Shown here piece after piece: positions 1 to 64,000 of a stretch of 64,000 bases of DNA. Each line of letters begins with the position of its first letter. Position 1 is the stretch's first letter. Source of the stretch: Microvenator marinus (GTDB lineage Bacteria > Myxococcota_A > Bradymonadia > Bradymonadales > Bradymonadaceae); assembly GCF_007993755.1 (NCBI RefSeq), contig NZ_CP042467.1, forward strand, positions 3,062,001 through 3,126,000, written 5' to 3'. Both the position numbers and the translations under genes were made by a program. The notes under the pieces are model-generated. The model did no database searches. It was not told the origin of the DNA and worked only from the letters and a program-made list of their open reading frames with translations.

Positions 1-213
1 CTTGCTCTGTGAAAGAGCCCAGATTTCGGCCCTAAGTTGGACAAGACCGTCCCAGTTCTCTTGATTGCCGAGCCTGTACACTTTCAGAGTCACCGGTCGA
101 CCGAGTCTTTCTTCCCACGCTGACCATGTCTCCTCGAGGCCATGAGACAACCGGTTCTGCACCCTGAGCATTGGAAAGATCTTGGCGAAATGTTCCTGAT
201 CGAGTTCACTCAT
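1..213 (-). CDS. Protein-kinase-like protein, N-terminal 71 residues (cut by window edge)
   Basis: The ATG lies at 213 and overlaps the end of the upstream kinase gene; 71 codons are open to the left edge. The visible part aligns by eye with the N-lobe of the two kinases next to it: a beta1-beta2 stretch (SHGLEETWSAWEERL), then VTLKVYRL, which would carry the beta3 lysine, then a helix with RAEIWALSQ matching the RREITVLKG helix of its neighbour. The glycine loop is degenerate, so it may be a pseudokinase. It is probably the third gene of a kinase operon. The catalytic loop lies outside the window, so activity cannot be judged. Confidence 0.65.
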   Translation of the reverse strand, partial: MSELDQEHFAKIFPMLRVQNRLSHGLEETWSAWEERLGRPVTLKVYRLGNQENWDGLVQLRAEIWALSQSK

Positions 214-1459
214 CGCCATCGTGTTCACTCACAAAATTGTTTATGGTCGCGTTCAGCCAATCGATCTCTTCAACGCTAACCTTTACGCTCAGCCTATGAC
301 TGTCCTTCGTTGTAATGGCGGCAGGGACTTTTTCCTGGCCATGTGAGATCAACTCAAACTTTACAAAATTATTTATGGGACCAGAATCAATTATACCCTT
401 GGGCGATTTAATGGTGTAGCGCTTGGGGTAAATGGTGATTTCGTTGGGGCGGGTGTAGTGGTCCCAAAAGAGTATGGGTAGAAAGACCAGTCCTGCGAGC
501 ACCGGAATCGTCTTTGCTCCCCCAAAGATGGCGATGAAGAGAAGAACGATTGTGATGATCGACGCAAATGCGATCAGTCGCCCCGATTGGCTTGGAGGCT
601 TGATCCTTAACGCGCCGGGGCTAGTCTCAAGGATGAGTTTGGTTTCTATGGGGCGGCGCGCGAGGCGAGTTTCTCCAGAGCCTTCGTTGAGGAGTTTCAG
701 AGCGCTCGAGGCGTCTTGGACGCGATCGTCTACAATGGGCTCGATGAGCTTTGAGATGAATCCCTTGAACGCCGGGCGCAGCGTCAGCACGAGCTGATTC
801 TCCCAGAGCGTCTTCATCTTGTGGACCGGCAACGTATCGGGCGCGCGCCCTGTAGCCAATCGCACCAAAGTCATCCCCAATGCATAGAGGTCACTCGCCG
901 GTACGGCGCGGCCCATCAACTGCTCGTACGGCATAAACCCTGTGGTTCCCACAATGGTGGAGCCGCCCTCATCCGAGGGTGTCACCAACTGCACCGCACC
1001 GAAGTCGATGAGGAAGACATCGGGTGCACGATACAAGATGTTCGAGGGCTTGATATCCCTGTGTACAAGCGGCGGAGAGAAGGACTGTAGGTAGAACAAA
1101 ATCTCCAGAACACCGCGCGCAATTTGCTCCAGATCGGCGGGCGCTGCACGCAGCTTCTCGAGCGAAGGGGCGTCTACAAACTCCTGAATCAGATAGATTC
1201 TCAGGCCGTCATCCTCGATCTCCACGTGCCGGATATACTTCGGAATACCTGGGTGATTGAGGCCTTTGAGAACAGTGATTTCGCGGCGAAAGAGGTCGAT
1301 CCCCTTCCATTCGTCGAGCTCCTCGAATTCGAAGATTTTGACGATCACCTCTTGGTCACGGTCCCGAGCACGCCACGTTTTTGCTTGTCCTTGGCCGAGG
1401 TATTCCAGCCATTCCAAGCCGGGGAGCGCATCGCGATGTTTGGACTCGATTTCAGTCAT
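206..1459 (-). CDS. Ser/Thr protein kinase with C-terminal membrane segment
   Basis: Eukaryote-like (Hanks-type) kinase of 417 residues. Visible signatures are the glycine loop LGQGQAKTW near residue 21, the beta3 lysine in VIVKIF (K41), HRDIKPSN at 133-140, DFG at 152-154 and the activation segment GTTGFMPYEQ. Two hydrophobic helices follow at roughly 293-333, leaving a C-terminal domain of about 80 residues, so it is likely an inner-membrane kinase with the catalytic domain in the cytoplasm. The ATG overlaps the upstream kinase gene by 8 bases, and a GGAG lies 7 bases upstream of it. The substrate is unknown; a PP2C phosphatase at 43.3-44.1 kb is a possible antagonist by family only. Confidence 0.92.
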   Translation of the reverse strand: MTEIESKHRDALPGLEWLEYLGQGQAKTWRARDRDQEVIVKIFEFEELDEWKGIDLFRREITVLKGLNHPGIPKYIRHVEIEDDGLRIYLIQEFVDAPSLEKLRAAPADLEQIARGVLEILFYLQSFSPPLVHRDIKPSNILYRAPDVFLIDFGAVQLVTPSDEGGSTIVGTTGFMPYEQLMGRAVPASDLYALGMTLVRLATGRAPDTLPVHKMKTLWENQLVLTLRPAFKGFISKLIEPIVDDRVQDASSALKLLNEGSGETRLARRPIETKLILETSPGALRIKPPSQSGRLIAFASIITIVLLFIAIFGGAKTIPVLAGLVFLPILFWDHYTRPNEITIYPKRYTIKSPKGIIDSGPINNFVKFELISHGQEKVPAAITTKDSHRLSVKVSVEEIDWLNATINNFVSEHDGDE

Positions 1460-2942
1460 CGGCGTTCTCCAGGATCCAGAGTCGAATCTCGTGAACGATG
1501 CGTTCCGCCTCCTTGGTGGTCACGGTGCGAGAAAGCTGAAGTTTGTTGTTCGGCTTGACGTTGATCATTGGCACTCCCGCTTCACCTTTGCTCGCTAATT
1601 TTACGTAAGGCTCTTCGAGATCGCGCAAAGGTACTATCGTTCGGTCTTGGCGCTCCTGCCAAATCAGCCCCTTTTCTTTTGAAAAACGCAGCGAAAATCG
1701 CTTAGAGCCCTCGAGTAATGACCAAAATGCGATCCCAAAAAAAACAAGCGGGAGAAAGAAAAGCGGCCATAGTCCAAGCCGCATGGGGATCAAGAGAAAC
1801 ACAATGCCTAAGACCGAGAAGATGTACCCACCTATGGTATGTGAATGATACTCGTCTTCATCAAAGACCAGAAGGTCACCGTCATTTCGATAGTAGGTCA
1901 GCCGTTTGATGCGTTGAGGGTTCGTGTTGAGCTGGATGCTGCGCTCGCGGCGTTTGACGGGGACCAAGTCCGCTGTGCTCGGGATCGCGAGGGCATTCTC
2001 GTCATCGAGATCTCTCAAAGCCTGGCGGGCATCTTTGGGGCGCGCCTCAACGTCGGGCTCCAGAAGCTTGTCGAGCCAATTTGAAAAATGCGTGTCTAGA
2101 TTTGCGCGCGAGCGCCAATCGAGCTTCAGGCGTTTTACCGGCAGTTCCGCAGGGTGACACCGTGTGGCCACATGAACCAGAGTGGCCGCGAGGGCGTAGA
2201 GGTCGCTGCCAGGTGCCGCGCGACCTGCAAGCTGTTCGGGCGGCATATAGCCTGTGGTTCCGACGATTGTGGTCCCGCGCGAGCCCTGATTTTGCACGGC
2301 ACCAAAGTCCACAAGAAAGACCTTGTCGTCTGCGCCGAGAATCATGTTCGCGGGCTTGATATCTCGGTGCAAAACTGGCGGATACTGGGAGTGAAGATAG
2401 CCCAGAATCTCGAGCACGCCTCGTGCGATATGCTCGAGCCTCTGCTGGTCAAACATCTCGGAGCGGGCGAGTCGAACCTCAAGATTGTCGCCCGCCACAA
2501 AAGTCTGGGCGAGGTAGAACTCGGTGCCGTCATTCTCTTCGAAGGCGTCGATATAGGCTGGGATGCCGGGGTGGTTAAGCTTTCGCAGTGCCTCGGCCTC
2601 GCGCTGAAAGAGGTCGATGGCTTTCCATTCATGGGCGAGCTTGACGTGAAGGGTTTTGAGGGCAACGAGTTGCCCTGTGTGTTGGTCGTGGGCGAGGAAG
2701 GTCTGACCCTGTGCGCCGTGCCCGATTTGCGAGATCAAGCGGTACCTTTGGTGGACCAGAGTCTCCGGGCAGTTGGCGGACATGCCGAGGACTTCTCTGG
2801 CCACGGTTGCGCGCGCTGCCGCCCATTCGTCGGCGTCCAAGGTGCCGTCGCCGTTGCGATCAAAACGCGCGATCAACTCCCCCGGATTTGTGCGCATTTC
2901 GGCCAGCCGCGCTTCGATTTGAGAATCAATGGAGGTGTTCAA
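1452..2942 (-). CDS. EF-hand-containing Ser/Thr protein kinase
   Basis: About 496 residues from the TTG start at 2942, chosen because a GGAG sits 5 bases upstream; an in-frame GTG at 2975 would add 11 residues. Near residue 28 is a canonical 12-residue EF-hand loop (DRNGDGTLDADE) with acidic or amide ligands at positions 1, 3, 5, 9 and 12. The kinase domain follows, with glycine loop IGHGAQGQ, VALKTL lysine, LHRDIKPAN, DFG and GTTGYMPPEQ. Two membrane helices lie in the C-terminal third, followed by a domain resembling the tail of the next kinase. A calcium-responsive kinase is plausible but inferred. It heads a run of three kinase-like genes. Confidence 0.92.
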   Translation of the reverse strand: MNTSIDSQIEARLAEMRTNPGELIARFDRNGDGTLDADEWAAARATVAREVLGMSANCPETLVHQRYRLISQIGHGAQGQTFLAHDQHTGQLVALKTLHVKLAHEWKAIDLFQREAEALRKLNHPGIPAYIDAFEENDGTEFYLAQTFVAGDNLEVRLARSEMFDQQRLEHIARGVLEILGYLHSQYPPVLHRDIKPANMILGADDKVFLVDFGAVQNQGSRGTTIVGTTGYMPPEQLAGRAAPGSDLYALAATLVHVATRCHPAELPVKRLKLDWRSRANLDTHFSNWLDKLLEPDVEARPKDARQALRDLDDENALAIPSTADLVPVKRRERSIQLNTNPQRIKRLTYYRNDGDLLVFDEDEYHSHTIGGYIFSVLGIVFLLIPMRLGLWPLFFLPLVFFGIAFWSLLEGSKRFSLRFSKEKGLIWQERQDRTIVPLRDLEEPYVKLASKGEAGVPMINVKPNNKLQLSRTVTTKEAERIVHEIRLWILENADD

Positions 2943-3005
2943 CCAAACTCCGTTTGTCGTGCACTTTTGAAGCACCCTAAACGGAAATTGCGGTTCCTTC
3001 TAGAC

Positions 3006-3671
3006 TCATCCGGGCCCGACACAGGCGGACGCGCAGTATCCGAGGCCAGGCCAGCTCTCGCTCGGCTGCCGGCACACATCGGCCTCGTCATCGCACCCAA
3101 GCCCGCCGTCCAGATAACAGAGCTTTCGGCAAGTCCCGAAGAAGCATAGGTGGCCTGGGGCGCAGCGTTGTTCCGTGCCTGCGCATGACTCCATCTCTTG
3201 GAGGACGTGTTCGCGCTCAGGCACGAGGCAGGCTCCAACCACGACGGCTTGCTCGCCCATGACTTGTTGGGCTGGTAGGCATGATTCGCCGCCGGAGCAG
3301 CCCTGGGCGCGCACGACGTCGCATTGCCCAATATACTGGCCTGGATTCGGAAATTCGCAGGTTTCCACGCTGATCTCAGACATATCGACCGGCATGTCCT
3401 CTTCGGTGCCGGGCATGTCTTCTTCGGTGCTGGGCATGTCTTCTTCTGTACCGGTCATGTCTTCTTCGGTGCCGGTCATGTCTTCTTCTGTACCGGGCAT
3501 GTCTTGCATGTTGGACATATCTTGAGTGTTGGACATGTCTGCCGTGCTTGGCATATCGCCCTGATTGTAGACGGGTTCCGGACCGCCCTCGGGATCACCG
3601 CAGGCAACGAGGAGGATAAGTGTACAAGCGGCTTGTAGCCGCTTGAGATGGGTAGGGTAAGGATACTTCAT
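3006..3671 (-). CDS. Cys-rich lipoprotein with Asp-Met tandem-repeat linker
   Basis: Start is the ATG at 3671; a TTG two codons earlier is less likely. A signal peptide ends in the lipobox LLVAC, so this is an exported lipoprotein. After the cysteine comes a low-complexity linker of repeated DMPGTEE/DMTGTEE units encoded by 21-base tandem repeats, then a Cys-rich C-terminal domain with pairs such as CSGGESC, CAGTEQRC and CFFGTCRKLC, likely disulfide-bonded. No named family was recognised. The linker resembles post-lipobox spacers in five other lipoproteins of this window. Only about 60 bases separate its stop from the kinase gene start, so co-transcription is possible. Confidence 0.85.
   Translation of the reverse strand: MKYPYPTHLKRLQAACTLILLVACGDPEGGPEPVYNQGDMPSTADMSNTQDMSNMQDMPGTEEDMTGTEEDMTGTEEDMPSTEEDMPGTEEDMPVDMSEISVETCEFPNPGQYIGQCDVVRAQGCSGGESCLPAQQVMGEQAVVVGACLVPEREHVLQEMESCAGTEQRCAPGHLCFFGTCRKLCYLDGGLGCDDEADVCRQPSESWPGLGYCASACVGPG
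3393..3497. repeat. Five 21-bp tandem repeats within a lipoprotein gene
   Basis: Five consecutive 21-base units begin with CATGTC (3393, 3414, 3435, 3456, 3477), and a partial sixth begins at 3498. On the minus strand each codes for seven residues of the form DMPxTEE. Because the unit is a multiple of three, gain or loss of units would change linker length without breaking the frame. Confidence 0.9.
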
Positions 3672-3787
3672 AATCAAATCTATCTAAAAGCCAATGTCAC
3701 TAGATGAATCTTAACATCAATGATCAATCTTTTAACATTAAGTTGGGATTTTAGATAAATTGGATTTTGGAAGACTTCTCCACTCCC

Positions 3788-3812
3788 TTCCCACGCGGCT
3801 ACCGCGTGTACA
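3788..3812 (-). terminator. Hairpin after the GT39 gene, possible terminator
   Basis: A perfect 7-bp stem, CACGCGG / CCGCGTG (3792-3798 and 3802-3808) with a 3-base loop, begins a few bases after the stop codon at 3815. There is no clear T-tract on the minus strand, so it may be a weak or Rho-assisted terminator of the run coming from the right. Confidence 0.45.
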
Positions 3813-3814
3813 GG

Positions 3815-6514
3815 TTAGAGTGCTTCCACCCGAATCTTGCCCGCAGTCACACGGTTTTGCCCGTCGTGCGCCGCACGTGGCGTGACCTTCATCCGGTTCG
3901 AACCCACAAAGAATCCGAAGTTCAAGTTGTAGATGCCGGGGGTGCTGTAGTTCTCGATCTTGAGGTGATGCCTTGAGCGCACCACGTCTCCAGGCAACCA
4001 GAGGTTCGTGGGGAACCAGCCGTCGTTCGGGTAGTGATCGCCATTGATTCGGTTTCCGGGAGTGTCCACGTGCACGAAGATTTTTTGATTGCCAGGCACG
4101 CGATTCAGGACCCTGAAATAGTAGTCGATCACAGCTGTCTCGCCCCATTTGTACACCGGATGCCCGTCCTTACCCGCCGGCCTGTCATAGGACACGCCCA
4201 ACATCTCGAGCTGGCCATCGAACTTGGGGTGTACCTTCTGGCCATCTGCGTCCACAAGCAGCGGATTCTGAATCACCGACTCATCTTCGATGATGCTTTC
4301 CGCCACGTAGTTATGATCTTTCTCGCCGTCTTCGAGCTGGTTCGAGACCAGCAGGAGTCGGCTCGAGCGGGCATCGAGCACCACCAGGTTTTGCTTGGTC
4401 TGTCGGCGGATATCCTGGTTGATCTTGGCCAGATTATCGCGCGGAATCACGGCGAAGAGGCGCTCAGGCGACGCGAACTTCTGGCGGAACTCGGCTGCGT
4501 TCGCGATGGTTTCCAAGTCCTGCAGATAGACCGAAGACTCACGATCAGCCACGTCGTAGCGGTAGAGTTTGGCGTCAGCCTCAGCACTCTCCTGATAGGT
4601 TTCAAACACGCCACGCTGGGAAAGGTGGTTGGTCAGGTCAGGGATAAACTTCGTCTGGTAGACCAAGGTCGTGACGAGAGCCAAGCCAAGGAGGATGAAC
4701 ACGAAGCCCTTCTGAGACTCCACAATCCCCGCCACGCGCGGAATCAGGCCGTCTTCGGCACGGAAGGCCTCTTTTTGGGCAGAGCGCGCCTCGAACGGAC
4801 GCTCAGATTCTGAGTCCGAGCCTTGCGAGAGGTTCTTGATGCCGTCGCGAATGCTGACGAACCAGCCCTTAGGACCGCGCTTGAGCCACTGAATGGCTCC
4901 AGGTGCTCGCCGAAGCGTAATTCCGGCCCAAGATAGCAGTCCGAAGAAGTAGACCACGAGCGTGGCCATCATGGCGTATTTGAGCACTTTCATAGCGCGC
5001 CCAAAACTGAAGTCTTCCTCGAGGTCGAGTTTGTCTTGGAGCACAGTATAGACTTCTACAAAACGCGCCGGGAAACGCTCGAGGTCTTTACCCACCATCA
5101 TCACGGCCGCCACGGCGAAGAAGCCCATCGCGTAGAGCGCGAGCGGCTTTTGTCGCAGCTCGTCCCAAAACTCGTCGTCCGCGAACATCACCCCCACACC
5201 GATGGCGAGCGCGAGGAAGCCCGGGAAGAAGTAGTGGCTGTAGATGGAGCCGAAGATCATCAACACGGCGCTAAACGCTGCCCACACAAGCACCAGCCTT
5301 TTGGCAGCTGTACGCTCGGCCTTCACGTCGTCCGCATCAAGCCGGGTGGCGCGCCCGAGGTACGCAAGTCCAAGCGGAACGATGCCTACCCAGGGCACGA
5401 TCGCAAATCCGATCTGGCGCACCCAGAGGTCGAAGGTCATATGCTTGGAAACAAGGCTAGTGCCGAAGATCTCGTGCTCCAAGAAGAAGGTGAGCACCGG
5501 GATCTTCCCAAAGACTTCGCCATTTTGGAGAAGGGTTGGATTCGCGGCGCCGTAGGTCCAGCCAACACCAAAAATCACGGCTGTTAGCGCAAGAAGACCG
5601 ACCCAGCCTCGGCTCCAAAACGCCTGGCCGGGTCTTGAGTCTCGTGCTGCCCAGAAGAGCCCAAGGCTCAGGAGCAGCGGGATGAGTACGCTTACGATTT
5701 GGCCACGATGAGGGATAAACACGTCTTTCATCTCGGCCAGATCGCCGGAGCCCCAGGCCCACGCAAATGCAACCGCGCTCAACCCAATCGAGGCGGAGGC
5801 TTCGATCAATCGGCGCTTTTGAATCTTGCCTTCGGAGATGGCTTCGGTGAGCGCGTGCACACCCAGAATCACGAGCACGAGGAGTACACCAAAGAGACGT
5901 TGGTCTAGGAAGACGAGCGTCATGGCTGCGGTGAAGAGCCCAAGCCATTGAGCACGCTTTTCTTGAGCGTAGACAAACTCAAACCAGGCCATGAACGCGA
6001 GGCTTGTGGTGACCACAAAGAGAACCTCGGTGGCGAGGTTGTGCGAGGCGATGAAAATCACGGGGAAGGTGGCGAAAACGAGGCCCGAGATGAGACCTGC
6101 GCGCGTGGAAAACCGCTTTCGCACCCACGCAAAATTCACCATCACCAGCACCCAGAGCGCGAGCGCGAATCCCGCGCGGGTTTTGAGCTCGAGCGCACCG
6201 ACTTTGACTTCACCGCTCCCTGCGCCGAGCGACATCAACCAAACCTTGAGAAGCGAGCGCCCCACGGGCTCACCCTCCAAGGTGGGGACCACGGCGTTAT
6301 AGCTTGGTGCGGCTGGGTTTGTGCTGGGCTCAGCGGGTCCACGAGTGGCGTATTCTTCGGCAACGAGAAACTCGCTGGCTTCCCATGGTTCCCAAAAACC
6401 GACCGAGCTCAGGTTGAGACCAAAGATGATGGCGACCAAGACCCCGAGCACAATCCATGCGGCCCTCGAGCCTTTGGGGCTCTCGAGTTTCTGGGTGAAC
6501 GAATCCATGTTCAT
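3815..6514 (-). CDS. GT39/PMT-like membrane glycosyltransferase
   Basis: An 899-residue polytopic membrane protein of GT-C type. An N-terminal helix is followed by a periplasmic loop with acidic motif FWEPWEASEFLVAEE, positioned like the catalytic Asp/Glu loop of ArnT/PMT-family enzymes; about a dozen further hydrophobic helices follow, then a soluble C-terminal region of about 270 residues with a beta-rich end. Such enzymes move a sugar from a polyprenyl-phosphate donor to lipid or protein on the periplasmic side; the acceptor here is unknown. Its ATG overlaps the stop of the acyl-CoA-synthetase-like gene by 4 bases, so the two are translationally coupled. Confidence 0.85.
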   Translation of the reverse strand: MNMDSFTQKLESPKGSRAAWIVLGVLVAIIFGLNLSSVGFWEPWEASEFLVAEEYATRGPAEPSTNPAAPSYNAVVPTLEGEPVGRSLLKVWLMSLGAGSGEVKVGALELKTRAGFALALWVLVMVNFAWVRKRFSTRAGLISGLVFATFPVIFIASHNLATEVLFVVTTSLAFMAWFEFVYAQEKRAQWLGLFTAAMTLVFLDQRLFGVLLVLVILGVHALTEAISEGKIQKRRLIEASASIGLSAVAFAWAWGSGDLAEMKDVFIPHRGQIVSVLIPLLLSLGLFWAARDSRPGQAFWSRGWVGLLALTAVIFGVGWTYGAANPTLLQNGEVFGKIPVLTFFLEHEIFGTSLVSKHMTFDLWVRQIGFAIVPWVGIVPLGLAYLGRATRLDADDVKAERTAAKRLVLVWAAFSAVLMIFGSIYSHYFFPGFLALAIGVGVMFADDEFWDELRQKPLALYAMGFFAVAAVMMVGKDLERFPARFVEVYTVLQDKLDLEEDFSFGRAMKVLKYAMMATLVVYFFGLLSWAGITLRRAPGAIQWLKRGPKGWFVSIRDGIKNLSQGSDSESERPFEARSAQKEAFRAEDGLIPRVAGIVESQKGFVFILLGLALVTTLVYQTKFIPDLTNHLSQRGVFETYQESAEADAKLYRYDVADRESSVYLQDLETIANAAEFRQKFASPERLFAVIPRDNLAKINQDIRRQTKQNLVVLDARSSRLLLVSNQLEDGEKDHNYVAESIIEDESVIQNPLLVDADGQKVHPKFDGQLEMLGVSYDRPAGKDGHPVYKWGETAVIDYYFRVLNRVPGNQKIFVHVDTPGNRINGDHYPNDGWFPTNLWLPGDVVRSRHHLKIENYSTPGIYNLNFGFFVGSNRMKVTPRAAHDGQNRVTAGKIRVEAL

Positions 6515-7884
6515 GCTGATTTCTTAGGTTCTAGAAAGAGAAATGCGCTGCTTATATGCCCGATTGCGCCGGTATCGAGATAGCCGTCTTCGCCGATTTC
6601 GAGCGGGCCTTTTTGATCCCAGTAGCCTGAGAAGAGCACGTCGGACTTGACCAGAAGGGGGCCTGACTCGTCGGTTTTTGCGCCTTTGATTTTAGCAACA
6701 TAGCCTTGCACCGGGCGGCCCACGGAGTGACGGCGTCTGGCTTCGGGGCGCTCCAGATGCGTGATTCCGGCTTCGGGAATTCCGAACATGCCGCAAACCG
6801 AAACGCCGGACGCATCCAAGATATCGAGGACTTCGTCGGCCACAGGCGCGAAGTTCTCGGCATGAGTCCCGAGCAGGATACGCGCGACTTTTCCGCCAAA
6901 ATAGGAACGGACCGGCTCGTAAAGCACCTTCGCAGCCGCTTTTTCGCCAATCATCTGCAGCGCCCGCGCAAAACCAAAGGGATTTTCGTCTTTGAGGAAA
7001 TTCGGGGCGCGCTCGATATGCGCCTGCCATATCTTGAGTTGCGACTCGATCGTGGCAGGGCCGCATGCAATCACGGTCGGCTGAAGCACCCCAAAATCTG
7101 CTTCGAGCTCCGCAAGCCCGTCAGCGATGGCGAGTGTTCGCCCCTGAAGCATGGCCGCCATGGTCAACAAGATGGCGTAGAACCAGGAATAGCCCATCAG
7201 GACCGCGAGCACGTCGGAGTCTTCGAGCTGCAGGTCGCCACCCAAATACTCCAGCATCACGGCCAGTTTACCCCCGCCGAAGGTTGCGCCATGCGGGTCG
7301 TCACCGGGCTCAAACGCAAAGAGGATTAGAGCCGGTGCGTCGGGCGCAAGGTTGTACATGCGTTTCGCGAGGTCATCGAGGGCGCCGCGCTGCGCGCGAT
7401 ACTTTCCGCGTTCAAGAAGGTGCGCAATATCGCTCACGCTCTCCTGGCGTGCGGCCTTGACCTCCTTGAGGCAGATCCAACGCAAGTGGTCGGGAAGGTT
7501 TGCGCCTTGACCGCGGATATCCAAAAGGCCGGCCTCATCGTAGACCACGATCCAGTCGGCCCCAGCCCTAGCGAGGCATCGCAGGGTTTCTCGGCGATCG
7601 CGGCCCGACGCGAGCGGGACTACCACGCCGCCGACCATCCAAACCGCCCACGCAAGCTCGAGCCATTCAGGGCAATTTCGGGCCACCATGCCTACGCGCT
7701 GCCCAACCTCAAGACCCGCGTCCATGAGGCCAATGGCTAGGCGTTGCACGCGACGAGTCCACTCAAAATAGGTCTGTGAGACGCGCTCCGGCCCCTTGGC
7801 GCCGCGCTCCACCCTCAAGACCGCGGGTCGGTCTTTATGATCTACGGTGAACCGAGTCCAAGAATGGGTCGCGAAATTACGCAT
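6511..7884 (-). CDS. Degenerate AMP-binding (acyl-CoA synthetase-like) protein
   Basis: 457 residues. The N-terminal half reads like an acyl-CoA synthetase/AMP-ligase (YFEWTRRVQRLAIGLMDAGL, then ARNCPEWLELAWAVWMVGGVVVPL). The phosphate-binding signature is lost: where MenE in this window has MYTSGTTGLPKP, this protein has LFAFEPGDDPHGATF (about residues 187-201). The C-terminal subdomain with the GGENVYPAEVE hinge and the catalytic lysine is also absent; the protein ends soon after the region matching TGDFGYL. It is therefore probably not a normal ligase. It starts 4 bases after deoC and overlaps the GT39 gene. An alternative is a divergent enzyme using another chemistry. Confidence 0.75.
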   Translation of the reverse strand: MRNFATHSWTRFTVDHKDRPAVLRVERGAKGPERVSQTYFEWTRRVQRLAIGLMDAGLEVGQRVGMVARNCPEWLELAWAVWMVGGVVVPLASGRDRRETLRCLARAGADWIVVYDEAGLLDIRGQGANLPDHLRWICLKEVKAARQESVSDIAHLLERGKYRAQRGALDDLAKRMYNLAPDAPALILFAFEPGDDPHGATFGGGKLAVMLEYLGGDLQLEDSDVLAVLMGYSWFYAILLTMAAMLQGRTLAIADGLAELEADFGVLQPTVIACGPATIESQLKIWQAHIERAPNFLKDENPFGFARALQMIGEKAAAKVLYEPVRSYFGGKVARILLGTHAENFAPVADEVLDILDASGVSVCGMFGIPEAGITHLERPEARRRHSVGRPVQGYVAKIKGAKTDESGPLLVKSDVLFSGYWDQKGPLEIGEDGYLDTGAIGHISSAFLFLEPKKSA

Positions 7885-7887
7885 GGA

Positions 7888-8784
7888 TTAGTATCCGCTG
7901 GTGCCCTTGCCACCGGTGACGATCGCCACGGACGACGAGCATCCGAGCCTGTTTGCGCCGGCCTTGAGCATATTTTGGGCATCCTCGTAGGTTCGAACGC
8001 CACCGGACGCTTTGACGCCCATATCCGGCCCAACAACAGCGCGCATGAGCGCGATATCTTCGGCCGTTGCGCCGCCTGGGCCAAAGCCCGTTGAGGTCTT
8101 TACGAAATGCGCCGAAGCTACTTTGGAGAGTGCACACGCCACCACTTTTTCGTGCTGCGTGAGCATGCCGGTCTCCAAGATCACCTTCACAAGTTTTCCG
8201 GGTACAGCCTTCACCACTCGTTCGATATCGTCGGTGACGAGGGCATAATCTCGCGATTTGAGCGCGCCGATATTGATGACCATATCGATCTCATCGGCGC
8301 CACAGCGCACGGCTTCGCGTGCCTCAAACCCCTTAGACCCGGGCGTGCCAGCACCCAGGGGAAAGCCTACCACAGCGCAGACCTTCACACCGCTCCCAGA
8401 TAGGAATGACGCGGCGAGCCGGACGTTGGCAGAGTTGACACAGACGCTAAAGAAGTTGTGTTTTCGAGCTTCTTCGCAGAGTGCCTGGATGGAGTCGCGG
8501 TCGGCGTCGGGCTTAAGCAAGGTATGATCGATGTAGCGCGCGGTTTCCATGGTGGAAGGCATGACTTTGGGCGCCGAGAACTCGGAGGACTCGCGCACCA
8601 TGGGGTTGAGTCCACACGACTGGCAACCAGAAGACGGAAGGTCGCATGTCAAACATCCGGGCGCGTGGACTTTGCGTCCATCAGCGCGCTCAGCTTGAAC
8701 CGGAGCGGCCTGCGGCCCCATCAATCGGTCACGAACGCGATCTGTAATCGCATCTACTAACGCATCAATACTTCTCTCATCCAC
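7888..8784 (-). CDS. deoC: Deoxyribose-phosphate aldolase with N-terminal targeting-like extension
   Basis: Class I aldolase cleaving 2-deoxyribose 5-phosphate to acetaldehyde and glyceraldehyde 3-phosphate, or a related reaction. The GTG at 8784 is chosen because AAGGGG lies 6 bases upstream; a TTG at 8814 would add 10 residues. The DERA barrel starts near residue 84 ([10 protein letters not shown]) and carries KVILETGML, the Schiff-base lysine in [12 protein letters not shown], and [10 protein letters not shown]. The first 80 residues are extra for the family: an amphipathic helix at 6-22 ([16 protein letters not shown]), a Pro/Ala linker, and C44xxC47-x6-C54xxC57. Such helix-plus-linker tails resemble microcompartment encapsulation peptides; no shell gene is in the window. 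Confidence 0.9.
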
Positions 8785-8835
8785 GCAAGACCCCTTGGGT
8801 GCAGCCAATCGCAACGCCGTCTTTTACCGCAAGAA

Positions 8836-9864
8836 TCAAAAATTGTACAAGCGGCTTGTACCCTCTAAGAGAGCAGCGACATTCGCGCCCAAATCAGGCG
8901 TGTAATACCCGCCTTCCTGGACTACGAGCGTGGGGTAGCCCAACTCAGCGATGCGCGCACCAAGCGTGGTGTAGTCGGCTGTGAAGAACTCGAAGTCGCC
9001 GATAGGGTCCAGCCGATACGTATCAAATCCAGCGGCCACGATCAGATAGTCTGGCGCGAAATTTTCAATCGCAGGCAAGGCATCTTGCTCCAAGGTCTGC
9101 ATCCACTCCTCAAACGTGATCTTGGTGGGAAGCGGGAAGTTCAAGTTGTAGCCCTCCCCACGCCCAGAACCGGTCTCGTTTGGGAATCCACAATAGAAGG
9201 GGTAGAACTCCCCGGGATCGCCGTGAATAGAGATGGTGAGGACCTTGTCGTCCCGGTAGAACATGCTCTGCGTGCCATTGCCGTGGTGAAAGTCGATATC
9301 CAAAACGGCTACACGCCCGGCGCGTCTTAAATAGCGCGCCGCAATACCCGAGTTATTGAAGTAGGAGTAGCCGCCAAAATGGTCTTTCGTGGCATGGTGG
9401 CCCGGCGGACGCGAGAGCGCGTAAACCACCGGATGTTCGCCCTTCTTGAGCAGGCGCGCACCTTCATAGGCGCAGGCCGCACTCCAGGCTGCTGCATCAA
9501 AGGTTCGGTTGTTCAGCGGTGTGCCCGAATCAAAACAAAAACACCCCGCTTGTCTTAGGGTCGTAGGATCGCCCTTGGTCTTCGGGTCTCGCGGAAACAC
9601 ACTGGGGTAGAAAGTCTCATCCTCGGGTAGCTGGCGCGCCGTGTTGTAGAGGGTGAGCAAGTTGTAGTTGTGGGCATCTCTGAGCGCCGAAAGAGGCTGG
9701 GCCTTGGGCGCACGCATCTCGAAGAGCTCCGGGCGCGCCTTGAGCGCCGCCAGAATGTTCTCGGCCCGCGCCGTGGTCTCAGGATGGTCGATTTTCTCGC
9801 CAAATGCCCATTCGTAAACAGGTTTAAAGGCGAGTTGGTCAGGGTGAAAGAAACAAGGGATCAT
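8836..9864 (-). CDS. Acetylpolyamine amidohydrolase / HDAC-family deacetylase
   Basis: 342 residues, the usual length of bacterial acetylpolyamine amidohydrolases. Conserved residues include the catalytic pair in RPPGHHATKDHFGG (H156-H157), zinc ligands in LDIDFHHGNGTQ (D191, H193) and in VAAGFDTYRLDP, and the transition-state tyrosine in QEGGYYTPDLG. These zinc enzymes remove acetyl groups from polyamines or lysine-type amines. The ATG overlaps by 4 bases the stop of a beta-lysine-type acetyltransferase gene, so acetyl addition and removal on a small amine look coupled. The substrate is inferred, not proven. A terminator hairpin covers its 3' end. Confidence 0.9.
   Translation of the reverse strand: MIPCFFHPDQLAFKPVYEWAFGEKIDHPETTARAENILAALKARPELFEMRAPKAQPLSALRDAHNYNLLTLYNTARQLPEDETFYPSVFPRDPKTKGDPTTLRQAGCFCFDSGTPLNNRTFDAAAWSAACAYEGARLLKKGEHPVVYALSRPPGHHATKDHFGGYSYFNNSGIAARYLRRAGRVAVLDIDFHHGNGTQSMFYRDDKVLTISIHGDPGEFYPFYCGFPNETGSGRGEGYNLNFPLPTKITFEEWMQTLEQDALPAIENFAPDYLIVAAGFDTYRLDPIGDFEFFTADYTTLGARIAELGYPTLVVQEGGYYTPDLGANVAALLEGTSRLYNF
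8838..8861 (-). terminator. Rho-independent terminator at the end of the deacetylase gene
   Basis: Read on the minus strand, GTACAAG / CTTGTAC forms a 7-bp stem with a 3-base loop (8845-8861), followed by AATTTTT. It overlaps the last codons and stop of the deacetylase gene. It would end the acetyltransferase-deacetylase transcript and separate it from deoC. Confidence 0.6.
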
Positions 9865-10766
9865 GGTTGTGTGATCACAGTGCTCCAGATGTTCATGTCT
9901 TCAAAACCCTTACCAATTCTGCACGAGCGAGCCATGCGTCCTCGGTGTTTGAAGCCAAGTTTCTGAAACGCACGGTTGACGCCCGGGATTCGGGCGCGTG
10001 CCAATGTAAAGGCGGTGGGATAGCCCATCTCCTGAAGGTCCAACATAAGGCGATGCAAGATGCTCTGCATCAAGCCGCGCCCTCGATGCGAGGGACGGGT
10101 GGCGCAATCGGTGAGCTCGGCGGTCAAGGCCTCAGGCACGAGGTCTGCGCTTGCACAGGCAGCGATAACGCCACCTTCTCGAATGATTCTGAACGGAGTG
10201 CCGGACTCGATTTGCTCCGCGATATACTCCGGGTCCGAACTCGGTGTGGGGTAATCTACAAAGGTCTCGCCGAGCAAATCCGCGATTTCTTGAGCATCTT
10301 TGAGGGTCGCCAATTCCGAGATATGTGCGGGCGCTTTTTCCAGATCGAAGGCTGGCCAAGGCCGCTGCAAAACTTTGTCTGCTGCGCGCACTGCCTCTTC
10401 ATGGGCGAGGTCCATGCGTGCTTCTTCAACGCCGTAGCCGAGTACTGCGCAGTCGTCTTCGCCGCGGTAGAAGCCGGGGATTACGCCCTCGAGTTCGAAT
10501 CCAGTCTCCTCCATGGCCGGCGCGAGACCAGCATCAACAAGAGCCACAACTCGCCCGCGTCCACAATCTTCTGCCAGTTCAACCAACGACTCACCCAGCG
10601 CGTTTCCATCAACGTCTGAGGGGGGATGATCGCACCGAACACGGTCTGAATAGAGGTCATCAACCACTTCGAGCGTGATGCCCGAGGCTTGAAGTTCCAC
10701 CGTGTTTTTCTGGGGCGATTCGTGGTCGGGACGAAGGGCTTCTTCCACAACACTCAATAAAGACAA
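9861..10766 (-). CDS. ablB: Beta-lysine-type N-acetyltransferase (GNAT, AblB-like)
   Basis: 301 residues, TTG start with GAGG 5 bases upstream. The N-terminal half has the AblB-like features LVELAEDCGRGRVVALV and FELEGVIPGFYRGEDDCAVLGYGV; the C-terminal half is a GNAT fold with acetyl-CoA loop TRPSHRGRGLMQSILHRLM and ARIPGVNRAFQKLGF. AblB proteins make the osmolyte N-epsilon-acetyl-beta-lysine from beta-lysine. The usual partner, lysine 2,3-aminomutase AblA, is not in this window; a deacetylase gene follows instead. Assignment to AblB is from remembered motifs, so another amine substrate remains possible. Confidence 0.75.
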   Translation of the reverse strand: MSLLSVVEEALRPDHESPQKNTVELQASGITLEVVDDLYSDRVRCDHPPSDVDGNALGESLVELAEDCGRGRVVALVDAGLAPAMEETGFELEGVIPGFYRGEDDCAVLGYGVEEARMDLAHEEAVRAADKVLQRPWPAFDLEKAPAHISELATLKDAQEIADLLGETFVDYPTPSSDPEYIAEQIESGTPFRIIREGGVIAACASADLVPEALTAELTDCATRPSHRGRGLMQSILHRLMLDLQEMGYPTAFTLARARIPGVNRAFQKLGFKHRGRMARSCRIGKGFEDMNIWSTVITQP

Positions 10767-10781
10767 AACTACCTCACTTCG

Positions 10782-10808
10782 CTAACACTAATAAAATCAA
10801 AGTGTTAG
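10782..10808. promoter_or_regulatory. 8-bp inverted repeat upstream of the acetyltransferase gene
   Basis: CTAACACT (10782-10789) and AGTGTTAG (10801-10808) are perfect inverted arms around an AT-rich 11-base spacer, 16 bases before the TTG start. The position and lack of a T-tract suit an operator better than a terminator. Confidence 0.45.
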
Positions 10809-10840
10809 ACGTGTGATACCATGTAGGTGCCGCATTTACA

Positions 10841-10857
10841 AGCTTGGAGACCAAGCT
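10841..10857 (-). terminator. Small hairpin at the stop of a Cys-rich lipoprotein gene
   Basis: AGCTTGG / CCAAGCT form a 7-bp stem with a 3-base loop, overlapping the TAG stop at 10856-10858. No T-tract follows on the minus strand, so termination strength is doubtful. Confidence 0.35.
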
Positions 10858-12013
10858 AGAGGCCTCGACATTCGTTGCTAATGCACGCCTGCAAGAATTC
10901 ACAGCCACCACAATTCACCGCCATGGTCTGTCCGCAGTTATTGGTGAAATCAACGGTTCCGCACTTTCTCTGGCAAAATGAAGTGGTGTCGTTCACTGGT
11001 GTGCAGCACTCGTTTCGGGTTGAGCACACTTGAGATTGACTACAGGTGTTTCCACAGCTGTATTGACATCCAGCCTCGGTCGTGTAGTCGCCACACCGAC
11101 CCGTACAAGAATCTGAATCGAGACAAGTACAGTCGCAGTTTATCGAACGTACCTGACCACAATTGTCCATCACGTCGGTGTAGCTTGGTTGGCACTCTTG
11201 GTTTAGTGCGTCATTGAGTCTCGCGCACATCTCTCCATCCGTTTCTGGAAGGCAGCACACGTTTCTATCCGCGCCGGTCTCGGAGTTTGAGTCCGGGGCA
11301 CAAACTTGGCCCATTTCGCATCCACAATTCGCTGTACGTTCAACTCCGCAATTGTCCTCAGCTATAACCTCACCACACTCTCCAATTCGGTTGCAAAACC
11401 CTTCGTTAGTCTCTGGGAGGCACACACATGCGTTTTCCGAGCAGACTTCTCGATTGGGATCACAGGACCCACAGTCGATGCTTTGATCGGTACCATCGCA
11501 TTTTGGGAAATCCACCGACCCGCAGGTGTAGCCGAATTTCTGGCAAATCTCTTCTGGCGTACGGTCAACGCATTCGCATGCATTTGCCTGGCACTCTGCT
11601 GGAAACTCACACGTCCCACAGAGGACCTCTCGACCTTCGTAGTCCACCAAACCGCACGTCGCTTCTGCGTCCGAACAGATTTCGGCATCGGATTTATCGG
11701 GGCTACCACAACGGTTCGCGGTGCCGCCCCCGGCGCACTGCAGGTCATCGGGGCATGCTCCGCAGTCCTCGATGCTTCGCAAGACGCCGCACGCATCAGT
11801 CACATCAAGCGAGCCACATTGGGCCAAAGCGGCTTCACAGAGCTCGGTGTCTGATTCCGAGACGCAGCCGGCATCGGACTCCATATCCGTCACATTGTTA
11901 GAGGCATCATCCGTGTTCATGTCCGGAACAATCGCGGGAGCGGACGGCGGGGCCTCAATGCAGGCCAAGGTTGGTCCAACCAAAAGAAGGAGTACCAGTG
12001 AAAACAAGCGCAT
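10856..12013 (-). CDS. Cys-rich repeat lipoprotein (paralogue A)
   Basis: About 385 residues from the ATG at 12013. A signal peptide with lipobox PTLAC is followed by a short spacer with two Asp-Met motifs (PDMNTDD, TDMESDAG), then Cys-rich modules of 30-50 residues with the pattern CGxxxxxDNCGxxRxxNCGC. Paired cysteines such as CGTCEFPAEC and CGSCDPNREVC suggest a disulfide-rich exported protein. Its last 52 residues match the adjacent upstream paralogue at 41 positions, so the two arose by tandem duplication. No catalytic motif was recognised; adhesion or a structural surface role is a guess. Confidence 0.85.
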   Translation of the reverse strand: MRLFSLVLLLLVGPTLACIEAPPSAPAIVPDMNTDDASNNVTDMESDAGCVSESDTELCEAALAQCGSLDVTDACGVLRSIEDCGACPDDLQCAGGGTANRCGSPDKSDAEICSDAEATCGLVDYEGREVLCGTCEFPAECQANACECVDRTPEEICQKFGYTCGSVDFPKCDGTDQSIDCGSCDPNREVCSENACVCLPETNEGFCNRIGECGEVIAEDNCGVERTANCGCEMGQVCAPDSNSETGADRNVCCLPETDGEMCARLNDALNQECQPSYTDVMDNCGQVRSINCDCTCLDSDSCTGRCGDYTTEAGCQYSCGNTCSQSQVCSTRNECCTPVNDTTSFCQRKCGTVDFTNNCGQTMAVNCGGCEFLQACISNECRGL

Positions 12014-12046
12014 GTACAATTCTCATGAGGTGTAGTTGTGCCGCAT

Positions 12047-13204
12047 TCAAAGTCCGCGGCACTCATTGCTCACACACGCTTGCAGAAATCCACATCCACC
12101 GCAATCTACCTGTATGGTTTCCCCGCAATTATTGGTAAAGTCTACGGTTCCGCACTTGCCCTGACAGAAGGCAGTAGAGTTATTGTTGGGGGTACAACAC
12201 TCATTCGTAGTGGAGCAGACTTGGTTGGCGTTGCAATTGGCGCCGCAATTTGCCACGCACCCGTCGTCAAGGACCACATCGCCGCAACGTCCCTGACAGG
12301 TCGCCACTGGATCGAAGGAACACGCACACGAGCATTCTACGGTCCGCATCTGGCCGCAATTGTCCAACGCGTCTTCATAGTTGGTCTGACAGTTGTTGGG
12401 ATCGGAATTCAACACAGTGCACAATTCGCCGTCGGTTTGGGGTAAGCAGCACACTGAGCCGCTGGTGTTCTCATCTGCGCTTGGTACGCAGAGCTCTTCG
12501 CCCGCGCATCCGCAATCCGCTGTTCGCATGGAGCCGCAATTATCTTCAGCGGTCACATCGCCGCACTGCTCCACTCGAGCGCAGAACGCCTCGTTGGATT
12601 CTGGGACACAGGTGCAGACGTTATCGTTGCAGACTTCATCCGCTTCCGGGTCGCACTGACCGCAGGCGATATCTACGGTTTCGCCGAGGCAGTTGGTATA
12701 TTCGATCGTACCGCAGTTCGCGCCTGCGTCATTGCAGATCGTGGCTTCATCCACACCTACGCACGCGCAGGTATTCTCAACGCATTCCGAGCCCTCGGCA
12801 CACTCGCCGCAGTATGCTGGGGCGCCTTCAACGTCGATGGTTCCGCACTCAGCGCTCACGGCTTCGCACGCCTCGGGGTTCGCTGGCGCCTGACACGTAT
12901 TGGACTCAGTACACTCGAGCCCTTCGTCGCATCCTCCGCAATCAAAGGTTCGGCTTTCACCACAATTATCGATTCCTTCGATTTCGGAGCATTCGGCTTC
13001 GATGCGCTCGCAAAATTCTTCGGCACTTTCGGGCAGACATTCGCCCGCGTCTTCGCCGCCATCTTCGCTAGACATATCGCCGGCATCTTGGGTCATATCC
13101 GAGGTATTTTCGGCATCACCATCGGTTTGTGGCGCTGGGGCTGAAGGTGAGGAGCTGCAGGCGGCAAGCGAGAGAGACAATAGCAATAGGGCAAGTTTCT
13201 GCAT
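12047..13204 (-). CDS. Cys-rich repeat lipoprotein (paralogue B)
   Basis: 385 residues with signal peptide and lipobox SLAAC, then an acidic spacer (TSDMTQDAGDMSSEDGGED) and the same array of Cys modules as its neighbour: repeated FC-R-EQCG, DNCGSMRTADCGC and CCLPQTDGELC. It ends in FLQACVSNECRGL, almost identical to the end of the neighbouring gene. The two lie head to tail with about 30 bases between them and are probably co-transcribed. No enzyme family was recognised. An AT-rich inverted repeat lies 24 bases upstream of the start. Confidence 0.85.
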   Translation of the reverse strand: MQKLALLLLSLSLAACSSSPSAPAPQTDGDAENTSDMTQDAGDMSSEDGGEDAGECLPESAEEFCERIEAECSEIEGIDNCGESRTFDCGGCDEGLECTESNTCQAPANPEACEAVSAECGTIDVEGAPAYCGECAEGSECVENTCACVGVDEATICNDAGANCGTIEYTNCLGETVDIACGQCDPEADEVCNDNVCTCVPESNEAFCARVEQCGDVTAEDNCGSMRTADCGCAGEELCVPSADENTSGSVCCLPQTDGELCTVLNSDPNNCQTNYEDALDNCGQMRTVECSCACSFDPVATCQGRCGDVVLDDGCVANCGANCNANQVCSTTNECCTPNNNSTAFCQGKCGTVDFTNNCGETIQVDCGGCGFLQACVSNECRGL

Positions 13205-13227
13205 GATACATCCTTGGCATTCGAATA

Positions 13228-13261
13228 TTAAATTCAGGTTAATTATGAGTTCTGAATTTAA
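13228..13261. promoter_or_regulatory. 10-bp AT-rich inverted repeat in a 110-bp intergenic gap
   Basis: TTAAATTCAG (13228-13237) and CTGAATTTAA (13252-13261) are perfect inverted arms with a 14-base spacer, located between the Sel1 gene stop and the start of Cys-rich paralogue B. It could be an operator for the lipoprotein pair or part of a terminator for the upstream run. Confidence 0.45.
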
Positions 13262-13315
13262 CTTTAGCGGATGTTGGGACGCAAAAAAATACCTCGGCGC
13301 AATTTTTTCCCACCT

Positions 13316-14596
13316 CTACTCGCAGGCCTCTAGGTCGCCCTCAGCGCAGCCACGCTCGATGAGTTGTTTTCCGAACTCTTGATGCTTGGGATCCTCGAGC
13401 CACCGCCGACCGAGCGCGGTACACGCTTTGGCCAGGCCTCCTTCGCATGCCTTCATGTAGAGGTCGGTTGCGCGGTCCATATTCTCCTCGATGCCGCGCC
13501 CTTCGGCCATCATCTCGGCCAAGTTCAGGCAGGCCTGCGTTTCCTCCAGGTCACAGGCACGCTCGTAGAGCTTCTCCGCGGTTTCAAAGTCTTGCTCTGT
13601 ACCGAGCCCCTCTTCGTGCAAAACGCCCAGGTTGGAACAGCCCGCGGCCCAACCGAGCTCACACGCCCTCAGAAAGCTAAGGAGCGCCTTCGCCGCAGAC
13701 TTCTCGGCCCCGCCGGTACCATTGAGCTGCAAAACGCCAAGCCTTGAGCAGCCCTGCCCGTCACCCTTTCGGCACCCGAGCTCAAAAAGAGCGGCGCCAC
13801 CACCTGCCTTTTCCGCTTGAATCCCGAGGTTCGTACACCCACGCGCGAACCCCGAATCGCATGCCTGACGGTAGTATTTGGTGGCTTTTTCGGCGCTCTT
13901 TTCGGCGCCCGTCCCGGTCTCAAAGAGCGAGCCTATCGCGCTACAAGCTCGTGAATAGCCAGCCTCGCAGGACTTTTCATAAAGCTTCAGGCCGCCAGCC
14001 TCGTCCTTTTCGACCCCATCTCCGTAGCGCAACATCACGCCGATATAGTAGCAGCCCTCAGCGTATCCGAGCTCGCACGACCTTCGGTAGTACGACGCCG
14101 CAATCTCCTTATTTGAGGCCAGAGTTCCCGACTCTGCCCTGAAGCCAAGGTTAAAGCATGCGATCGCCTCACCGCCCTTACAGGCGAGCTCCAGAACCTC
14201 CTGAGCCTGAGACGGGTCGCGGTCTTCGCGGGCGAGTATGAGCGCGAGGTTATTACACGAAGGGGTGTAGCCGGCGTCGCAATTCGCACGATAAAGACGC
14301 GTGGCTTCGGGCAAGTTTTGGGGCGTGCCGATCCCCTTTTCATAGAGCTCGGCCAAGCCGTGACAGGCTTCCTGATCTTGATGTCTGCAGGCCGCCTCGA
14401 GGAGCTCCCACGCGCGGTTTCCTGCCGCCGGCGTGTACTCCTCAGCCATGAGCGCCATCGCAGCTTCACGGCATGCGGCGGCGTTCTCGGGCACCTCACA
14501 ATTGATTCCGGCCTCGGCTTGAACGATCTTGGTCTGTGTGGATTGAGTGGCGCAACCGCTAAAGACAATCCCCAAAATCACCAAGATCCAACGCAT
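13316..14596 (-). CDS. Sel1-repeat lipoprotein
   Basis: 426 residues with lipobox FSGC near residue 15 and roughly ten Sel1-type helical repeats of about 36 residues (for example AARLYERACDLEETQACLNLAEMMAEGRGIEENMDRATDL-like units). Each repeat carries a conserved Cys pair in the pattern CxxG--AC, often seen in secreted Sel1 proteins and probably disulfide-forming. Sel1 solenoids act as protein-interaction scaffolds; the partner is unknown. It begins 3 bases after the TonB/AgmX-like gene and is probably in the same operon. Confidence 0.88.
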   Translation of the reverse strand: MRWILVILGIVFSGCATQSTQTKIVQAEAGINCEVPENAAACREAAMALMAEEYTPAAGNRAWELLEAACRHQDQEACHGLAELYEKGIGTPQNLPEATRLYRANCDAGYTPSCNNLALILAREDRDPSQAQEVLELACKGGEAIACFNLGFRAESGTLASNKEIAASYYRRSCELGYAEGCYYIGVMLRYGDGVEKDEAGGLKLYEKSCEAGYSRACSAIGSLFETGTGAEKSAEKATKYYRQACDSGFARGCTNLGIQAEKAGGGAALFELGCRKGDGQGCSRLGVLQLNGTGGAEKSAAKALLSFLRACELGWAAGCSNLGVLHEEGLGTEQDFETAEKLYERACDLEETQACLNLAEMMAEGRGIEENMDRATDLYMKACEGGLAKACTALGRRWLEDPKHQEFGKQLIERGCAEGDLEACE

Positions 14597-14599
14597 GGA

Positions 14600-15268
14600 T
14601 TACTCACCCTCGGGCGAGAAACGGAACGGATAGCGAACCTTTACGGACTCACCGTCTTGAATCTCGACGTCGATCTTGAGTTCTTGCAAACCGCGCATCA
14701 AACACGCGTTGAGCTGGTCGTCGAGAATCGTGCTTTCACCGCTTAGAACTTCGGCTTGCGTCACTCGAGTACCGTCTTCTTCATTCTCCAAAATGAACTC
14801 GACCGTGAGCTTTCCCGAAGCATCGGGAAAATCTTTGAGGCTCGTCTCGTAGCACTCCTTGAGTTGGGAGCGGAGCTCCCATGCCGATTTTTGAATCTCC
14901 TCAGCCTCTAGAAATCCCGTGTGTTCCTGGGTTTCTTCGGTGCCGGCTGAGGCGGGCATCTCCGGGTTGTCCGGGTGTGGCTCAGGCGCATCTTCAGCCG
15001 CAGCTCCCTCGGAATCTGAGGGCTTCGCCGCCACGCTCTCCCGTGAATTCACCTGAGATGGAGGCGACTTTTGGCTGTTTTCGGAAGTCTCGGTAACCTC
15101 TGGTTGCGAGCCGCCAACATGCCCTTTCCCGGGCACCTCAGCGCCGTCAGAAGGGACAAAATTTGGGTCGTGTGGAAGCTCGGGCGTGGACGCGTCTTGC
15201 CAGGTCAAAAAGAGACCCAGCGCCGTCACCACCACAAGCACCAATCCGTATTTCTGTATTTTGGTCAT
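14600..15268 (-). CDS. TonB/AgmX-like single-pass protein
   Basis: About 222 residues from the ATG at 15268, two bases after the glpK stop; an ATG at 15298 would overlap glpK. One N-terminal membrane helix (KYGLVLVVVTALGLFL) is followed by a Pro/Glu/Ser-rich linker and a C-terminal domain with LKECYETSLKDFPDASGKLTVEFIL and LNACLMRGLQELKI. That two-cysteine pattern is typical of the AgmX/PglI C-terminal domain, related to TonB-like periplasm-spanning proteins. It may pass force or contact between inner membrane and envelope partners; no ExbB/ExbD genes are nearby. Confidence 0.7.
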   Translation of the reverse strand: MTKIQKYGLVLVVVTALGLFLTWQDASTPELPHDPNFVPSDGAEVPGKGHVGGSQPEVTETSENSQKSPPSQVNSRESVAAKPSDSEGAAAEDAPEPHPDNPEMPASAGTEETQEHTGFLEAEEIQKSAWELRSQLKECYETSLKDFPDASGKLTVEFILENEEDGTRVTQAEVLSGESTILDDQLNACLMRGLQELKIDVEIQDGESVKVRYPFRFSPEGE

Positions 15269-15270
15269 CG

Positions 15271-16740
15271 TCAAACTCGTTGAACGGCTTGATTCCACCG
15301 TCGCAGGTGCGCTTCGCGCTCAGCCTCAGTGATCGCCGATTCGAAAACCTGGTCGACCTTCCAATTCGCTCGAATATCATCGAGGCTCGTATAAAGTCCG
15401 ACACCAAGCCCGGCTAAAAGTGCCGCACCGAGTGCGGTTGTGTCAGTCATTTCTGGGCGAACGATTTTTCGCCCGAGAAAATCAGACTGCATCTGCATCA
15501 GAAGGTTGTTGGCACTCGCGCCGCCGTCCACCTTGAGCTCCACGAGTGGTTTTCCGAGGTCGTTCTCCATCGCGCGCAGAATATCTACGTTTTGGAGCGC
15601 GATACCTTCGAGGGCGGCGCGCGCAATATGGGCACGCGTGGTACCGCGCGTGAGTCCCCAGATCACGCCACGGGCGTCCGGCTGCCAATGTGGTGCGCCG
15701 AGTCCAGAGAGCGCCGGCACCGCAACCACACCATCCGACGACTCCACACTTCGTGCGAGCTCCTCGATTTCAGCGGCGGATTTGATGAGGCCGATGCCAT
15801 CGCGCAGCCATTGCACCATGGCACCGGCGATGAACGCCGAGCCTTCCAAGGCGTAGGTGGTCTTGCCATTGAGGCGCCAAGCAGCCGTCGTCAGCAAACG
15901 ATGTACGCTCGGAACGGGCTTTGTGCCCGTGTTCATGAGCAGGAACGCACCGGTGCCGTACGTACATTTGGCCTCGCCGGCATCAAAACACGCCTGCCCA
16001 AAAAGGGCTGCTTGTTGGTCGCCCGCGATTCCGGCGATGGGGGTGCCGTCAGTGATTCCCGGTACGCCTCGCGCTTTTCCGAACTCCTGTGCGTTGCCGC
16101 AGATTTCGGGCAACAATGACGCGGGCACGCGGAAAACCTTGAGCAATTCGGGGTCCCATTCGGCCTTCTCGAGGTCCATGAGCAGTGTGCGCGACGCATT
16201 GGAGACGTCCGTCTTATGCGTTTGTCCTTCGGTGAGGCGCCAGAGCAAGTAGGTGTCGATGGTACCGAAAGCGAGCTCGCCCCGCTCGGCGCGTTCGCGC
16301 GCGCCTTCTACGTGGTCCAAAATCCACGCGACTTTGGTACCGGAGAAATAGGGGTCGAGCATGAGCCCAGTCTTCTTCTGGATCCACGATTCGTTGGCCT
16401 CGTCTTTGAGCTGGCGAATCACGCCTGCGGTGCGGCGGTCTTGCCAGACGATGGCATTGTGGATGGCTTTGCCGGTCTTTCGGTCCCAGACCACCGTGGT
16501 TTCGCGCTGGTTGGTGATGCCGATTGCCGCGATGTCGGTGTCGCCCGCTTGTTCGCATGCCGATTTGATGGTGGCCAGTGTGGAGGCCCAGATATCTTCG
16601 GGGTCATGTTCAACCCAGGACGGTTTCGGATAGATCTGGCGGAACTCCTGGTTAACCCGAGCCTTGATCTCGAGCTTCTCGTTCAACAAGATCACCGTGG
16701 TTCCCGTGGTTCCCTGGTCTATGGCGCAAATCAAAGGCAT
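15271..16740 (-). CDS. glpK: Glycerol kinase
   Basis: 489 residues from the ATG at 16740, where AGGAG lies 6 bases upstream; an upstream in-frame start at 16818 lacks such support. FGGY-family carbohydrate kinase: CAIDQGTTGTT (phosphate 1 loop), GITNQRETTVVWDRKTG, IVWQDRRT, DVSNASRTLLMDL and the C-terminal LKVDGGASANNLLMQMQSDFLG are typical of GlpK. It phosphorylates glycerol to glycerol 3-phosphate in the cytoplasm. Unusually, no glpF, glpD or glpR lies beside it; the upstream gene is an envelope transglycosylase fusion. Confidence 0.96.
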   Translation of the reverse strand: MPLICAIDQGTTGTTVILLNEKLEIKARVNQEFRQIYPKPSWVEHDPEDIWASTLATIKSACEQAGDTDIAAIGITNQRETTVVWDRKTGKAIHNAIVWQDRRTAGVIRQLKDEANESWIQKKTGLMLDPYFSGTKVAWILDHVEGARERAERGELAFGTIDTYLLWRLTEGQTHKTDVSNASRTLLMDLEKAEWDPELLKVFRVPASLLPEICGNAQEFGKARGVPGITDGTPIAGIAGDQQAALFGQACFDAGEAKCTYGTGAFLLMNTGTKPVPSVHRLLTTAAWRLNGKTTYALEGSAFIAGAMVQWLRDGIGLIKSAAEIEELARSVESSDGVVAVPALSGLGAPHWQPDARGVIWGLTRGTTRAHIARAALEGIALQNVDILRAMENDLGKPLVELKVDGGASANNLLMQMQSDFLGRKIVRPEMTDTTALGAALLAGLGVGLYTSLDDIRANWKVDQVFESAITEAEREAHLRRWNQAVQRV

Positions 16741-16814
16741 GAGGTCTCCTAGTTCAAGCGTGAAAGAACGGTAGACTGCCAAATATTTTCTAAAACTGCG
16801 AGTAGAGAAGGCGC

Positions 16815-19520
16815 TCAATCGAAGAGAGGGACCTCAATCATGCGAGGCTTGTAGACGCCCTTCTCCCACTCAAGCTCGTAGGGCTTTGCGGCCTCGGCTT
16901 GCTCTTGCGTGAGATGTTTGTGCTCCACGAGGCGGCGAAAGAGCTCCACCGTTCGATTTGTCCACCACACGCCTTTGGGCGTTTGCCCCCGCTGCATCAC
17001 GCGCTCGCCGTAGAGCGGACTAGGCTTGAGCATGGCCAAAAAGATAGATTCCATAGGCGTCAGATCGCGCGCGTCCTTTTGGAAATAGTACCGCGCGGCC
17101 GGGCCAATACCGTAGATATCCGGGCCGAATTCGATGACATTTAGATAGAGTTCAAGCACGCGATCCTTAGGAATAGTCTCGGTGATTCGCCAGGCGATGA
17201 GCGCTTCCTGAAGCTTTCGGGAAAGAGTCTTGTCGCGAGTCAAAAAGAGATTCTTGATGAGCTGCTGCGTCACCGTAGAGCCGCCGTAAACAAAGCGCCC
17301 CTTCTCCAAATTCAGCCGCAGGGCCTTCTTAATCAGGCCCAAGCTGATGCCGTGGTCGGTGTAAAAGAGGATCTCCTCGCTCAGGTACGCGGCGCCACCC
17401 ACCCACGAAGGCATCTCGGAGAGCGGCACGTACGTCGGCAAACCCGGGCCCACAAAAACTTCGCTCTCGTCGGTGGCAAGCCCCTCGGTCACCTGTTTGA
17501 TGAACGGTTTCTCAAGCCAAAACACGTCTGAAAGCGCATCCGAACGCTCTTGTCCAGTGATGCCTGGAAGTCGGATATCGGGCCAATCACCGCGCTGCAC
17601 GTTAAGGCTCACCACATCACACACGTCCTCGTATCCTTCGATCTCAAAATTGACGGCTCGCGGGCGATTTATGGGAAGATAGAACGAGAAGGTCGGCGCC
17701 CATTTGCCGTCCATTTTGATGTACCGATACGGCCCGAGCATGGCAGCTGGAAGGTTTCTAAACGTCCGGTCACACTCCAATTCCTCCATCGCGGCCTCGC
17801 CGCTCAAGGTTGTATCGAGCGGGAATCCGCTGATCGCGCCGGAATAGTTGACTCGAATCGGACCGAGCTTGAAGAAGCCGTTCTTCGCCTCGAAATTCGC
17901 GCGCTCAGGATGCCAGATGAAGTCGAAATTGGTGCGCACGCTAAAGTCCTTGAGCGGCTCATCAGAAACCCCCACAAAATCAGCCTCACCGTCCTCCCAA
18001 ACCACGTTCAATTCCCCGTGAAACACGTCGAGGAGGTCTTCCATAGAGCCCAATCCGGGCCCCCGCATCATGAAGGTACTCGAGAAGACGCCATCAACAC
18101 GACCACTCGTACCGCGCGACGGGAGCTCGGTTCTGCCTTTAGGCATTCCGGGGATTTTCCCGAGTTTAACCTTCGACACGTCAACATACGCAAAGCGTGG
18201 AATAGCAACGCCGGGAAGGAAATCCACCAGCGCATTGATCGTACCGTCGGCGCTCTCACCGCTGGCACGAATCGTACCGTTGTCTGTCTTAATATTGATG
18301 CGTTCGAGGAGCGTAATCTGGTGAAAGACACCCGGCGTGTAGTCGCCTTCCACGTTGAGCGCAAAACGTAGGTCTCTGAGCTGCACGTCTTGCCGGTGCA
18401 GCACACGCGCAAAGGTTCGGCCGATGCGATCCAATGTCTGAAGCTTGGAGGGTCGCGGTCCAGAGCCCTGGCCCTGGCCCTTATCACCCATCATCAGTCG
18501 CGTATCGCCAATGACTTTGAGGAGTGGCCTCAGCCGCGCTGCGTTCGCGGGTGTGACCACAATCTCTGGCGAGTTCAGCGAAAGGGAGATCCGACCGCGC
18601 TTATCGCGCTGAATGCGCAAGGCGTCGATGTCAGTTGTGGCCACTAGCTCAGCCTTATTGGAGGCGTGCCCGATGCGAACCTTGATGGTCTGTGCGTCTA
18701 CGTTCACGGTGCGATTCGTAAGGTTGCCGTGTCCTTGGACTCGCCCGATCGTGACCGAACCTGCCTCGGAGTCCCTGAATCGCATCAGCGGTTTATCCGC
18801 CTCGGGATGCGTGAGCTCGAACTCAAAGTCGCGAGTCTCCAGCCCCAAGGTGGCCTTAACCTTGACATCCACTGGCGCCGAGAGAAATTCCGGGACCGGG
18901 AAAAGGGTCTTGTAGTGCGCGGTCGAATCCAGCGTGACGGACTCTCGGGAAAGCTCGACCTGCGTCTGCTCAACCTTCATTTGCGCGAGCGATAATGCGC
19001 CGTGCGAGACCTCGAGAGTTGCCTGATTCATGAAGATCTCGGGCGGGTTCTCGAGGATTTTCTGGATGAGGCCGGAGCCTTGTGTGGGCGAGTCGGGGTC
19101 TTTAGCGTCGCTCTTTTGGTTGAGCTTTTTAAGGTCAACTTCCAACCCAAAATTCTCTACATTCACGGCACTTAGGCGCACGTCGGCATCCGTGAACGAA
19201 TCGATCGCGATCGAGATATCTACCGCGTCTGCACGCGCGACCACGCCTCGCTTTTCGTCTTTGAGAAGCAAACCCTCGATCCGAAAGGTTCGTCCAAACT
19301 GGGACGAAAAATCGGTCCATTCGGCGTCCAGCCCGCGTTTGACAAGCCGAGCGCGCAATTCCTCCTCAACGCGGTCCTCCACCAAGGTGGGCACCATCAG
19401 TCCGGCTCCCACGAGGAGCGCCAGGACAACCCCCACGGCAATGATGATCCACTTCTTTCGCATAATTCGGTTCAAATTCTCTCGCGCCATCAACCCAAAA
19501 TTCGAGTAAACGTAGCGCAT
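16815..19520 (-). CDS. AsmA-like domain fused to GT51 peptidoglycan transglycosylase
   Basis: 901 residues. A membrane helix at about 23-45 is followed by a long AsmA/DUF748-like region of about 600 residues (for example ADAVDISIAIDSFTDADVRLSAVNVENFGLEVDL-type strands) and a C-terminal GT51 domain at about 702-880. GT51 motifs are intact: YLSEEILFYTDHGISL (the first Glu matches the catalytic Glu of the usual EDxxFxxHxG), GGSTVTQQLIKNLFL and KDRVLELYLNVIEFG. There is no transpeptidase domain. It should polymerise lipid II in the periplasm. The start at 19520 has GGAG 6 bases upstream, but an ATG at 19463, directly before the membrane helix, is an alternative. Confidence 0.88.
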   Translation of the reverse strand: MRYVYSNFGLMARENLNRIMRKKWIIIAVGVVLALLVGAGLMVPTLVEDRVEEELRARLVKRGLDAEWTDFSSQFGRTFRIEGLLLKDEKRGVVARADAVDISIAIDSFTDADVRLSAVNVENFGLEVDLKKLNQKSDAKDPDSPTQGSGLIQKILENPPEIFMNQATLEVSHGALSLAQMKVEQTQVELSRESVTLDSTAHYKTLFPVPEFLSAPVDVKVKATLGLETRDFEFELTHPEADKPLMRFRDSEAGSVTIGRVQGHGNLTNRTVNVDAQTIKVRIGHASNKAELVATTDIDALRIQRDKRGRISLSLNSPEIVVTPANAARLRPLLKVIGDTRLMMGDKGQGQGSGPRPSKLQTLDRIGRTFARVLHRQDVQLRDLRFALNVEGDYTPGVFHQITLLERINIKTDNGTIRASGESADGTINALVDFLPGVAIPRFAYVDVSKVKLGKIPGMPKGRTELPSRGTSGRVDGVFSSTFMMRGPGLGSMEDLLDVFHGELNVVWEDGEADFVGVSDEPLKDFSVRTNFDFIWHPERANFEAKNGFFKLGPIRVNYSGAISGFPLDTTLSGEAAMEELECDRTFRNLPAAMLGPYRYIKMDGKWAPTFSFYLPINRPRAVNFEIEGYEDVCDVVSLNVQRGDWPDIRLPGITGQERSDALSDVFWLEKPFIKQVTEGLATDESEVFVGPGLPTYVPLSEMPSWVGGAAYLSEEILFYTDHGISLGLIKKALRLNLEKGRFVYGGSTVTQQLIKNLFLTRDKTLSRKLQEALIAWRITETIPKDRVLELYLNVIEFGPDIYGIGPAARYYFQKDARDLTPMESIFLAMLKPSPLYGERVMQRGQTPKGVWWTNRTVELFRRLVEHKHLTQEQAEAAKPYELEWEKGVYKPRMIEVPLFD

Positions 19521-20565
19521 GAAGCACTCCGTGGAAAAAAAGACGTACCCCTTTTCCAGAACTTTTTCGACTGCGACTCGTCAATATTCGTCGCGCGAGG
19601 TGGTTCATCTAACGCTCTGGCACGGGGATGTCCACGGTATTGGAGAAGCTGCCCCGCTTGCGGGTTGGGTTGACGAAAGTGTGGACGAGGTGAGTCGGGA
19701 GCTCTCGGACCTGATCGCCGGCTTGAGCCCGGGAACCCATCCTCTTGAGATCCTTGGTCAATCCGATGAAAAAGGACTCTGTTGCAGTGCAAGATACGCC
19801 CTCCATTCGGCGATTTTCGACCTTGTATCCAAAGAGCGGGGGCTCCCAAGATGGCGAGTGATCAGGGAGTTTTTTGCGGCGCAATATCCGGGTGTTTTTA
19901 GGGACTTAGGGGACAACCGCGGGTTGCTCATAAACGCGACACTTAGCGCCTCAGAAGACTCCGAAATCCAAGTGGCACAAGACTTTGTTGCGCGTGGGTT
20001 TAGGTGCCTGAAAGTCAAGGTTGGGGGCCGCGCTCTTCAGAAGGATTTGGACCGGATCGCCAGACTGAGGGACACGTTTGAGACTGTAGCGTTGCGCCTC
20101 GACGCGAACCAAAGTTGGGACAAAGCAACGGCGATTGCGGCTCTCGGTGCGCTGGATGACTTCAACATCGAGTATGTGGAAGAGCCACTGCTTAGGACCG
20201 AATCCTGGGAGCCTGGTGAGCTTGCAGAGTTTCGCACAAGAGTCGCTGCGGACGAGTCGGTGCGAGGGCTTGACGACCTTCAACCCCAGATTGATGAAGG
20301 CGTTGAGGTCTTTGTGATCAAGCCTGCACAATTTGGCGGCTTCGACACCTTGTTTGAGGCCCGACGCAGACTCCAAGAACGTGGCTCTGAGCTTGTGATT
20401 ACGTCGAGTTTGGACTCTATCGGTCGATTCTTTGCGGCTGAGGTTGCGTATGCGCTCGGCCTTGAGTCACCATGTGGTTTGGCGACCGGTGGGTGGATTG
20501 AAGACGGTCTTGAGGACCCGCTTTATGCCACCGATCGGGGAATGTGTTGGCGCTTAAGTAGTTAG
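19519..20565 (+). CDS. menC: o-Succinylbenzoate synthase (enolase superfamily)
   Basis: 348 residues. Barrel motifs of the muconate-lactonizing/enolase superfamily are visible: GFRCLKVKVGG (catalytic lysines), LRLDANQSW, YVEEPL, ADESVRGL and FVIKPAQFGG, giving the Asp-Glu-Asp metal ligands. Menaquinone synthase identity rests on menE following 8 bases downstream. The reaction dehydrates SHCHC to o-succinylbenzoate in the cytoplasm. No ribosome binding site precedes the ATG at 19519, and this ATG overlaps the divergent transglycosylase start, so translation may be leaderless or begin slightly downstream. Confidence 0.88.
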   Translation: MKHSVEKKTYPFSRTFSTATRQYSSREVVHLTLWHGDVHGIGEAAPLAGWVDESVDEVSRELSDLIAGLSPGTHPLEILGQSDEKGLCCSARYALHSAIFDLVSKERGLPRWRVIREFFAAQYPGVFRDLGDNRGLLINATLSASEDSEIQVAQDFVARGFRCLKVKVGGRALQKDLDRIARLRDTFETVALRLDANQSWDKATAIAALGALDDFNIEYVEEPLLRTESWEPGELAEFRTRVAADESVRGLDDLQPQIDEGVEVFVIKPAQFGGFDTLFEARRRLQERGSELVITSSLDSIGRFFAAEVAYALGLESPCGLATGGWIEDGLEDPLYATDRGMCWRLSS

Positions 20566-20573
20566 AGAAGTTT

Positions 20574-22034
20574 ATGAATTGGTTAGAGCGGCAGGTTCAT
20601 AGCCAGCCAGATGCAGTGGCTCTCTATTTTGAGGAGAGTTCGTGGACGTGGGCACAGCTTGAGATCCGCGTCAGGCGTATGGCGGCGGCGCTGACGCACT
20701 CGGTGCAGGTCGCCGGTGGCATACGTGGCGCGCGAATCGCGACCCTGATGCACTCTTCGCCCGACTACATCGTCACGATCCTCGCCGTACAATGGGCTGG
20801 CGCGACGCTCGTGCCCATCAACACGCGCCTTACGGCCCGTGAAATCTCGTGGATGCTCAACAATATCGAGGCAGACCTCTTGGTGCTCGACCACCAGACT
20901 GCGGAGCGTTTTTACGACTCTGCGGATGCGACGCTCGACTTGCAGACGACTCGATTTGTGCAGGTAGAGGAGTTGACGTTTAGCCTGGACGTTGAACCTG
21001 CGGATTTCAGGGCGCGCGAGGCGGCGCTCATCATGTACACATCGGGGACCACGGGGCTTCCAAAGCCGGTAGAGCTTAGTTGGGAGAACGTGGCGAGTAG
21101 CGCGTTTGCCTCCGCTGTGGTGCTCGGGCTCGAGGCGCGCGACAACTGGCTTTGCGCGCTGCCGCTCTTCCATATTGGTGGACTTTCCATTGTTTTCCGC
21201 TGCCTGATTTACGGCATCCCACTGACATTGCTTGAGAAGTTCGACGAGCAAAGGGTGGCTGATGCCATCATAAAACACAATATTACGCTGGCATCCTTCG
21301 TGCCGACGATGCTTCACCGGCTTCGCGGCATTCTGCCGGAAGTCAATCATTTACGGGCAGTTCTCTTAGGTGGCGGTCCTGCGCCAAAAGAGCTCGTAGA
21401 GTGGGCGTGGGAGAGTGGGATTCCGGTCTTCCAGACCTACGGTTTGACCGAGGCAGGCTCGCAGGTGACAACCATGCCGCCAAAGCGCGCGCTGGAAAAA
21501 ATCGGGTCGGCGGGCATCGCGGTGTTTGGGGCCGATGTTCAGGTTCGCCGCCTCAATATGAGCCTCGCTGCGCCCAACGAACCCGGCCATATCTGGATTC
21601 GCGGGTCTATGGTGATGCGTGGATATTTGGGCCGGGCAACCGAAAATGAGCGGCGTTTTGATGGTTCGTGGTTCGACACGGGCGATTTTGGGTATCTCGA
21701 TGACGACCAGTTTCTCTGGGTGCTCTCGAGGCGCGACGACCTCATTATTACAGGCGGCGAGAACGTGTATCCGGCAGAGGTAGAGAACGTGATTTTGGCG
21801 TTCGAAGGGGTTGATCAAGCGGCCGTATTCGGGCAGGAGGATGGGACCTGGGGTGAGCTCGTGTGTGTGGCTTTGGTGGCTAAGGACGGTGTGGAATTGG
21901 ACTTGGAAGCCTTGGAGGCTCACTGCAGAAAGAACCTCGCGGGATTTAAAGTGCCTCGCCGTTGGTTGGTCCTAGAGGAGCTGCCGCAGACTTCGTCTGG
22001 TAAAGTACGCCGACATGAACTTAAGAAGCTATGA
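20574..22034 (+). CDS. menE: o-Succinylbenzoate-CoA ligase
   Basis: 486-residue ANL-family ligase with all core motifs: phosphate loop MYTSGTTGLPKP at about 155-166, YGLTEAGSQVTTMP, TGDFGYLDDD, the hinge RRDDLIITGGENVYPAEVE, and the catalytic lysine in TSSGKVRRHEL. Together with menC upstream it forms the o-succinylbenzoate activation step of menaquinone synthesis. The remaining men genes are not in the window. The stop overlaps the moaA start by 4 bases. Confidence 0.9.
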   Translation: MNWLERQVHSQPDAVALYFEESSWTWAQLEIRVRRMAAALTHSVQVAGGIRGARIATLMHSSPDYIVTILAVQWAGATLVPINTRLTAREISWMLNNIEADLLVLDHQTAERFYDSADATLDLQTTRFVQVEELTFSLDVEPADFRAREAALIMYTSGTTGLPKPVELSWENVASSAFASAVVLGLEARDNWLCALPLFHIGGLSIVFRCLIYGIPLTLLEKFDEQRVADAIIKHNITLASFVPTMLHRLRGILPEVNHLRAVLLGGGPAPKELVEWAWESGIPVFQTYGLTEAGSQVTTMPPKRALEKIGSAGIAVFGADVQVRRLNMSLAAPNEPGHIWIRGSMVMRGYLGRATENERRFDGSWFDTGDFGYLDDDQFLWVLSRRDDLIITGGENVYPAEVENVILAFEGVDQAAVFGQEDGTWGELVCVALVAKDGVELDLEALEAHCRKNLAGFKVPRRWLVLEELPQTSSGKVRRHELKKL

Positions 22035-23020
22035 TTGACACCCACACTTTGACAGACCGTTTCGGGCGTGTGCACACGTCAGTGCGAATCTCAGTGACAG
22101 ACCGGTGTAATCTGCGATGCGCCTACTGCATGCCCGCAAAAGGCATGAAGTTTCTTCCGCGCGCAGAAGTCTTGGATTTTGAGGACCTCGCTTTTGCCGC
22201 AAAAGTATTGGCCAGCCTTGGGGTTAAGAGCGTGCGGATCTCAGGCGGCGAGCCGCTAGTGCGCAAAGACTTGCCCGAGTTTGTAAGAATGCTTCGCGAG
22301 GCCGGGACCACCAAAGTGGCCATGACCACCAACGCGCTCCTCCTCAAGCGACATGCGGCAGAGCTCAAAGACGCGGGTCTCGACAGACTCAATATCAGCC
22401 TCGACTCGCTGGACCCTCGGAGATTCGAGAAAATCACTAGGAACGGCCATCTCCAGAAGGCATGGGAAGGCCTCGAAGAAGCCATCGCCGTGGGTTTTTC
22501 GCCCATCAAGATCAACACGCTCGTGCTCAAAGGCTTCAACGAAGACGAGATCGAGCGGTGGGTTGAGCTGGTTCAAGAACGCGAGCTCATCGTTCGTTTT
22601 ATGGAGCTTATGCCGATTGGCGAGGACGACCTCAAGGACGTGGGAAGCTACTTTGATCTGACCGCGCTTCGAAAGGAACTCACTGCCAAACACGGCCTGG
22701 TCCCCGCAACAGACACCCACGTGGGGAACGGCCCCGCGAAGTACTGGAAGGCGCCAGGATGGAAGGGCGCGCTCGGGTTTATCACCCCGATGTCTCAAAG
22801 CTATTGCGCTACCTGCTCACGCCTTCGCCTAACCTGCACCGGCAAGCTTAGAGCGTGCCTCGCCTACGACGAGGACGTGGACCTCGGCCCGGCCCTTCGC
22901 GCTCGAGACGAAGATGCAGCGCGTGGACTCATCCTCAAAGCCCTTGCCGAAAAGAAGGCCGGACACCCGTGGAATGAGGGTGTGCGCACCATCATGGGGA
23001 TGTCGGAAATCGGCGGATAG
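22031..23020 (+). CDS. moaA: GTP 3',8-cyclase, molybdenum cofactor biosynthesis
   Basis: 329-residue radical SAM enzyme. The N-terminal cluster motif is C26xxxC30xxC33 (CNLRCAYC), the C-terminal cluster is C259xxC262-x13-C276, and the protein ends in the functional Gly-Gly tail. SGGEPLVRKD and NISLDSLDP are also typical. It converts GTP to 3',8-cyclo-GTP in the first step of molybdopterin synthesis. The 4-base overlap with menE shows co-translation; menaquinone and molybdoenzymes meet in anaerobic respiration, which may explain the pairing. Confidence 0.96.
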   Translation: MIDTHTLTDRFGRVHTSVRISVTDRCNLRCAYCMPAKGMKFLPRAEVLDFEDLAFAAKVLASLGVKSVRISGGEPLVRKDLPEFVRMLREAGTTKVAMTTNALLLKRHAAELKDAGLDRLNISLDSLDPRRFEKITRNGHLQKAWEGLEEAIAVGFSPIKINTLVLKGFNEDEIERWVELVQERELIVRFMELMPIGEDDLKDVGSYFDLTALRKELTAKHGLVPATDTHVGNGPAKYWKAPGWKGALGFITPMSQSYCATCSRLRLTCTGKLRACLAYDEDVDLGPALRARDEDAARGLILKALAEKKAGHPWNEGVRTIMGMSEIGG

Positions 23021-23030
23021 GCGTTAGAAG

Positions 23031-23059
23031 TTTAAAGTCGGGCGGATTCTGCGTACAAT
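23031..23059 (+). promoter_or_regulatory. Candidate sigma-70-type promoter
   Basis: TTTAAA (23031-23036) and TACAAT (23054-23059) are spaced 17 bases apart, 30 bases before the FG-GAP lipoprotein start. The match is moderate and by eye only. Confidence 0.4.
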
Positions 23060-23088
23060 GGCCACTCTTGATTTGAGGAGAATGGCTG

Positions 23089-25404
23089 ATGCGATGGATA
23101 CTCTTGATTTTGCTACTGGCGGGTTGTTCGGACGATAGCTCGGTGAGCGTTGGAAACAACCAGAACAACGGTCCAAACAACCCACAAAACAACACCCAGG
23201 GCGCATCGAATAACGAGCTCGACATGAACCAGCCTGGCGATATGACCACGGTTGATATGGCCAACAACGATGCAGGCGCGTGCACGGCAGAGCAGACGGC
23301 ATGCGAGACTCCGCAAGGCACCTTGTGTTGTGACGCCGAGACTGCGTGTCTTTTTGATAGCTGTGTGCCGCTTGGAGACGCGTGCTCTGAGTCGCAGCCT
23401 TGCCCACCAACACAATTTTGTGAGCCGAGCGTGGACCGTTGTGTGGATATCGACGCGAACCCGAACGCGTGCGTCTACATCCCGCCCGTGGGCGAGTTTA
23501 GTCCAGTGGAGGCGTGGTCTTGGACTGAGAGCGCGGACTCGCCGGAGTACGACCAGGTCATGATGATGCCGGCGGTGGCAAATCTCACAGACGATAACTC
23601 CGACGGCACCGTAGACACTCAGGATATTCCGGACGTGGTCTTTGTGACCTTCCGGAGCAATCGCTACAACGACGACGGTGTTCTGCGCGTAATCAGCGGA
23701 CTCGACGGCGCTGAGCATTGGAGCTCTTCCACGCTAGACGTCCCATTCTACGCGGCGGGCGGCACCATCCCGGCGCTCGGTGATATCGACCTCGACGGGG
23801 TGCCGGAGATCATCGTGTCTGCAGGCCCAACGAACGTGGGCCTTTATGCGATCAAGGCCAATGGAGAGATTCTCTGGCATCAGCCTGGCGTGCCGAATCT
23901 TGGGTCTCAAGGGCCTTCGATCGCCAATATCGACCAACAAGGACCACCTGAGATCATCACGCCGAACCGCGTGGTGGGCAGTGACGGCAGGTTGATTTGC
24001 TCGCTGCCGACAAGCGCGGGGATTCCAGTGGTGGCAGACGTCAATCTGGACGGCACCATGGAGATTCTGCACGGGGCGTCGCTCTATCAGGTCTCAAATA
24101 TTGACGCGACGGATGGCACTGGATGCACCCTGATTCAGGACGTGGCGATCGCCGGAGGATACCTCGCGCTGGCGAATTTTGATGCGGATCCCAACCCTGA
24201 GATCGTTCAGGTCGTGGGCGGAAATATCAACCTATTGGAGCACGACGGCACCCCGATTTGGACCTTTGAGATACCGCTCGATATGCAGCGTGTGGGCGAC
24301 CTTTATGGGATTACAGATTGCGCGCCGGAAGTACCCACAGTGGGCCAGGCGTGTACGTCTCAGGCGGAATGTGGCCCGCCGCTCGGCCAGTGCGCGGGCA
24401 ACCGATGCCGAAAGCATACGGCGTGCAACCGCGGTGGCGGAGCCCCAACCGTGGCTGATTTTGACGGCGACGGGCTCGCCGATATCGCCGTGGCGGCGCG
24501 CTGGTACTACCTGGTTTTGACGGGGGCTGGCGAAGTGCTCTGGGCGCACGCCACAAAGGACTTTTCGAGTGCGGTGACCGGCTCGTCGGTCTTTGATTTT
24601 GAGGGCGATGGCAAGGCGGAGGTGGTCTACAACGACGAGCTTTTCCTTCGTGTTTACAGCGGCGCCGGGACTGGCGCTGATGCAGATAGCAACGGGTACA
24701 ACGACCCCGAGATCCTCGTTGAGATTCCGAATTCTTCGGGCACTCTTTTGGAATACCCGCTGATCGTGGACGTGGATAACGACGGCAATGCGGAGATTGT
24801 GGTGGCGGCGAACAACTACTCCACAGCAGGCTCAACCACCAAGGGTATTCGCGTCTTTAAGGATGCGTCCGACAACTGGGTGGGCACCCGCCGAATTTGG
24901 AACCAACACGCGTATCACGTGACCAATATTGACGAAGACGGCAGTGTTCCTGACGTTCAGGTCCTTAACTGGACGGCGCCTGGGCTGAATAATTTCCGGC
25001 AGAACGTGCAGGGTGATGGGCTCTTCAACGCGCCGAATTTTGAGATCGAAATCAGCGAGGTGGTGGCCACGACGTGTGCACAAACTGGCGTGGTGATTCG
25101 GTTCCAGCTCAAGAACACGGGCAGCATCGGGGTGCGTTCGGGCACGGTTCCGGTCTCGGTCTACATCACGTTGGAGGGCCAAGAGACGTTGATTGAGACG
25201 GTTACGAACACGCAGAACCTTGGCCCGGGCGCCGAGGAGAACTTCGAGATCTTGTGGGCTGCGCCGAGCTCAGCTGCGAATCAGAACTTCGATGTTCGCA
25301 TTGTGGCTGACGACGACGGTGCCGGTGGGCAAAGCCATAATGAGTGTCACGAGGACGATAACACGGCGCTTGAGCCGGATAACCTCTGCCAACTCCTGCA
25401 ATGA
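23089..25404 (+). CDS. FG-GAP/VCBS-repeat lipoprotein with C-terminal CARDB-like domain
   Basis: 771 residues. Lipobox LLAGC near residue 13, then an Asn-rich spacer (NNQNNGPNNPQNN) and Asp-Met motifs (ELDMNQPGDMTTVDM), a small Cys-rich segment, and a beta-propeller with repeated calcium-binding loops such as DIDLDGVPEI, DFDGDGLADI, DFEGDGKAEV and DVDNDGNAEI. The last 130 residues (VVIRFQLKNTGSIGVRSG and the GAEENFEILW strand) look like a CARDB/Ig-like adhesion domain. It is an exported lipoprotein, probably on the cell surface; its ligand is unknown. It converges on the next gene with only 3 bases between. Confidence 0.88.
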   Translation: MRWILLILLLAGCSDDSSVSVGNNQNNGPNNPQNNTQGASNNELDMNQPGDMTTVDMANNDAGACTAEQTACETPQGTLCCDAETACLFDSCVPLGDACSESQPCPPTQFCEPSVDRCVDIDANPNACVYIPPVGEFSPVEAWSWTESADSPEYDQVMMMPAVANLTDDNSDGTVDTQDIPDVVFVTFRSNRYNDDGVLRVISGLDGAEHWSSSTLDVPFYAAGGTIPALGDIDLDGVPEIIVSAGPTNVGLYAIKANGEILWHQPGVPNLGSQGPSIANIDQQGPPEIITPNRVVGSDGRLICSLPTSAGIPVVADVNLDGTMEILHGASLYQVSNIDATDGTGCTLIQDVAIAGGYLALANFDADPNPEIVQVVGGNINLLEHDGTPIWTFEIPLDMQRVGDLYGITDCAPEVPTVGQACTSQAECGPPLGQCAGNRCRKHTACNRGGGAPTVADFDGDGLADIAVAARWYYLVLTGAGEVLWAHATKDFSSAVTGSSVFDFEGDGKAEVVYNDELFLRVYSGAGTGADADSNGYNDPEILVEIPNSSGTLLEYPLIVDVDNDGNAEIVVAANNYSTAGSTTKGIRVFKDASDNWVGTRRIWNQHAYHVTNIDEDGSVPDVQVLNWTAPGLNNFRQNVQGDGLFNAPNFEIEISEVVATTCAQTGVVIRFQLKNTGSIGVRSGTVPVSVYITLEGQETLIETVTNTQNLGPGAEENFEILWAAPSSAANQNFDVRIVADDDGAGGQSHNECHEDDNTALEPDNLCQLLQ

Positions 25405-25407
25405 TCT

Positions 25408-26160
25408 CTACGGGGTGGAGCTCAGTGAACTCGACGACTTGACGTTGTTCTTCACCAAGTCCTGCACCTCGCACGCGCTATCTTCGTCAACGCTGACGCG
25501 CCCCTCTGCAATGGCCAGGGTGCCCGCTGTCAAGCACCCAGTGATATCCACGTTCTGAAGCCAAAGCTCGGGGTTTAGGCCCACGGAGAGCGTCCCGTTA
25601 GGCTCGAGCACAAGGTCGGGATTCTCGACACGTGCGTCCTCGTTGATGTCCAACGCGAGGTCCAAAACCAGGGTCTCCTCATTGTAGATAAACTCCGCTT
25701 CCACTCGAAAACTCGTCTCAGCATCGCTTCGAACACGATAGTCCACTCGCGTGTAATCCAACGCGGGGATCACCACAGCCTCCAGACTAGGAAGAGCCTC
25801 AGCCGCCAGAAGGTCCACTACGAAAGGGCCGTCAATGGCAATCTCGGCCTCTTCGCCCGGCGCCTCGGCAGGTTCACACTCGGCCCCTTCAAGCACGTCC
25901 AAAACCTGGGCGCAAACCACGCCATCAGGCAGGTCGAGCTTGATATCTCGGACATCAATCTCGGCGGCTCGAACACTAAACACAGTGCCCGATGCGTCCG
26001 TCATCACGACGGCAGCTTCATCCGCGTCGGATTCGGTGAGCTCGGACCGAACCACACCAAACTCGATAGATGCGGGATTACCGATATGGGACCCTGTGTC
26101 TGGACTCTGGGCACAAGCGCCCAATACGACCAAACTAAGAGGTAAAAATTTAAGGTTCAC
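25408..26160 (-). CDS. Lipoprotein, paralogue of the one two genes upstream
   Basis: About 251 residues from the GTG at 26160, preceded by GAGG at 6 bases; this start gives a clean signal peptide with lipobox VLGAC, whereas earlier in-frame codons run far into the upstream gene. The body shares a layout with the lipoprotein at 26986-27615: VRDIKLDLPDGVVCAQV, IDGPFVVDL, IPALDYTRVDYRV, a DINEDARVE strand, WLQNVDITGC and a final CEVQDLVKNNVK helix. The fold looks like the DUF4382-type beta-rich lipoproteins, but this is a guess. It overlaps the regulator gene by 11 bases. Confidence 0.8.
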   Translation of the reverse strand: MNLKFLPLSLVVLGACAQSPDTGSHIGNPASIEFGVVRSELTESDADEAAVVMTDASGTVFSVRAAEIDVRDIKLDLPDGVVCAQVLDVLEGAECEPAEAPGEEAEIAIDGPFVVDLLAAEALPSLEAVVIPALDYTRVDYRVRSDAETSFRVEAEFIYNEETLVLDLALDINEDARVENPDLVLEPNGTLSVGLNPELWLQNVDITGCLTAGTLAIAEGRVSVDEDSACEVQDLVKNNVKSSSSLSSTP

Positions 26161-26989
26161 GACGCGCCTCGCTAAGAGGAAAAAATTGAATATTAAGTTG
26201 ATAAACCACATCCGGGTCCACCTCCTCATCACACACTGACATGAAGGTTTCCCGGAAATCACGTAATCGCTCTTTCAAGCCTTCAACCGAATTGCACTTA
26301 ATGCAAACAGTCATCGCACTGATATCACGTTCTTCGGACGGGACATCGTCAATCGAGGCCGCGGCCCGCTCCAACATTTGCCGGTGGAATTGCTTGACGC
26401 CAGCCGCCCGAACTTCGTGACCGGCATCCAGAGTGGGCTCCCCACGGCTGATCACACCATCCGCACGCTCAAGGAGCCCAAGTTCGACCAATAACTCCAG
26501 GGATTTCCGCGCACGAGCCGTTGAAATCTTGGGGCGAAGCTGCGCGGCGATCCATTCCGGATCGTCTTTGAAATCGCTTCGTCCTGCCAACTCCCGGATC
26601 GCCAGATTATACCAGTGGCTCAGGTACTCCAAGAGCATGGAGTCCAAGGGCCTCGCCTCCAAGAATCGCTTGGTTGCGGTGATCGACTCCAAGGCCCGAA
26701 GGCGGTCCTCATGGTCGGTTGCCTGCTCGAACTCCACCAGTAGTTTGAAGAATCGCTGCTCGGAAGCACTCAGCTCCAGGGCGGCCGCCACGCGCTCGGC
26801 CGCCTCCGGGCTCAGATTGCGGTCTCCATCGATGACCATCTTGATGAAATTAGACGAACTAAACCCGGCCTTTGCAGAGAAAGACCGGTAGGAAAATCTC
26901 TTCGTATGAGTCTTGGCCGCCGAATAGTACGCGCGCATGAAGTCTCGGTACCCCATGAACTCAAACACATCCGGCATCCAGTCTTTCAT
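26150..26989 (-). CDS. TIGR02147-family protein (DUF4423-like putative regulator)
   Basis: 279 residues. The N-terminal FEFMGYRDFMRAYYSAAK, the helix-turn-helix-like SYRSFSAKAGFSSSNFIKMVIDGDRNLS and the C-terminal RDISAMTVCI followed by LKERLRDFRETFMSV are characteristic of the TIGR02147 family, whose function is unsettled but whose N-terminal part looks DNA-binding. It sits between two paralogous lipoprotein genes, overlapping one by 4 bases and the other by 11, so the three are surely co-expressed. A role as regulator or intracellular partner of these lipoproteins is inferred from context. Confidence 0.85.
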   Translation of the reverse strand: MKDWMPDVFEFMGYRDFMRAYYSAAKTHTKRFSYRSFSAKAGFSSSNFIKMVIDGDRNLSPEAAERVAAALELSASEQRFFKLLVEFEQATDHEDRLRALESITATKRFLEARPLDSMLLEYLSHWYNLAIRELAGRSDFKDDPEWIAAQLRPKISTARARKSLELLVELGLLERADGVISRGEPTLDAGHEVRAAGVKQFHRQMLERAAASIDDVPSEERDISAMTVCIKCNSVEGLKERLRDFRETFMSVCDEEVDPDVVYQLNIQFFPLSEARREP

Positions 26990-27615
26990 CGAAGTTGTCC
27001 TGCGTTCTTCAGATTATCCTTGAGCTGGTCTTCCACATCGTCACACGAGTCTTCATCTGTGCAAGAGCCCATATCGACGCCTTGCAACCAGGCCGCGGCG
27101 TCGAATTCTACCAGAATAGGTCCACCCGTCACGCGTACACCGCCTCGGCTCTCAAACCGAATATCCTCGTTGAAATCAAAGAGGTACTCCTGGCCGCCCT
27201 TCTCCACGAGAATACTGTAGCCACCCTGACTCTCGATACGGATGTCGAGGCGAGAATAGGCGAGGTCGGGGATGCTGATGCCTTCGAGCGGATTTTGGGT
27301 GTTGCGTAGGTCGATGTTCATCGGTCCATCGATCACAATTTTAGCCAGTGACGGGTTATCATCAGAGGTTTCAGGACTGTCCTCGAGCTCACAGCGCGCG
27401 CCTACGAGCTGGCCTTCGACGTCTGCGCATGTCAGCGGCATCGGAAGGTCAAACTCAAGATCTCGCACATTGAGCGCGACGCTGGAGACTCCCTGCGTGG
27501 CAGAGCTTGGTGTGAGTGCGAATTGCAACGTGGCGACTTCGCCGGTTGGATCCGCGGACTCACCGCAGGCTACGAGGAAGCTGGTTGAGAGAATGGCAAT
27601 TACGAGGTTTTTCAT
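26986..27615 (-). CDS. Lipoprotein heading the regulator cassette
   Basis: 209 residues with lipobox FLVAC and an AAAAGGAG ribosome binding site. It resembles the downstream lipoprotein: VRDLEFDLPMPLTCADV, IDGPMNIDL, IPDLAYSRLDIRI, YLFDFNEDIRFE, WLQGVDMGSC and a Cys/Asp-rich end before a final DQLKDNLKN helix. No Asp-Met spacer follows the lipobox. The stop overlaps the TIGR02147 gene start by 4 bases. Function unknown. Confidence 0.85.
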   Translation of the reverse strand: MKNLVIAILSTSFLVACGESADPTGEVATLQFALTPSSATQGVSSVALNVRDLEFDLPMPLTCADVEGQLVGARCELEDSPETSDDNPSLAKIVIDGPMNIDLRNTQNPLEGISIPDLAYSRLDIRIESQGGYSILVEKGGQEYLFDFNEDIRFESRGGVRVTGGPILVEFDAAAWLQGVDMGSCTDEDSCDDVEDQLKDNLKNAGQLR

Positions 27616-27752
27616 ATCGACTCCTTTTGCAGCGTTCGGTTAGTTTAGTAAACGCTGATGAAGCCAATTCTCCCTATTTTCATACATTAGTCCACATTAC
27701 CTGGTGGCTTTGTGTGTACACCTAGTAAACAAAAATTCGTATACAGGTTCTC

Positions 27753-28775
27753 TTAGAGGGAGTTGAAATAGCTCACGACCGCGTCGGCGAACCCCGAGTT
27801 TAGGCCCGGGATGTGGCCGGCACCGTCCATGCGCCAGAGCTCGACGCGCGCGCCATCACGGCATCCAGACCATCGGGTCACCAAAGTCTCCTCTCCGAGC
27901 TCAGCGCTGATATCCAACCGGCCAATCTCCTCGCCCTCAGCATCACACTCATTGTAGCCAACCCACCGCTCAACCGACTCCTCGGCACCAGGGTAGGTTC
28001 CTCCAAAGAACACGCCACCGTCATAGAGCACCGTGGCATCTAGCGTGCCGTGGACCTGCACCACGCTCACGCCCTCAGCCGGCTCACAATCGCCCGCATC
28101 CTCAAAGGTCGCGCCGGCGAGGCTCACAATGCCGGTGATTCTATCCGAGAGCTCACAGGCCATGCGATAGCTCATGAAGCCGCCGTTTGAATGCCCCACG
28201 AAGAAGACCTTGTTCGGGTCGATATTGAACCGCGCCTGAGCTTCGTCGATCAACCCGCTCAAGTAGGCCACATCGTCCACGGTGGACCCATAGAAATTGC
28301 AGCATGCGTCGGTGGCGTTCCAAAATTGCGAGCTCGTGTCGCGCGTCCCATTTGGCGCCAAAAAGATGTAGCCATTCTCACTGAGCACATTGTCGAGCCC
28401 AAAATAGCTGCGCTGAATCGGCCCGCTTCCACCATATCCGTGCAACGAAATCACCAGACCCGCCGGCTGACGAGGATCGTAGTTCGCGGGCATCAAGGGC
28501 GTCACGGCGCGATCACCACCCATCGGCGAGATGTCCGGCTCACCAAAATCAGGCTCGCCCATATCCACGGAAGGCCCCTGATCACCACCCGGGCTCTGGT
28601 CTAGCTCGGTCCCCTGATCTTCAACTGCTCCCGTATCCCCTTCAGCTTCCATATCTGAAACGGTTTCGGCGTCCGGGTTATCAACCACGCCTGGAGTTGA
28701 TCGAGAATTCGACTCTGAGCACCCAAGACCGAAGACCAAAGCACTCAAAAATATCCAACTCTTAAACTCGCGCAT
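27753..28775 (-). CDS. Esterase/depolymerase-type lipoprotein (PHB depolymerase/feruloyl esterase family)
   Basis: About 340 residues from the ATG at 28775, which has AAGGAG 6-7 bases upstream; an in-frame start at 28859 would add 28 residues before the signal peptide. Lipobox GLGC is followed by an acidic spacer with Asp-Met motifs. The alpha/beta-hydrolase domain has VISLHGYGGSGP (oxyanion side), the nucleophile elbow VGHSNGG, the acid in VHGTLDATV and the histidine in DGAGHIPG. It is like LpqC/PHB depolymerases that cleave polymer or hydroxycinnamate esters outside the cell. The substrate is not predictable. Confidence 0.88.
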   Translation of the reverse strand: MREFKSWIFLSALVFGLGCSESNSRSTPGVVDNPDAETVSDMEAEGDTGAVEDQGTELDQSPGGDQGPSVDMGEPDFGEPDISPMGGDRAVTPLMPANYDPRQPAGLVISLHGYGGSGPIQRSYFGLDNVLSENGYIFLAPNGTRDTSSQFWNATDACCNFYGSTVDDVAYLSGLIDEAQARFNIDPNKVFFVGHSNGGFMSYRMACELSDRITGIVSLAGATFEDAGDCEPAEGVSVVQVHGTLDATVLYDGGVFFGGTYPGAEESVERWVGYNECDAEGEEIGRLDISAELGEETLVTRWSGCRDGARVELWRMDGAGHIPGLNSGFADAVVSYFNSL

Positions 28776-28928
28776 CGCCAACTCCTTTGCAGCGTTGAGC
28801 TCCTTGTAGCGATCCCGGCGGCGAAAAAAAATAAAAAAATTTCTCAACTCTTCCTTCAACCGTCCGAAAACCTTTTCTGAGGGCCAGAAGTGTCCTCATC
28901 GAACAACACCTAAACGTTGGAGGACATC

Positions 28929-31900
28929 ATGGGCAACGCCCTTCTAAATATTGAATCGCACGATACCGGCTCTCTCATTCAACTTGGCGACTGGATTAGC
29001 CTCGCGCAGCATCTTGGGCTTCGCACAAAGCCCCTGCGGCTCGTGAATTTCGCGCTCGGCCAGTGGGGGCTCGACATGTTGGAACACCTGCGTGTGGACC
29101 TACTCCATTCGGATGGGTCGTTCCGAGTTCTTCTGGTCACAGGCCAATGCGACAACGGGCTCGCCCGCTCGGCAATGACCACCTTGCATCGGCGAAATCC
29201 GAACGACGTCACGCTCTGGTTCTGGGCAGATACCGAGCGGCTCAGCGTGGCCATGGTCTCTGAGCGAGAAAATGAAAAGACCTTTGTTCGCCGCATGTCT
29301 TTGATGCGCAGCCGTCCGGACCCGGTGGGCATCAAACAGCTCGAGGCCCTCTTTCCGCGCGATTGGGTCGCACCGGACCAGGCCGACCAAGGGCTCGCAA
29401 TCAGGCGCTACCTGGAGAGCGTGCTCGATCAGGAGACGCTCACGCGGGAGTTTTTTCAGGCGTTTCGCCGGGCGCTCGAGCTCCTTCAAAGCACCATGCA
29501 CCACGGGCCCGAGGACTTGAGGCAAGCACACGACGTGGCGCTTTTAACGTTGCTCCGCGTGCTCTTTCTCTACTTTTTACAGGCGCGCGGGGCGTTGCGC
29601 TCAGACCCGCATTTTCTGATTCGTGCGTGGCGCCAACGCTCCCGCGACACGTCGTTCTACCGAAGCGTGATTCAGCCGCTATTTTTCAGCGCATTGAACA
29701 CCCCCGAAGATGAGCGCGACCCCAACAACGCTTTGCTTCAAGGGATTCCGTTTCTAAACGGTGGACTCTTTGACCCAAGCCCGGTGGAGCTTGCGCATTC
29801 GCGGATCGACTGGCCCGACCGAACCTTCGAGCTCCTGCTCGAAGAGGTTTTTGAACGCTATCAGTTTGCGCTGAGCGAAGGCGCCGAGGATGACGAAGAT
29901 CGAGTCATCGACCCCGAAATGCTCGGCAAAGTCTTTGAAGGCCTGATGTTCCAGGACGCAAGGCACCGCTCAGGCGCCTACTACACACCGCGTCACGTGG
30001 TGCGTGAAATGGTGGCAGAGGTCTTTGCGGCGCACCTCAAGGACCGCGCCGGGCTTAGTGAATCCAGGGTTCACGAGATCCTGAGCGGCGCCACGCTAAG
30101 CCTCGATGAGCGCGACCTGATTCGTGACGCCCTCGAAGACCTCACGATCTTGGACCCGGCCGTCGGTACAGGCGCGTTTCTTCTCGAGTGTCTGCGCGTG
30201 CTCGCCGGCCTCTGGGCTCAGGTTGAGGGGAGCAAGCCTGACCACACGAGGCTTCGTGAGATTATCCATCGCCATCTTCACGGCGTGGATATCAACCCCA
30301 CTGCCACAAGGCTTTGCGAGCTTCGGCTCTGGATTGCTCTGCTCGGTGCCACGCCCAAATCCGAGACCGGAGCCATGCCGCCGCTCCCAAATCTTGGGCA
30401 CCGAATCGTCTGCGGTCAGTCGCTCATCGACCCTGAGGAGATCGGTATGTATCGTGCCAACCTCTCGCGGCTTTTTGGACATAATTGGCGATATTCAGAA
30501 AACTCAGAAAAGCTCAAGACCCTGCAAGACCGGTATCTGACGTGCCACGGCTCCAAGAAGTTTGAGCTCCGACGAGAGCTCGAAAGCTACCATCGCGAGG
30601 TCTTTACGGACCTCTTAGCCCACCGAGTCTCCCAGCTCGAAGAAGAAATCGAGGGCCTCAATAAACTCAAGAACTCGCGCGATCTCTTCGGCGACCCGCA
30701 GGGATTGAGCCCCGCGACCGAACAACACCTCTTTGCGCTGGTGAATGAAGCCGAGCGCCTCCGGGCCTGGTCTCGCGAGGTTCACGCGCAGAACACTGGT
30801 TCGCCCACATTTAGCTACGCCCTGAACTTCCCGCATGTGGCCCAGAATGGCGGCTTCGACATCATCGTGACAAATCCTCCATGGGTTCGTGCTCAGGCGA
30901 TTCGGACTGAGGAGCTCGAACACTACAAACGCCGGTTCGAAGTCACACGTCCTGCCACGTGGTCCGAGGCCGATAGGCGCGGCATTTCGTCGAGTTTTGG
31001 CTCGCAGGTGGACCTGGCCGCAATCTTTCTGGAACGCTCGCTCGAGCTCATGAAACCCGGCGGACGGCTTGCCGCACTCATCCCTGCAAAGATCTTCAGG
31101 TCTCTCAACGGATGCGCCACTCGCCGCGTGCTTTCGCGCTATCATATCGAGCGAATCGTCGATTACTCGGACTCACCCGACGAGCTCTTTGACGCCACAA
31201 CCTATCCGGGGATCGTGCAGATTGCGGACGTCGCAGCCACAGGCACCCGGGTGAGCGTTGTGGGCCCCGACGGCACCCAAGATTGGAGGCAGGACCTTGC
31301 GATGAACGGCGAGCCGTGGCTCTTGGTACAGCCCGGCGTGGAGTCCATCTTCAACAAGATGATGGACGTGGGTCCCGGATTTCTGGAGCCCTGCCGCGGC
31401 ATTTTCACCGGCGCAAACTCGGTCTTTATCCGCCCCGAAGAAGACTTTCTGCTCATGCTCGGCGACGAGGCAAAACCCTATCTTCGCCGCGTTCTGAGTG
31501 GCCGAGACCCTCGTGGCGAATCCTCACTCAGGATTCTTTGGTGCTACGATGAACACGGGGAGGTCTTGAAGGAGATTCCGCCAGAGATCGAAGGCTATTT
31601 CGAGGCAAATCGCACCACGCTCGAGGAGCGGTCGGACTACGATCCACGTCTGCCTCTCTGGCAAGTCTTCCGAGTACGACCGGATACGTGTGCGCCGAAA
31701 ATCGTCTGGAGGGATATCGCGCCCGAACTCGAAGCCATCGAGGTTCCGGCACGCGCGGTACCGCTCAACACGGTCTACTACTTGCCGACCCAGTCTGAAG
31801 AAGAAGCGACCGAGCTGCAAAGATTCTTGAACTCACTTCCGGTCAAGGCCTTCGCTCGCGCCGTGGCGGAGCGGGCGCGCGGCGGCTACCGAAGGCATTT

Positions 31901-32012
31901 CGCGTGGGTGGTCAAACTCATTCCGGTCCCCAAAGACGGCTATGGTCTCAACGCGCTTGAGATGCAACGTCTCAAGGCCTGGTTTGAAAGGGAGGTGGCA
32001 CCATGGAGATGA
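28929..32012 (+). CDS. Large Eco57I/PglX-like DNA adenine methyltransferase
   Basis: About 1,027 residues from the ATG at 28929, with GGAGG 5 bases upstream. A beta-rich N-terminal region (about 1-200) with LTREFFQAFRRAL resembles the start of other long PglX/Eco57I-type methylases. The core has a GAYYTPRHVVREMV helix, SAM motif I DPAVGTGAFLLE near residue 410, VDINPTATRLCELRLWI, and the adenine-N6 catalytic motif NPPW near residue 649; the C-terminal third looks like a target-recognition region. No PD-(D/E)xK motif was recognised by eye. The 3' end overlaps the helicase gene by 10 bases, so the two are one functional unit, probably a restriction or phage-defence system. Confidence 0.92.
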   Translation: MGNALLNIESHDTGSLIQLGDWISLAQHLGLRTKPLRLVNFALGQWGLDMLEHLRVDLLHSDGSFRVLLVTGQCDNGLARSAMTTLHRRNPNDVTLWFWADTERLSVAMVSERENEKTFVRRMSLMRSRPDPVGIKQLEALFPRDWVAPDQADQGLAIRRYLESVLDQETLTREFFQAFRRALELLQSTMHHGPEDLRQAHDVALLTLLRVLFLYFLQARGALRSDPHFLIRAWRQRSRDTSFYRSVIQPLFFSALNTPEDERDPNNALLQGIPFLNGGLFDPSPVELAHSRIDWPDRTFELLLEEVFERYQFALSEGAEDDEDRVIDPEMLGKVFEGLMFQDARHRSGAYYTPRHVVREMVAEVFAAHLKDRAGLSESRVHEILSGATLSLDERDLIRDALEDLTILDPAVGTGAFLLECLRVLAGLWAQVEGSKPDHTRLREIIHRHLHGVDINPTATRLCELRLWIALLGATPKSETGAMPPLPNLGHRIVCGQSLIDPEEIGMYRANLSRLFGHNWRYSENSEKLKTLQDRYLTCHGSKKFELRRELESYHREVFTDLLAHRVSQLEEEIEGLNKLKNSRDLFGDPQGLSPATEQHLFALVNEAERLRAWSREVHAQNTGSPTFSYALNFPHVAQNGGFDIIVTNPPWVRAQAIRTEELEHYKRRFEVTRPATWSEADRRGISSSFGSQVDLAAIFLERSLELMKPGGRLAALIPAKIFRSLNGCATRRVLSRYHIERIVDYSDSPDELFDATTYPGIVQIADVAATGTRVSVVGPDGTQDWRQDLAMNGEPWLLVQPGVESIFNKMMDVGPGFLEPCRGIFTGANSVFIRPEEDFLLMLGDEAKPYLRRVLSGRDPRGESSLRILWCYDEHGEVLKEIPPEIEGYFEANRTTLEERSDYDPRLPLWQVFRVRPDTCAPKIVWRDIAPELEAIEVPARAVPLNTVYYLPTQSEEEATELQRFLNSLPVKAFARAVAERARGGYRRHFAWVVKLIPVPKDGYGLNALEMQRLKAWFEREVAPWR

Positions 32013-34261
32013 AGCAATGGTTCCAGCACGCGCTCCATCTCGTCGGTCACGCTGGTGGGCAGCGCCAAGAGTCGGACCTTCGTGAGTTTCAGCTCGTCGC
32101 GGCGAGGCGAATTGCCATGATGGCTCAGACGTACGGGGTCGCGCTCGAGGCCGATGCAACCGGTCTCGGAAAGACACGGACCTGTGCCATGGCGGCGATC
32201 TTAGTTAGGAATCAGGCGCGGTCGAAGCATCCGATCGTGCTCGTGGTGCCTCACCGAGTTGCCGGCATGTGGCGTGCCACGTTGGAGCATTTGAACGTGC
32301 AAAAAGAGAATTTCCGAGTCATGAGCCACACCGACTTGAGCCGCGGAAAGCCTTTACCTAAAGCCTGTGTGGTGGTCGTAGACGAGGCGCACCGATTCAA
32401 GAATCCCGAGGCGATTCGCACTAAAACACTGGTGCGGGGCCTCGGCGATACGCCATTAGTTCTGGCTACAGCCACGCCTGTCATCAACTCAATCTGGGAC
32501 CTTTACCATCTCTTGGAGATCGGTATGAGTGATACCGCCTGTGTGCGAGTGTGTGGACGCGGCCTGAGGCGCGCATTTGAGGAGGCCGAAGCCGGCGCCT
32601 TTGACCTTACTCAACTCCTCCAGGCCGTGAGCGTCAGACGCGTCACTCCTGACGATCCGACGCTTCGGCGACCCAAGGCGAGGATCGAAATCCTGAGGTA
32701 TGACCCCGACCCGGACGAGAACTGGCTCTGGCAGAATCTCGGCCGAGAGCTCGACCGACTCAATTTTGCGATCTTCAGAAATGACTGGCCCAAGGGCCTC
32801 ATGGTGGAGCATATCCGCCGCCTTTGGGAAGGTGGGGCCGAGTGTTTGCTGAATTTCGTGGAGTACATACTTACGTTTCACGAGCGCTGGATCGAGCTGC
32901 GTGCGCAGGGGCGTGAGCTTGGGCGCCACGAGTTTGAGGCCTGCTTTGGGCCTACCCACCAACAGAATGCATTTGCGTTCATGTTCGAGGCCGCGCAGCC
33001 CCAGATTGGAGACTCAGACCTGAGCCTCGTCAAAGAGGACCTCGAGGTTTGGAAGGACCTGCACGCGCGGCTCAACCGGCTAAGCCAGGCGCGCACCGGG
33101 CTTGAGGCTGCGCTTTGTGGGCTCTTGAGCTCTAGGCCAGAGCCGCTGCTCATCTTTACGAGCTTTCAGAAGGCTGCTGAAAGACTCTATCAGTGCATCT
33201 GCGAGTTCCTCGGTGGGCAGGCTCGGGTGGCGCTCATCACTGGAACCACGGCTGTAGCGACCGGGCTTGGCAGGACCAACCCGGGGGAGCTTCTGGAGCG
33301 GTTCGCGCCGCGTGCGCATGGGCGTGAAATCGAGCCGCATCAGCAGATTCAGGTCTTGGTCTGCACGGATTGTCTCTCCGAAGGCGTCAACCTTCAGGAT
33401 TGTGGGCGCATGGTTCTTGGTGATCTACCCTATACTCCGCAGGGTATCGAGCAGCGAATCGGGCGTATCTGCAGACCCGGGAGCATGTTCGGCGAGGTGG
33501 AAGTATGGCTCCCTCGACCACATTCCTGGAACGACAGTCTGGGCCTTAGGACTCGCCTCAACACCAAGATTGATGCGGCTGAGACGGCGGGGACGCCCTT
33601 TCAAACGGTTGGCACAAGGCGTGCCAAGCAAACTGAGCTTCCGGCGTTGGCGGCGATGACTCGGCTCGACGAGTTGGCGGCGCGCTTTGGACGTGAGTTG
33701 AACCTTGAGAATCAGCATTGGGAGGTAGATGGGCCCGAGGACGAACTTTGGGCGGTGGTTGAATACATGGATGGAGAGTTGTCTTGGCGGAGGTTGGTGT
33801 ATTTTCGGGACGGTAAGGAGGCCACGCTGGTGAACGCGTTGGAGAAGGTCCCACGGCTCGTTGAGAGCGCGCAGACCTTGATTCCAGCGGAGCCTCCCGA
33901 GTGGTTTGAGAGGTGGCTTGAGCGGGAAGAAGACCGGCTCAATGGTGCCGTCCTGGCGCCGGCGAATTTGGACGCGAGACAGACCGAGATATGGCGGCTG
34001 ATTCGCAATATGTGTGATGCCGAGGAGGTGGCGGACCTGCGTCAGCGCGTCTTGCAGCCGCTGAGTCGTGCCGAACTAGAGGGTCTTGTGGGTGCAAAGG
34101 ATCCGGTTGCAGCCGCGCGCGGGCTTAAGGCGCGGCCGGCCCGACGCATCCGGCTTGTACACGCGGGCTCAGTCGCGTCTAATCCACAAACGAAGACGTC
34201 CAAGCCGGCAATTCAGGCTTCTTCTCCGACTTCAAAAGCTTGTGCCACTCCGCATCTGTGA
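32003..34261 (+). CDS. SNF2/SF2-type helicase paired with the methylase
   Basis: 752 residues, ATG with GGGAGGTG just upstream. Helicase motifs: I ATGLGKT (about 52-58), Ia VLVVPHRVAGMWR, II VVVDEAHRF (about 127-131), III VLATATPV, then motif V SEGVNLQDC and motif VI QRIGRICRPG near residue 485. This is the SNF2/Rad54-like group also seen as DrmD in class 1 DISARM. No nuclease domain is evident. The last 28 codons lie over the end of the convergent DUF3160 gene, suggesting the 3' end was extended by read-through after arrival at this site. Confidence 0.92.
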   Translation: MEMKQWFQHALHLVGHAGGQRQESDLREFQLVAARRIAMMAQTYGVALEADATGLGKTRTCAMAAILVRNQARSKHPIVLVVPHRVAGMWRATLEHLNVQKENFRVMSHTDLSRGKPLPKACVVVVDEAHRFKNPEAIRTKTLVRGLGDTPLVLATATPVINSIWDLYHLLEIGMSDTACVRVCGRGLRRAFEEAEAGAFDLTQLLQAVSVRRVTPDDPTLRRPKARIEILRYDPDPDENWLWQNLGRELDRLNFAIFRNDWPKGLMVEHIRRLWEGGAECLLNFVEYILTFHERWIELRAQGRELGRHEFEACFGPTHQQNAFAFMFEAAQPQIGDSDLSLVKEDLEVWKDLHARLNRLSQARTGLEAALCGLLSSRPEPLLIFTSFQKAAERLYQCICEFLGGQARVALITGTTAVATGLGRTNPGELLERFAPRAHGREIEPHQQIQVLVCTDCLSEGVNLQDCGRMVLGDLPYTPQGIEQRIGRICRPGSMFGEVEVWLPRPHSWNDSLGLRTRLNTKIDAAETAGTPFQTVGTRRAKQTELPALAAMTRLDELAARFGRELNLENQHWEVDGPEDELWAVVEYMDGELSWRRLVYFRDGKEATLVNALEKVPRLVESAQTLIPAEPPEWFERWLEREEDRLNGAVLAPANLDARQTEIWRLIRNMCDAEEVADLRQRVLQPLSRAELEGLVGAKDPVAAARGLKARPARRIRLVHAGSVASNPQTKTSKPAIQASSPTSKACATPHL

Positions 34262-37214
34262 GCCGCTCAGAAATCGGTTGCTGAAACTCGTAGTAGGAGA
34301 AGATCGCGCCCTGAGTCATGGTGGACGCCACGCCATCTGGCACAGCCACCCACATATCCATCAGAGGACCAATACCGATCTGCAACGCCTCATTCCGAGT
34401 GATATTCGTGTGAATATCGGTCACCAATGCCACACCATTTTCCGCACGCTGCTCGCCGAGCACAGTAGCAGGCCCCGGCGTGAATTCTCCAATCATCATC
34501 AACGTAATCTGCTCGAGCTTCGCGCCAAAGAACTCAATAAACTGAAGGTCTTCTTCGGAAAGAGCACTCCCCTGAACCTCTTTCTCCGCTATCTCAGCCA
34601 GGCGACTCGCGAGGGCGCGCGAGTTCAAAATCTCCTCGGCGTACGGGTCAAAATTCGGCTCATCGCGCTTCCAAAGGTCCTTGTAAACACGCGCCGTCAA
34701 GGCCTCGATCGCCCGGAAGAACGCGGGATTCGGGTCAACACTTCCTCGAGGTGTAGGCAGAATTGGCTGTTCCATATAGGCCAAAAGCGTCACGTCGCCA
34801 CCGCACTCAGCGCTATAGTCTTGGCCTGCGTAAAGCACGGCCGAGTGCTTGAGCTGCACATAACCACCGAGCGCCGAGAACACTGACCGCTCACGCCAAG
34901 CGTTGGTCTTCGTATAAGGCAAACCGTCCACAGCGCTCGCGTCAGCCAGAACACCAAGCACGGCCAACCACGCATGATAGATGTCCGTGGACCAGTAGGC
35001 ATCCGCGGGGCCCGGCGTCACTTCACGCAACCCGTCCATCTGCTTAACCCAAGCGGCGCGCCACTCCTCAGACTGCGCAGCAGCCCCAAGCTCATAGGCG
35101 GTGCTCGACCCAAGAACCGACATCACGTCCAGCCCCGATGGGAACGGACGCATCGGCACGTCGGGGTGCAGGAGCCGCCTGAAGAACGTGGTATCTAGCC
35201 CTACGCGCTTGGGTAAGAACACAACCTTGATGGCCCGCTCGTCCGCGCCACTCGGGTCACGAATCAAGACCGGTCCTCGTAGTGCGCTCAAGATTTCCTT
35301 GACCTTCGCGGCATCAAAAGGCTCGAACGCGTCACGGTGATTCCGGCGCCCTTCCACGGCATGAGAGACGGTGGCATCCACGGGTTTACCCATAAACGCA
35401 GCGATAGTCGCGTTGACGTCAGACCAAGTCTTAAGCGCATTATCACTTCCGATGGCGGTCTTCTCCATCACATCTAAAAGACCCACGAGGCTCGCGTCAA
35501 AGGGCAGCGGGGCCTGCGCAAACCACGTCATCGCAAGGAAGTAGCCACCAAGGTCGTTCTCGGCGTAATTCCCGCGAATCTTGAACTGCGACCAGTCCAG
35601 AGCCACCGGCTCCGCCATACCCGGCACCTTGAGCTCGCCGAGCCCCTCATGCGCCATAATCTTAGTGATGTTCGACTCAACCTCCGCCTTCAGCTCAGCC
35701 GGAAGGCTCGAAAGAGCCTTGGGAATCTCCCCGGCCAAAGCACCAGCCACAGGCGGGTGACGATCCCACGGATTCTCAAGCTCCTGCCGCGCGTTAACCA
35801 CCGAATCTACTGCACCAAGCGGCACCCAAGCTGTAGCAAAATAAACCGCCAGATACTTCTCAGATGGGTTTTTGGTGCGCTTGAACGACTCCAGGTAGTG
35901 TTGCCAGAGAGCCTGACTCAACATGCGGAGCCGCTCACCGTTTTGAACTTCAGCCTCTTCGATGATCCTCAAAAACTCATCGCGATAGACCTGCAGTACG
36001 GCATCGGCCGTCACGAACTGAGGGCGCCGCTCGTAGCGAAGCTTTTCATAATGGGCATAGAACTCCTTCGCCTGACTTTCGCGTACCACAAATCGATTCT
36101 GGGCGAGCTTTTCAGACTCCTCCCAGAGCTCCGGGAAAAGGTGCAGGTTCTTGACGTCCTGAAGGTAGAACTCGGTCGCCACCTCGTAGATTTTCTGGCC
36201 GTCATCAAAGTAAATTCGCTGGCCGTCTGGCGCCCAAACAAGTTGATTCGCTTTGAGATTCGCCAGCGGTTTCCACTCCTTTGAGTTACGAGGCTTGAAA
36301 ACCGGGACGCCCTCTTTGGATGCGACCATAAGGGTGTGGTTGGCCGAATACGAAGGGTCGAGGGCGGCTCCCTGAGACTCACCCTCAAAACGCGTGTAGC
36401 GCTTGGGCAAGAGCGCTTTGCAAGCTTCCTCGTCGAACTCTTCGTTCATGCCCGAGCATTCTTTTGGAACGCTTGTACTCACGATCTTAGCGGCGTCCTC
36501 GAAGGTCTGGTCCCAGATCGCCTTGGCATCAACCACCTGCCCGTCACACACCATCGCCAGGCTCAGGCCATCGCCGGAAAAGCTCGGCGAATGGCAGTCC
36601 TTCCCGTCTGGCGACACGCGATAGGAGTGCGTGTCGTGCGGCGCAGCCTCGGTGCGCTCGCCACGATCCGCATCGGATTTGAGGCTCGTGGTCCAAACCT
36701 CGTTTTTGCCGCCCACCGCTTTGGTGAACGCAATCTTGTAGTAGTGGTTCTGAGGTTGACCCCATGGAGGCCCGCACCCGTCCTCGGAAAGCAGGAAGTA
36801 CTCAAAGCCCACCGAACTTACGCTCGGACTCAGGATTTCGCCTTCGAGTTCGGTGATCTTCTCCAGGGTTTTGCCCTCGAGATCGCTGAACCATAGTGCG
36901 GATTTTGAGCCTACTTTGCCCACAAAAACCACGCCATTTGGGGCGAACGTCGGATCCGATTGTTCACCGCTCTGTGCAACGAGTTGGCGCTCCTCACCGG
37001 TTTGAAGATCGCGCACAAAGACCGCGCGGCTTTCGTCCGCCGCGCGCTCAAAAGCCATGAATCTGCCCGTGGCATCAATCGCCGGATTTTGGCCTTCTGT
37101 AAGCTCAACCGTTGCCCCTCCAGTAGGCGCCACGGAGTCCACTACTTGCTGTTCAGACTTACAGCCACCAAGGGCCAAGATGGTCGAAAAAGCCAGGATT
37201 TGAATGCGCCACAT
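34179..37214 (-). CDS. DUF3160 lipoprotein with N-terminal beta-propeller
   Basis: About 1,011 residues from the ATG at 37214, which has GGGAGA upstream and gives a signal peptide with lipobox ALGGC. The first 330 residues contain TolB/WD40-like blades (QNPAIDATGRFMAFERA, QSDPTFAPNGVVFVG). The rest is a DUF3160 domain: ESQAKEFYAHYEKLRYERRP, FVTADAVLQVYRDEF, YLAVYFATAWVPLG and NPAFFRAIEAL. Function unknown. It overlaps the convergent helicase gene by 83 bases. Confidence 0.88.
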   Translation of the reverse strand: MWRIQILAFSTILALGGCKSEQQVVDSVAPTGGATVELTEGQNPAIDATGRFMAFERAADESRAVFVRDLQTGEERQLVAQSGEQSDPTFAPNGVVFVGKVGSKSALWFSDLEGKTLEKITELEGEILSPSVSSVGFEYFLLSEDGCGPPWGQPQNHYYKIAFTKAVGGKNEVWTTSLKSDADRGERTEAAPHDTHSYRVSPDGKDCHSPSFSGDGLSLAMVCDGQVVDAKAIWDQTFEDAAKIVSTSVPKECSGMNEEFDEEACKALLPKRYTRFEGESQGAALDPSYSANHTLMVASKEGVPVFKPRNSKEWKPLANLKANQLVWAPDGQRIYFDDGQKIYEVATEFYLQDVKNLHLFPELWEESEKLAQNRFVVRESQAKEFYAHYEKLRYERRPQFVTADAVLQVYRDEFLRIIEEAEVQNGERLRMLSQALWQHYLESFKRTKNPSEKYLAVYFATAWVPLGAVDSVVNARQELENPWDRHPPVAGALAGEIPKALSSLPAELKAEVESNITKIMAHEGLGELKVPGMAEPVALDWSQFKIRGNYAENDLGGYFLAMTWFAQAPLPFDASLVGLLDVMEKTAIGSDNALKTWSDVNATIAAFMGKPVDATVSHAVEGRRNHRDAFEPFDAAKVKEILSALRGPVLIRDPSGADERAIKVVFLPKRVGLDTTFFRRLLHPDVPMRPFPSGLDVMSVLGSSTAYELGAAAQSEEWRAAWVKQMDGLREVTPGPADAYWSTDIYHAWLAVLGVLADASAVDGLPYTKTNAWRERSVFSALGGYVQLKHSAVLYAGQDYSAECGGDVTLLAYMEQPILPTPRGSVDPNPAFFRAIEALTARVYKDLWKRDEPNFDPYAEEILNSRALASRLAEIAEKEVQGSALSEEDLQFIEFFGAKLEQITLMMIGEFTPGPATVLGEQRAENGVALVTDIHTNITRNEALQIGIGPLMDMWVAVPDGVASTMTQGAIFSYYEFQQPISERLTDAEWHKLLKSEKKPELPAWTSSFVD

Positions 37215-37389
37215 ATATTCTCCCAAAAACAGGTCAATCTTGAGACTCACACTCCTTCAAAAACCCATCAATGGAAACAAGAACCTTGGCCTTTTCAAAA
37301 ATTGGGTCGAGTGGATGGAACCTTTCCAAATCTCTAGTGTCGGACCTTAAGACACGACAAATTGGCAACCCACTAACGCGAGGAAAACA

Positions 37390-39168
37390 ATGATGACTCG
37401 ACGCTTAGCGCTCTTGTGCGCTCTATCTCTGGCCGTTGCATGCCAGACCGAGAACCAACCAAAGACCAGTGAACATGCGGACGTAGAGCCTGTGACTCAA
37501 GAGACGAGCGAGGCTTCAGTGGAGCCAAAGCCGGTTGAACCTGGTGAAGCCACTGATCCGATGGAGGCTTTGAAGCTCGTAGTAGATACCCCTGAGCCGA
37601 AGCCCATCGCCCAAACGGAGGACACAAAAGAAGAGAAGGACATCCCAAAACTCAAAGCGCAGGCGTCTCAAGTGGGAGGCCTCGGGCTCATTGGGAGTGG
37701 ACGCGGAGGCGGGGGAGTGGGCTATGGGCATGGCGTTGGCAGTCTGGGTAGCCGCGGAACCGGGGCACGCATCGGAGGTCGAAGTCTCGGCGACCGAATC
37801 TCAAGGTCCAACAACCCAGACTTTGTGGACTATGGCACAAACCCCGTGGTTCGCGCGGAAGTAGACCGATTCGCGACCTTTGCAGCCGACGTGGATAACG
37901 CGAGCTACACCATGGCGCGCCGCGCGTTGAACGAAGGAAGGATGCCGCATCCATCATTGGTTCGAGTCGAAGAGTTCGTCAACGCATTCCCCTACAACTA
38001 CGGGGTGGCCAAAGATGGCCCATTTGCTGTTCATACCGAGGCCGCGCCCTCGCCCTTCTCCACGGACCCAAACACCCGCATCCTTCGAGTTGGCGTACAG
38101 GCGCGCGAACTTGAGAAGAAGGAGCGCGGGCCAGTTCACCTGACCTTCCTCGTGGATGTCTCCGGCTCCATGAGCCGCCCCGACAAGCTCCCGCTCGCCC
38201 AGCGCGCCCTCAACCATCTCTTGGACAATATGCGGCCCGAGGATTCGGTAGCCGTGGTGACCTATGCGTCTTCCACCAAGGTGGTGCTGCCAAAGACATC
38301 TTTGGCCCAAAAGGAGCGCATCAAAGACGCTGTGGATTCACTCAGCGCAGGCGGCAGTACGGCTATGGGCGAAGGCCTCGAGCTTGCTTACCGTGAGGCC
38401 GCAAAGAACCTCCAGCCGGGCCACGTGAGCCGAATCATCGTGCTCTCAGACGGCGACGCAAACGTGGGTTCGTCGAGCCATGACGAAATTCTGAAGCGAA
38501 TTCGAGGATACGTGCAGGAAGGCGTCACGCTCTCTACGGTCGGCTTTGGAATGCGCTCGTTCAAGGACCCGATGATGGAGCAGCTCGCGAACAAAGGGGA
38601 CGGCAACTATGCCTATATCGACTCGTTCGAAGAGGCGAAACGATTCTTCGGCTCTGAGCTCGATGGCACCCTCCACGTGATCGCGAAGGACGTAAAATTC
38701 CAGGTGGAATTCCATCCCGAACACGTAGAGACCTATCGCATCATCGGATACGAGAACCGCGAGGTGGCGGATAAAGACTTCCGAAATGACGCTGTGGACG
38801 CAGGTGAAGTGGGGCCAGGACACCGGGTCACCGCCCTCTTTGAGGTCAAACTCAAACATCGGGAGCCCGCCCAGTTTGCCACCGTCAGAATCCGACATAT
38901 CGAGCCAGGCCAGACGAGCGCCATCGAGTCCAGATACCCGCTCCATTTGCATCGGGTGCGCACGACCCTCGGGCACGCAAGCCACGAGCTGCAATTCGCG
39001 GTGGCTGTAGCCGGGTTCGCCGAGATTTTGCGCAAGAGCCCCTATGCCAAGGACTTGAGCTACGACCTCGTCTTGGAAGTAGCCGAGTCCTCGGCGGGCT
39101 CGAGTGCCAAACGGCGCGAATTGGTGGATTTGATCAAGGCGGCGAAACGCCTCGATTCACAGGGATGA
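37390..39168 (+). CDS. von Willebrand factor A lipoprotein (YfbK-like)
   Basis: 592 residues. Lipobox AVAC near residue 18, then an acidic linker and a Gly-rich stretch (GSGRGGGGVGYGHG). A conserved N-terminal block FATFAADVDNASYTMARRALNEGRMP precedes the vWA domain, whose metal-binding site is DVSGS at 256-260 with the later SAGGSTAMGEGLELAY and VLSDGDANVG. The C-terminus (GPGHRVTALFEVKL, VDLIKAAKRLD) is the DUF3520 type. Such proteins bind partners through a divalent metal. The last 149 bases of the gene region have a decayed copy at 39753-39873. Confidence 0.92.
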   Translation: MMTRRLALLCALSLAVACQTENQPKTSEHADVEPVTQETSEASVEPKPVEPGEATDPMEALKLVVDTPEPKPIAQTEDTKEEKDIPKLKAQASQVGGLGLIGSGRGGGGVGYGHGVGSLGSRGTGARIGGRSLGDRISRSNNPDFVDYGTNPVVRAEVDRFATFAADVDNASYTMARRALNEGRMPHPSLVRVEEFVNAFPYNYGVAKDGPFAVHTEAAPSPFSTDPNTRILRVGVQARELEKKERGPVHLTFLVDVSGSMSRPDKLPLAQRALNHLLDNMRPEDSVAVVTYASSTKVVLPKTSLAQKERIKDAVDSLSAGGSTAMGEGLELAYREAAKNLQPGHVSRIIVLSDGDANVGSSSHDEILKRIRGYVQEGVTLSTVGFGMRSFKDPMMEQLANKGDGNYAYIDSFEEAKRFFGSELDGTLHVIAKDVKFQVEFHPEHVETYRIIGYENREVADKDFRNDAVDAGEVGPGHRVTALFEVKLKHREPAQFATVRIRHIEPGQTSAIESRYPLHLHRVRTTLGHASHELQFAVAVAGFAEILRKSPYAKDLSYDLVLEVAESSAGSSAKRRELVDLIKAAKRLDSQG

Positions 39169-39190
39169 GTTAGTTCTACTCTGAGTCGTA

Positions 39191-39652
39191 TCAATACCCA
39201 CAAAGGTCTTGTGCCAACGCCTTGCAACGCTCAGATTCGGCAAATCTCTTAGGTGGGACACATCCTCCCGGAAAGACTAGGCAGTTTCCCTCTAAATCTT
39301 CCATGAAATAGATATTGTTGTCGCAATTCTGCTCAGGAGCACACGTAACATTCACCATTGTCGTACAAGCACTACCCGTTGCGACTTCATAGGCAGCCAT
39401 CGGATAACATTCCGGAAACTCGCTGCATCTGTCTACAGGGAGGTTTTCACAAGAACAAATTCCATCTGCTGTGCATTCAGGACCATCGGCGTCATGAGGC
39501 ATGTCCGAAGTGTCACTGAAATCTGCTTCCGCATCGGATTGATTTGACCCGGTAGTTCCTTGATCACCTCGTCCGTTTTGATTCAGAAGAGTCGAATCAT
39601 CAGAGCAACTGATGAAAACAACTAGAGCCAAAAACATGATTGAATTTCTCAC
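39191..39652 (-). CDS. Small Cys-rich lipoprotein of unknown function
   Basis: 153 residues. The GTG at 39652 is preceded by GGAGG at 5 bases; the lipobox is FISC. A Gly/Asn/Asp spacer with SDTSDMPHDADG is followed by about twelve cysteines in a compact C-terminal domain (CTADGICSCENL, CAPEQNCDNNIYF, FPGGCVPP). No family was recognised. It lies between the vWA gene and the pseudogene copy of that gene's 3' end, so it may have moved together with the duplication. Confidence 0.78.
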   Translation of the reverse strand: MRNSIMFLALVVFISCSDDSTLLNQNGRGDQGTTGSNQSDAEADFSDTSDMPHDADGPECTADGICSCENLPVDRCSEFPECYPMAAYEVATGSACTTMVNVTCAPEQNCDNNIYFMEDLEGNCLVFPGGCVPPKRFAESERCKALAQDLCGY

Positions 39653-39752
39653 CTTTCCCTCCGTTTCGAATCAACACCAGGGCTGTCCCCATCGTTCCCA
39701 GCGTATCCTGATGGAAACCAGAGTAGCATAGAGTTTGGTCTACAAACGAACC

Positions 39753-39873
39753 TTTTGCGCAAGAGCCCCTCTGCTAAGGACTTTAGCTACGAGCGGGCTC
39801 TAGTGCCAAACGGCGAGAATTGGTGAAGTTGATCAAGGCGGCGAAACGCCTTGATTCGCAGGGATAAGTTAGT
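39753..39873 (+). pseudogene. Decayed copy of the 3' end of the vWA gene
   Basis: These 121 bases match 39026-39174 closely (for example TTTTGCGCAAGAGCCCC at the left end and GATCAAGGCGGCGAAACGCC near the right end) apart from point changes and a 28-base internal deletion that breaks the frame. The match continues a few bases past the original stop codon. It is a non-functional remnant of a duplication or recombination. Confidence 0.88.
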
Positions 39874-39967
39874 CCTTCTTCTTGAACTTCGAGCCGATTA
39901 ACGGGATGAACATCGCCCCGATAAACACAGCCGAGAGTCCGTACATAACCATATCTTGACCGGTCAT
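39869..39967 (-). CDS. 32-residue single-helix membrane peptide
   Basis: A short reading frame with a near-ideal ribosome binding site (GGAGG, then 4 bases, then ATG). The product has one hydrophobic helix (MYGLSAVFIGAMFIPLIG) and a strongly basic end SKFKKKD, as in small inner-membrane proteins with the C-terminus in the cytoplasm. The stop codon lies inside the duplicated vWA fragment. No family was recognised. Coding potential rests on the start signal and composition only. Confidence 0.6.
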   Translation of the reverse strand: MTGQDMVMYGLSAVFIGAMFIPLIGSKFKKKD

Positions 39968-39986
39968 GTTTCCTCCTCAATGTTTG

Positions 39987-40033
39987 GTGAGCCAGAGCTC
40001 ACGCTGATATTCACGGCATAAACGGGTTATGCC
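39987..40033. promoter_or_regulatory. Two adjacent inverted repeats before the small membrane peptide
   Basis: GTGAGC-CAGA-GCTCAC (39987-40002) and GGCATAA-ACGGG-TTATGCC (40015-40033) are perfect hairpins lying 20-66 bases upstream of the peptide gene on the minus strand. They could be operators, a leader structure, or the terminator of the gene at 40076-40435; no T-tract is present. Confidence 0.4.
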
Positions 40034-40075
40034 AGCAACGCTCGGCGGGAAGACCCGCAAAGCACAACATGAACA

Positions 40076-40435
40076 TCAGGAAACTTGAGGCGGAGAGTGA
40101 GACGGCGCAAAGAGCAGGCGCTCTTTGCGCATGACAAACCAAGGCTCTAGCTCGGGCGTGGGTAGCCAAACACCTAGAACTTTCGGCGGATCAACCACCA
40201 CCCAACCATGTACAAGGCCAGCCCCCGATCCAGACGACCCAGGCGCCTCAGGAAGAGGCTCATTATGCGTCAGACCAAGATCGGGGCTCAGAGTGCCAGC
40301 GTCAACAAACGCCGGCTCATACTCGACCTCCACGCTCGCAGCACTCCACGCCGTTTGACCTACAACAAATAGCCAAACAAAAGCGAGTGCCAGAAGATTT
40401 AGAGGAAGTCTTTTCACGCCAGCAATTGTCGGCAC
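40076..40435 (-). CDS. Hypothetical exported protein
   Basis: 119 residues from a GTG. A hydrophobic N-terminus (LLALAFVWLFVVGQTAWSA) looks like a signal peptide with cleavage near TAWSA. The mature part is Pro/Gly-rich with several Trp residues and no cysteines; no family was recognised. No good ribosome binding site precedes the GTG, and the divergent AbiE promoter begins about 75 bases away. Coding status is moderately supported by the signal peptide. Confidence 0.5.
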   Translation of the reverse strand: MPTIAGVKRLPLNLLALAFVWLFVVGQTAWSAASVEVEYEPAFVDAGTLSPDLGLTHNEPLPEAPGSSGSGAGLVHGWVVVDPPKVLGVWLPTPELEPWFVMRKERLLFAPSHSPPQVS

Positions 40436-40510
40436 ATCGTGGCGAAAGTCAAGCGGACGGCCTTTTTCCTGAATGTCCTCGACTTACTTTCCAATCGGCT
40501 TGGTCTCCTA

Positions 40511-40617
40511 TTGCGAAAAACAACGCAAAACGTTATCTTTTGCGCTGGAGTGCTCGGAAACCGCGCGAAGTTGCCAAACTCAATGAACAACATCGAACCA
40601 AACTTTTTGCGCTTGAG
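40511..40617 (+). promoter_or_regulatory. AbiE promoter with inverted and direct repeats
   Basis: TTGCGA (40511-40516) and TATCTT (40534-40539), 17 bases apart, form a candidate promoter. An inverted repeat CGCAAAA / TTTTGCG (40524-40544) covers the -10 box. The sequence TTTTGCGCTGGAG at 40538 recurs with one change at 40605, just before the start codon. AbiEi antitoxins are known to repress their own promoters by binding repeats, so these are likely operators. Confidence 0.5.
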
Positions 40618-40625
40618 GACTGAAC

Positions 40626-41408
40626 TTGAACGCTGCCGATTACATCGAAGAGCTCCAGACAAATGGGCGGCTCGTATTCACCACCAACGACGCTGTGAGG
40701 GCGCTCGGCAAATCTGTAGCAGCTGTCCGCGCACAGTTGCGGAGACTTAAGGAAAAAGGCCGTATAGCTGATCCGTACCGCGGCTTTCACGTGGTAGTCC
40801 CCCCAAAGTACCGGCGGCTCGGGTGCCTCCCCCCGGATCACTTCATTCCACAACTGATGGAGCATCTCGAGCAACCTTACTACGTGGCCTTGTTGAGCGC
40901 TGCTGCGTACCACGGCGCGGCACACCATGCCCCGATGGTGTTCCAGGTCATGGTTCCGCGGTCTCGTCGAAGCCTCGAGTGCGGTGGGGTGCGAGTGGAC
41001 TTCATCGCCCGCCAAGACATGGAGTTCACGGCCGTGATCGATCGCGATACACCAACAGGTATTCTACGCATTGCATCGCCAGCTGCGACCGCTGTCGAGG
41101 TGGTGGGCTACCCTGAGCGCTGTGGCTTTCTTGACAATGTTGCAACGGTACTTGCCGAGCTGGCCGAATCGATTGATGCAGATGCTCTCGAAACCGAGGC
41201 GAGACGCGCTCCTACGGCATGGGTACAACGACTTGGATATCTTCTTTCGCTGGTTGATCAGGAGGGGCTCGCGGAGCGTTTGGACGGTGTTCTCGCTGAG
41301 CGCAACGCCTTCACCGTGGCCCTCGCACCGTGGAAAGAGGTGGAAGGCGTAGCGAGAAACGCTCGTTGGCAGGTAGCCGTCAACGTGGAAGTGGTGCCGG
41401 ACGTATGA
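40626..41408 (+). CDS. abiEi: AbiEi-family antitoxin / transcriptional repressor
   Basis: 260 residues, TTG start with GAGG 8-9 bases upstream. An N-terminal winged helix (FTTNDAVRALGKSVAAVRAQLRRLKEKGRI) is followed by YRGFHVVVPPKY, the family block YYVALLSAAAYHGAAHHAP, VDFIARQDM and a typical PAATAVEVVGYPERCG segment. AbiEi proteins are antitoxins of the type IV AbiE system and repress their own operon. The stop overlaps the toxin start by 4 bases, the usual layout, but the toxin gene is broken, so this protein may now act only as a repressor. Confidence 0.9.
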   Translation: MNAADYIEELQTNGRLVFTTNDAVRALGKSVAAVRAQLRRLKEKGRIADPYRGFHVVVPPKYRRLGCLPPDHFIPQLMEHLEQPYYVALLSAAAYHGAAHHAPMVFQVMVPRSRRSLECGGVRVDFIARQDMEFTAVIDRDTPTGILRIASPAATAVEVVGYPERCGFLDNVATVLAELAESIDADALETEARRAPTAWVQRLGYLLSLVDQEGLAERLDGVLAERNAFTVALAPWKEVEGVARNARWQVAVNVEVVPDV

Positions 41409-42036
41409 TTCGAGAGCAAGCTATAATCGAGTGGCGTCGTGAGGCACCCTGGAGCGCGGACTGGATGGTCGAGCAAGACCTCATCATCAGCCGCGCTCTC
41501 GTGGAGTTGTTCTCCTCATCAGAGCTAGCTGATCGGCTGGCGTTCCGCGGTGGGACTTCTCTCTATAAGCTTCATCTTCCTCCGGCCCGCCGCGTGAGCA
41601 CTTCTCTGAGCTCGGTTTGGTCAAGGTGCCCTTCGAAGTCAAAAGCCAGTGGTTCCAAGGCTCCACCTCCGTGACTACCTTTCCGCTCGACGAACTCCTG
41701 GGCACCAAGCTACGCGCACTCTACCAGCGGAGCAAGGGTCGCGACCTGTTTGACCTCTACTACGCTCTTGGTAGAGGCAAGACGAGCGCGGACCTCCTGA
41801 TTAGGTGCTTCAACCGCTACATGAACGAGGGAAACCACTCGGTCACGCGTGCGCTCTTTGAGTCCAACCTCCACGAGAAATCGAAGCGCAAAGACTTCCG
41901 GAACGATATGGAGCCGCTACTCCGCCAGGGTTTATCATGGGACTTCGAGGAGGCACTCGAAATTGTGCTCACCGAACTCATCACCAAGCTGCCGGGCGAT
42001 CCCTGGAAGGGTCTCTCGTCCGACTCACCGGCATAA
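41405..42036 (+). pseudogene. abiEii: AbiEii nucleotidyltransferase toxin with core deletion and frameshift
   Basis: The ATG overlaps the antitoxin stop. The first about 62 codons read MIREQAIIEWRREAPW up to AFRGGTSLYKLHLPPAR, the classic AbiEii N-terminus. The next expected block (YSEDIDLV, the nucleotidyltransferase active site) is missing; the sequence jumps near 41592 to REHFSELGLVKVPFEV in another frame, continues through FPLDELLGTKLRALYQRSKGRDLFDLYYAL, and ends at 42036. From family length, roughly 250-300 bases appear lost. The toxin should be inactive. Confidence 0.85.
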
Positions 42037-42514
42037 AGCCGAAGCCTGTCCACCTATTCTCCACCTTAAAGCACGTCTTGGCTTTGCACTCGGTGGTCCA
42101 CACGGTATTTTCTTCAACCCTGAAGTCCTTCAAAGGTAGTGCCATTGCCGAGCCTCGCCACACCTCTCTGAGGCCGCCGTCTCGCCATTCAAGGACCCAA
42201 ATGGCCCTGGCAGGCAGCGGTTCATCGTGCCTTTTGACACGCGTCCAAACCCCCAAGACGACTTCGTGAAAACCATCGGAATTGAGGTCGGCAATCTCGG
42301 CTTTCCACATGCCGTAAACGCGGGAGTTCCACTTAGTGTGTGGAGTCTCAAAGCTCAAAAAGCCACGGCGCCCATCTTCTGAAAGGTGTACATCCACAGC
42401 GGGTTTGATGGTTTGCCCATTCTGGCTCCATGTAGGGTGTAGCTGGTGTGGGACATCGCTCGGAAAGACCAAAAACACACAGAGATGAGGCAGGATTTGG
42501 CAGAGAGAGTTCAT
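41981..42514 (-). CDS. Hypothetical exported protein with FG-GAP-like motif
   Basis: 177 residues. The N-terminus (LCQILPHLCVFLVF) may be a signal sequence. The middle has a propeller-like strand GMWKAEIADLNSDGFHEVVLGVWT with a DxNxDG calcium-loop pattern and AIWVLEWRDGGLREVWRGSAMALPL. The last residues (SRTRDPSRDRPAAW) lie over the end of the AbiEii remnant by 56 bases and look like read-through, so the natural C-terminus may have been lost when AbiE arrived. It overlaps the HAD gene by 4 bases. Confidence 0.65.
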   Translation of the reverse strand: MNSLCQILPHLCVFLVFPSDVPHQLHPTWSQNGQTIKPAVDVHLSEDGRRGFLSFETPHTKWNSRVYGMWKAEIADLNSDGFHEVVLGVWTRVKRHDEPLPARAIWVLEWRDGGLREVWRGSAMALPLKDFRVEENTVWTTECKAKTCFKVENRWTGFGFMPVSRTRDPSRDRPAAW

Positions 42515-43299
42515 TGAGGCATGAGGGTTTCCAAAAAGTCCGCCAAGCCATCATCATCTACCATTCCGAGCCGCTCAAAATCGCGCAGAAGGCTCGCCGG
42601 GCTATCGCCCATCACACGAGGGTGCGCCACCACCTCGAGCACCGGTCGGTCACTCTCAGCGTCTCCCACGGCCCACGTCTTCTCCAGGGGTATATCCAGA
42701 TAGTCGGCGACCCACTTTGCCGCAGACCCCTTAGACACACCCTTAGCCGTGACACTCGCGAACACGTTGAGTGGCAGGACTGGACTAGACGCCACGCCGC
42801 GCTCGGAGTTCTGGAGCTCAAAATCTAGCGCGGCATCCACGCCTTCCGGGCGCATAATCCAATGGGCGCGAATCACACGGTGATTGCGTGCCACTTCGCG
42901 CAAATCGGCAGCCAGCACCTCGATCTCAAGCACGCGCGCATGCTCGTCGCAATCCGGGTGCTGACGGTTTGAGAACACGCCGGCTGCCGTGTAAAACTCA
43001 AGCGTCGCATCCACACCCTCGGCATGCGAAATCATGGTCTCGATATCCTGAGGGTCCAACGCGGACTCAAAAAGGACCTCGCCCGTTGCTCGGCAAATGA
43101 ACCCGCCATTCTCAAAAATATGGACGCCATTTGGTGCCAGGCGCTTCGCGATCTCAAGGGCTACCCCTGAGCCTGTGCGCCCAGTACAGACCACAAGGTG
43201 GTGGGTGGGCCGGAGCGCCTCACACGCAGACCAGGTACGCTCACTGACCCCGTTGGAGCCAATGACCGTCCCGTCCAAATCTAAAAATACAATATTCAC
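42511..43299 (-). CDS. HAD-superfamily Cof-type phosphatase
   Basis: 262 residues. Motif I FLDLDGTVIG (nucleophile and acid Asp), motif II VVCTGRTG, motif III lysine in TAKGVSKGSAAKWV, and motif IV AVGDAESDRPVLE are all present, with a Cof/IIB cap domain between. These cytoplasmic enzymes dephosphorylate sugar phosphates or related metabolites; the substrate is unknown. It lies 15 bases after the PP2C phosphatase gene and overlaps the following gene by 4 bases. Confidence 0.88.
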   Translation of the reverse strand: MNIVFLDLDGTVIGSNGVSERTWSACEALRPTHHLVVCTGRTGSGVALEIAKRLAPNGVHIFENGGFICRATGEVLFESALDPQDIETMISHAEGVDATLEFYTAAGVFSNRQHPDCDEHARVLEIEVLAADLREVARNHRVIRAHWIMRPEGVDAALDFELQNSERGVASSPVLPLNVFASVTAKGVSKGSAAKWVADYLDIPLEKTWAVGDAESDRPVLEVVAHPRVMGDSPASLLRDFERLGMVDDDGLADFLETLMPQ

Positions 43300-43314
43300 A
43301 GGGCGGGGCCCGGC

Positions 43315-44112
43315 TTATTTCTCGATGACTTCGACGAGAATGACGGTGCAGTTGTCTGTACCACCACCGGCGTTTGCCGCTTCGATGAGTTTCTCGCAGC
43401 CAGCCTCAAGATTAGTGCGGTTCTCGACCATGATTCGTTCGATATCCGAATCTTTGACCATACCGTTTAGCCCGTCTGTGCAGAGCAGGTAAATATCGCC
43501 GATTTGTGGCTCTTCGTGGGCCACATCAACCTGAACGGTCTCTTTCATACCGAGCGCACGAACGATGACGTTCTTATGCGGGAAATTCTCGATTTCCTGC
43601 TCGGTCAGATCCTTCATCTTGATATAGTCGTTGAGCAGGGAGTGGTCCTCGGTGACGAGTTCCATTTTATCCCCGCGCAGCCTGTAGATTCGGCTGTCCC
43701 CGACGTGCCCAAGATAGGCTGAATTGCCCGAGAAATTGATGGCCACTATCGTGGTTCCCATTCCTCGTTGAGAAGCGTTTTGAGAGGCGGTCTCAAAGAT
43801 CCTCAAATTGGCCAATTTGATGCCAGCGGCAAGTCGATTTTCTTCGTATCGACGCCCCTTCTCCATCTTATAAGGCCAGGTGACGTCGTCATCTGCCGAC
43901 GTCTCCTTAAAGAATTCAGCGACCGTAGAAATGGCCATCTCCGAGGCGACTTCGCCGCTCGCGTGTCCGCCCATTCCGTCCGCAACCATGTAAAGGTTTT
44001 CCTCTTGGAGAATAAGCAAGTTATCCTCGTTGTGGGTCCTTTTCATGCCTACGTGAGTGTTACCTGCGTATCGAAGTTTCAACGCCACGCGACTACCTGA
44101 TTGAGTTTGCAT
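43315..44112 (-). CDS. PP2C-family Ser/Thr protein phosphatase (Stp1-like)
   Basis: 265 residues from the ATG at 44112 (a GTG lies one codon upstream). Metal-binding motifs are intact: TNVG-type start with THVGMKRTHNEDN, YMVADGMGGHASGE, GMGTTIVAI, HVGDSRIYRL, TEDHSLLNDYI, LLCTDGLNGMV and GGTDNCTVILV. It removes phosphate from Ser/Thr targets of Hanks-type kinases in the cytoplasm. Kinase genes lie 40 kb away at the left of the window; functional linkage is by family only. Confidence 0.94.
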   Translation of the reverse strand: MQTQSGSRVALKLRYAGNTHVGMKRTHNEDNLLILQEENLYMVADGMGGHASGEVASEMAISTVAEFFKETSADDDVTWPYKMEKGRRYEENRLAAGIKLANLRIFETASQNASQRGMGTTIVAINFSGNSAYLGHVGDSRIYRLRGDKMELVTEDHSLLNDYIKMKDLTEQEIENFPHKNVIVRALGMKETVQVDVAHEEPQIGDIYLLCTDGLNGMVKDSDIERIMVENRTNLEAGCEKLIEAANAGGGTDNCTVILVEVIEK

Positions 44113-44160
44113 CACTTGGAAGGATTATCACAGGAATTCTGGGTGGGCAAGAACTTGATG

Positions 44161-45834
44161 TCAGTACAAACTCTCCAAGGAAATCCCTGAGTAGTACCGC
44201 TTCAAGATATCTTGATAGTCCACGCCACTTTCGGCCAGCCCAATAGCACCGGTCTGGCACATTCCCACGCCGTGACCGAAGCCGGCGCCGCGGAACTCGA
44301 CCTGCTCTACAAAACCGCTACGCCCCTTTTGAACGTCCATCACAAAGAGTCCCGAGCGAAGCCCACCGAAGAGTCGGCGAACATTTAGTTCACGCTCCAC
44401 CACGGTCTCGCCTTTATCACCCACCACTTTGAGCCGCATCACACGCCCAGATACTCCTCGACTCAAGACCTGAAAGTCCTTGATTCGGCCCACGCTTCGG
44501 CGGTTTTCCTTGAGCCAGGCCTCAGCCTCATCCACCGTAACCACGCGGTCCCACCTGAAGAGTTTGGAGCTCGAGACGGACGCCTTTTTGCTCGGGGATT
44601 CGAAGTTCGCGTCCAGAAATGCCGCAACTTCATTGGGTTTAACACCATTCTTGAACGCCGCAGGCGCCGCCCCGATCACGTCGATCTTTCCGCGCAACCA
44701 CGGCCTGGGCTCCATATCCCACACATTCTCGTTGCTCTCCGTAAACCCGCCCGCGTTGGATGAATACACAGCCTCAATGATCTTCTGTCCGTGGAACATC
44801 ACGCGCCCGCGAGTGGCGTCTACGGCCTTTGAAGTGCGCGGATTCTCCACGCCAACACCGCCATAGACCTGGTCCATCACATCGCCGCGAAGCATGAACG
44901 GGTCGGCCAGATTTCGCACACCGATCGCGCTAAAGATATTGTTGCGCGCCGCCACAGCTTGCGCACGCAGCGCCGCATCTGGTGCCGAGGCGTACATCTC
45001 GGCCGGCACCACGCCTTTGAGCAGGCGCTCCGCGCCGAGGCTCACCATGCCGACGAGTTTACCGTTATAATCAGGCGCAAAAATCAGCGAACCCGTGTAG
45101 CGGCGCGTCTCAAAGCCAGCGCCGTAGGACTTCTGGATATCGGGAACTGTGTAGACGATCTTGTTTTCTTCGCCACGCAAAGGAGCGATTGTCAGAACGT
45201 CTCGAGTGCTAATTTTGACCTTTAGTCCAGCGCCTTCCAGATGAATTGCGGCACCGGGCGGCCTCGTGATTTCGGAGTGGATGCTCGCCTCGACTCCAAA
45301 CTTGGTCTCAAGGCCGGACTTGATCTTCTGCGCCTCGTCGCGTGATTTGGTGCCGCCGAGGCCCACAAGGACGGTGCGCGAATCGAAGACTTTTCCTTGC
45401 ACAGCGAAGAGACCACCGACCTCGAAGACTTCGGGGAGATAGCCGCGCTGGGTCCATGTTTGCACCACGGCATCGGCGGCCCTCCTTTCGGCCACGGGCA
45501 ACCTGTGAACCACCACGGAATGTCGGTACGCACCAGGCGTAGAGTCCGAGACGCTCACCGTGTATTTTACGCCGGCAGGCAGCTCGATCTGAGCCCCGCT
45601 TTCACCCGAAGGAAGCACACGAACCGGCCGATCCGGCGTGAACTCTACGGTGTCGCGCCCCTCCACAATCCCCACGCGAATGATCGGGTCGCCCTCGCGT
45701 GTGAAATTCAACTGCGGGGCGTAGAGCATGGCGAGTTGGTCTTGAGAGCGAATATCCTGGGTAAAACCGGTGGACACGACGCTTAAGAGCGCCAAACCAC
45801 AACTTAGACCCACCAGACCACGTGTACGCACCAT
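44161..45834 (-). CDS. SpoIID/LytB-domain protein with SPOR-like region
   Basis: 557 residues with a signal peptide (cleavage near GFTQ). Residues of about 135-200 (TWTQRGYLPEVFEVGG, GLGGTKSRDEAQKIKSGL) look like a SPOR-type peptidoglycan-binding domain. The second half is SpoIID/LytB: LLKGVVPAEMYASAPDAALRAQAVAARNN, SSNAGGFTESNENVWD and GFGHGVGMCQTGAIGLA. SpoIID enzymes are lytic transglycosylases acting on denuded glycan in spore formers; in a Gram-negative this is likely a division or cell-wall remodelling amidase-enhancer role. It lies 24 bases after the PEGA gene. Confidence 0.9.
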   Translation of the reverse strand: MVRTRGLVGLSCGLALLSVVSTGFTQDIRSQDQLAMLYAPQLNFTREGDPIIRVGIVEGRDTVEFTPDRPVRVLPSGESGAQIELPAGVKYTVSVSDSTPGAYRHSVVVHRLPVAERRAADAVVQTWTQRGYLPEVFEVGGLFAVQGKVFDSRTVLVGLGGTKSRDEAQKIKSGLETKFGVEASIHSEITRPPGAAIHLEGAGLKVKISTRDVLTIAPLRGEENKIVYTVPDIQKSYGAGFETRRYTGSLIFAPDYNGKLVGMVSLGAERLLKGVVPAEMYASAPDAALRAQAVAARNNIFSAIGVRNLADPFMLRGDVMDQVYGGVGVENPRTSKAVDATRGRVMFHGQKIIEAVYSSNAGGFTESNENVWDMEPRPWLRGKIDVIGAAPAAFKNGVKPNEVAAFLDANFESPSKKASVSSSKLFRWDRVVTVDEAEAWLKENRRSVGRIKDFQVLSRGVSGRVMRLKVVGDKGETVVERELNVRRLFGGLRSGLFVMDVQKGRSGFVEQVEFRGAGFGHGVGMCQTGAIGLAESGVDYQDILKRYYSGISLESLY

Positions 45835-45858
45835 TAGCTCATCCTTGAGTTTATGTGT

Positions 45859-46941
45859 TCACCACTTGAAGGTTCCAACCACCTGGGAGCCTGTGAATCC
45901 AAGTGATGCGTTGCCGCCCGAATCTGGCGAGAGAATCAGCCAGGTCACGCCACCGATAAGAGAAACTGCACCCACCCCGAGCAGAACTCGGTGTGCTGTT
46001 TCATAGGTCTCGCCGCGATCGACGAGCTCGTTGTAGCGGGTCTCGGTGATTCCTGCCCGAGATTCGTCGGAGATATCCTGCTCGACGTTGCCCATGAGCA
46101 CAGCGAAGATACCGGACCCGGCGAGTGCGAGCCCGCCGACACCCACGGCTGACCAGGCGCCCCAGTTGATGGTGCCAACGCCATCGGTCTCTGTGACCAC
46201 GTCTTGTTTGACCTCGTTTTGGGTCGTGACTGTGGTCGTGTTTTTAGGGCCCTGCACCGGCTTTTTGACGAGATCTGCCCAGAGGCTGATATCGGCGCCT
46301 TCCTTGAGCTCAAGCACCTGTGTCCACGGCTCGTAATTTGGGTGTTGCACGCGAATCGAATACTTGCCCGGTGGCAGTCCCTTGCGCTCAAGCGGCACAT
46401 TCCCAATAAAGGTGTCTTCCATGTAGACCTCGGCGTTCGAGACCGGCGAGCCGATTTGAACTCGCGTGGTCGCGAGGCCCTTTTCGCGGGCAAAGAACGA
46501 CTCGATCTCCTGGCGGAACGCCACGACAGGGTCGTCGGTATCCGAGATGGTTTTGTTGAGTTTGTTGAGCGTACGCCCGGTTTGTGAGTCGAAAATCGAG
46601 AGCGCGATCTGGAATGTACCGCCGCTTTTCTCGATATTTCCATAAATCAGTACGCGGGCGTTGACCTGCTCGGCCACCTGTTTCATGCACGCTACGGAGT
46701 CCGCGCTGCAGTTCAGCACGATCAACATATCTTGGAGATTGATCGCGTACTTGTTGACGACCTGGTACTTTTCGACCTGCTGCGCCTCGTTTCTGACGAT
46801 CGAGCTCAGCGTCTCTACGAGTTGATTGTCTACCCCTTTACCTTCGAGGTTCAGGATCCCTGCAGAGAGCTGCTCGGCCCATGCTGGTGTGGCCACGAGC
46901 AGGGTAAAGAGTACAACCACGAAACGGTGCATCGTAAACAT
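45859..46941 (-). CDS. PEGA-domain exported protein
   Basis: 360 residues, signal peptide ending at PAWA. The first domain (SAGILNLEGKGVDNQLVETLSSIVRNEAQ, INLQDMLIVLNCSADSVACMKQVAEQVNARVLIYGNI) is a common periplasmic module in Myxococcota that precedes PEGA domains. One PEGA domain follows (SNAEVYMEDTFIGNVPLERKGLPPGKYSIRVQHPNYE). Near residue 275 is a membrane helix pair (AWSAVGVGGLALAGSGIFAVL and the final LIGGVTWLIL). The function is probably envelope-related sensing or scaffolding. Confidence 0.85.
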   Translation of the reverse strand: MFTMHRFVVVLFTLLVATPAWAEQLSAGILNLEGKGVDNQLVETLSSIVRNEAQQVEKYQVVNKYAINLQDMLIVLNCSADSVACMKQVAEQVNARVLIYGNIEKSGGTFQIALSIFDSQTGRTLNKLNKTISDTDDPVVAFRQEIESFFAREKGLATTRVQIGSPVSNAEVYMEDTFIGNVPLERKGLPPGKYSIRVQHPNYEPWTQVLELKEGADISLWADLVKKPVQGPKNTTTVTTQNEVKQDVVTETDGVGTINWGAWSAVGVGGLALAGSGIFAVLMGNVEQDISDESRAGITETRYNELVDRGETYETAHRVLLGVGAVSLIGGVTWLILSPDSGGNASLGFTGSQVVGTFKW

Positions 46942-47053
46942 AAGACTTCCGGGCGCGCTTTAGTTCAGGTGGTCCGCGCGCGACTATATGTAGTGCCGCC
47001 AGACCTTGTAAAGCAACCCTCAACGAATATTTCAAGAAACTTAAAAAACAAAC

Positions 47054-47082
47054 TTGCATCTGCAAGGTGACTTGGCTATGAA
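47054..47082 (+). promoter_or_regulatory. Weak candidate promoter for the tRNA gene
   Basis: TTGCAT (47054-47059) and TATGAA (47077-47082) are spaced 17 bases apart, about 42 bases before the tRNA. Only 7 of 12 consensus positions match. Confidence 0.3.
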
Positions 47083-47124
47083 TTCGCCTCCCTGACGCTC
47101 GGCGGCTGTTCGCAGAGCTAAGGA

Positions 47125-47198
47125 GGGCCCATAGCTCAGTTGGTTAGAGCTGCCGGCTCATAACCGGTTGGTCCCAGGTTCGAGTCCTGGTGGGCCCA
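47125..47198 (+). tRNA. tRNA with CAT anticodon (Ile2 or elongator Met)
   Basis: A 74-base cloverleaf: acceptor GGGCCCA / TGGGCCC with discriminator A, D-arm GCTC / GAGC, anticodon stem GCCGG / CCGGT around loop CTCATAA, and T-arm CCAGG / CCTGG with TTCGAGT. The anticodon CAT fits elongator tRNA-Met or the tRNA-Ile whose C34 is changed to lysidine by TilS. The CCA end is not encoded (ACT follows). Choosing between Ile2 and Met needs identity-element scoring. Confidence 0.95.
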
Positions 47199-47437
47199 CT
47201 GACTATGGTCCCAAGCGGGTTCCGCTGAAGGATGGTGAGTACGTTGGAGTTTATGTCTCGTTTTCTTCCACTGCATTTCGGACCGGAAGAGTTTTCAAGG
47301 TCCGGGCTAGAAAACCAAAACGCCACACCACCAACGATAACAACACGACGAGGCGCCTGGATCACCAGCGCGCCTTTTGTCTTTCTTGGGTCTGAATTCG
47401 AGACCGTAATGTCTCATATGAGAAAGGAAGGAGCTTA

Positions 47438-48172
47438 ATGAGGGAAGATCTTAAGAAACTTCGTGAGCTGCAGAACGTGTGTCTGCAACTTGACGAACTC
47501 GAAACCGAACGCAAAGAAGTCACCGAGCGCCTTGAGACCAATCGCGGTTTCTTGCAGAAGCTGGTCGACGACTTGGAAGGTCAGAAGACTGAGCTCGACG
47601 AAATCCGAGCGCTTCAACAGCAGAAGCAAGAGGATCTCAAAGAGATTCAGGAACAACACACCAAGCGTAAGAAGCGCCTCACCAGCGTTTCATCCACCAA
47701 GGAATACGCGGCTGTTGAGAAGGAAATCGAAGTTCTGAAGAAGTCGGTCGAGCAGACCGAAGAAGAACTGCTTCATCTCGCCGAAGTTATTGAGAACACA
47801 CAGCTCAATATCGAAGAGAAGGAAGAGAAGGTTTCTCAGCTCAAAGAGAGCATGTCAGCGGACGAAAAGGATGCGACCAAGCAACTCAAAGAACTTGAGA
47901 GCAGAATCGCTGAGCTTCGTGCCGAAGAGACCAAATCGCGTGACTCCGTAGCAAAGCGCGTACTCTACAAGTACGACTTCATTCGAAGCCGTCGCCCAGG
48001 CCTCGCCCTTGTTGCCGCGAGCGATGAGCATTGCGAAGGTTGTTTCATGAGCTTGCCAGCGCAGCTCTACATTGAAGTGCAGCGCGGAGAAACGCTCGTG
48101 ACCTGTCCTAGCTGTCAGCGAATCCTCTACTTCCAAGAGCAGAGTGCTGACGACCAGGCGGCCGCGAGCTAA
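47438..48172 (+). CDS. Coiled-coil protein with C4 zinc ribbon (DUF164/COG1579)
   Basis: 244 residues. Residues 1-175 are a continuous coiled coil rich in Glu, Lys and Leu, including a TSVSSTKEYAAVEKEIEVLKK segment typical of the family. The C-terminal zinc ribbon has HCEGCFMSLP and VTCPSCQRILYF, giving two CxxC pairs. Members are suspected nucleic-acid-binding proteins; function is unproven. AAGGAAGGAG precedes the ATG. It ends only 5-6 bases before RNase P RNA, so rnpB may be read from the same transcript. Confidence 0.9.
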   Translation: MREDLKKLRELQNVCLQLDELETERKEVTERLETNRGFLQKLVDDLEGQKTELDEIRALQQQKQEDLKEIQEQHTKRKKRLTSVSSTKEYAAVEKEIEVLKKSVEQTEEELLHLAEVIENTQLNIEEKEEKVSQLKESMSADEKDATKQLKELESRIAELRAEETKSRDSVAKRVLYKYDFIRSRRPGLALVAASDEHCEGCFMSLPAQLYIEVQRGETLVTCPSCQRILYFQEQSADDQAAAS

Positions 48173-48177
48173 GACTT

Positions 48178-48543
48178 AGTGGGGCTTCTCGGATGATCGC
48201 CGGTGCCTTAGGGCGCGGGAGGAAAGTCCGGGCATCATAGAGAAGGGTGGTCGGTAACGCCGACCGGGGGTAACCCTAGGGAAAGTGCCACAGAAAATAC
48301 TCCGCCTGTACTCGTACAGGTAAGGTTGAAATGGTGAGGTAAGAGCTCACCGGGGGCTTGGTGACAAGTCCCGCATGGTAAACCCCACCCGATGCAAGGC
48401 GAACAGGGGGCGAGCTTCGGCTCAGGAGTTTCTCGCTCCGAGACCCCCGGGTTGCCGCTAGAGCCTCGTGGCAACACAAGGCCTAGATGAATGATCATCA
48501 CCGTTTCGGCGGTACAGAACCCGGCTTAGAGAGAAGCCCCACT
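48178..48543 (+). ncRNA. rnpB: RNase P RNA, bacterial type A
   Basis: The 5' end GTGGGGCTTCTC pairs with GAGAAGCCCCAC at the 3' end (helix P1). Hallmark conserved blocks are present in order: GAGGAAAGTCCGGGC (CR-I), ACAGAAAATA, AGGTAAGAGCTCACC, GGTAAACCCCACC, AGATGAATGATCATC and ACAGAACCCGGCTTA (CR-V). It is the catalytic RNA that matures tRNA 5' ends. It lies directly after the zinc-ribbon gene, and its 3' end abuts the stop of a convergent lipoprotein gene at 48544. Confidence 0.97.
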
Positions 48544-49398
48544 TTAATCTCCTCCCCAATTCAAACACGACTCCACGAGCGCGGCGGCGCCACACTCTGA
48601 CGAATCCACGGCGTCCGTCAGCGTGTTCAGGCAATGGTCAACAAGGGGATGGCAAACAGGCGAGTACGGCCCTTCGTGTAGCTCGGACACCTTGAGAACC
48701 ACCTGCGCACGGGCTCGGCGGCGTTTGTCCGCAAGATCGTGAATCGTGAAGTAGAGCGGATTATCCGGGAAACTCGCGAGGAGTAGCGCGTCCGTCTCAA
48801 ACTCCACAAACCAAGACCACGCTTGTGGGTGCGGCTCGATCCGTGCCTCCACATCGGAGTCGGTCCAGGCCGACTCCAAGACCCAACCTTCGGTGGTCTC
48901 GGCCCGACTCCTAAAGAGCCGGCTATCCCGGCTCAACATCGATTGCAGGCCGAGAATATGCGGTTCGAGCACGAGCCCATCCAACGTATCGAGCTCCTGA
49001 AACTCCGCCCTCACAAAGAGATGCCAACGCTTTTGCGCGCCTTGAACATTGAGTCCGTGACCCGCCAGGAGATCTGCAACTTGTGTGGCATCGAGTTCAA
49101 AGACCCCGGGCACTCCAAAGGCATTCGGCACGGGCTGTGCCGTCCAGTCCTCAACCTTCAGTGTCTCCCCGTTTCGTAAACTCAAGAGCCAGCGCGGTCC
49201 ATCATCGGTCCAATAGGCCCAGAGCTCGGACTCGGAATCCGGGTGTTCGACCTTCTGCTCAACGATACGATCAGCTGGTCCCTCCACCTTCATCTGCTCA
49301 GCCTGCCTTGTTTCGGGCATCGGACCCGCGTCGTCGCTAAGTGCACAACCACTAAGAATCACAAGAATCGCTACACAACTATATATTGAGATTTTCAT
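48544..49398 (-). CDS. Lipoprotein of unknown function
   Basis: About 284 residues from the ATG at 49398, which has AGAGG upstream and gives a signal peptide with lipobox ILSGC. The body has no recognised domain; blocks rich in Trp and acidic residues (ELWAYWTDDGPRWLLSL, ARIEPHPQAWSWFVEFE) suggest a beta-rich exported protein. Four cysteines near the end (SPVCHPLVDHC, SECGAAALVESCL) could form disulfides. It follows the histidine kinase gene by about 100 bases and converges on rnpB. Confidence 0.72.
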   Translation of the reverse strand: MKISIYSCVAILVILSGCALSDDAGPMPETRQAEQMKVEGPADRIVEQKVEHPDSESELWAYWTDDGPRWLLSLRNGETLKVEDWTAQPVPNAFGVPGVFELDATQVADLLAGHGLNVQGAQKRWHLFVRAEFQELDTLDGLVLEPHILGLQSMLSRDSRLFRSRAETTEGWVLESAWTDSDVEARIEPHPQAWSWFVEFETDALLLASFPDNPLYFTIHDLADKRRRARAQVVLKVSELHEGPYSPVCHPLVDHCLNTLTDAVDSSECGAAALVESCLNWGGD

Positions 49399-49503
49399 CT
49401 TCAGCCTCTTTTCAAGAAGAGAGCACAATTGCCCTCAACATTGTTTTCGGCCGTTTTGCGAAAGTGTTGCGAATTTTTTTTAAAAAGTTTGGCGCGGCAG
49501 GTT

Positions 49504-50946
49504 TCAGGAGCTCAAACCGGTGAGCGCTGGGAGCTCCACAATGAACGTCGAGCCCTTCCCAACCTCAGATTCTACGCGGACTTTACCACCGTGAGCGCGG
49601 GTCAAGGCGAGCACCATAGCGAGTCCAAGTCCGGTTCCGCCGCCGTCGTCGCGTCGGGTGAAAAAGCGATCAAACACTCGAGGTAGATCATCTTCAGCGA
49701 TTCCCTTTCCGTCATCGCTGACCTCGATCACGACCCAATCTTCGCGGCGCTCCACACGGACACGGACCGCAGTTTTAGCAAATGAGGCGGCATTTGCCAC
49801 CAGATTTCGCACCACGGTCTCAAGATGTGCCGCCGAGCCAAGCACCGTGGCCTTGAAGCTCGCGAGATCAAACTCGATGGCGGTGTAGCGCTCGTCTGTA
49901 GAGAAGGACTCAACGATATTTTTAACCAGTTCATCTACCCGAACTTCAGACTTATCAGCCCTCGGAAGTCCAGATTCCGCGCGGGCGAGCTCGAGGAACC
50001 GGTTGACCACGGCATCGAGTCGGGCACTAGAATCCTTGAGGATTTTGGCCAGCCTTTCGGCGCGCTCAGCGTCTACTTCCGGGCGGCGTTCGAGCGACTC
50101 CGACACAGCGCGGATCGCGGCGACTGGGTTCTTAATCTCGTGCGCCATATCAGCCATGAAGGCTTCGTTCGCCTGGTTCTTGGTGTCGAGGGCGCTGAGC
50201 AGATCATTGAAGGCGTGCCCGAGCTCAGCCACCTCATCGTCGCCCACAACCTCAATTCGGCTCGTTGAGACCACGGGCACGGTGCGCTCCCGAACGGCAT
50301 CTCTCAGAAGCCCAAGGGGCTTTGTGAGCCTCCAGCTCAACCAAATCCCAAGCACGATAGCCACCAACATCACGAGCAAGGAAAGGCGCATGATGGCGCC
50401 CCGCTCGGCGTAAAGATTGGAGAGCGAACGCGACGACGAGCTCTGTGCGTGAATGATTCGAGGGGTGGATTGGGTAGCGAGCTCGACGTGGCGCGCGTAC
50501 TCACAAATGAAGAGGCGCCCGTTCTGGTGAAGATGACAAATGCCAGCCTGCCCCCGGGCTTCTGCTGTCTTGACGGTCGAACGCTCGCTGAGCGGCGGAA
50601 GTTCCGGATCAACACCAATCAAGGTCGGAACCGGGTCCGGCGCAAAGAGGATTCGCTCGCGCCATGACGGCTCTCCGAGCCCGTTGGCGTCGGCTTCCAG
50701 CGTGCCATCCGGGGAGAAAACGCGGATCCAGATTGAGCACGATTCGGCGAGTTCTTGGTAGCGCGAATTCGGACTCTGCACGCGGACAAGCTGGATAGCA
50801 TCTTGGGTACAGGCCTTGAGCGAGCGGCGCATACTATGCTCGATGGCCTCTTCAAACGGGCTTGTGAGCCACGTGAAGAGCACCGGCACAAAGACCACCA
50901 CGCAGACCACGAGGAGCGTGCGCGTTCGCAGCGAGAGCGGACGCAC
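49504..50946 (-). CDS. Sensor histidine kinase (HAMP, HisKA, HATPase)
   Basis: 480 residues, GTG start overlapping the regulator stop by one base (TAGTG). A first membrane helix near residues 8-26, a periplasmic sensor region of about 160 residues with a CHLHQNGRLFICEY segment, a second helix (LLVMLVAIVLGIWLSW), then HAMP, the H-box MAHEIKNPVAAIRA, N-box RNLVANAASF, and ATP lid motifs SDDGKGI and GGTGLGLAM. It autophosphorylates on the H-box histidine and passes phosphate to the adjacent regulator. The signal is unknown. Confidence 0.94.
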   Translation of the reverse strand: MRPLSLRTRTLLVVCVVVFVPVLFTWLTSPFEEAIEHSMRRSLKACTQDAIQLVRVQSPNSRYQELAESCSIWIRVFSPDGTLEADANGLGEPSWRERILFAPDPVPTLIGVDPELPPLSERSTVKTAEARGQAGICHLHQNGRLFICEYARHVELATQSTPRIIHAQSSSSRSLSNLYAERGAIMRLSLLVMLVAIVLGIWLSWRLTKPLGLLRDAVRERTVPVVSTSRIEVVGDDEVAELGHAFNDLLSALDTKNQANEAFMADMAHEIKNPVAAIRAVSESLERRPEVDAERAERLAKILKDSSARLDAVVNRFLELARAESGLPRADKSEVRVDELVKNIVESFSTDERYTAIEFDLASFKATVLGSAAHLETVVRNLVANAASFAKTAVRVRVERREDWVVIEVSDDGKGIAEDDLPRVFDRFFTRRDDGGGTGLGLAMVLALTRAHGGKVRVESEVGKGSTFIVELPALTGLSS

Positions 50947-51638
50947 TATTTCCTCCAGCGATAGCCGGCACCGATCACGGTTTCGATACGGTCAAAATTT
51001 GGGTCGATAGCTTCGAATTTACGGCGCAGCCGGCGCACGTAGGTGTCTACGATCCGGTCGGCCACGATCGAGTCATCACCGCGGGCTAACTCCATGAGTC
51101 GTTCGCGATTGAGCACCATACCAGCGCGCCGAATAAATCCGTCGATCATCCGGAACTCAGTCACCGTAACGGTCACCGGCGTGTTCTTGAAGAGCACCTC
51201 CATACGGTCCGGATCGAGGCTGATATCGCCAAGGACCACCTGACTCGCTTCTTCGAGTTTGGTCGGCTGAGCGCGTGCTTCTTCACGCCTCATCAGCGAT
51301 TTGACGCGGGCGAGCAGGACTCGGGTGCTGAAGGGTTTGGCCACGTAATCGTCCGCACCGAGCTCGAGTCCGAGGGCTTCGTCGATATCGTTGTCGCGCG
51401 ATGTAAGAAGGATGAGCGGGGTGTTGTCGTGTTGCTCGCGCAGGCGCCGGCAAAACGAAAAGCCATCCAACTTCGGCATGTTCACGTCAGAGATGATTAT
51501 ATCCGGTTTGGAGTTCGCGACGTGGACCAGCCCTTCCTGACCGTCTCCCGCCCGCAACACATCCCAGCCTTCGTCCTCAAATGCCATGGAGAGCACGTCG
51601 AGCAGACTTGCGTCATCATCGATGAGAAGAATTTTCAT
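50946..51638 (-). CDS. OmpR-family response regulator
   Basis: 230 residues from the ATG at 51638, with AGAGG upstream; an in-frame start at 51689 would overlap the previous gene. The receiver domain has acidic pocket LIDDDAS, phospho-acceptor DVNMPKLDG, LTSRD and the KPFS lysine. The C-terminal winged helix (DPDRMEVLFKNTPVTVTVTEFRMI, TYVRRLRRKFEA) binds DNA. It pairs with the histidine kinase that overlaps its stop. Confidence 0.94.
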   Translation of the reverse strand: MKILLIDDDASLLDVLSMAFEDEGWDVLRAGDGQEGLVHVANSKPDIIISDVNMPKLDGFSFCRRLREQHDNTPLILLTSRDNDIDEALGLELGADDYVAKPFSTRVLLARVKSLMRREEARAQPTKLEEASQVVLGDISLDPDRMEVLFKNTPVTVTVTEFRMIDGFIRRAGMVLNRERLMELARGDDSIVADRIVDTYVRRLRRKFEAIDPNFDRIETVIGAGYRWRK

Positions 51639-51648
51639 ACACACCTCT

Positions 51649-52983
51649 TTATTCGGAGATAGCGTATAACCAACCTTCTCCGGTTCCAACTACGATCGTG
51701 CCGTCTTCGGCAATCGCGGGTGAGGCGTAGATGGGTGAGCCCGGACTTGGCTCCCATTCGCAGCCAGAGTCGAGGCCGGTGCGCTCGGCATCAATGGGCC
51801 CCGCATACTTGGATTCGCTCAGGTCCATGCCCCAGCGTAAATCCCCGCTCTGCGTGTCAAACGCGTAGAGCCCGCCGTCAAACCGGCCAATATATCCCGT
51901 GCCTGAGGCGACGGCCGGCGAGCTAAAATGCTGGAAAAAACAATCGCCATACGATCGGTCCCAGACCACGTCGCCGGTATCCGCGGAGACCGCCACCACG
52001 TCACTCGAATAGGGCTCACCCCAAATCAAGAGGTTGCCTGCCAACGCGGGCGACGAGCGAATATTGGCCCACGAATTCTTGCCCGTTTTTGGAAGCGCGT
52101 GCCAGTCCACTCGACCCTTTTCGGCATTGAGAGCCATCATCGCTGGGCTTCCGTACGTGGTATCGCGCGCAAAGCCTTGGAAAACCCGGCCGCCCCAGAG
52201 GGTGGGCGCGCCGTAGAGCTGCCAGCCTTCGAGCGTTCTGTCTCTCCAGACTTGGGCGCCGGTGGCCGGGTCGATTGCGCTGATCAGGCCGTCGTGGGTC
52301 GCGATGTAGATATGCGTTTTATCGGCAGATGCCCCACCTCGGATGGCGCTTAGGGCGGCATGGGTCCAACGCACTTTTCCAGATTGCGTGTCGAGCGCCC
52401 AGAGCGTGCCGTCTGCGTCCCCAACCACGAGGAGTCGGCCCAATACCAGCGGGTTCGTGTAGACTTTTGGGGCGTTGGTGGCGCTCGTAAAATGCGTCCA
52501 GAGGAGCTTTCCGTCTCGTGCATCAAAGGCACGCACCGTGCCGTCATCAGAGGTGGCGTACACCTTACAGTCCGAATACGCCACGCCATTGACGTCATTA
52601 TCAAACGAGCTCTGCCAGAGAATTTCGCCGGTCTTGAGGTCGAGCGCGCTTACCACATCACCGGGGTCTGGTTGGTTCCAGATATTGCCGTTCGAGCCCA
52701 CAAATACACGCCCTGCCGCAATCACGGGGTTATTCAACCAGCTCTGAATTCCGACCTGGGCTTTCCAACGAATCTGAGGCGTTTCGATGGCTGGAACCGG
52801 CGCGTTTCCGGTCCGTGCGGCATTGCCCTGAAAGACTGGCCACGGGCCGTCAACCGGGAGGTCGCAGGCGAGTTCTTCGGCCACCTCGGGTTGCGTAAGG
52901 GGCTTGTCCATAGTGGACTTGACCGGCGCCGATGCGCACGCCCCAAGCAAGGCTCCAAGCGCCAAAACGTACCATTTACTCAT
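51649..52983 (-). CDS. PQQ-like beta-propeller lipoprotein (BamB-like)
   Basis: 444 residues, lipobox LGACAS. The body consists of PQQ/Trp-docking-type blades: GDVVSALDLKTGEILWQSSF, GTVRAFDARDGKLLWTHF, GTLWALDTQSGKVRWTHA, GLISAIDPATGAQVWRD and GGLYAFDTQSGDLRWG. BamB-type proteins scaffold outer-membrane protein assembly, but many single propellers have other roles. It overlaps the HD gene by 8 bases and ends 10 bases before the regulator start, so it may be part of the signal input for that two-component pair. Confidence 0.88.
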   Translation of the reverse strand: MSKWYVLALGALLGACASAPVKSTMDKPLTQPEVAEELACDLPVDGPWPVFQGNAARTGNAPVPAIETPQIRWKAQVGIQSWLNNPVIAAGRVFVGSNGNIWNQPDPGDVVSALDLKTGEILWQSSFDNDVNGVAYSDCKVYATSDDGTVRAFDARDGKLLWTHFTSATNAPKVYTNPLVLGRLLVVGDADGTLWALDTQSGKVRWTHAALSAIRGGASADKTHIYIATHDGLISAIDPATGAQVWRDRTLEGWQLYGAPTLWGGRVFQGFARDTTYGSPAMMALNAEKGRVDWHALPKTGKNSWANIRSSPALAGNLLIWGEPYSSDVVAVSADTGDVVWDRSYGDCFFQHFSSPAVASGTGYIGRFDGGLYAFDTQSGDLRWGMDLSESKYAGPIDAERTGLDSGCEWEPSPGSPIYASPAIAEDGTIVVGTGEGWLYAISE

Positions 52984-53665
52984 CCTGAACCTCGAGACGG
53001 ATCTGGTCTAAGAAGACCTCCAAAAACCGATGGCGTTGTTCTGCCATTTCACGGCCGGTTTTGGTGGTCATTCGTTCTCTTAACTTAAGTAGTTTGGCCG
53101 GAAAATGGTCGAGTGCAAACTCCAAATCGTCGAGCTCTCGGCGCTCGGCAAAGGGGTCACTCTGGTCCAAGATCGAGCGGCCCATCACCCCGCTGACGTA
53201 GAACGTTCGCGCGATCCCGAACGCGCCGAGAGACTCGAGCCTGTCGGCATCGGTCACGATTTTGGCTTCGATGCACTCGGGCTGAAAACCGCTTGAGTAG
53301 CTATGAGTTCGAATCGCCTCTTCAATTTTGGCCAGTCGTTCGTCTGAGAAGTAAGGCTCGAGGATCTTGACGGCGAATTCGGCGGACTTGGTGGACGCCA
53401 AATGCCTATCCGGCGAGTTCTTCGGAAGATTGATGACATCGTGGAAGGTGACGGCGGCTGCGATGACCTCCAAGTCTGGGTTGTGGGCTACCTCACCTTT
53501 GGCGATGCGAACGGCGTTGACCAACACGCGCGTCAGGTGTGCGTAGTCGTGTCCTCCGTCTTGTTCCATGGTCTCGTCGAGAGCGGCGAGTCCCGGCACT
53601 ATCCATGCCTGATCGTGAATACGAGCTCTGATAGCGGCAGTATAAGCACGGTTTTCTTTAGTCAC
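52976..53665 (-). CDS. HD-domain phosphohydrolase
   Basis: 229 residues. Metal-binding HD motif pieces: GGHDYAHLTRVL (first His), VTFHDVINLP (His-Asp pair), EEAIRTHSYSS and KIVTDADRLESLGA (last Asp). The size fits YfbR/YedJ-like soluble HD hydrolases that act on nucleotides or other phosphoesters. It begins 3 bases after hutH and overlaps the propeller gene by 8 bases. Confidence 0.9.
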   Translation of the reverse strand: MTKENRAYTAAIRARIHDQAWIVPGLAALDETMEQDGGHDYAHLTRVLVNAVRIAKGEVAHNPDLEVIAAAVTFHDVINLPKNSPDRHLASTKSAEFAVKILEPYFSDERLAKIEEAIRTHSYSSGFQPECIEAKIVTDADRLESLGAFGIARTFYVSGVMGRSILDQSDPFAERRELDDLEFALDHFPAKLLKLRERMTTKTGREMAEQRHRFLEVFLDQIRLEVQDE

Positions 53666-53668
53666 CGA

Positions 53669-55186
53669 TCAACCTTCCGATGCAATCGCGGCCAACTCAG
53701 GCCCGGCAATAAGGCGCGCAGCGGCGTTGATGTCCGGGTAGAGGACGCGGTCGTGTTCCATGAACGGAACCACGCTTCGCAGGAGTTCAAGCGCACGTCC
53801 GGTGTTCTGGCCATAGGTCGTTGGAGCGCGCAAATCCAGGGCTTGCCCCGCAATCAAGTACTCGATGCCCAAGATCTTCTCTACGTTCTCCAGAATCTCC
53901 ATCGCGTGCACACCCGCATGAGTACCCATCGAGACGTGGTCCTCCATATTCGCGGACGTTGGGATAGAGTCCACGCTCGCCGCTGACGCACGATGTTTAT
54001 TCTCAGAAACCAGCGCCGCCGCCACGTATTGAGGAATCATGAAGCCAGAGTTCAAGCCGGGCTCGGAGACCAGGAACGCCGGCAGCCCCTCACTGAAGTA
54101 CTTATCCGTGAGCTTGGCACTTCGCCGCTCCGAGACATTGCCGAGCTCCGCGATCGCAATTTTGAGATAGTCCAACGCCATGGCCACGGGCTGCCCGTGG
54201 AAATTGCCGCCAGAGAGAATCGCAGAGAGCGCGGGGTCTTCTTCCACAAACACAAGAGGATTGTCGGTGACGGCCATGGCCTCGGTTTCGAGCACGCTCC
54301 AAACGTGGGCGAGCACATCGCGCGACGCCCCGTGGATTTGAGGCATACAACGCAAACAATACGAGTCTTGGACGTACTCGACCTTGCCCTCGATTTCGCC
54401 CGGCCCGGCACCCGCCAACTTACTGCCTTTGAGGTGTGTGAGCACCGCAGCAGCACTAGCTTTTTGACCCGCACGGCCTCGAACCTCATGGATTCGAGGG
54501 TCGAGCGCGTCCAGTCGACCAGCGACCGCCTCAAGGCTCATCGCGCCGATCAAATCCGCAATGTCCAGAATCCTGCGGAACCGTGCAGCCACTGTGGCTC
54601 CGAGCGCGGTCATTGCCTGGGTCCCATTCAGAAGCGCAAGCCCTTCTTTGTAGGTCAGACGTACAGGCTCAAGTCCGGCCCTCGCCATCGCCTCAGCACC
54701 GCTTAAAACCTCGCCCTTGTACTCGGCCTCTCCCAACCCGATCACAGGTAGGCACATATGAGCGAGCGGGCAGAGATCGCCGCTTGCTCCTACGCTACCA
54801 AACCGCGGGATCACCGGATGAACACCGGCGTTGAGCATATCTTTGAGCAGGTTGAGCGTTGACCACCGAATCCCAGAGTTCCCTTGTGATAGCGCGGTGA
54901 TGCGGAGGGCCATCATCGCCCGAACGACCTCGGTAGGGAACGGCTCGCCCACACCGCAGGCGTGGCTCATGATGAGGCGTTCTTGGAGGACCTCTGCATC
55001 AGCGGCGCGGATCACGCGGTCGCGATTGGCCCCAAAGCCAGTCGTGACGCCGTAGACAGCACGCCCGGACATCGCCTGTTCTTTGACGAAGTCCGCCGCA
55101 CGAGTCACACGGGATTCGGCCCCCGCATCTAGGTTCATAGGCACGCGTTTGACCGCGATGGCCTCGATTTCTTCGATACTAAACAT
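53669..55186 (-). CDS. hutH: Histidine ammonia-lyase
   Basis: 505 residues. The MIO cofactor forms from Ala-Ser-Gly at 134-136 (GSVGASGDLCPLAHM); the catalytic tyrosine is in YGVTTGFG (Y45). The selectivity pair is Ser-His in RLIMSHACGVG, as in histidine rather than tyrosine or phenylalanine ammonia-lyases. It turns histidine into urocanate and ammonia. No hutU, hutI or hutG is nearby; the gene is instead coupled by a TGATG overlap to a peptidyl-prolyl isomerase gene. Confidence 0.93.
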   Translation of the reverse strand: MFSIEEIEAIAVKRVPMNLDAGAESRVTRAADFVKEQAMSGRAVYGVTTGFGANRDRVIRAADAEVLQERLIMSHACGVGEPFPTEVVRAMMALRITALSQGNSGIRWSTLNLLKDMLNAGVHPVIPRFGSVGASGDLCPLAHMCLPVIGLGEAEYKGEVLSGAEAMARAGLEPVRLTYKEGLALLNGTQAMTALGATVAARFRRILDIADLIGAMSLEAVAGRLDALDPRIHEVRGRAGQKASAAAVLTHLKGSKLAGAGPGEIEGKVEYVQDSYCLRCMPQIHGASRDVLAHVWSVLETEAMAVTDNPLVFVEEDPALSAILSGGNFHGQPVAMALDYLKIAIAELGNVSERRSAKLTDKYFSEGLPAFLVSEPGLNSGFMIPQYVAAALVSENKHRASAASVDSIPTSANMEDHVSMGTHAGVHAMEILENVEKILGIEYLIAGQALDLRAPTTYGQNTGRALELLRSVVPFMEHDRVLYPDINAAARLIAGPELAAIASEG

Positions 55187-55743
55187 CAGTGAATCTTCAG
55201 GAGTTCAACGTCGAACACCAGCATGCCCGCTGGGGCGCCTGGCTGGCCTTTGTAGGCGAGGTCTTGTGGAATCCAGAATCGGCGCTTTTCGCCTTCGACC
55301 ATGAGCTGCACGCCTTCGGTCCAACCAGCGATCACGCGGTTGAGCGGGAATGTAGCTGGCGTTCCACGCTGTACCGAGCTGTCGAACATCTTTCCGTCGG
55401 TGGTCCAACCGGTGTAGTGAACCTCGACGCGGTTGGTTGCGCTTGGCTTCGTAGCGCCCGTTCCAGGCTTCAGGACCTTGGAAGCGAGGCCCGATGCCGT
55501 CTTCTCAGCATCTGCTGGAGGCGCAGCTACGTCGGCTGGTGCTTTAGTCGGGTCGTCCGACGGTGCTTCAGCCTGCTCAGCTGGCTTCTCTGCTGGCGCT
55601 TCGGCCTTCTCAGCCGCTGCAGGAGCTTCAGCCTGCTCGGCTTTCGCAACGGGCTCAGCTGTCTTTTCTGGACCGGCCGGTGAATCACATGCAACCACTC
55701 CAACCATCAAAATTGCAGACAATAAAATCAGGGATTTCTTCAT
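55186..55743 (-). CDS. FKBP-type peptidyl-prolyl isomerase lipoprotein
   Basis: About 185 residues from the ATG at 55743; an in-frame start lies 6 codons upstream. Lipobox VVAC is followed by a 60-residue Ala/Glu/Pro/Lys-rich linker and one FKBP domain: VEVHYTGWTTDGKMFDSSVQRG, FPLNRVIAGWTEGVQLMVEGEKRRFWIP, LAYKGQPGAPAGMLVFDVELL. It speeds proline isomerisation of proteins folding in the periplasm or at the membrane. The stop overlaps the hutH start by one base. Confidence 0.93.
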   Translation of the reverse strand: MKKSLILLSAILMVGVVACDSPAGPEKTAEPVAKAEQAEAPAAAEKAEAPAEKPAEQAEAPSDDPTKAPADVAAPPADAEKTASGLASKVLKPGTGATKPSATNRVEVHYTGWTTDGKMFDSSVQRGTPATFPLNRVIAGWTEGVQLMVEGEKRRFWIPQDLAYKGQPGAPAGMLVFDVELLKIH

Positions 55744-55757
55744 GACTCGCTCCATGT

Positions 55758-56747
55758 TCAAGGTGTTTGAACGATAAGTGTCTTGAGGACTTCGGCCGCA
55801 TCTTTGGACCTGTCCTCTCTCTTCAAAATCAACGCACGTAGCGCCATCGCGTGCCCAAGCTGCGCGGGATTCTCAGCCCGAAGCTGGCGCGCAAAAGTCT
55901 CGACAGCATTGAGTGCTTCTTCGTGTTTATTGGCGCGGGTGAGCGCCACAATCTCATACCACGCAAGGAACTTCAGATCTGGGTTCGAGCTGCGGGCGAG
56001 CCGGGCTAGATCCACGGCTTGCTCTGGCTGGCCCGCCAAAAGGGCAATGGCAGACTCAACCACGGTAGACCTTCGATTTACCAGGTCCAAGACCACGGGA
56101 TCCTTCTGGAGCTTCTTGATCGCCACGAGCCTCTGAGCCTGGACCTGCCAGTCCTCAAAACTCGCGATCGGCAAGATATCTTGCGGTGCTGGGAGCATTT
56201 TCGCATCGAGCTCGTCCATCAATCGGCGAGTCAGGGTCGCCCGAATCTGTACCAAGTCTGGGTCGGCGTATCCGGTGCGCAACAAAGTCTCGTAGAGCCC
56301 CCAGGCACCGCCACCGCCGGGCGTGAACGCCTTGCCGGAGCCGAGCTCGGTCTCCAGAGCCTGGCGCGCCATACGTATATTCTCGGGCATGCGCCAGACG
56401 TCTTCACCGGCGCGAGAGACGGCGAGTTTGCGCTCGCCGCGGACCTGCTCGAGGTCAGCGCTCTCGGTGGGTGCGAGTTTCAGATAATGCTCGTAATAGT
56501 GAGCGGCAGCGGCGTATTGGTCGGTCCAGAAGTAGGCGCGCGCGAGGTTTCGGTAGCCGAGTGCAGCGCCCGGATCGGCCTGAATAGCCTTGACGTAGAG
56601 CCCCTGGGCTTCGACGTACTTGCCCTCGTTATAGGCGGCGTTTCCGGACTTGAGGATCGACTCGTAATCCTGTGCCGAGACTGCTGCCGAGGCCGTGAGT
56701 ACGAGTAATAAAGTCAGAATTTTGAGTTTCAAAGACTTGAATTTCAC
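55758..56747 (-). CDS. Exported TPR-repeat protein
   Basis: 329 residues with a signal peptide (LLLVLTASAAVSA, cleavage before QDYES). TPR-like helices are clear at 27-100 (YESILKSGNAAYNEGKYVEAQGLYVKAIQADPGAALGYRNLARAYF) and again toward the end (LAWYEIVALTRANKHEEALNAVETFARQL). TPR domains mediate protein contacts. The start overlaps the upstream PEGA/barrel gene by 4 bases, suggesting a shared envelope complex. Confidence 0.85.
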   Translation of the reverse strand: MKFKSLKLKILTLLLVLTASAAVSAQDYESILKSGNAAYNEGKYVEAQGLYVKAIQADPGAALGYRNLARAYFWTDQYAAAAHYYEHYLKLAPTESADLEQVRGERKLAVSRAGEDVWRMPENIRMARQALETELGSGKAFTPGGGGAWGLYETLLRTGYADPDLVQIRATLTRRLMDELDAKMLPAPQDILPIASFEDWQVQAQRLVAIKKLQKDPVVLDLVNRRSTVVESAIALLAGQPEQAVDLARLARSSNPDLKFLAWYEIVALTRANKHEEALNAVETFARQLRAENPAQLGHAMALRALILKREDRSKDAAEVLKTLIVQTP

Positions 56748-58327
56748 AGCGTCTCCGGGGGCTCAATTTCCAGACCGAAAAGATTCGGTAGCGCAAGGCC
56801 TACGCCGAGATAGAGCAGGTGCTCGGTCTCGTGGGTGTCTTCGAAATAGGCTTGGAGCGCGTAGCGAAACTTGCCGAAAAACGCCGGTGTGAAGAAGTAT
56901 TGCGCGCCAAAACCGATGGTCGCAAACGCGTCGGTCTGACTGAGCGCAATGGGCTCGAGTGCCGCCACAGACTCCACGTCAATCCACTGAAGGTCGATGC
57001 CCACGCCGATTTCCGCAATCGGCATTACGTTTTTGTACACATGACGGTAGGCCAGCTGAAACGGGCGTATCTGGAGGCGGCTGACCGAGCTCAGGTTGCC
57101 TTCCACGGTCTCTCCTGACTCGTTGAGAAGGGCCACTGGCACGTCCGGACTTGAGCCGCGATAGGACATGGAGAGCACGGTGATACCGAAATATTCGAAG
57201 AAGTAGCTCAGGTCGAGGCGCACCCCGTTGGAGCTTACGCGCGCTGAATTGGCGCCGAAAATCGGGTAGGTGCCCTCGCCGTCCAAGATGGACTCGAACT
57301 CGTAGGCTTCGCCGCGCGCGTCCTGGAAGGTCAGGCGTTGGAAGCCATGTTCGTAGCCGAGTTTGAGCTGGTACTTGTTGACCTGAATCGCGCCCGAGCC
57401 GAAATCCTTCAAGAAGCCCGATGTCGCCACGAGTGGTGCGGTTTTGCGCATTTCGAGCCCGGGCTGAATCTGGGCAGTTTCGCGCATGGTCTCATAGCCT
57501 TCCGCACGGACTTCGATAGCGTACATGCCGGGTTCGAGCTCGATCGGTTGCCCCGCATCACCTACGTACGAGCCGTTCACAAAGACCCTAGCGCCGCTTG
57601 GTGCCTCGGTGATCAACAAATAGCCGGCCTCTTCTTGGAAGACGTGATCGACCTTTTCGGTCAAGCCGGAGCGCACCACGATGGAGCCCGTCATCGGCTG
57701 GTACTTCTGCAACCGCAGCGTGTACTCGTGCGTTCCGATGCTGAGTCTAGTCACGTAGGGCGTGGTCCCGACCTGTTCTCCGTCAATCTCGATTGTGGCG
57801 CCTTCAGGGCGCGTATTGAAGCTCACGCTGCCCGTAGCATCAAAGACGTCGGCGATGAGCGCAAACGCGAGCTCACGCACCCCTGTGGCCGTAATCTCCT
57901 TGGTCCGGACCTCGGCACCACGGCCGTCGATCAGGGCGTAATTGGCAAGTTGTGTAGATTTCAGCTCCACCCGGATGACCAGGGAGAGTCCCGCCATTTC
58001 AAAGGCGAGCCCGGCGGCACTAGGGCAAGGCTCGAGGCCCATCAGGCACGAAGGGACCTCCGGGCTTGCTTTGGAGAAGAACTGAGCGAAGGCCGCGTCG
58101 TCCAAGAGATGCCGGCCAGCTTCACCCGCCAGGGCCTCGCGAAGCCCCTGCTTAAACGCAGAGACCGTGGTCGCATCAGTCCCTTGAATCTCCCAGAGAA
58201 CCACCTCAGACGTCTGAACGATGGCCTCTTCGGTCACCTCAGCCGTGGCGTCTTCAGTCTCCTGCGCAAAAGCCGGAGCAGCGAAGCATCCCATCAGAAC
58301 CAAAAGAATGGCGTAGAGATTGCGCAT
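56744..58327 (-). CDS. PEGA-domain protein with C-terminal outer-membrane-barrel-like region
   Basis: 527 residues; signal peptide ends at APAFA. After an N-terminal module of about 150 residues come two PEGA domains (GSVSFNTRPEGATIEIDGEQVGTTP and GYLLITEAPSGARVFVNGSYVGDAG). The last 200 residues alternate hydrophobic and polar residues with aromatic ends (YQLKLGYEHGFQRLTF, VRLDLSYFFEYFGITVLSMSYRG, FFGKFRYALQAYF), as in an outer-membrane beta-barrel. It begins 2 bases after topA and overlaps the TPR gene. Confidence 0.82.
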   Translation of the reverse strand: MRNLYAILLVLMGCFAAPAFAQETEDATAEVTEEAIVQTSEVVLWEIQGTDATTVSAFKQGLREALAGEAGRHLLDDAAFAQFFSKASPEVPSCLMGLEPCPSAAGLAFEMAGLSLVIRVELKSTQLANYALIDGRGAEVRTKEITATGVRELAFALIADVFDATGSVSFNTRPEGATIEIDGEQVGTTPYVTRLSIGTHEYTLRLQKYQPMTGSIVVRSGLTEKVDHVFQEEAGYLLITEAPSGARVFVNGSYVGDAGQPIELEPGMYAIEVRAEGYETMRETAQIQPGLEMRKTAPLVATSGFLKDFGSGAIQVNKYQLKLGYEHGFQRLTFQDARGEAYEFESILDGEGTYPIFGANSARVSSNGVRLDLSYFFEYFGITVLSMSYRGSSPDVPVALLNESGETVEGNLSSVSRLQIRPFQLAYRHVYKNVMPIAEIGVGIDLQWIDVESVAALEPIALSQTDAFATIGFGAQYFFTPAFFGKFRYALQAYFEDTHETEHLLYLGVGLALPNLFGLEIEPPETL

Positions 58328-58329
58328 GG

Positions 58330-60921
58330 CTAGCTCGCACGTTTCTCGGCGATGAGTTCAACGGCTTTCTCGAGAGTTAAATCGCCCGGTTCAACGCCCT
58401 TTGGAATGGTCGCATTGGTCTTCCCGGCTTTGACGTAGGGGCCGTATCGACCGTCGAGCACTTGGATTTCTTCACCCGTTGAAGGATGTTTACCAAGGTC
58501 CTTGAGGACTTTCTTGGTACGGCCACCGCGGGCTTTGGGCTGCGCCAAAAGCTCAAGGGCCTTCTCGAGTGAAACCGTAAAGATCTCGTCTTTTGACTCG
58601 AGCGGACGGTAGTCCTTATTGTGCCGAACATAAGGTCCGAAGCGGCCCTCACCGGCTTCGACCCACTCGCCATCATCAGGGTGTTTACCCAGGCGCCTCG
58701 GCAAGGAAAGCATGTGTACGGCTTGCTCGAGCGTAACGTCATCGGGCGAAAGATTTTTGGGGATAGAGGCGCGCTTGGGCTTTTCCTTGGCGACTTTTTT
58801 GCCTTTCCCTTTCTTCGGCTTTTCTTCGGTCTTTTCTTTCTCGTCGTCGAACCCGCCGAGCTGCAGATACGGCCCGAAACGGCCGCTCAGGACGTAGATT
58901 TTCTCGCCGGTTTCGGGGTGATTACCCAGAACTTTTGGGCCTTCAGTCTTTGCCTTCAAAAGATCTTGGACGCGCTCAGGCGTAAGCTCCGCCGGCGGAA
59001 TAGAGTCCGGGATATTTACCGTGACCACCTCATCGTTCTCGCCGAACTGTGCGTACGCACCGTAGCGACCGACGCGGAGCACACCGTCGAAATCCTCGAG
59101 GTGCACTATCTTGGAGACTTCGCCGTCGATATTGGTCTCGCCACTTTCCACCTGGTCTTTGAACGCACCATCTTTTCGGTAGAAGTTGTGGAGATAGTTG
59201 ACCTTATCCTCGCGTCCTTCGGCGATCTTATCGAGGTCGCCTTCCATATCGGCGGTAAACCCGAGGTTGATCAAGTCTGGGAAGTGGTTCTCCATGAACT
59301 CAACCACGGCAAACGCCACATAGGTCGGAATCAGTGCCTTTCCTTCTTTCTTTGCAAAGCGGCCGTCGGCAATCTTTTGCAGAATCGAGGCGTAGGTACT
59401 TGGGCGGCCGATGCCTTCTTCCTCAAGCTTGGCCGTGAGGCTGGCCTCGGTGTAGCGCGCAGGTGGCTTAGTCTCGTGCGAAAGCGCGTCCACACTCTTG
59501 CACGGCAGATCTTCGCCTTCTTTGAGCGGCGGCAAAATCACCTCTTTATCCTCGAGACTTCCTTCCGGATCGTCCGAGCCCTCGACGTAGGCGCGCAAGA
59601 AGCCTGGGAAGTCGATACGATTTCCATTGGCGCGGAAATTCAGGACTTTGCCGTCCACGTCGACTTCGAGGTCCACACGCATCGAGGTCTTCTTAGCGTC
59701 TTTCATCTGGCTTGCGACCGTGCGCTTCCAGATGAGTTCGTAGAGCGCCTTTTCGCGCCCACGAAGCCCTGATTTGCTCGGGTGTGTAAAGGCGTCTCCG
59801 GTAGGACGGATGGCCTCGTGCGCCTCTTGAGCGCCCTTATTCTTACCCTTGTAAATACGCGCTTCTTTCGGGAGGTATTCCTTGGTGTAGAGCTCCACAA
59901 TCGCGTTGCGTGCGCCGTCTATCGCCTGCTGCGAAAGATTCGTGCTGTCGGTACGCATATAGGTAATAAAACCGGCTTCGTAGAGCTTCTGCGCCAGTCC
60001 CATGGTGTCTTTTGCCGAGAGATTGAGCTGGCGAGACGCCTCCTGCTGCAGCGTGGACGTGGTGAACGGAGGCTTCGGCTGGCTTGTGTACTGGCGCTCC
60101 GTGATGCTCGAGACCTTAAGGTTCTTGTCCTTGAGGCCTTTTGCGAGGGCCTTGGCGAGCTCCTCCTTTATCAGAAGAACGTCGCGCCCGTCGTAGAGCT
60201 TTCCAGTGAGCTCATCAAAGTCTTTGGAGCCGGCGATGCGCTGGCCATCTACAGAGTTCAGGACGGCGTCAAAGGTCGACTTACCCTTGGTGAGCTGGGC
60301 CTTGAGGTCCCAGTACTGCGCGCTTCGGAAGCGGCGGCGTGCCCGCTCGCGCTCTACCAATAGGGCCACCGCTGGCGACTGAACGCGTCCCGCCGAGAGC
60401 GTGTAATTGACCTTCTTTTTGACCAACATCGAGAGCGGGTAACCCACCAGGCGGTCCACAATGCGGCGCGTTTCCTGGGCGGCAACGAGGTCCATATCGA
60501 TCTGGCGCGTGTTATTAAGCGCGTGATTGACGGCCGACTTCGTGATCTCGTTGAAGACCATGCGCTTGACCGGAACCTTCGGCTTGAGCTCCTCGATCAG
60601 GTGCCACGAAATGGCCTCTCCTTCGCGATCTTCGTCTGTTGCGAGGATGAGTTCGTCAGCTTCTTTGAGCGCTTTTTTGAGGTCAGCAATCTGCTTTTTG
60701 GCTCGTGCTTCCTTGACCACGTAGACGGCCTCGAAGTCCTTGTCGACGTTCACACCGAGGCTTGCCCACGACTCACTCTTGTACTTCGCTGGCATCTGCC
60801 CGGCGCTGTCTGGAAGGTCGCGAATATGGCCCACCGAAGCCATGACCTTATAGCCTTTCGGCAAGTATTTCTCGATGGTTTTTGCTTTTGCGGGGGACTC
60901 GACGATTACGAGTTTTGACAT
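58330..60921 (-). CDS. topA: DNA topoisomerase I
   Basis: 863 residues, type IA. The TOPRIM domain is at the N-terminus (LVIVESPAKAKTIEKYL, then ATDEDREGEAISWHL), the catalytic tyrosine lies in AGFITYMRTDSTNLS, and YTEASLTAKLEEEGIGRPSTYA is typical. Instead of Cys4 zinc fingers the C-terminus has three or four TopA C-terminal repeats (LGNHPETGEKIYVLSGRFGPYL, LGKHPDDGEWVEAGEGRFGPYV, LGKHPSTGEEIQVLDGRYGPYV) separated by a Lys-rich stretch. It relaxes negative supercoils. It heads a nine-gene co-directional run. Confidence 0.97.
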   Translation of the reverse strand: MSKLVIVESPAKAKTIEKYLPKGYKVMASVGHIRDLPDSAGQMPAKYKSESWASLGVNVDKDFEAVYVVKEARAKKQIADLKKALKEADELILATDEDREGEAISWHLIEELKPKVPVKRMVFNEITKSAVNHALNNTRQIDMDLVAAQETRRIVDRLVGYPLSMLVKKKVNYTLSAGRVQSPAVALLVERERARRRFRSAQYWDLKAQLTKGKSTFDAVLNSVDGQRIAGSKDFDELTGKLYDGRDVLLIKEELAKALAKGLKDKNLKVSSITERQYTSQPKPPFTTSTLQQEASRQLNLSAKDTMGLAQKLYEAGFITYMRTDSTNLSQQAIDGARNAIVELYTKEYLPKEARIYKGKNKGAQEAHEAIRPTGDAFTHPSKSGLRGREKALYELIWKRTVASQMKDAKKTSMRVDLEVDVDGKVLNFRANGNRIDFPGFLRAYVEGSDDPEGSLEDKEVILPPLKEGEDLPCKSVDALSHETKPPARYTEASLTAKLEEEGIGRPSTYASILQKIADGRFAKKEGKALIPTYVAFAVVEFMENHFPDLINLGFTADMEGDLDKIAEGREDKVNYLHNFYRKDGAFKDQVESGETNIDGEVSKIVHLEDFDGVLRVGRYGAYAQFGENDEVVTVNIPDSIPPAELTPERVQDLLKAKTEGPKVLGNHPETGEKIYVLSGRFGPYLQLGGFDDEKEKTEEKPKKGKGKKVAKEKPKRASIPKNLSPDDVTLEQAVHMLSLPRRLGKHPDDGEWVEAGEGRFGPYVRHNKDYRPLESKDEIFTVSLEKALELLAQPKARGGRTKKVLKDLGKHPSTGEEIQVLDGRYGPYVKAGKTNATIPKGVEPGDLTLEKAVELIAEKRAS

Positions 60922-61006
60922 CTTTCTTAGCCCTTTCTAGGTCCTATCAACGGTCGCAATGAATAGGGGGTTGTGAAGAACTTGTCCACACGCAAAACCT
61001 CCATAC

Positions 61007-61819
61007 CTATTCTAACCGGTAAAGCCTCGGTCTGGACGGCGCGGCATCCAACATCAAGTTTGGACACTCGATGGCGAGCATCGCGGGGCCGTCCTCGACC
61101 TCAGCGGGTACGTAGATCATCTCGGTGATGGTACACTCTGGGCGCCCGGCGCCCGCCCTTGCAGACGGCGGCACCGCCCACCACACATGATGGTTCGGCA
61201 ATAAGCCCGTGTCTTCTTCGCGGTCCACGGACGGAAAGTCCACCAGAAGATGCAAAAGATCCTTCTCCACCAAGAACTCCATGGCCTCTTTGGTGAAGTA
61301 GACAGGGTTATGGCCGCTAAAATGTTGGTGTCTCTTGGATTCCGGGTTTGGGAGTGTGCGCAGGACCAGGGCCTCGGGGGGCCAGGCATCAGGCACGGAT
61401 TGTTCCCAGGCGGCGCGAAGCGCGCGGGCGGTAACCACCACGTCCTCGGGATGACTCTGCGCGAGGTACGTCTCCTCAGAGCTGCCCAGAGGTTCCGGGA
61501 ACACGCTCAAGACAGCCGCCATCCAAAACGGCTGAGTCAGGCAATCCGCAACGCTCAAGCGCTCATCAACAATATGGCCGACACACTCGGTGTGCGTGCC
61601 GTTTCCATGCGGGCACATCTCGAACGTCTCGCAGTTGACGCTCCCGTCCTCGCGGGTATCACCCACAAAACCGCCGGCTCTGAAAGGCGCGGAGCGGGCG
61701 CGCGGGATGCCAAATGCGTTCGGTTGAGGGCCGTAGAACTCCACCCGCGTAGAGAGGTCGATGGCCCCCCACATGTCGATCTGAGTGTCGTACTTCTCAA
61801 GATGAAGCGTGGCTTTCAT
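61007..61819 (-). CDS. Cyclase-family metal hydrolase (kynurenine formamidase-like)
   Basis: 270 residues. The metal-binding motif CPHGNGTHTECVGHI matches the HxGTHxDxPxH signature of the cyclase/KynB family, with further residues in FSGHNPVYFTKEAMEFL and LLPNHHVWWAVPP. KynB hydrolyses N-formylkynurenine. The neighbours act further down the kynurenine pathway, which supports a related role, but the sequence is longer than classical KynB and the exact substrate is unsure. It begins 9 bases after the decarboxylase gene. Confidence 0.78.
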   Translation of the reverse strand: MKATLHLEKYDTQIDMWGAIDLSTRVEFYGPQPNAFGIPRARSAPFRAGGFVGDTREDGSVNCETFEMCPHGNGTHTECVGHIVDERLSVADCLTQPFWMAAVLSVFPEPLGSSEETYLAQSHPEDVVVTARALRAAWEQSVPDAWPPEALVLRTLPNPESKRHQHFSGHNPVYFTKEAMEFLVEKDLLHLLVDFPSVDREEDTGLLPNHHVWWAVPPSARAGAGRPECTITEMIYVPAEVEDGPAMLAIECPNLMLDAAPSRPRLYRLE

Positions 61820-61828
61820 GGCATCCCT

Positions 61829-62863
61829 CTAAAGAGATTTGGTGTGCGCGAGGCTGGCAGGGGTCTCAAAATCCTCACGGTTTAGGCCGAGCCATTCGAG
61901 CGCTGTCCCACTGAGCAGACGCTCCTTAGTTTGAGCGCTGAGGTCCGTGCTTTCGATGAGCTTTCCGGGGCTAAGCTCGCCCAACGGAAACGGATAATCA
62001 GTACCCAGAGCCACGCGATCTTCGCCTACGATATCCAGGAGGAACTCAAGCGTTTTCGCGTCATGGACCAGCGAGTCAAAGTAGAGTTCTTTGACGAACT
62101 CAGCCGGAGGCGTGGTGGTCTCGGTTTGGCAGAGGTCGGGACGCACCTCGAAGCCATGGCTGATGCGCCCGAGCGTGCCCGGGAATGAGCCGCCACCGTG
62201 GGCAAACGCAAACTTAAGGCCGGGGAATCGCTCGAGCACGCCGCCCATAAGGATGGAGCAAATCGCGCGCGAGGTCTCCGCGGGCATGCTCACAAGCCAG
62301 GGCATCCAGTATTTCTGCAGCTGCTTCATGCCCATCATATCCCAAGGGTGCACGAAGATCGCGGCGCCAGTCTTCTGGGCGACCTCCCAGATGGGGTCAA
62401 ATGAGCGGTCATCGAGGTTGATATTATTGACGTGCGTGCCGATCTCCACGCCCCGCAAACCCATGGCCATGCAGCGCTCAAGCTCACGCGCAGCGAGCTC
62501 CGGCGCTTGCATGGGGAGCGTGCCGAGGCCCACAAAACGTTTGGGGAATTGCTCGACGATACCGACGAGGTGGTCGTTCAGGAAATGCGAGAGATCGAGC
62601 GTGTCCTCAGGTTCAGCCCAGTACGAAAACATCACGGGCACCGTGGAGAGCACCTGCACATCCACCTGAAACTTCTCGCACTCGGCGAGTCGTGTCTTTG
62701 GGTCCCAGAGGTTCGGGTCGACTTTGCGAAAGAGCTCTCCCTCAGTCATCATGCGCCCGCAAGAGCCCTCGACCTCGAGCTGAATCCACCCTCCGTACCC
62801 GTATTTTTCACGCAAATCCGGCCAGCCGGCAGGCAAGATATGAGTATGGATATCGACTTTCAT
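61829..62863 (-). CDS. 2-Amino-3-carboxymuconate-6-semialdehyde decarboxylase
   Basis: 344-residue amidohydrolase-superfamily decarboxylase. Motifs: KVDIHTHILP (metal His pair), GTLPMQAPELAARELERCMAMGLRGVEIGTHVN, AIFVHPWDMMG (His), FAHGGGSFPGTLGRI and ALGTDYPFPLGE (Asp). These are the ACMSD signatures. The enzyme decarboxylates the product of 3-hydroxyanthranilate dioxygenase, sending carbon toward glutarate-type catabolism rather than quinolinate. It begins 3 bases after the dioxygenase gene. Confidence 0.9.
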   Translation of the reverse strand: MKVDIHTHILPAGWPDLREKYGYGGWIQLEVEGSCGRMMTEGELFRKVDPNLWDPKTRLAECEKFQVDVQVLSTVPVMFSYWAEPEDTLDLSHFLNDHLVGIVEQFPKRFVGLGTLPMQAPELAARELERCMAMGLRGVEIGTHVNNINLDDRSFDPIWEVAQKTGAAIFVHPWDMMGMKQLQKYWMPWLVSMPAETSRAICSILMGGVLERFPGLKFAFAHGGGSFPGTLGRISHGFEVRPDLCQTETTTPPAEFVKELYFDSLVHDAKTLEFLLDIVGEDRVALGTDYPFPLGELSPGKLIESTDLSAQTKERLLSGTALEWLGLNREDFETPASLAHTKSL

Positions 62864-62866
62864 GGA

Positions 62867-63376
62867 TTACATCTCGAGGTAGTGACCACAGGATTTGCAG
62901 GTTCTTAGCGCGTCGTTTTCACGGAAATTGCCGATAGCCGCTTTGAGCTGCCCAACGATATCGTGAAGTTGGAAGAACTCTTCGTGGAGGACCTCGTGAC
63001 ACCCATCACAGTACCATCGAAGTCCGTCCTTATCACCTTCCTGGCGTTTGTGCTCGATCACAAGTCCGACCGTGTTCTCGCCGCGCTGCGGTGAGTGCGG
63101 GATATAGGGCGGGAGCAGGAAGATCGCGCCTTCCGGGATCACGATATCCTTGAACTCGCCGTCGACCACGACCTTGAGCGTCATATCGCCTTCGATCTGG
63201 TAGAAGAACTCCTCATCAGGGTCGATATGGTAGTCCTTTCGCTTGTTGGGACCTCCGACCACAAAGACGTCAAAGTTGGTGTCTTCCCAGATTTTCTTGT
63301 TGCCGACGGGTGGTTTTAAAAGATGGCGGTTCTCCTCTATCCACGCCTTAAAGTCGATGGGTGGCAGCAATGGCAT
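62867..63376 (-). CDS. 3-Hydroxyanthranilate 3,4-dioxygenase
   Basis: 169 residues, cupin fold, bacterial type. Iron ligands lie in KDYHIDPDEEFFYQIEGDM and PPYIPHSPQRG; a rubredoxin-like C-terminal site has WYCDGC and TCKSCGHY. The enzyme opens the 3-hydroxyanthranilate ring using Fe(II) and oxygen to give 2-amino-3-carboxymuconate semialdehyde, the substrate of the next gene product. It is the first gene of the three-gene operon. Upstream kynurenine genes (tdo, kynU) are not in the window. Confidence 0.94.
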   Translation of the reverse strand: MPLLPPIDFKAWIEENRHLLKPPVGNKKIWEDTNFDVFVVGGPNKRKDYHIDPDEEFFYQIEGDMTLKVVVDGEFKDIVIPEGAIFLLPPYIPHSPQRGENTVGLVIEHKRQEGDKDGLRWYCDGCHEVLHEEFFQLHDIVGQLKAAIGNFRENDALRTCKSCGHYLEM

Positions 63377-63496
63377 AGTGTCTCCTTAGTCGATGCGTTT
63401 TAATGGGTCTAAACGAGCAAGGCCATCTCGTCAACGTGGTCAAAATTTGAATCCCGCGCTAGATGAGTACGTCTGAACCAAATAGAGGAGATACAA

Positions 63497-64000
63497 ATGA
63501 AATCCATATTTTCTATATCAACACTCTTGCTCGTACTCTTGGTGGGCCTGCCGGCCTTTGCCCAGGACGTCATCGACCACAAGCCCTTCAACGCTTTGCT
63601 CAAGACCTACGTCAAGGGTGGACAAGTCAAGTACTCGGCACTCAAGGATTCCGAGGAAGACTACGCAAAGCTCAAAGCATACGTGGAAGCTGTGGGCACG
63701 GCCGAGGTCAAAGGGTCCAAAGACGCGCAGCTCGCGTTCTATCTCAACGCCTATAATGCGCTCGTGATCTCATCTGTGTTGGACAATTGGCCGGTCAAAA
63801 ATGTGCTCAAAGTGGACGGGTTCTTCAAGAAGATCGAGCATAAAGTCGCGGGCCAAACGATGACTCTGGACCACCTGGAACACACGATTATCCGGCCCAC
63901 GTTCAAAGACGCGCGCGTGCATTTCGCGCTCAACTGCGCGGCGCAATCATGTCCGCCGCTCAAGGCCAAAGCGTTCACGCATAAGAACGTTCAAAAGGTG
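63497..64000 (+). CDS. DUF547-domain exported protein (partial, runs off the window)
   Basis: An ATG at 63497 with AGAGGAG upstream opens 168 codons to the right edge without a stop. The signal peptide ends near PAFAQ. DUF547 features follow: FNALLKTYVKGGQVKYSALK, LAFYLNAYNALVISSVL, and the conserved RVHFALNCAAQSCPPL. DUF547 resembles a papain/transglutaminase-like fold with Cys and His, but function is unproven. The C-terminal part is missing. Confidence 0.88.
   Translation, partial: MKSIFSISTLLLVLLVGLPAFAQDVIDHKPFNALLKTYVKGGQVKYSALKDSEEDYAKLKAYVEAVGTAEVKGSKDAQLAFYLNAYNALVISSVLDNWPVKNVLKVDGFFKKIEHKVAGQTMTLDHLEHTIIRPTFKDARVHFALNCAAQSCPPLKAKAFTHKNVQKV

Follow-up and report, generated by a model that had tools for sequence, protein, structure and literature searches.

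A lineage-wide methylase and SNF2 translocase gene pair lacking the nuclease of its relatives, possibly a domesticated restriction-modification module

The window analysed here, a 64,000-nucleotide stretch of the Microvenator marinus genome, carries two overlapping genes, for an N6-adenine DNA methyltransferase and an SNF2-family translocase, which form a vertically inherited, near-universal chromosomal pair. As judged by sequence comparison, the pair descends from a widespread restriction-modification (R-M) system made of a PLD-SNF2 helicase and a PglX-like methylase, with the PLD nuclease lost in the ancestor of the clade. With a probability of roughly 55%, this former R-M module has been domesticated and would now serve chromosome housekeeping as a methylase of fixed specificity accompanied by a DNA translocase. 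The features of the pair are as follows.

28919-28923, + strand: GGAGG, resembling a ribosome-binding site, upstream of the ATG at 28929 (from the sequence)
28929-32012, + strand: PglX/Eco57I-type gamma-class N6-adenine DNA methyltransferase, 1027 aa (intact ORF and translation)
28983-29348, + strand: methylase N-terminal alpha/beta domain of unassigned fold, residues about 19-140 (secondary structure of the AF2 model)
29421-29888, + strand: methylase helical spacer, residues 165-320, as in MmeI, DrdV and LlaGI (fold matches begin at residues 152-171)
30153-30179, + strand: methylase motif I DPAVGTGAF, residues 409-417 (invariant residues in the alignment of relatives)
30873-30884, + strand: methylase motif IV NPPW, residues 649-652 (invariant in the alignment of relatives)
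31326-31940, + strand: methylase target recognition domain (TRD), TaqI_C-like, residues about 800-1004 (Pfam and fold search)
32003-34261, + strand: SNF2-family dsDNA translocase/ATPase, 752 aa, without the N-terminal PLD (HKD) nuclease of its relatives (intact ORF, Pfam, AF2 model)
32072-33562, + strand: SNF2 motor core, residues 24-520 (AF2 model and fold search)
32162-32176, + strand: Walker A GLGKT, residues 54-58 (G54, G56, K57 and T58 invariant in relatives)
32381-32392, + strand: Walker B DEAH, residues 127-130 (invariant in relatives)
33452-33481, + strand: motif VI QRIGRICRPG with arginine fingers, residues 484-493 (Q484, R485, G487, R488 and R491 invariant)
33620-34258, + strand: helicase C-terminal region, residues 540-752 (least conserved part, low-confidence model)

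Both open reading frames lie where the original prediction had put them, a PglX/Eco57I-type methylase with DPAVGTGAF and NPPW overlapping an SNF2 helicase by 10 bases (32003-32012), and GGGAGG stands upstream of the helicase start. An alternative start of the methylase at an in-frame TTG (28917) is possible. The methylase matches Eco57I (5.4e-23) and N6_Mtase of Pfam, and its AF2 model (pLDDT 84, pTM 0.87) has as its closest folds CamA (Z 30), BrxX (Z 28), LlaGI and MmeI (Z 24 each); the likeness to CamA stems from the methylase/TRD fold that both have and says nothing of function. The model of the helicase finds SNF2 folds at Z 26, and the GLGKT, DEAH and QRIGRICRPG motifs that had been read on it are present and conserved in relatives. 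Relatives at 30-45% identity conserve the motifs of either protein, so that these are the product neither of chance nor of decay. It is hardly credible that the pair is a decaying R-M remnant kept by chance, as might be supposed from the loss of one domain and from a broken AbiE locus nearby, a sign that defence genes decay in this region, for across the divergence of the class both proteins keep their catalytic motifs intact and invariant, with no degraded catalytic site, and the pair is unbroken in nearly all genomes. To call it an orphan part, as had been suggested, undersells a pair whose two catalytic sites are clearly constrained.

The pair had been described as a two-gene methylase-helicase module without a visible nuclease, and this holds, as no nuclease is seen and no match to the PLD domain is found in the window or clade helicases, even with hmmsearch --max. 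A divergent nuclease might be hidden in residues 19-140 of the methylase or in the C-terminus of the helicase, which would make the pair a complete two-gene restriction system, and the N-terminal alpha/beta domain of the methylase does occupy the position of the nuclease in type IIG enzymes such as the MmeI- and DrdV-like ones. This is very improbable, since there is no conserved D/E/K catalytic set in residues 1-165, nor is any D, E or K of the domain invariant, among 13 family members and wider alignments, and in the helicase conservation is lowest at the C-terminus. A PDB sequence search with the domain gave chance matches only and no relative; the fold-search matches of the methylase span from residue 152-171 on, so that residues 1-165 lie outside them and the fold of these residues is not judged by that search. 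Relatives that have the PLD domain as their nuclease carry this N-terminal domain too, thus it is not a replacement.

Homologous helicase-methylase pairs are found across bacteria and archaea, and HMMs of the window clade detect both partners adjacent or a few genes apart in the majority of about 110 loci. Outside the clade the helicase has a length of about 1,090 aa and an N-terminal PLD (HKD) nuclease bearing HxK...GSSN, a signature that nearly all full-length relatives show, across archaea and many bacterial phyla; a Nostoc homologue of 1097 aa matches PLDc_2 at 4e-13. It is apparent that all 30 nuclease-less helicases outside locus L084 form one clade (SH-aLRT 99), and with L084 included a single change of nuclease label on the tree explains every case (support 91). 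Two loci (L174 and L183) count here as PLD-bearing, and the helicases of two others (L148 and L150) end at contig ends. L084 itself was considered as an intermediate with a degenerate PLD domain, since its N-terminal region is of similar length, without an HKD motif; this reading was not adopted, as the profile comparison gave no significant match (hmmsearch E 5.6; hhalign probability 0.4%). Homologues with subunits lost here, which had been named as a ground against the prediction, are found in part: it is a nuclease domain, present elsewhere, that was lost.

The best PADLOC matches of the nuclease-bearing relatives are C3a139 HKD+Snf2 and DrmD, and some of these relatives are on plasmids, on viral contigs or beside defence-like genes. 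The C3a139 candidate pairs share with the window pair a homologous motor and methylase, adjacent genes and the same intact catalytic motifs; the window clade differs in its missing PLD, in its vertical and near-universal occurrence, in a TRD that diverges in parallel with the core and in its gene order of methylase then helicase without inserted genes. Pairs of this PLD-SNF2 and methylase kind are the true kin of the window pair, which is not an orphan DISARM fragment. A resemblance to class 1 DISARM (DrmD-DrmMI-DrmA-DrmB-DrmC) or to a split type ISP enzyme had been noted, and does not amount to membership. DISARM likewise pairs an SNF2 helicase with a neighbouring PglX-like methylase, but drmA, drmB (DUF1998/MZB) and drmC are absent from the window locus; the helicase scores 69 bits against the DrmD model NF038317 (cut-off 610) and 65 bits against NF038318 (cut-off 950), and the methylase matches the DrmMI model partially at 75 bits, far under the cut-off. 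The type ISP enzymes LlaGI and LlaBIII, type IIG/IIL MmeI, and DrdV have the same spacer-methylase-TRD architecture, over methylase residues about 152-1004 (Z about 24), but each of them is one polypeptide that includes its PD-(D/E)xK nuclease, and the ISP helicase is different.

Profile scores and missing partners also rule out BREX, BR/Hma, ARMADA and MADS. The type-2 BREX-related systems (DUF499-centred, Hma/BR) have an HKD-Swi2/Snf2 helicase fused effector and an N6-methylase, and need a DUF499 ATPase and DUF3780 (PMC12839542); the window pair is like them in its helicase and N6-methylase, but DUF499 (PF04465) has no match in the whole window genome. ARMADA is protective and combines BrxHII/RapA-like SNF2- and YprA-type helicases with a PglX-like methylase, and the part of the source available mentions no classical DNase (PMC12458937); the SNF2 helicase and PglX-like methylase are shared, but the required YprA-family helicase gene is missing at the window locus. 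A BREX locus would unite PglX with PglZ and BrxC, and no such grouping is found at the window pair. In this genome PglZ lies at 3.54 Mb, together with a PglX and BrxD of its own, in a separate BREX locus, and it is this PglX that accounts for a weak methylase match in the window genome (L002), which was set aside.

Among the ten flanking genes scanned with Pfam, no drmA/B/C, PglZ, DUF499 or S subunit is present around the pair, in agreement with the original prediction that drmA/B/C and a specificity subunit were not near it; the pair is at 3.09 Mb, with MZB matches at 3.74 and 5.48 Mb (the nearest about 640 kb off). The further suggestion that the pair stands alone among housekeeping-like genes is right as to the lack of defence partners in the scanned flanks, but an AbiEi/AbiEii toxin-antitoxin locus with a broken AbiEii (40626-42036) occurs 6.4 kb downstream, thus the surroundings are not purely housekeeping. 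The 3' end of the helicase gene overlaps a convergent DUF3160 gene by 83 bases, and the GC3 of the pair resembles that of the neighbouring genes. A working R-M system with its nuclease supplied in trans by another gene could be imagined, as the window genome has two SauUSI-like type IV enzymes (PLD-helicase proteins) at 3.46 and 3.60 Mb and in one family (f5) the helicase is followed, on its own strand, by a UPF0102 gene (YraN-type, predicted PD-(D/E)xK fold). It is rather improbable, as the SauUSI-like gene is patchy (18 of 57 genomes of the class) and absent from most genomes with the pair, flanks differ between families, no nuclease is among the genes scanned near the window pair, and the TRD is without the diversification seen in nuclease-bearing relatives.

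The nuclease-less pair is found in 39 of the 41 genomes of five families of the class, which is probably Bradymonadia; the methylase occurs in 19/21, 5/5, 6/6, 8/8 and 1/1 genomes of these families and in 0/16 of two others. A survey of the neighbourhood, proposed with the prediction, shows that the pair does recur alone, with the helicase directly adjoining the methylase in all 33 loci with enough sequence, the exceptions being contig ends. Trees of the methylase and rpoB have 13 of 20 bipartitions in common (shuffles: mean 0.36, maximum 3), and their distances are correlated (Mantel r 0.93, 0/5000; 0.86 within the family). Flanking genes are conserved; they differ between families. Two observations speak against domestication: the methylase still diverges fast, at about 4 times rpoB, and the pair lies at other chromosomal places in the window genome and in G043, thus it has moved.

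The TRD is steady in the same lineages. Of the 329 pairs of the nuclease-less class, 0 have a TRD identity below 0.25, whereas among nuclease-bearing pairs with a core identity of 0.40-0.55 the share is 47-59%. On these alignments the TRD of the clade changes at no more than the pace that its catalytic core predicts, so that rapid TRD diversification, a trait of nuclease-bearing pairs, is not seen in it. In defence systems patchiness and TRD diversification prevail, and the nuclease-bearing relatives are an example. Near-universal vertical inheritance and a slowly diverging TRD therefore make a minimal defence system, which had been suggested, the less likely reading. The main rival to domestication is of this kind, a non-cleaving anti-phage barrier in which the methylase marks self while incoming DNA that lacks methylation is engaged by the SNF2 motor, which would halt its replication or transcription, as a stable defence; a block of this sort, without cleavage, has been suggested in broad terms for BREX-like systems. 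The ancestry is clearly defensive, given the plasmid and viral-contig relatives, their defence-like neighbours and the PADLOC matches, motor and methylase are both kept with invariant catalytic residues, and ARMADA offers a protective precedent in which, in the part of the source available, no classical DNase is reported (PMC12458937). Slow TRD divergence and vertical descent may also be compatible with a stable defence. Even so the barrier is judged unlikely, as the inheritance and a TRD in pace with the core are atypical of defence.

On the evidence of the sequences, the helicase lost its N-terminal PLD nuclease in the ancestor of the clade, leaving an intact methylase with its own TRD and an intact SNF2 translocase in an overlapping operon, and the pair is no longer inherited like a mobile defence system. 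If domestication is the right reading, the methylase would mark a fixed adenine motif across the chromosome. In the relatives the SNF2 motor presumably finds unmethylated DNA and drives the nuclease; the nuclease-less motor would only translocate, and would probably remodel or clear proteins at unmethylated or hemimethylated target sites, by which the methylation state may control occupancy or expression. The net result would be an orphan epigenetic methylase that retains its motor. Two traits of orphan regulatory methylases are found, namely no cognate nuclease gene at the locus and lineage-wide vertical conservation. CamA is an orphan epigenetic methylase which C. difficile requires in order to sporulate and which every genome of that species carries (PMC8187626). 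It has the closest solved fold and is likewise a nuclease-less, lineage-wide conserved gamma-class adenine methylase, but unlike the window methylase it has no described motor partner.

A broader suggestion, rated at somewhat less than an even chance, is that the pair may be a class-wide epigenetic system, made by nuclease deletion from R-M, in which a dedicated SNF2 remodeller-like motor reads the state of adenine methylation and remodels DNA-bound proteins. The SWI/SNF ATPases of eukaryotes have been proposed to originate from R-M systems, and such a methylase-SNF2 system would, if true, be a bacterial parallel to that origin. The reason why these bacteria keep the motor bears on a possible coupling of SNF2 remodelling to DNA methylation in bacteria. 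The clade also provides a natural experiment in R-M domestication, as the loss of one nuclease domain coincides with the change from mobile pairs with a diversifying TRD to vertical ones with a slow TRD, the ATP-driven motor being kept. As a rule an orphan methylase has lost its restriction subunit entirely, and retention of a motor is unusual for a purely epigenetic methylase, a further point against domestication. The bacteria of the group are mostly predatory.

The methylase and helicase genes are coupled as the original prediction held, both being intact, overlapping by 10 bases and matching their Pfam families (Eco57I at 5.4e-23 and also N6_Mtase for the methylase, SNF2-rel_dom and Helicase_C for the helicase).

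28929-32012, + strand: methylase, intact ORF of 1027 aa
32003-34261, + strand: SNF2 helicase, intact ORF of 752 aa

Each gene is preceded by a Shine-Dalgarno-like sequence, and the methylase and motor sites are intact. GC3 is 0.70 and 0.68, like that of the genes around, and thus recent import is not indicated in this genome of 5.85 Mb on one contig. The pair belongs to a known kind of restriction-modification (R-M) system, as a variant that lacks the nuclease and is fixed vertically; it is neither a DISARM fragment nor ordinary, and its function is putative.

Against PADLOC and NCBIfam models the best matches were partial and far below cut-offs, with no known system assigned. The methylase came closest to type IIG methylase, DrmMI and MAD2, the SNF2 protein to DpdE, DrmD and PLD-helicase, and membership in DISARM is not borne out. 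A profile built from methylases of the clade collected relatives from many bacterial phyla, archaea, plasmids and viral contigs, most of them adjoining a homologous SNF2 helicase. Beyond the window's clade this helicase is ~1,090 aa and has an N-terminal PLD domain (PF13091, 4e-13) with the motif HxK...GSSN, typed by PADLOC as C3a139 'HKD+Snf2'. Similar HKD-Swi2/Snf2 effectors are reported in DUF499-centred BREX-related systems (PMC12839542), and a related methylase-helicase pair is reported in ARMADA (PMC12458937), but both have extra obligatory partners that the window pair lacks. A profile search found no DUF499 in the whole window genome, and the only PglZ there lies apart from the pair, at 3.54 Mb, in a BREX locus that has PglX and BrxD genes to itself. 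That BREX-like locus (L230, C1:3536500-3556000) encodes a PglZ of 962 aa, a PglX of 1742 aa, which exceeds the best-matching PglX model (1428), and a 1627-aa protein without assignment. On cyanobacterial and Deinococcus plasmids (L032-L035) variable genes separate the methylase from the PLD-SNF2 helicase, encoding a DUF262 protein, a nucleotidyltransferase and a SLATT protein, possibly exchangeable accessory effectors.

Helicases of the clade have Walker A near the N-terminus, and a PLD-region profile at maximum sensitivity found no match in them. The motor-core tree places 30 nuclease-less helicases in a single group (SH-aLRT 99), their sources being the window's class, Gemmatimonadota, Acidobacteriota and one viral contig, and the nuclease-less label needs just one change once contig-cut rows and two regex misses are removed. 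The PLD nuclease has been lost in this clade, the direction being taken from how widely the PLD form is distributed, as the tree is unrooted. One helicase on the nuclease-less side (support 91), of 1066 aa (L084:3714-6911), has an N-terminal region as long as the PLD domain, without HKD motif or significant PLD similarity, and is a possible degenerate intermediate. Only one of the nuclease-less pairs found lies on a viral-classed contig (L162, IMG/VR 3300003315); it is kin to the Acidobacteriota locus L090, and is maybe misclassified host DNA.

In its AF2 model (pLDDT 84, pTM 0.87) the methylase matches CamA (Z 30, 476 residues), BrxX (28), M.BseCI (27), LlaGI, MmeI and DrdV (24 each) over residues about 150-1020. 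Its N-terminal domain (residues 19-140) occupies the position of the nuclease in type IIG enzymes, yet aligned relatives conserve no acidic or lysine residues there, and relatives that have the PLD domain as their nuclease carry this N-terminal domain as well. In the helicase model only the SNF2 core is confident, and its matches to INO80, ISW1 and Snf2h (Z about 26) show fold and not function.

Whether the pair recurs had been asked, and the helicase directly adjoins the methylase at every methylase locus with enough contig (33 loci). The methylase is present in 19 of 21 genomes of the window's family, the two negatives being drafts of 750 and 1270 contigs, and, in four more families of the class, in 5/5, 6/6, 8/8 and 1/1 genomes; in two further families it was found in 0/16. 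For 23 genomes, the methylase tree has 13 of 20 bipartitions in common with the rpoB tree (label shuffles: mean 0.36, maximum 3), with a Mantel r of 0.93 (0/5000 permutations), or 0.86 inside the window's family. Flanks are kept within lineages: several genera of the window's family have an M50 peptidase, a 308-aa gene, a response regulator and an M20 peptidase, the family f5 has a UbiE-like methyltransferase with UPF0102, and L084, L085 and L087 have a HAD-like gene. It is apparent that this is a vertically inherited core pair. A homologue of the 308-aa gene lies at 2.20 Mb in the window genome, and the pair has therefore relocated to its present place there. The sole rearranged pair of the family (L045) is that of G043, to which the window pair is most closely related; its methylase and helicase are divergent, with two ORFs between (387 and 426 aa) that have no Pfam matches.

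The target recognition domain (TRD, here residues about 800-1004) of an R-M system typically turns over, by replacement or diversification, much faster than its catalytic core. Core and TRD identity were compared pair by pair in direct pairwise alignments, and an alignment-based version agrees. Among the nuclease-less members of the class TRD identity follows that of the core (0.33 at core 0.40-0.45, 0.62 at 0.65-0.80) and is below 0.25 in 0/329 pairs, whereas in nuclease-bearing relatives it is so in 59% of pairs at core 0.40-0.45, 47% at 0.45-0.50 and 48% at 0.50-0.55, a contrast that includes gene exchange, which adds to TRD turnover in the PLD set because its members are drawn from scattered lineages. 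Adding nuclease-less members of other phyla leaves the pattern (1% or fewer). The TRD has diverged slowly in the class set, which suggests, from sequence, a constant target motif. The methylase would then mark one fixed adenine motif, with the motor acting on DNA by its methylation state, without cutting. A chromosomal, epigenetic role is favoured, with a probability of about 0.55, over a defence that does not cleave, which is rather unlikely.

An R-M system with its nuclease supplied in trans is improbable. It is conceivable in f5, where a UPF0102 (YraN-type) gene, on the same strand in loci inspected, follows the helicase at L070, L071, L072, L075 and L077; a nuclease-like fold is predicted for UPF0102 proteins. 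The SauUSI-like PLD helicases are too patchy (18/57) to supply the missing nuclease to the class as a whole. At L077:5025-8123, in one f5 genome (G136), an in-frame TAG interrupts the methylase. The window genome has two of these SauUSI-like type IV enzymes, at C1:3602690-3605890 (L231) and C1:3461030-3463825 (L232), and the one of 1066 aa seems, by sequence, to begin with a HIT-like domain. An AbiE locus lies 6.4 kb from the pair (window 40626-42036, +), starting with an AbiEi antitoxin gene (AbiEi_1, 2.2e-46); the AbiEii toxin follows, split between the overlapping frames 41330-41674 and 41617-42036 and lacking its middle, and the system is probably broken.
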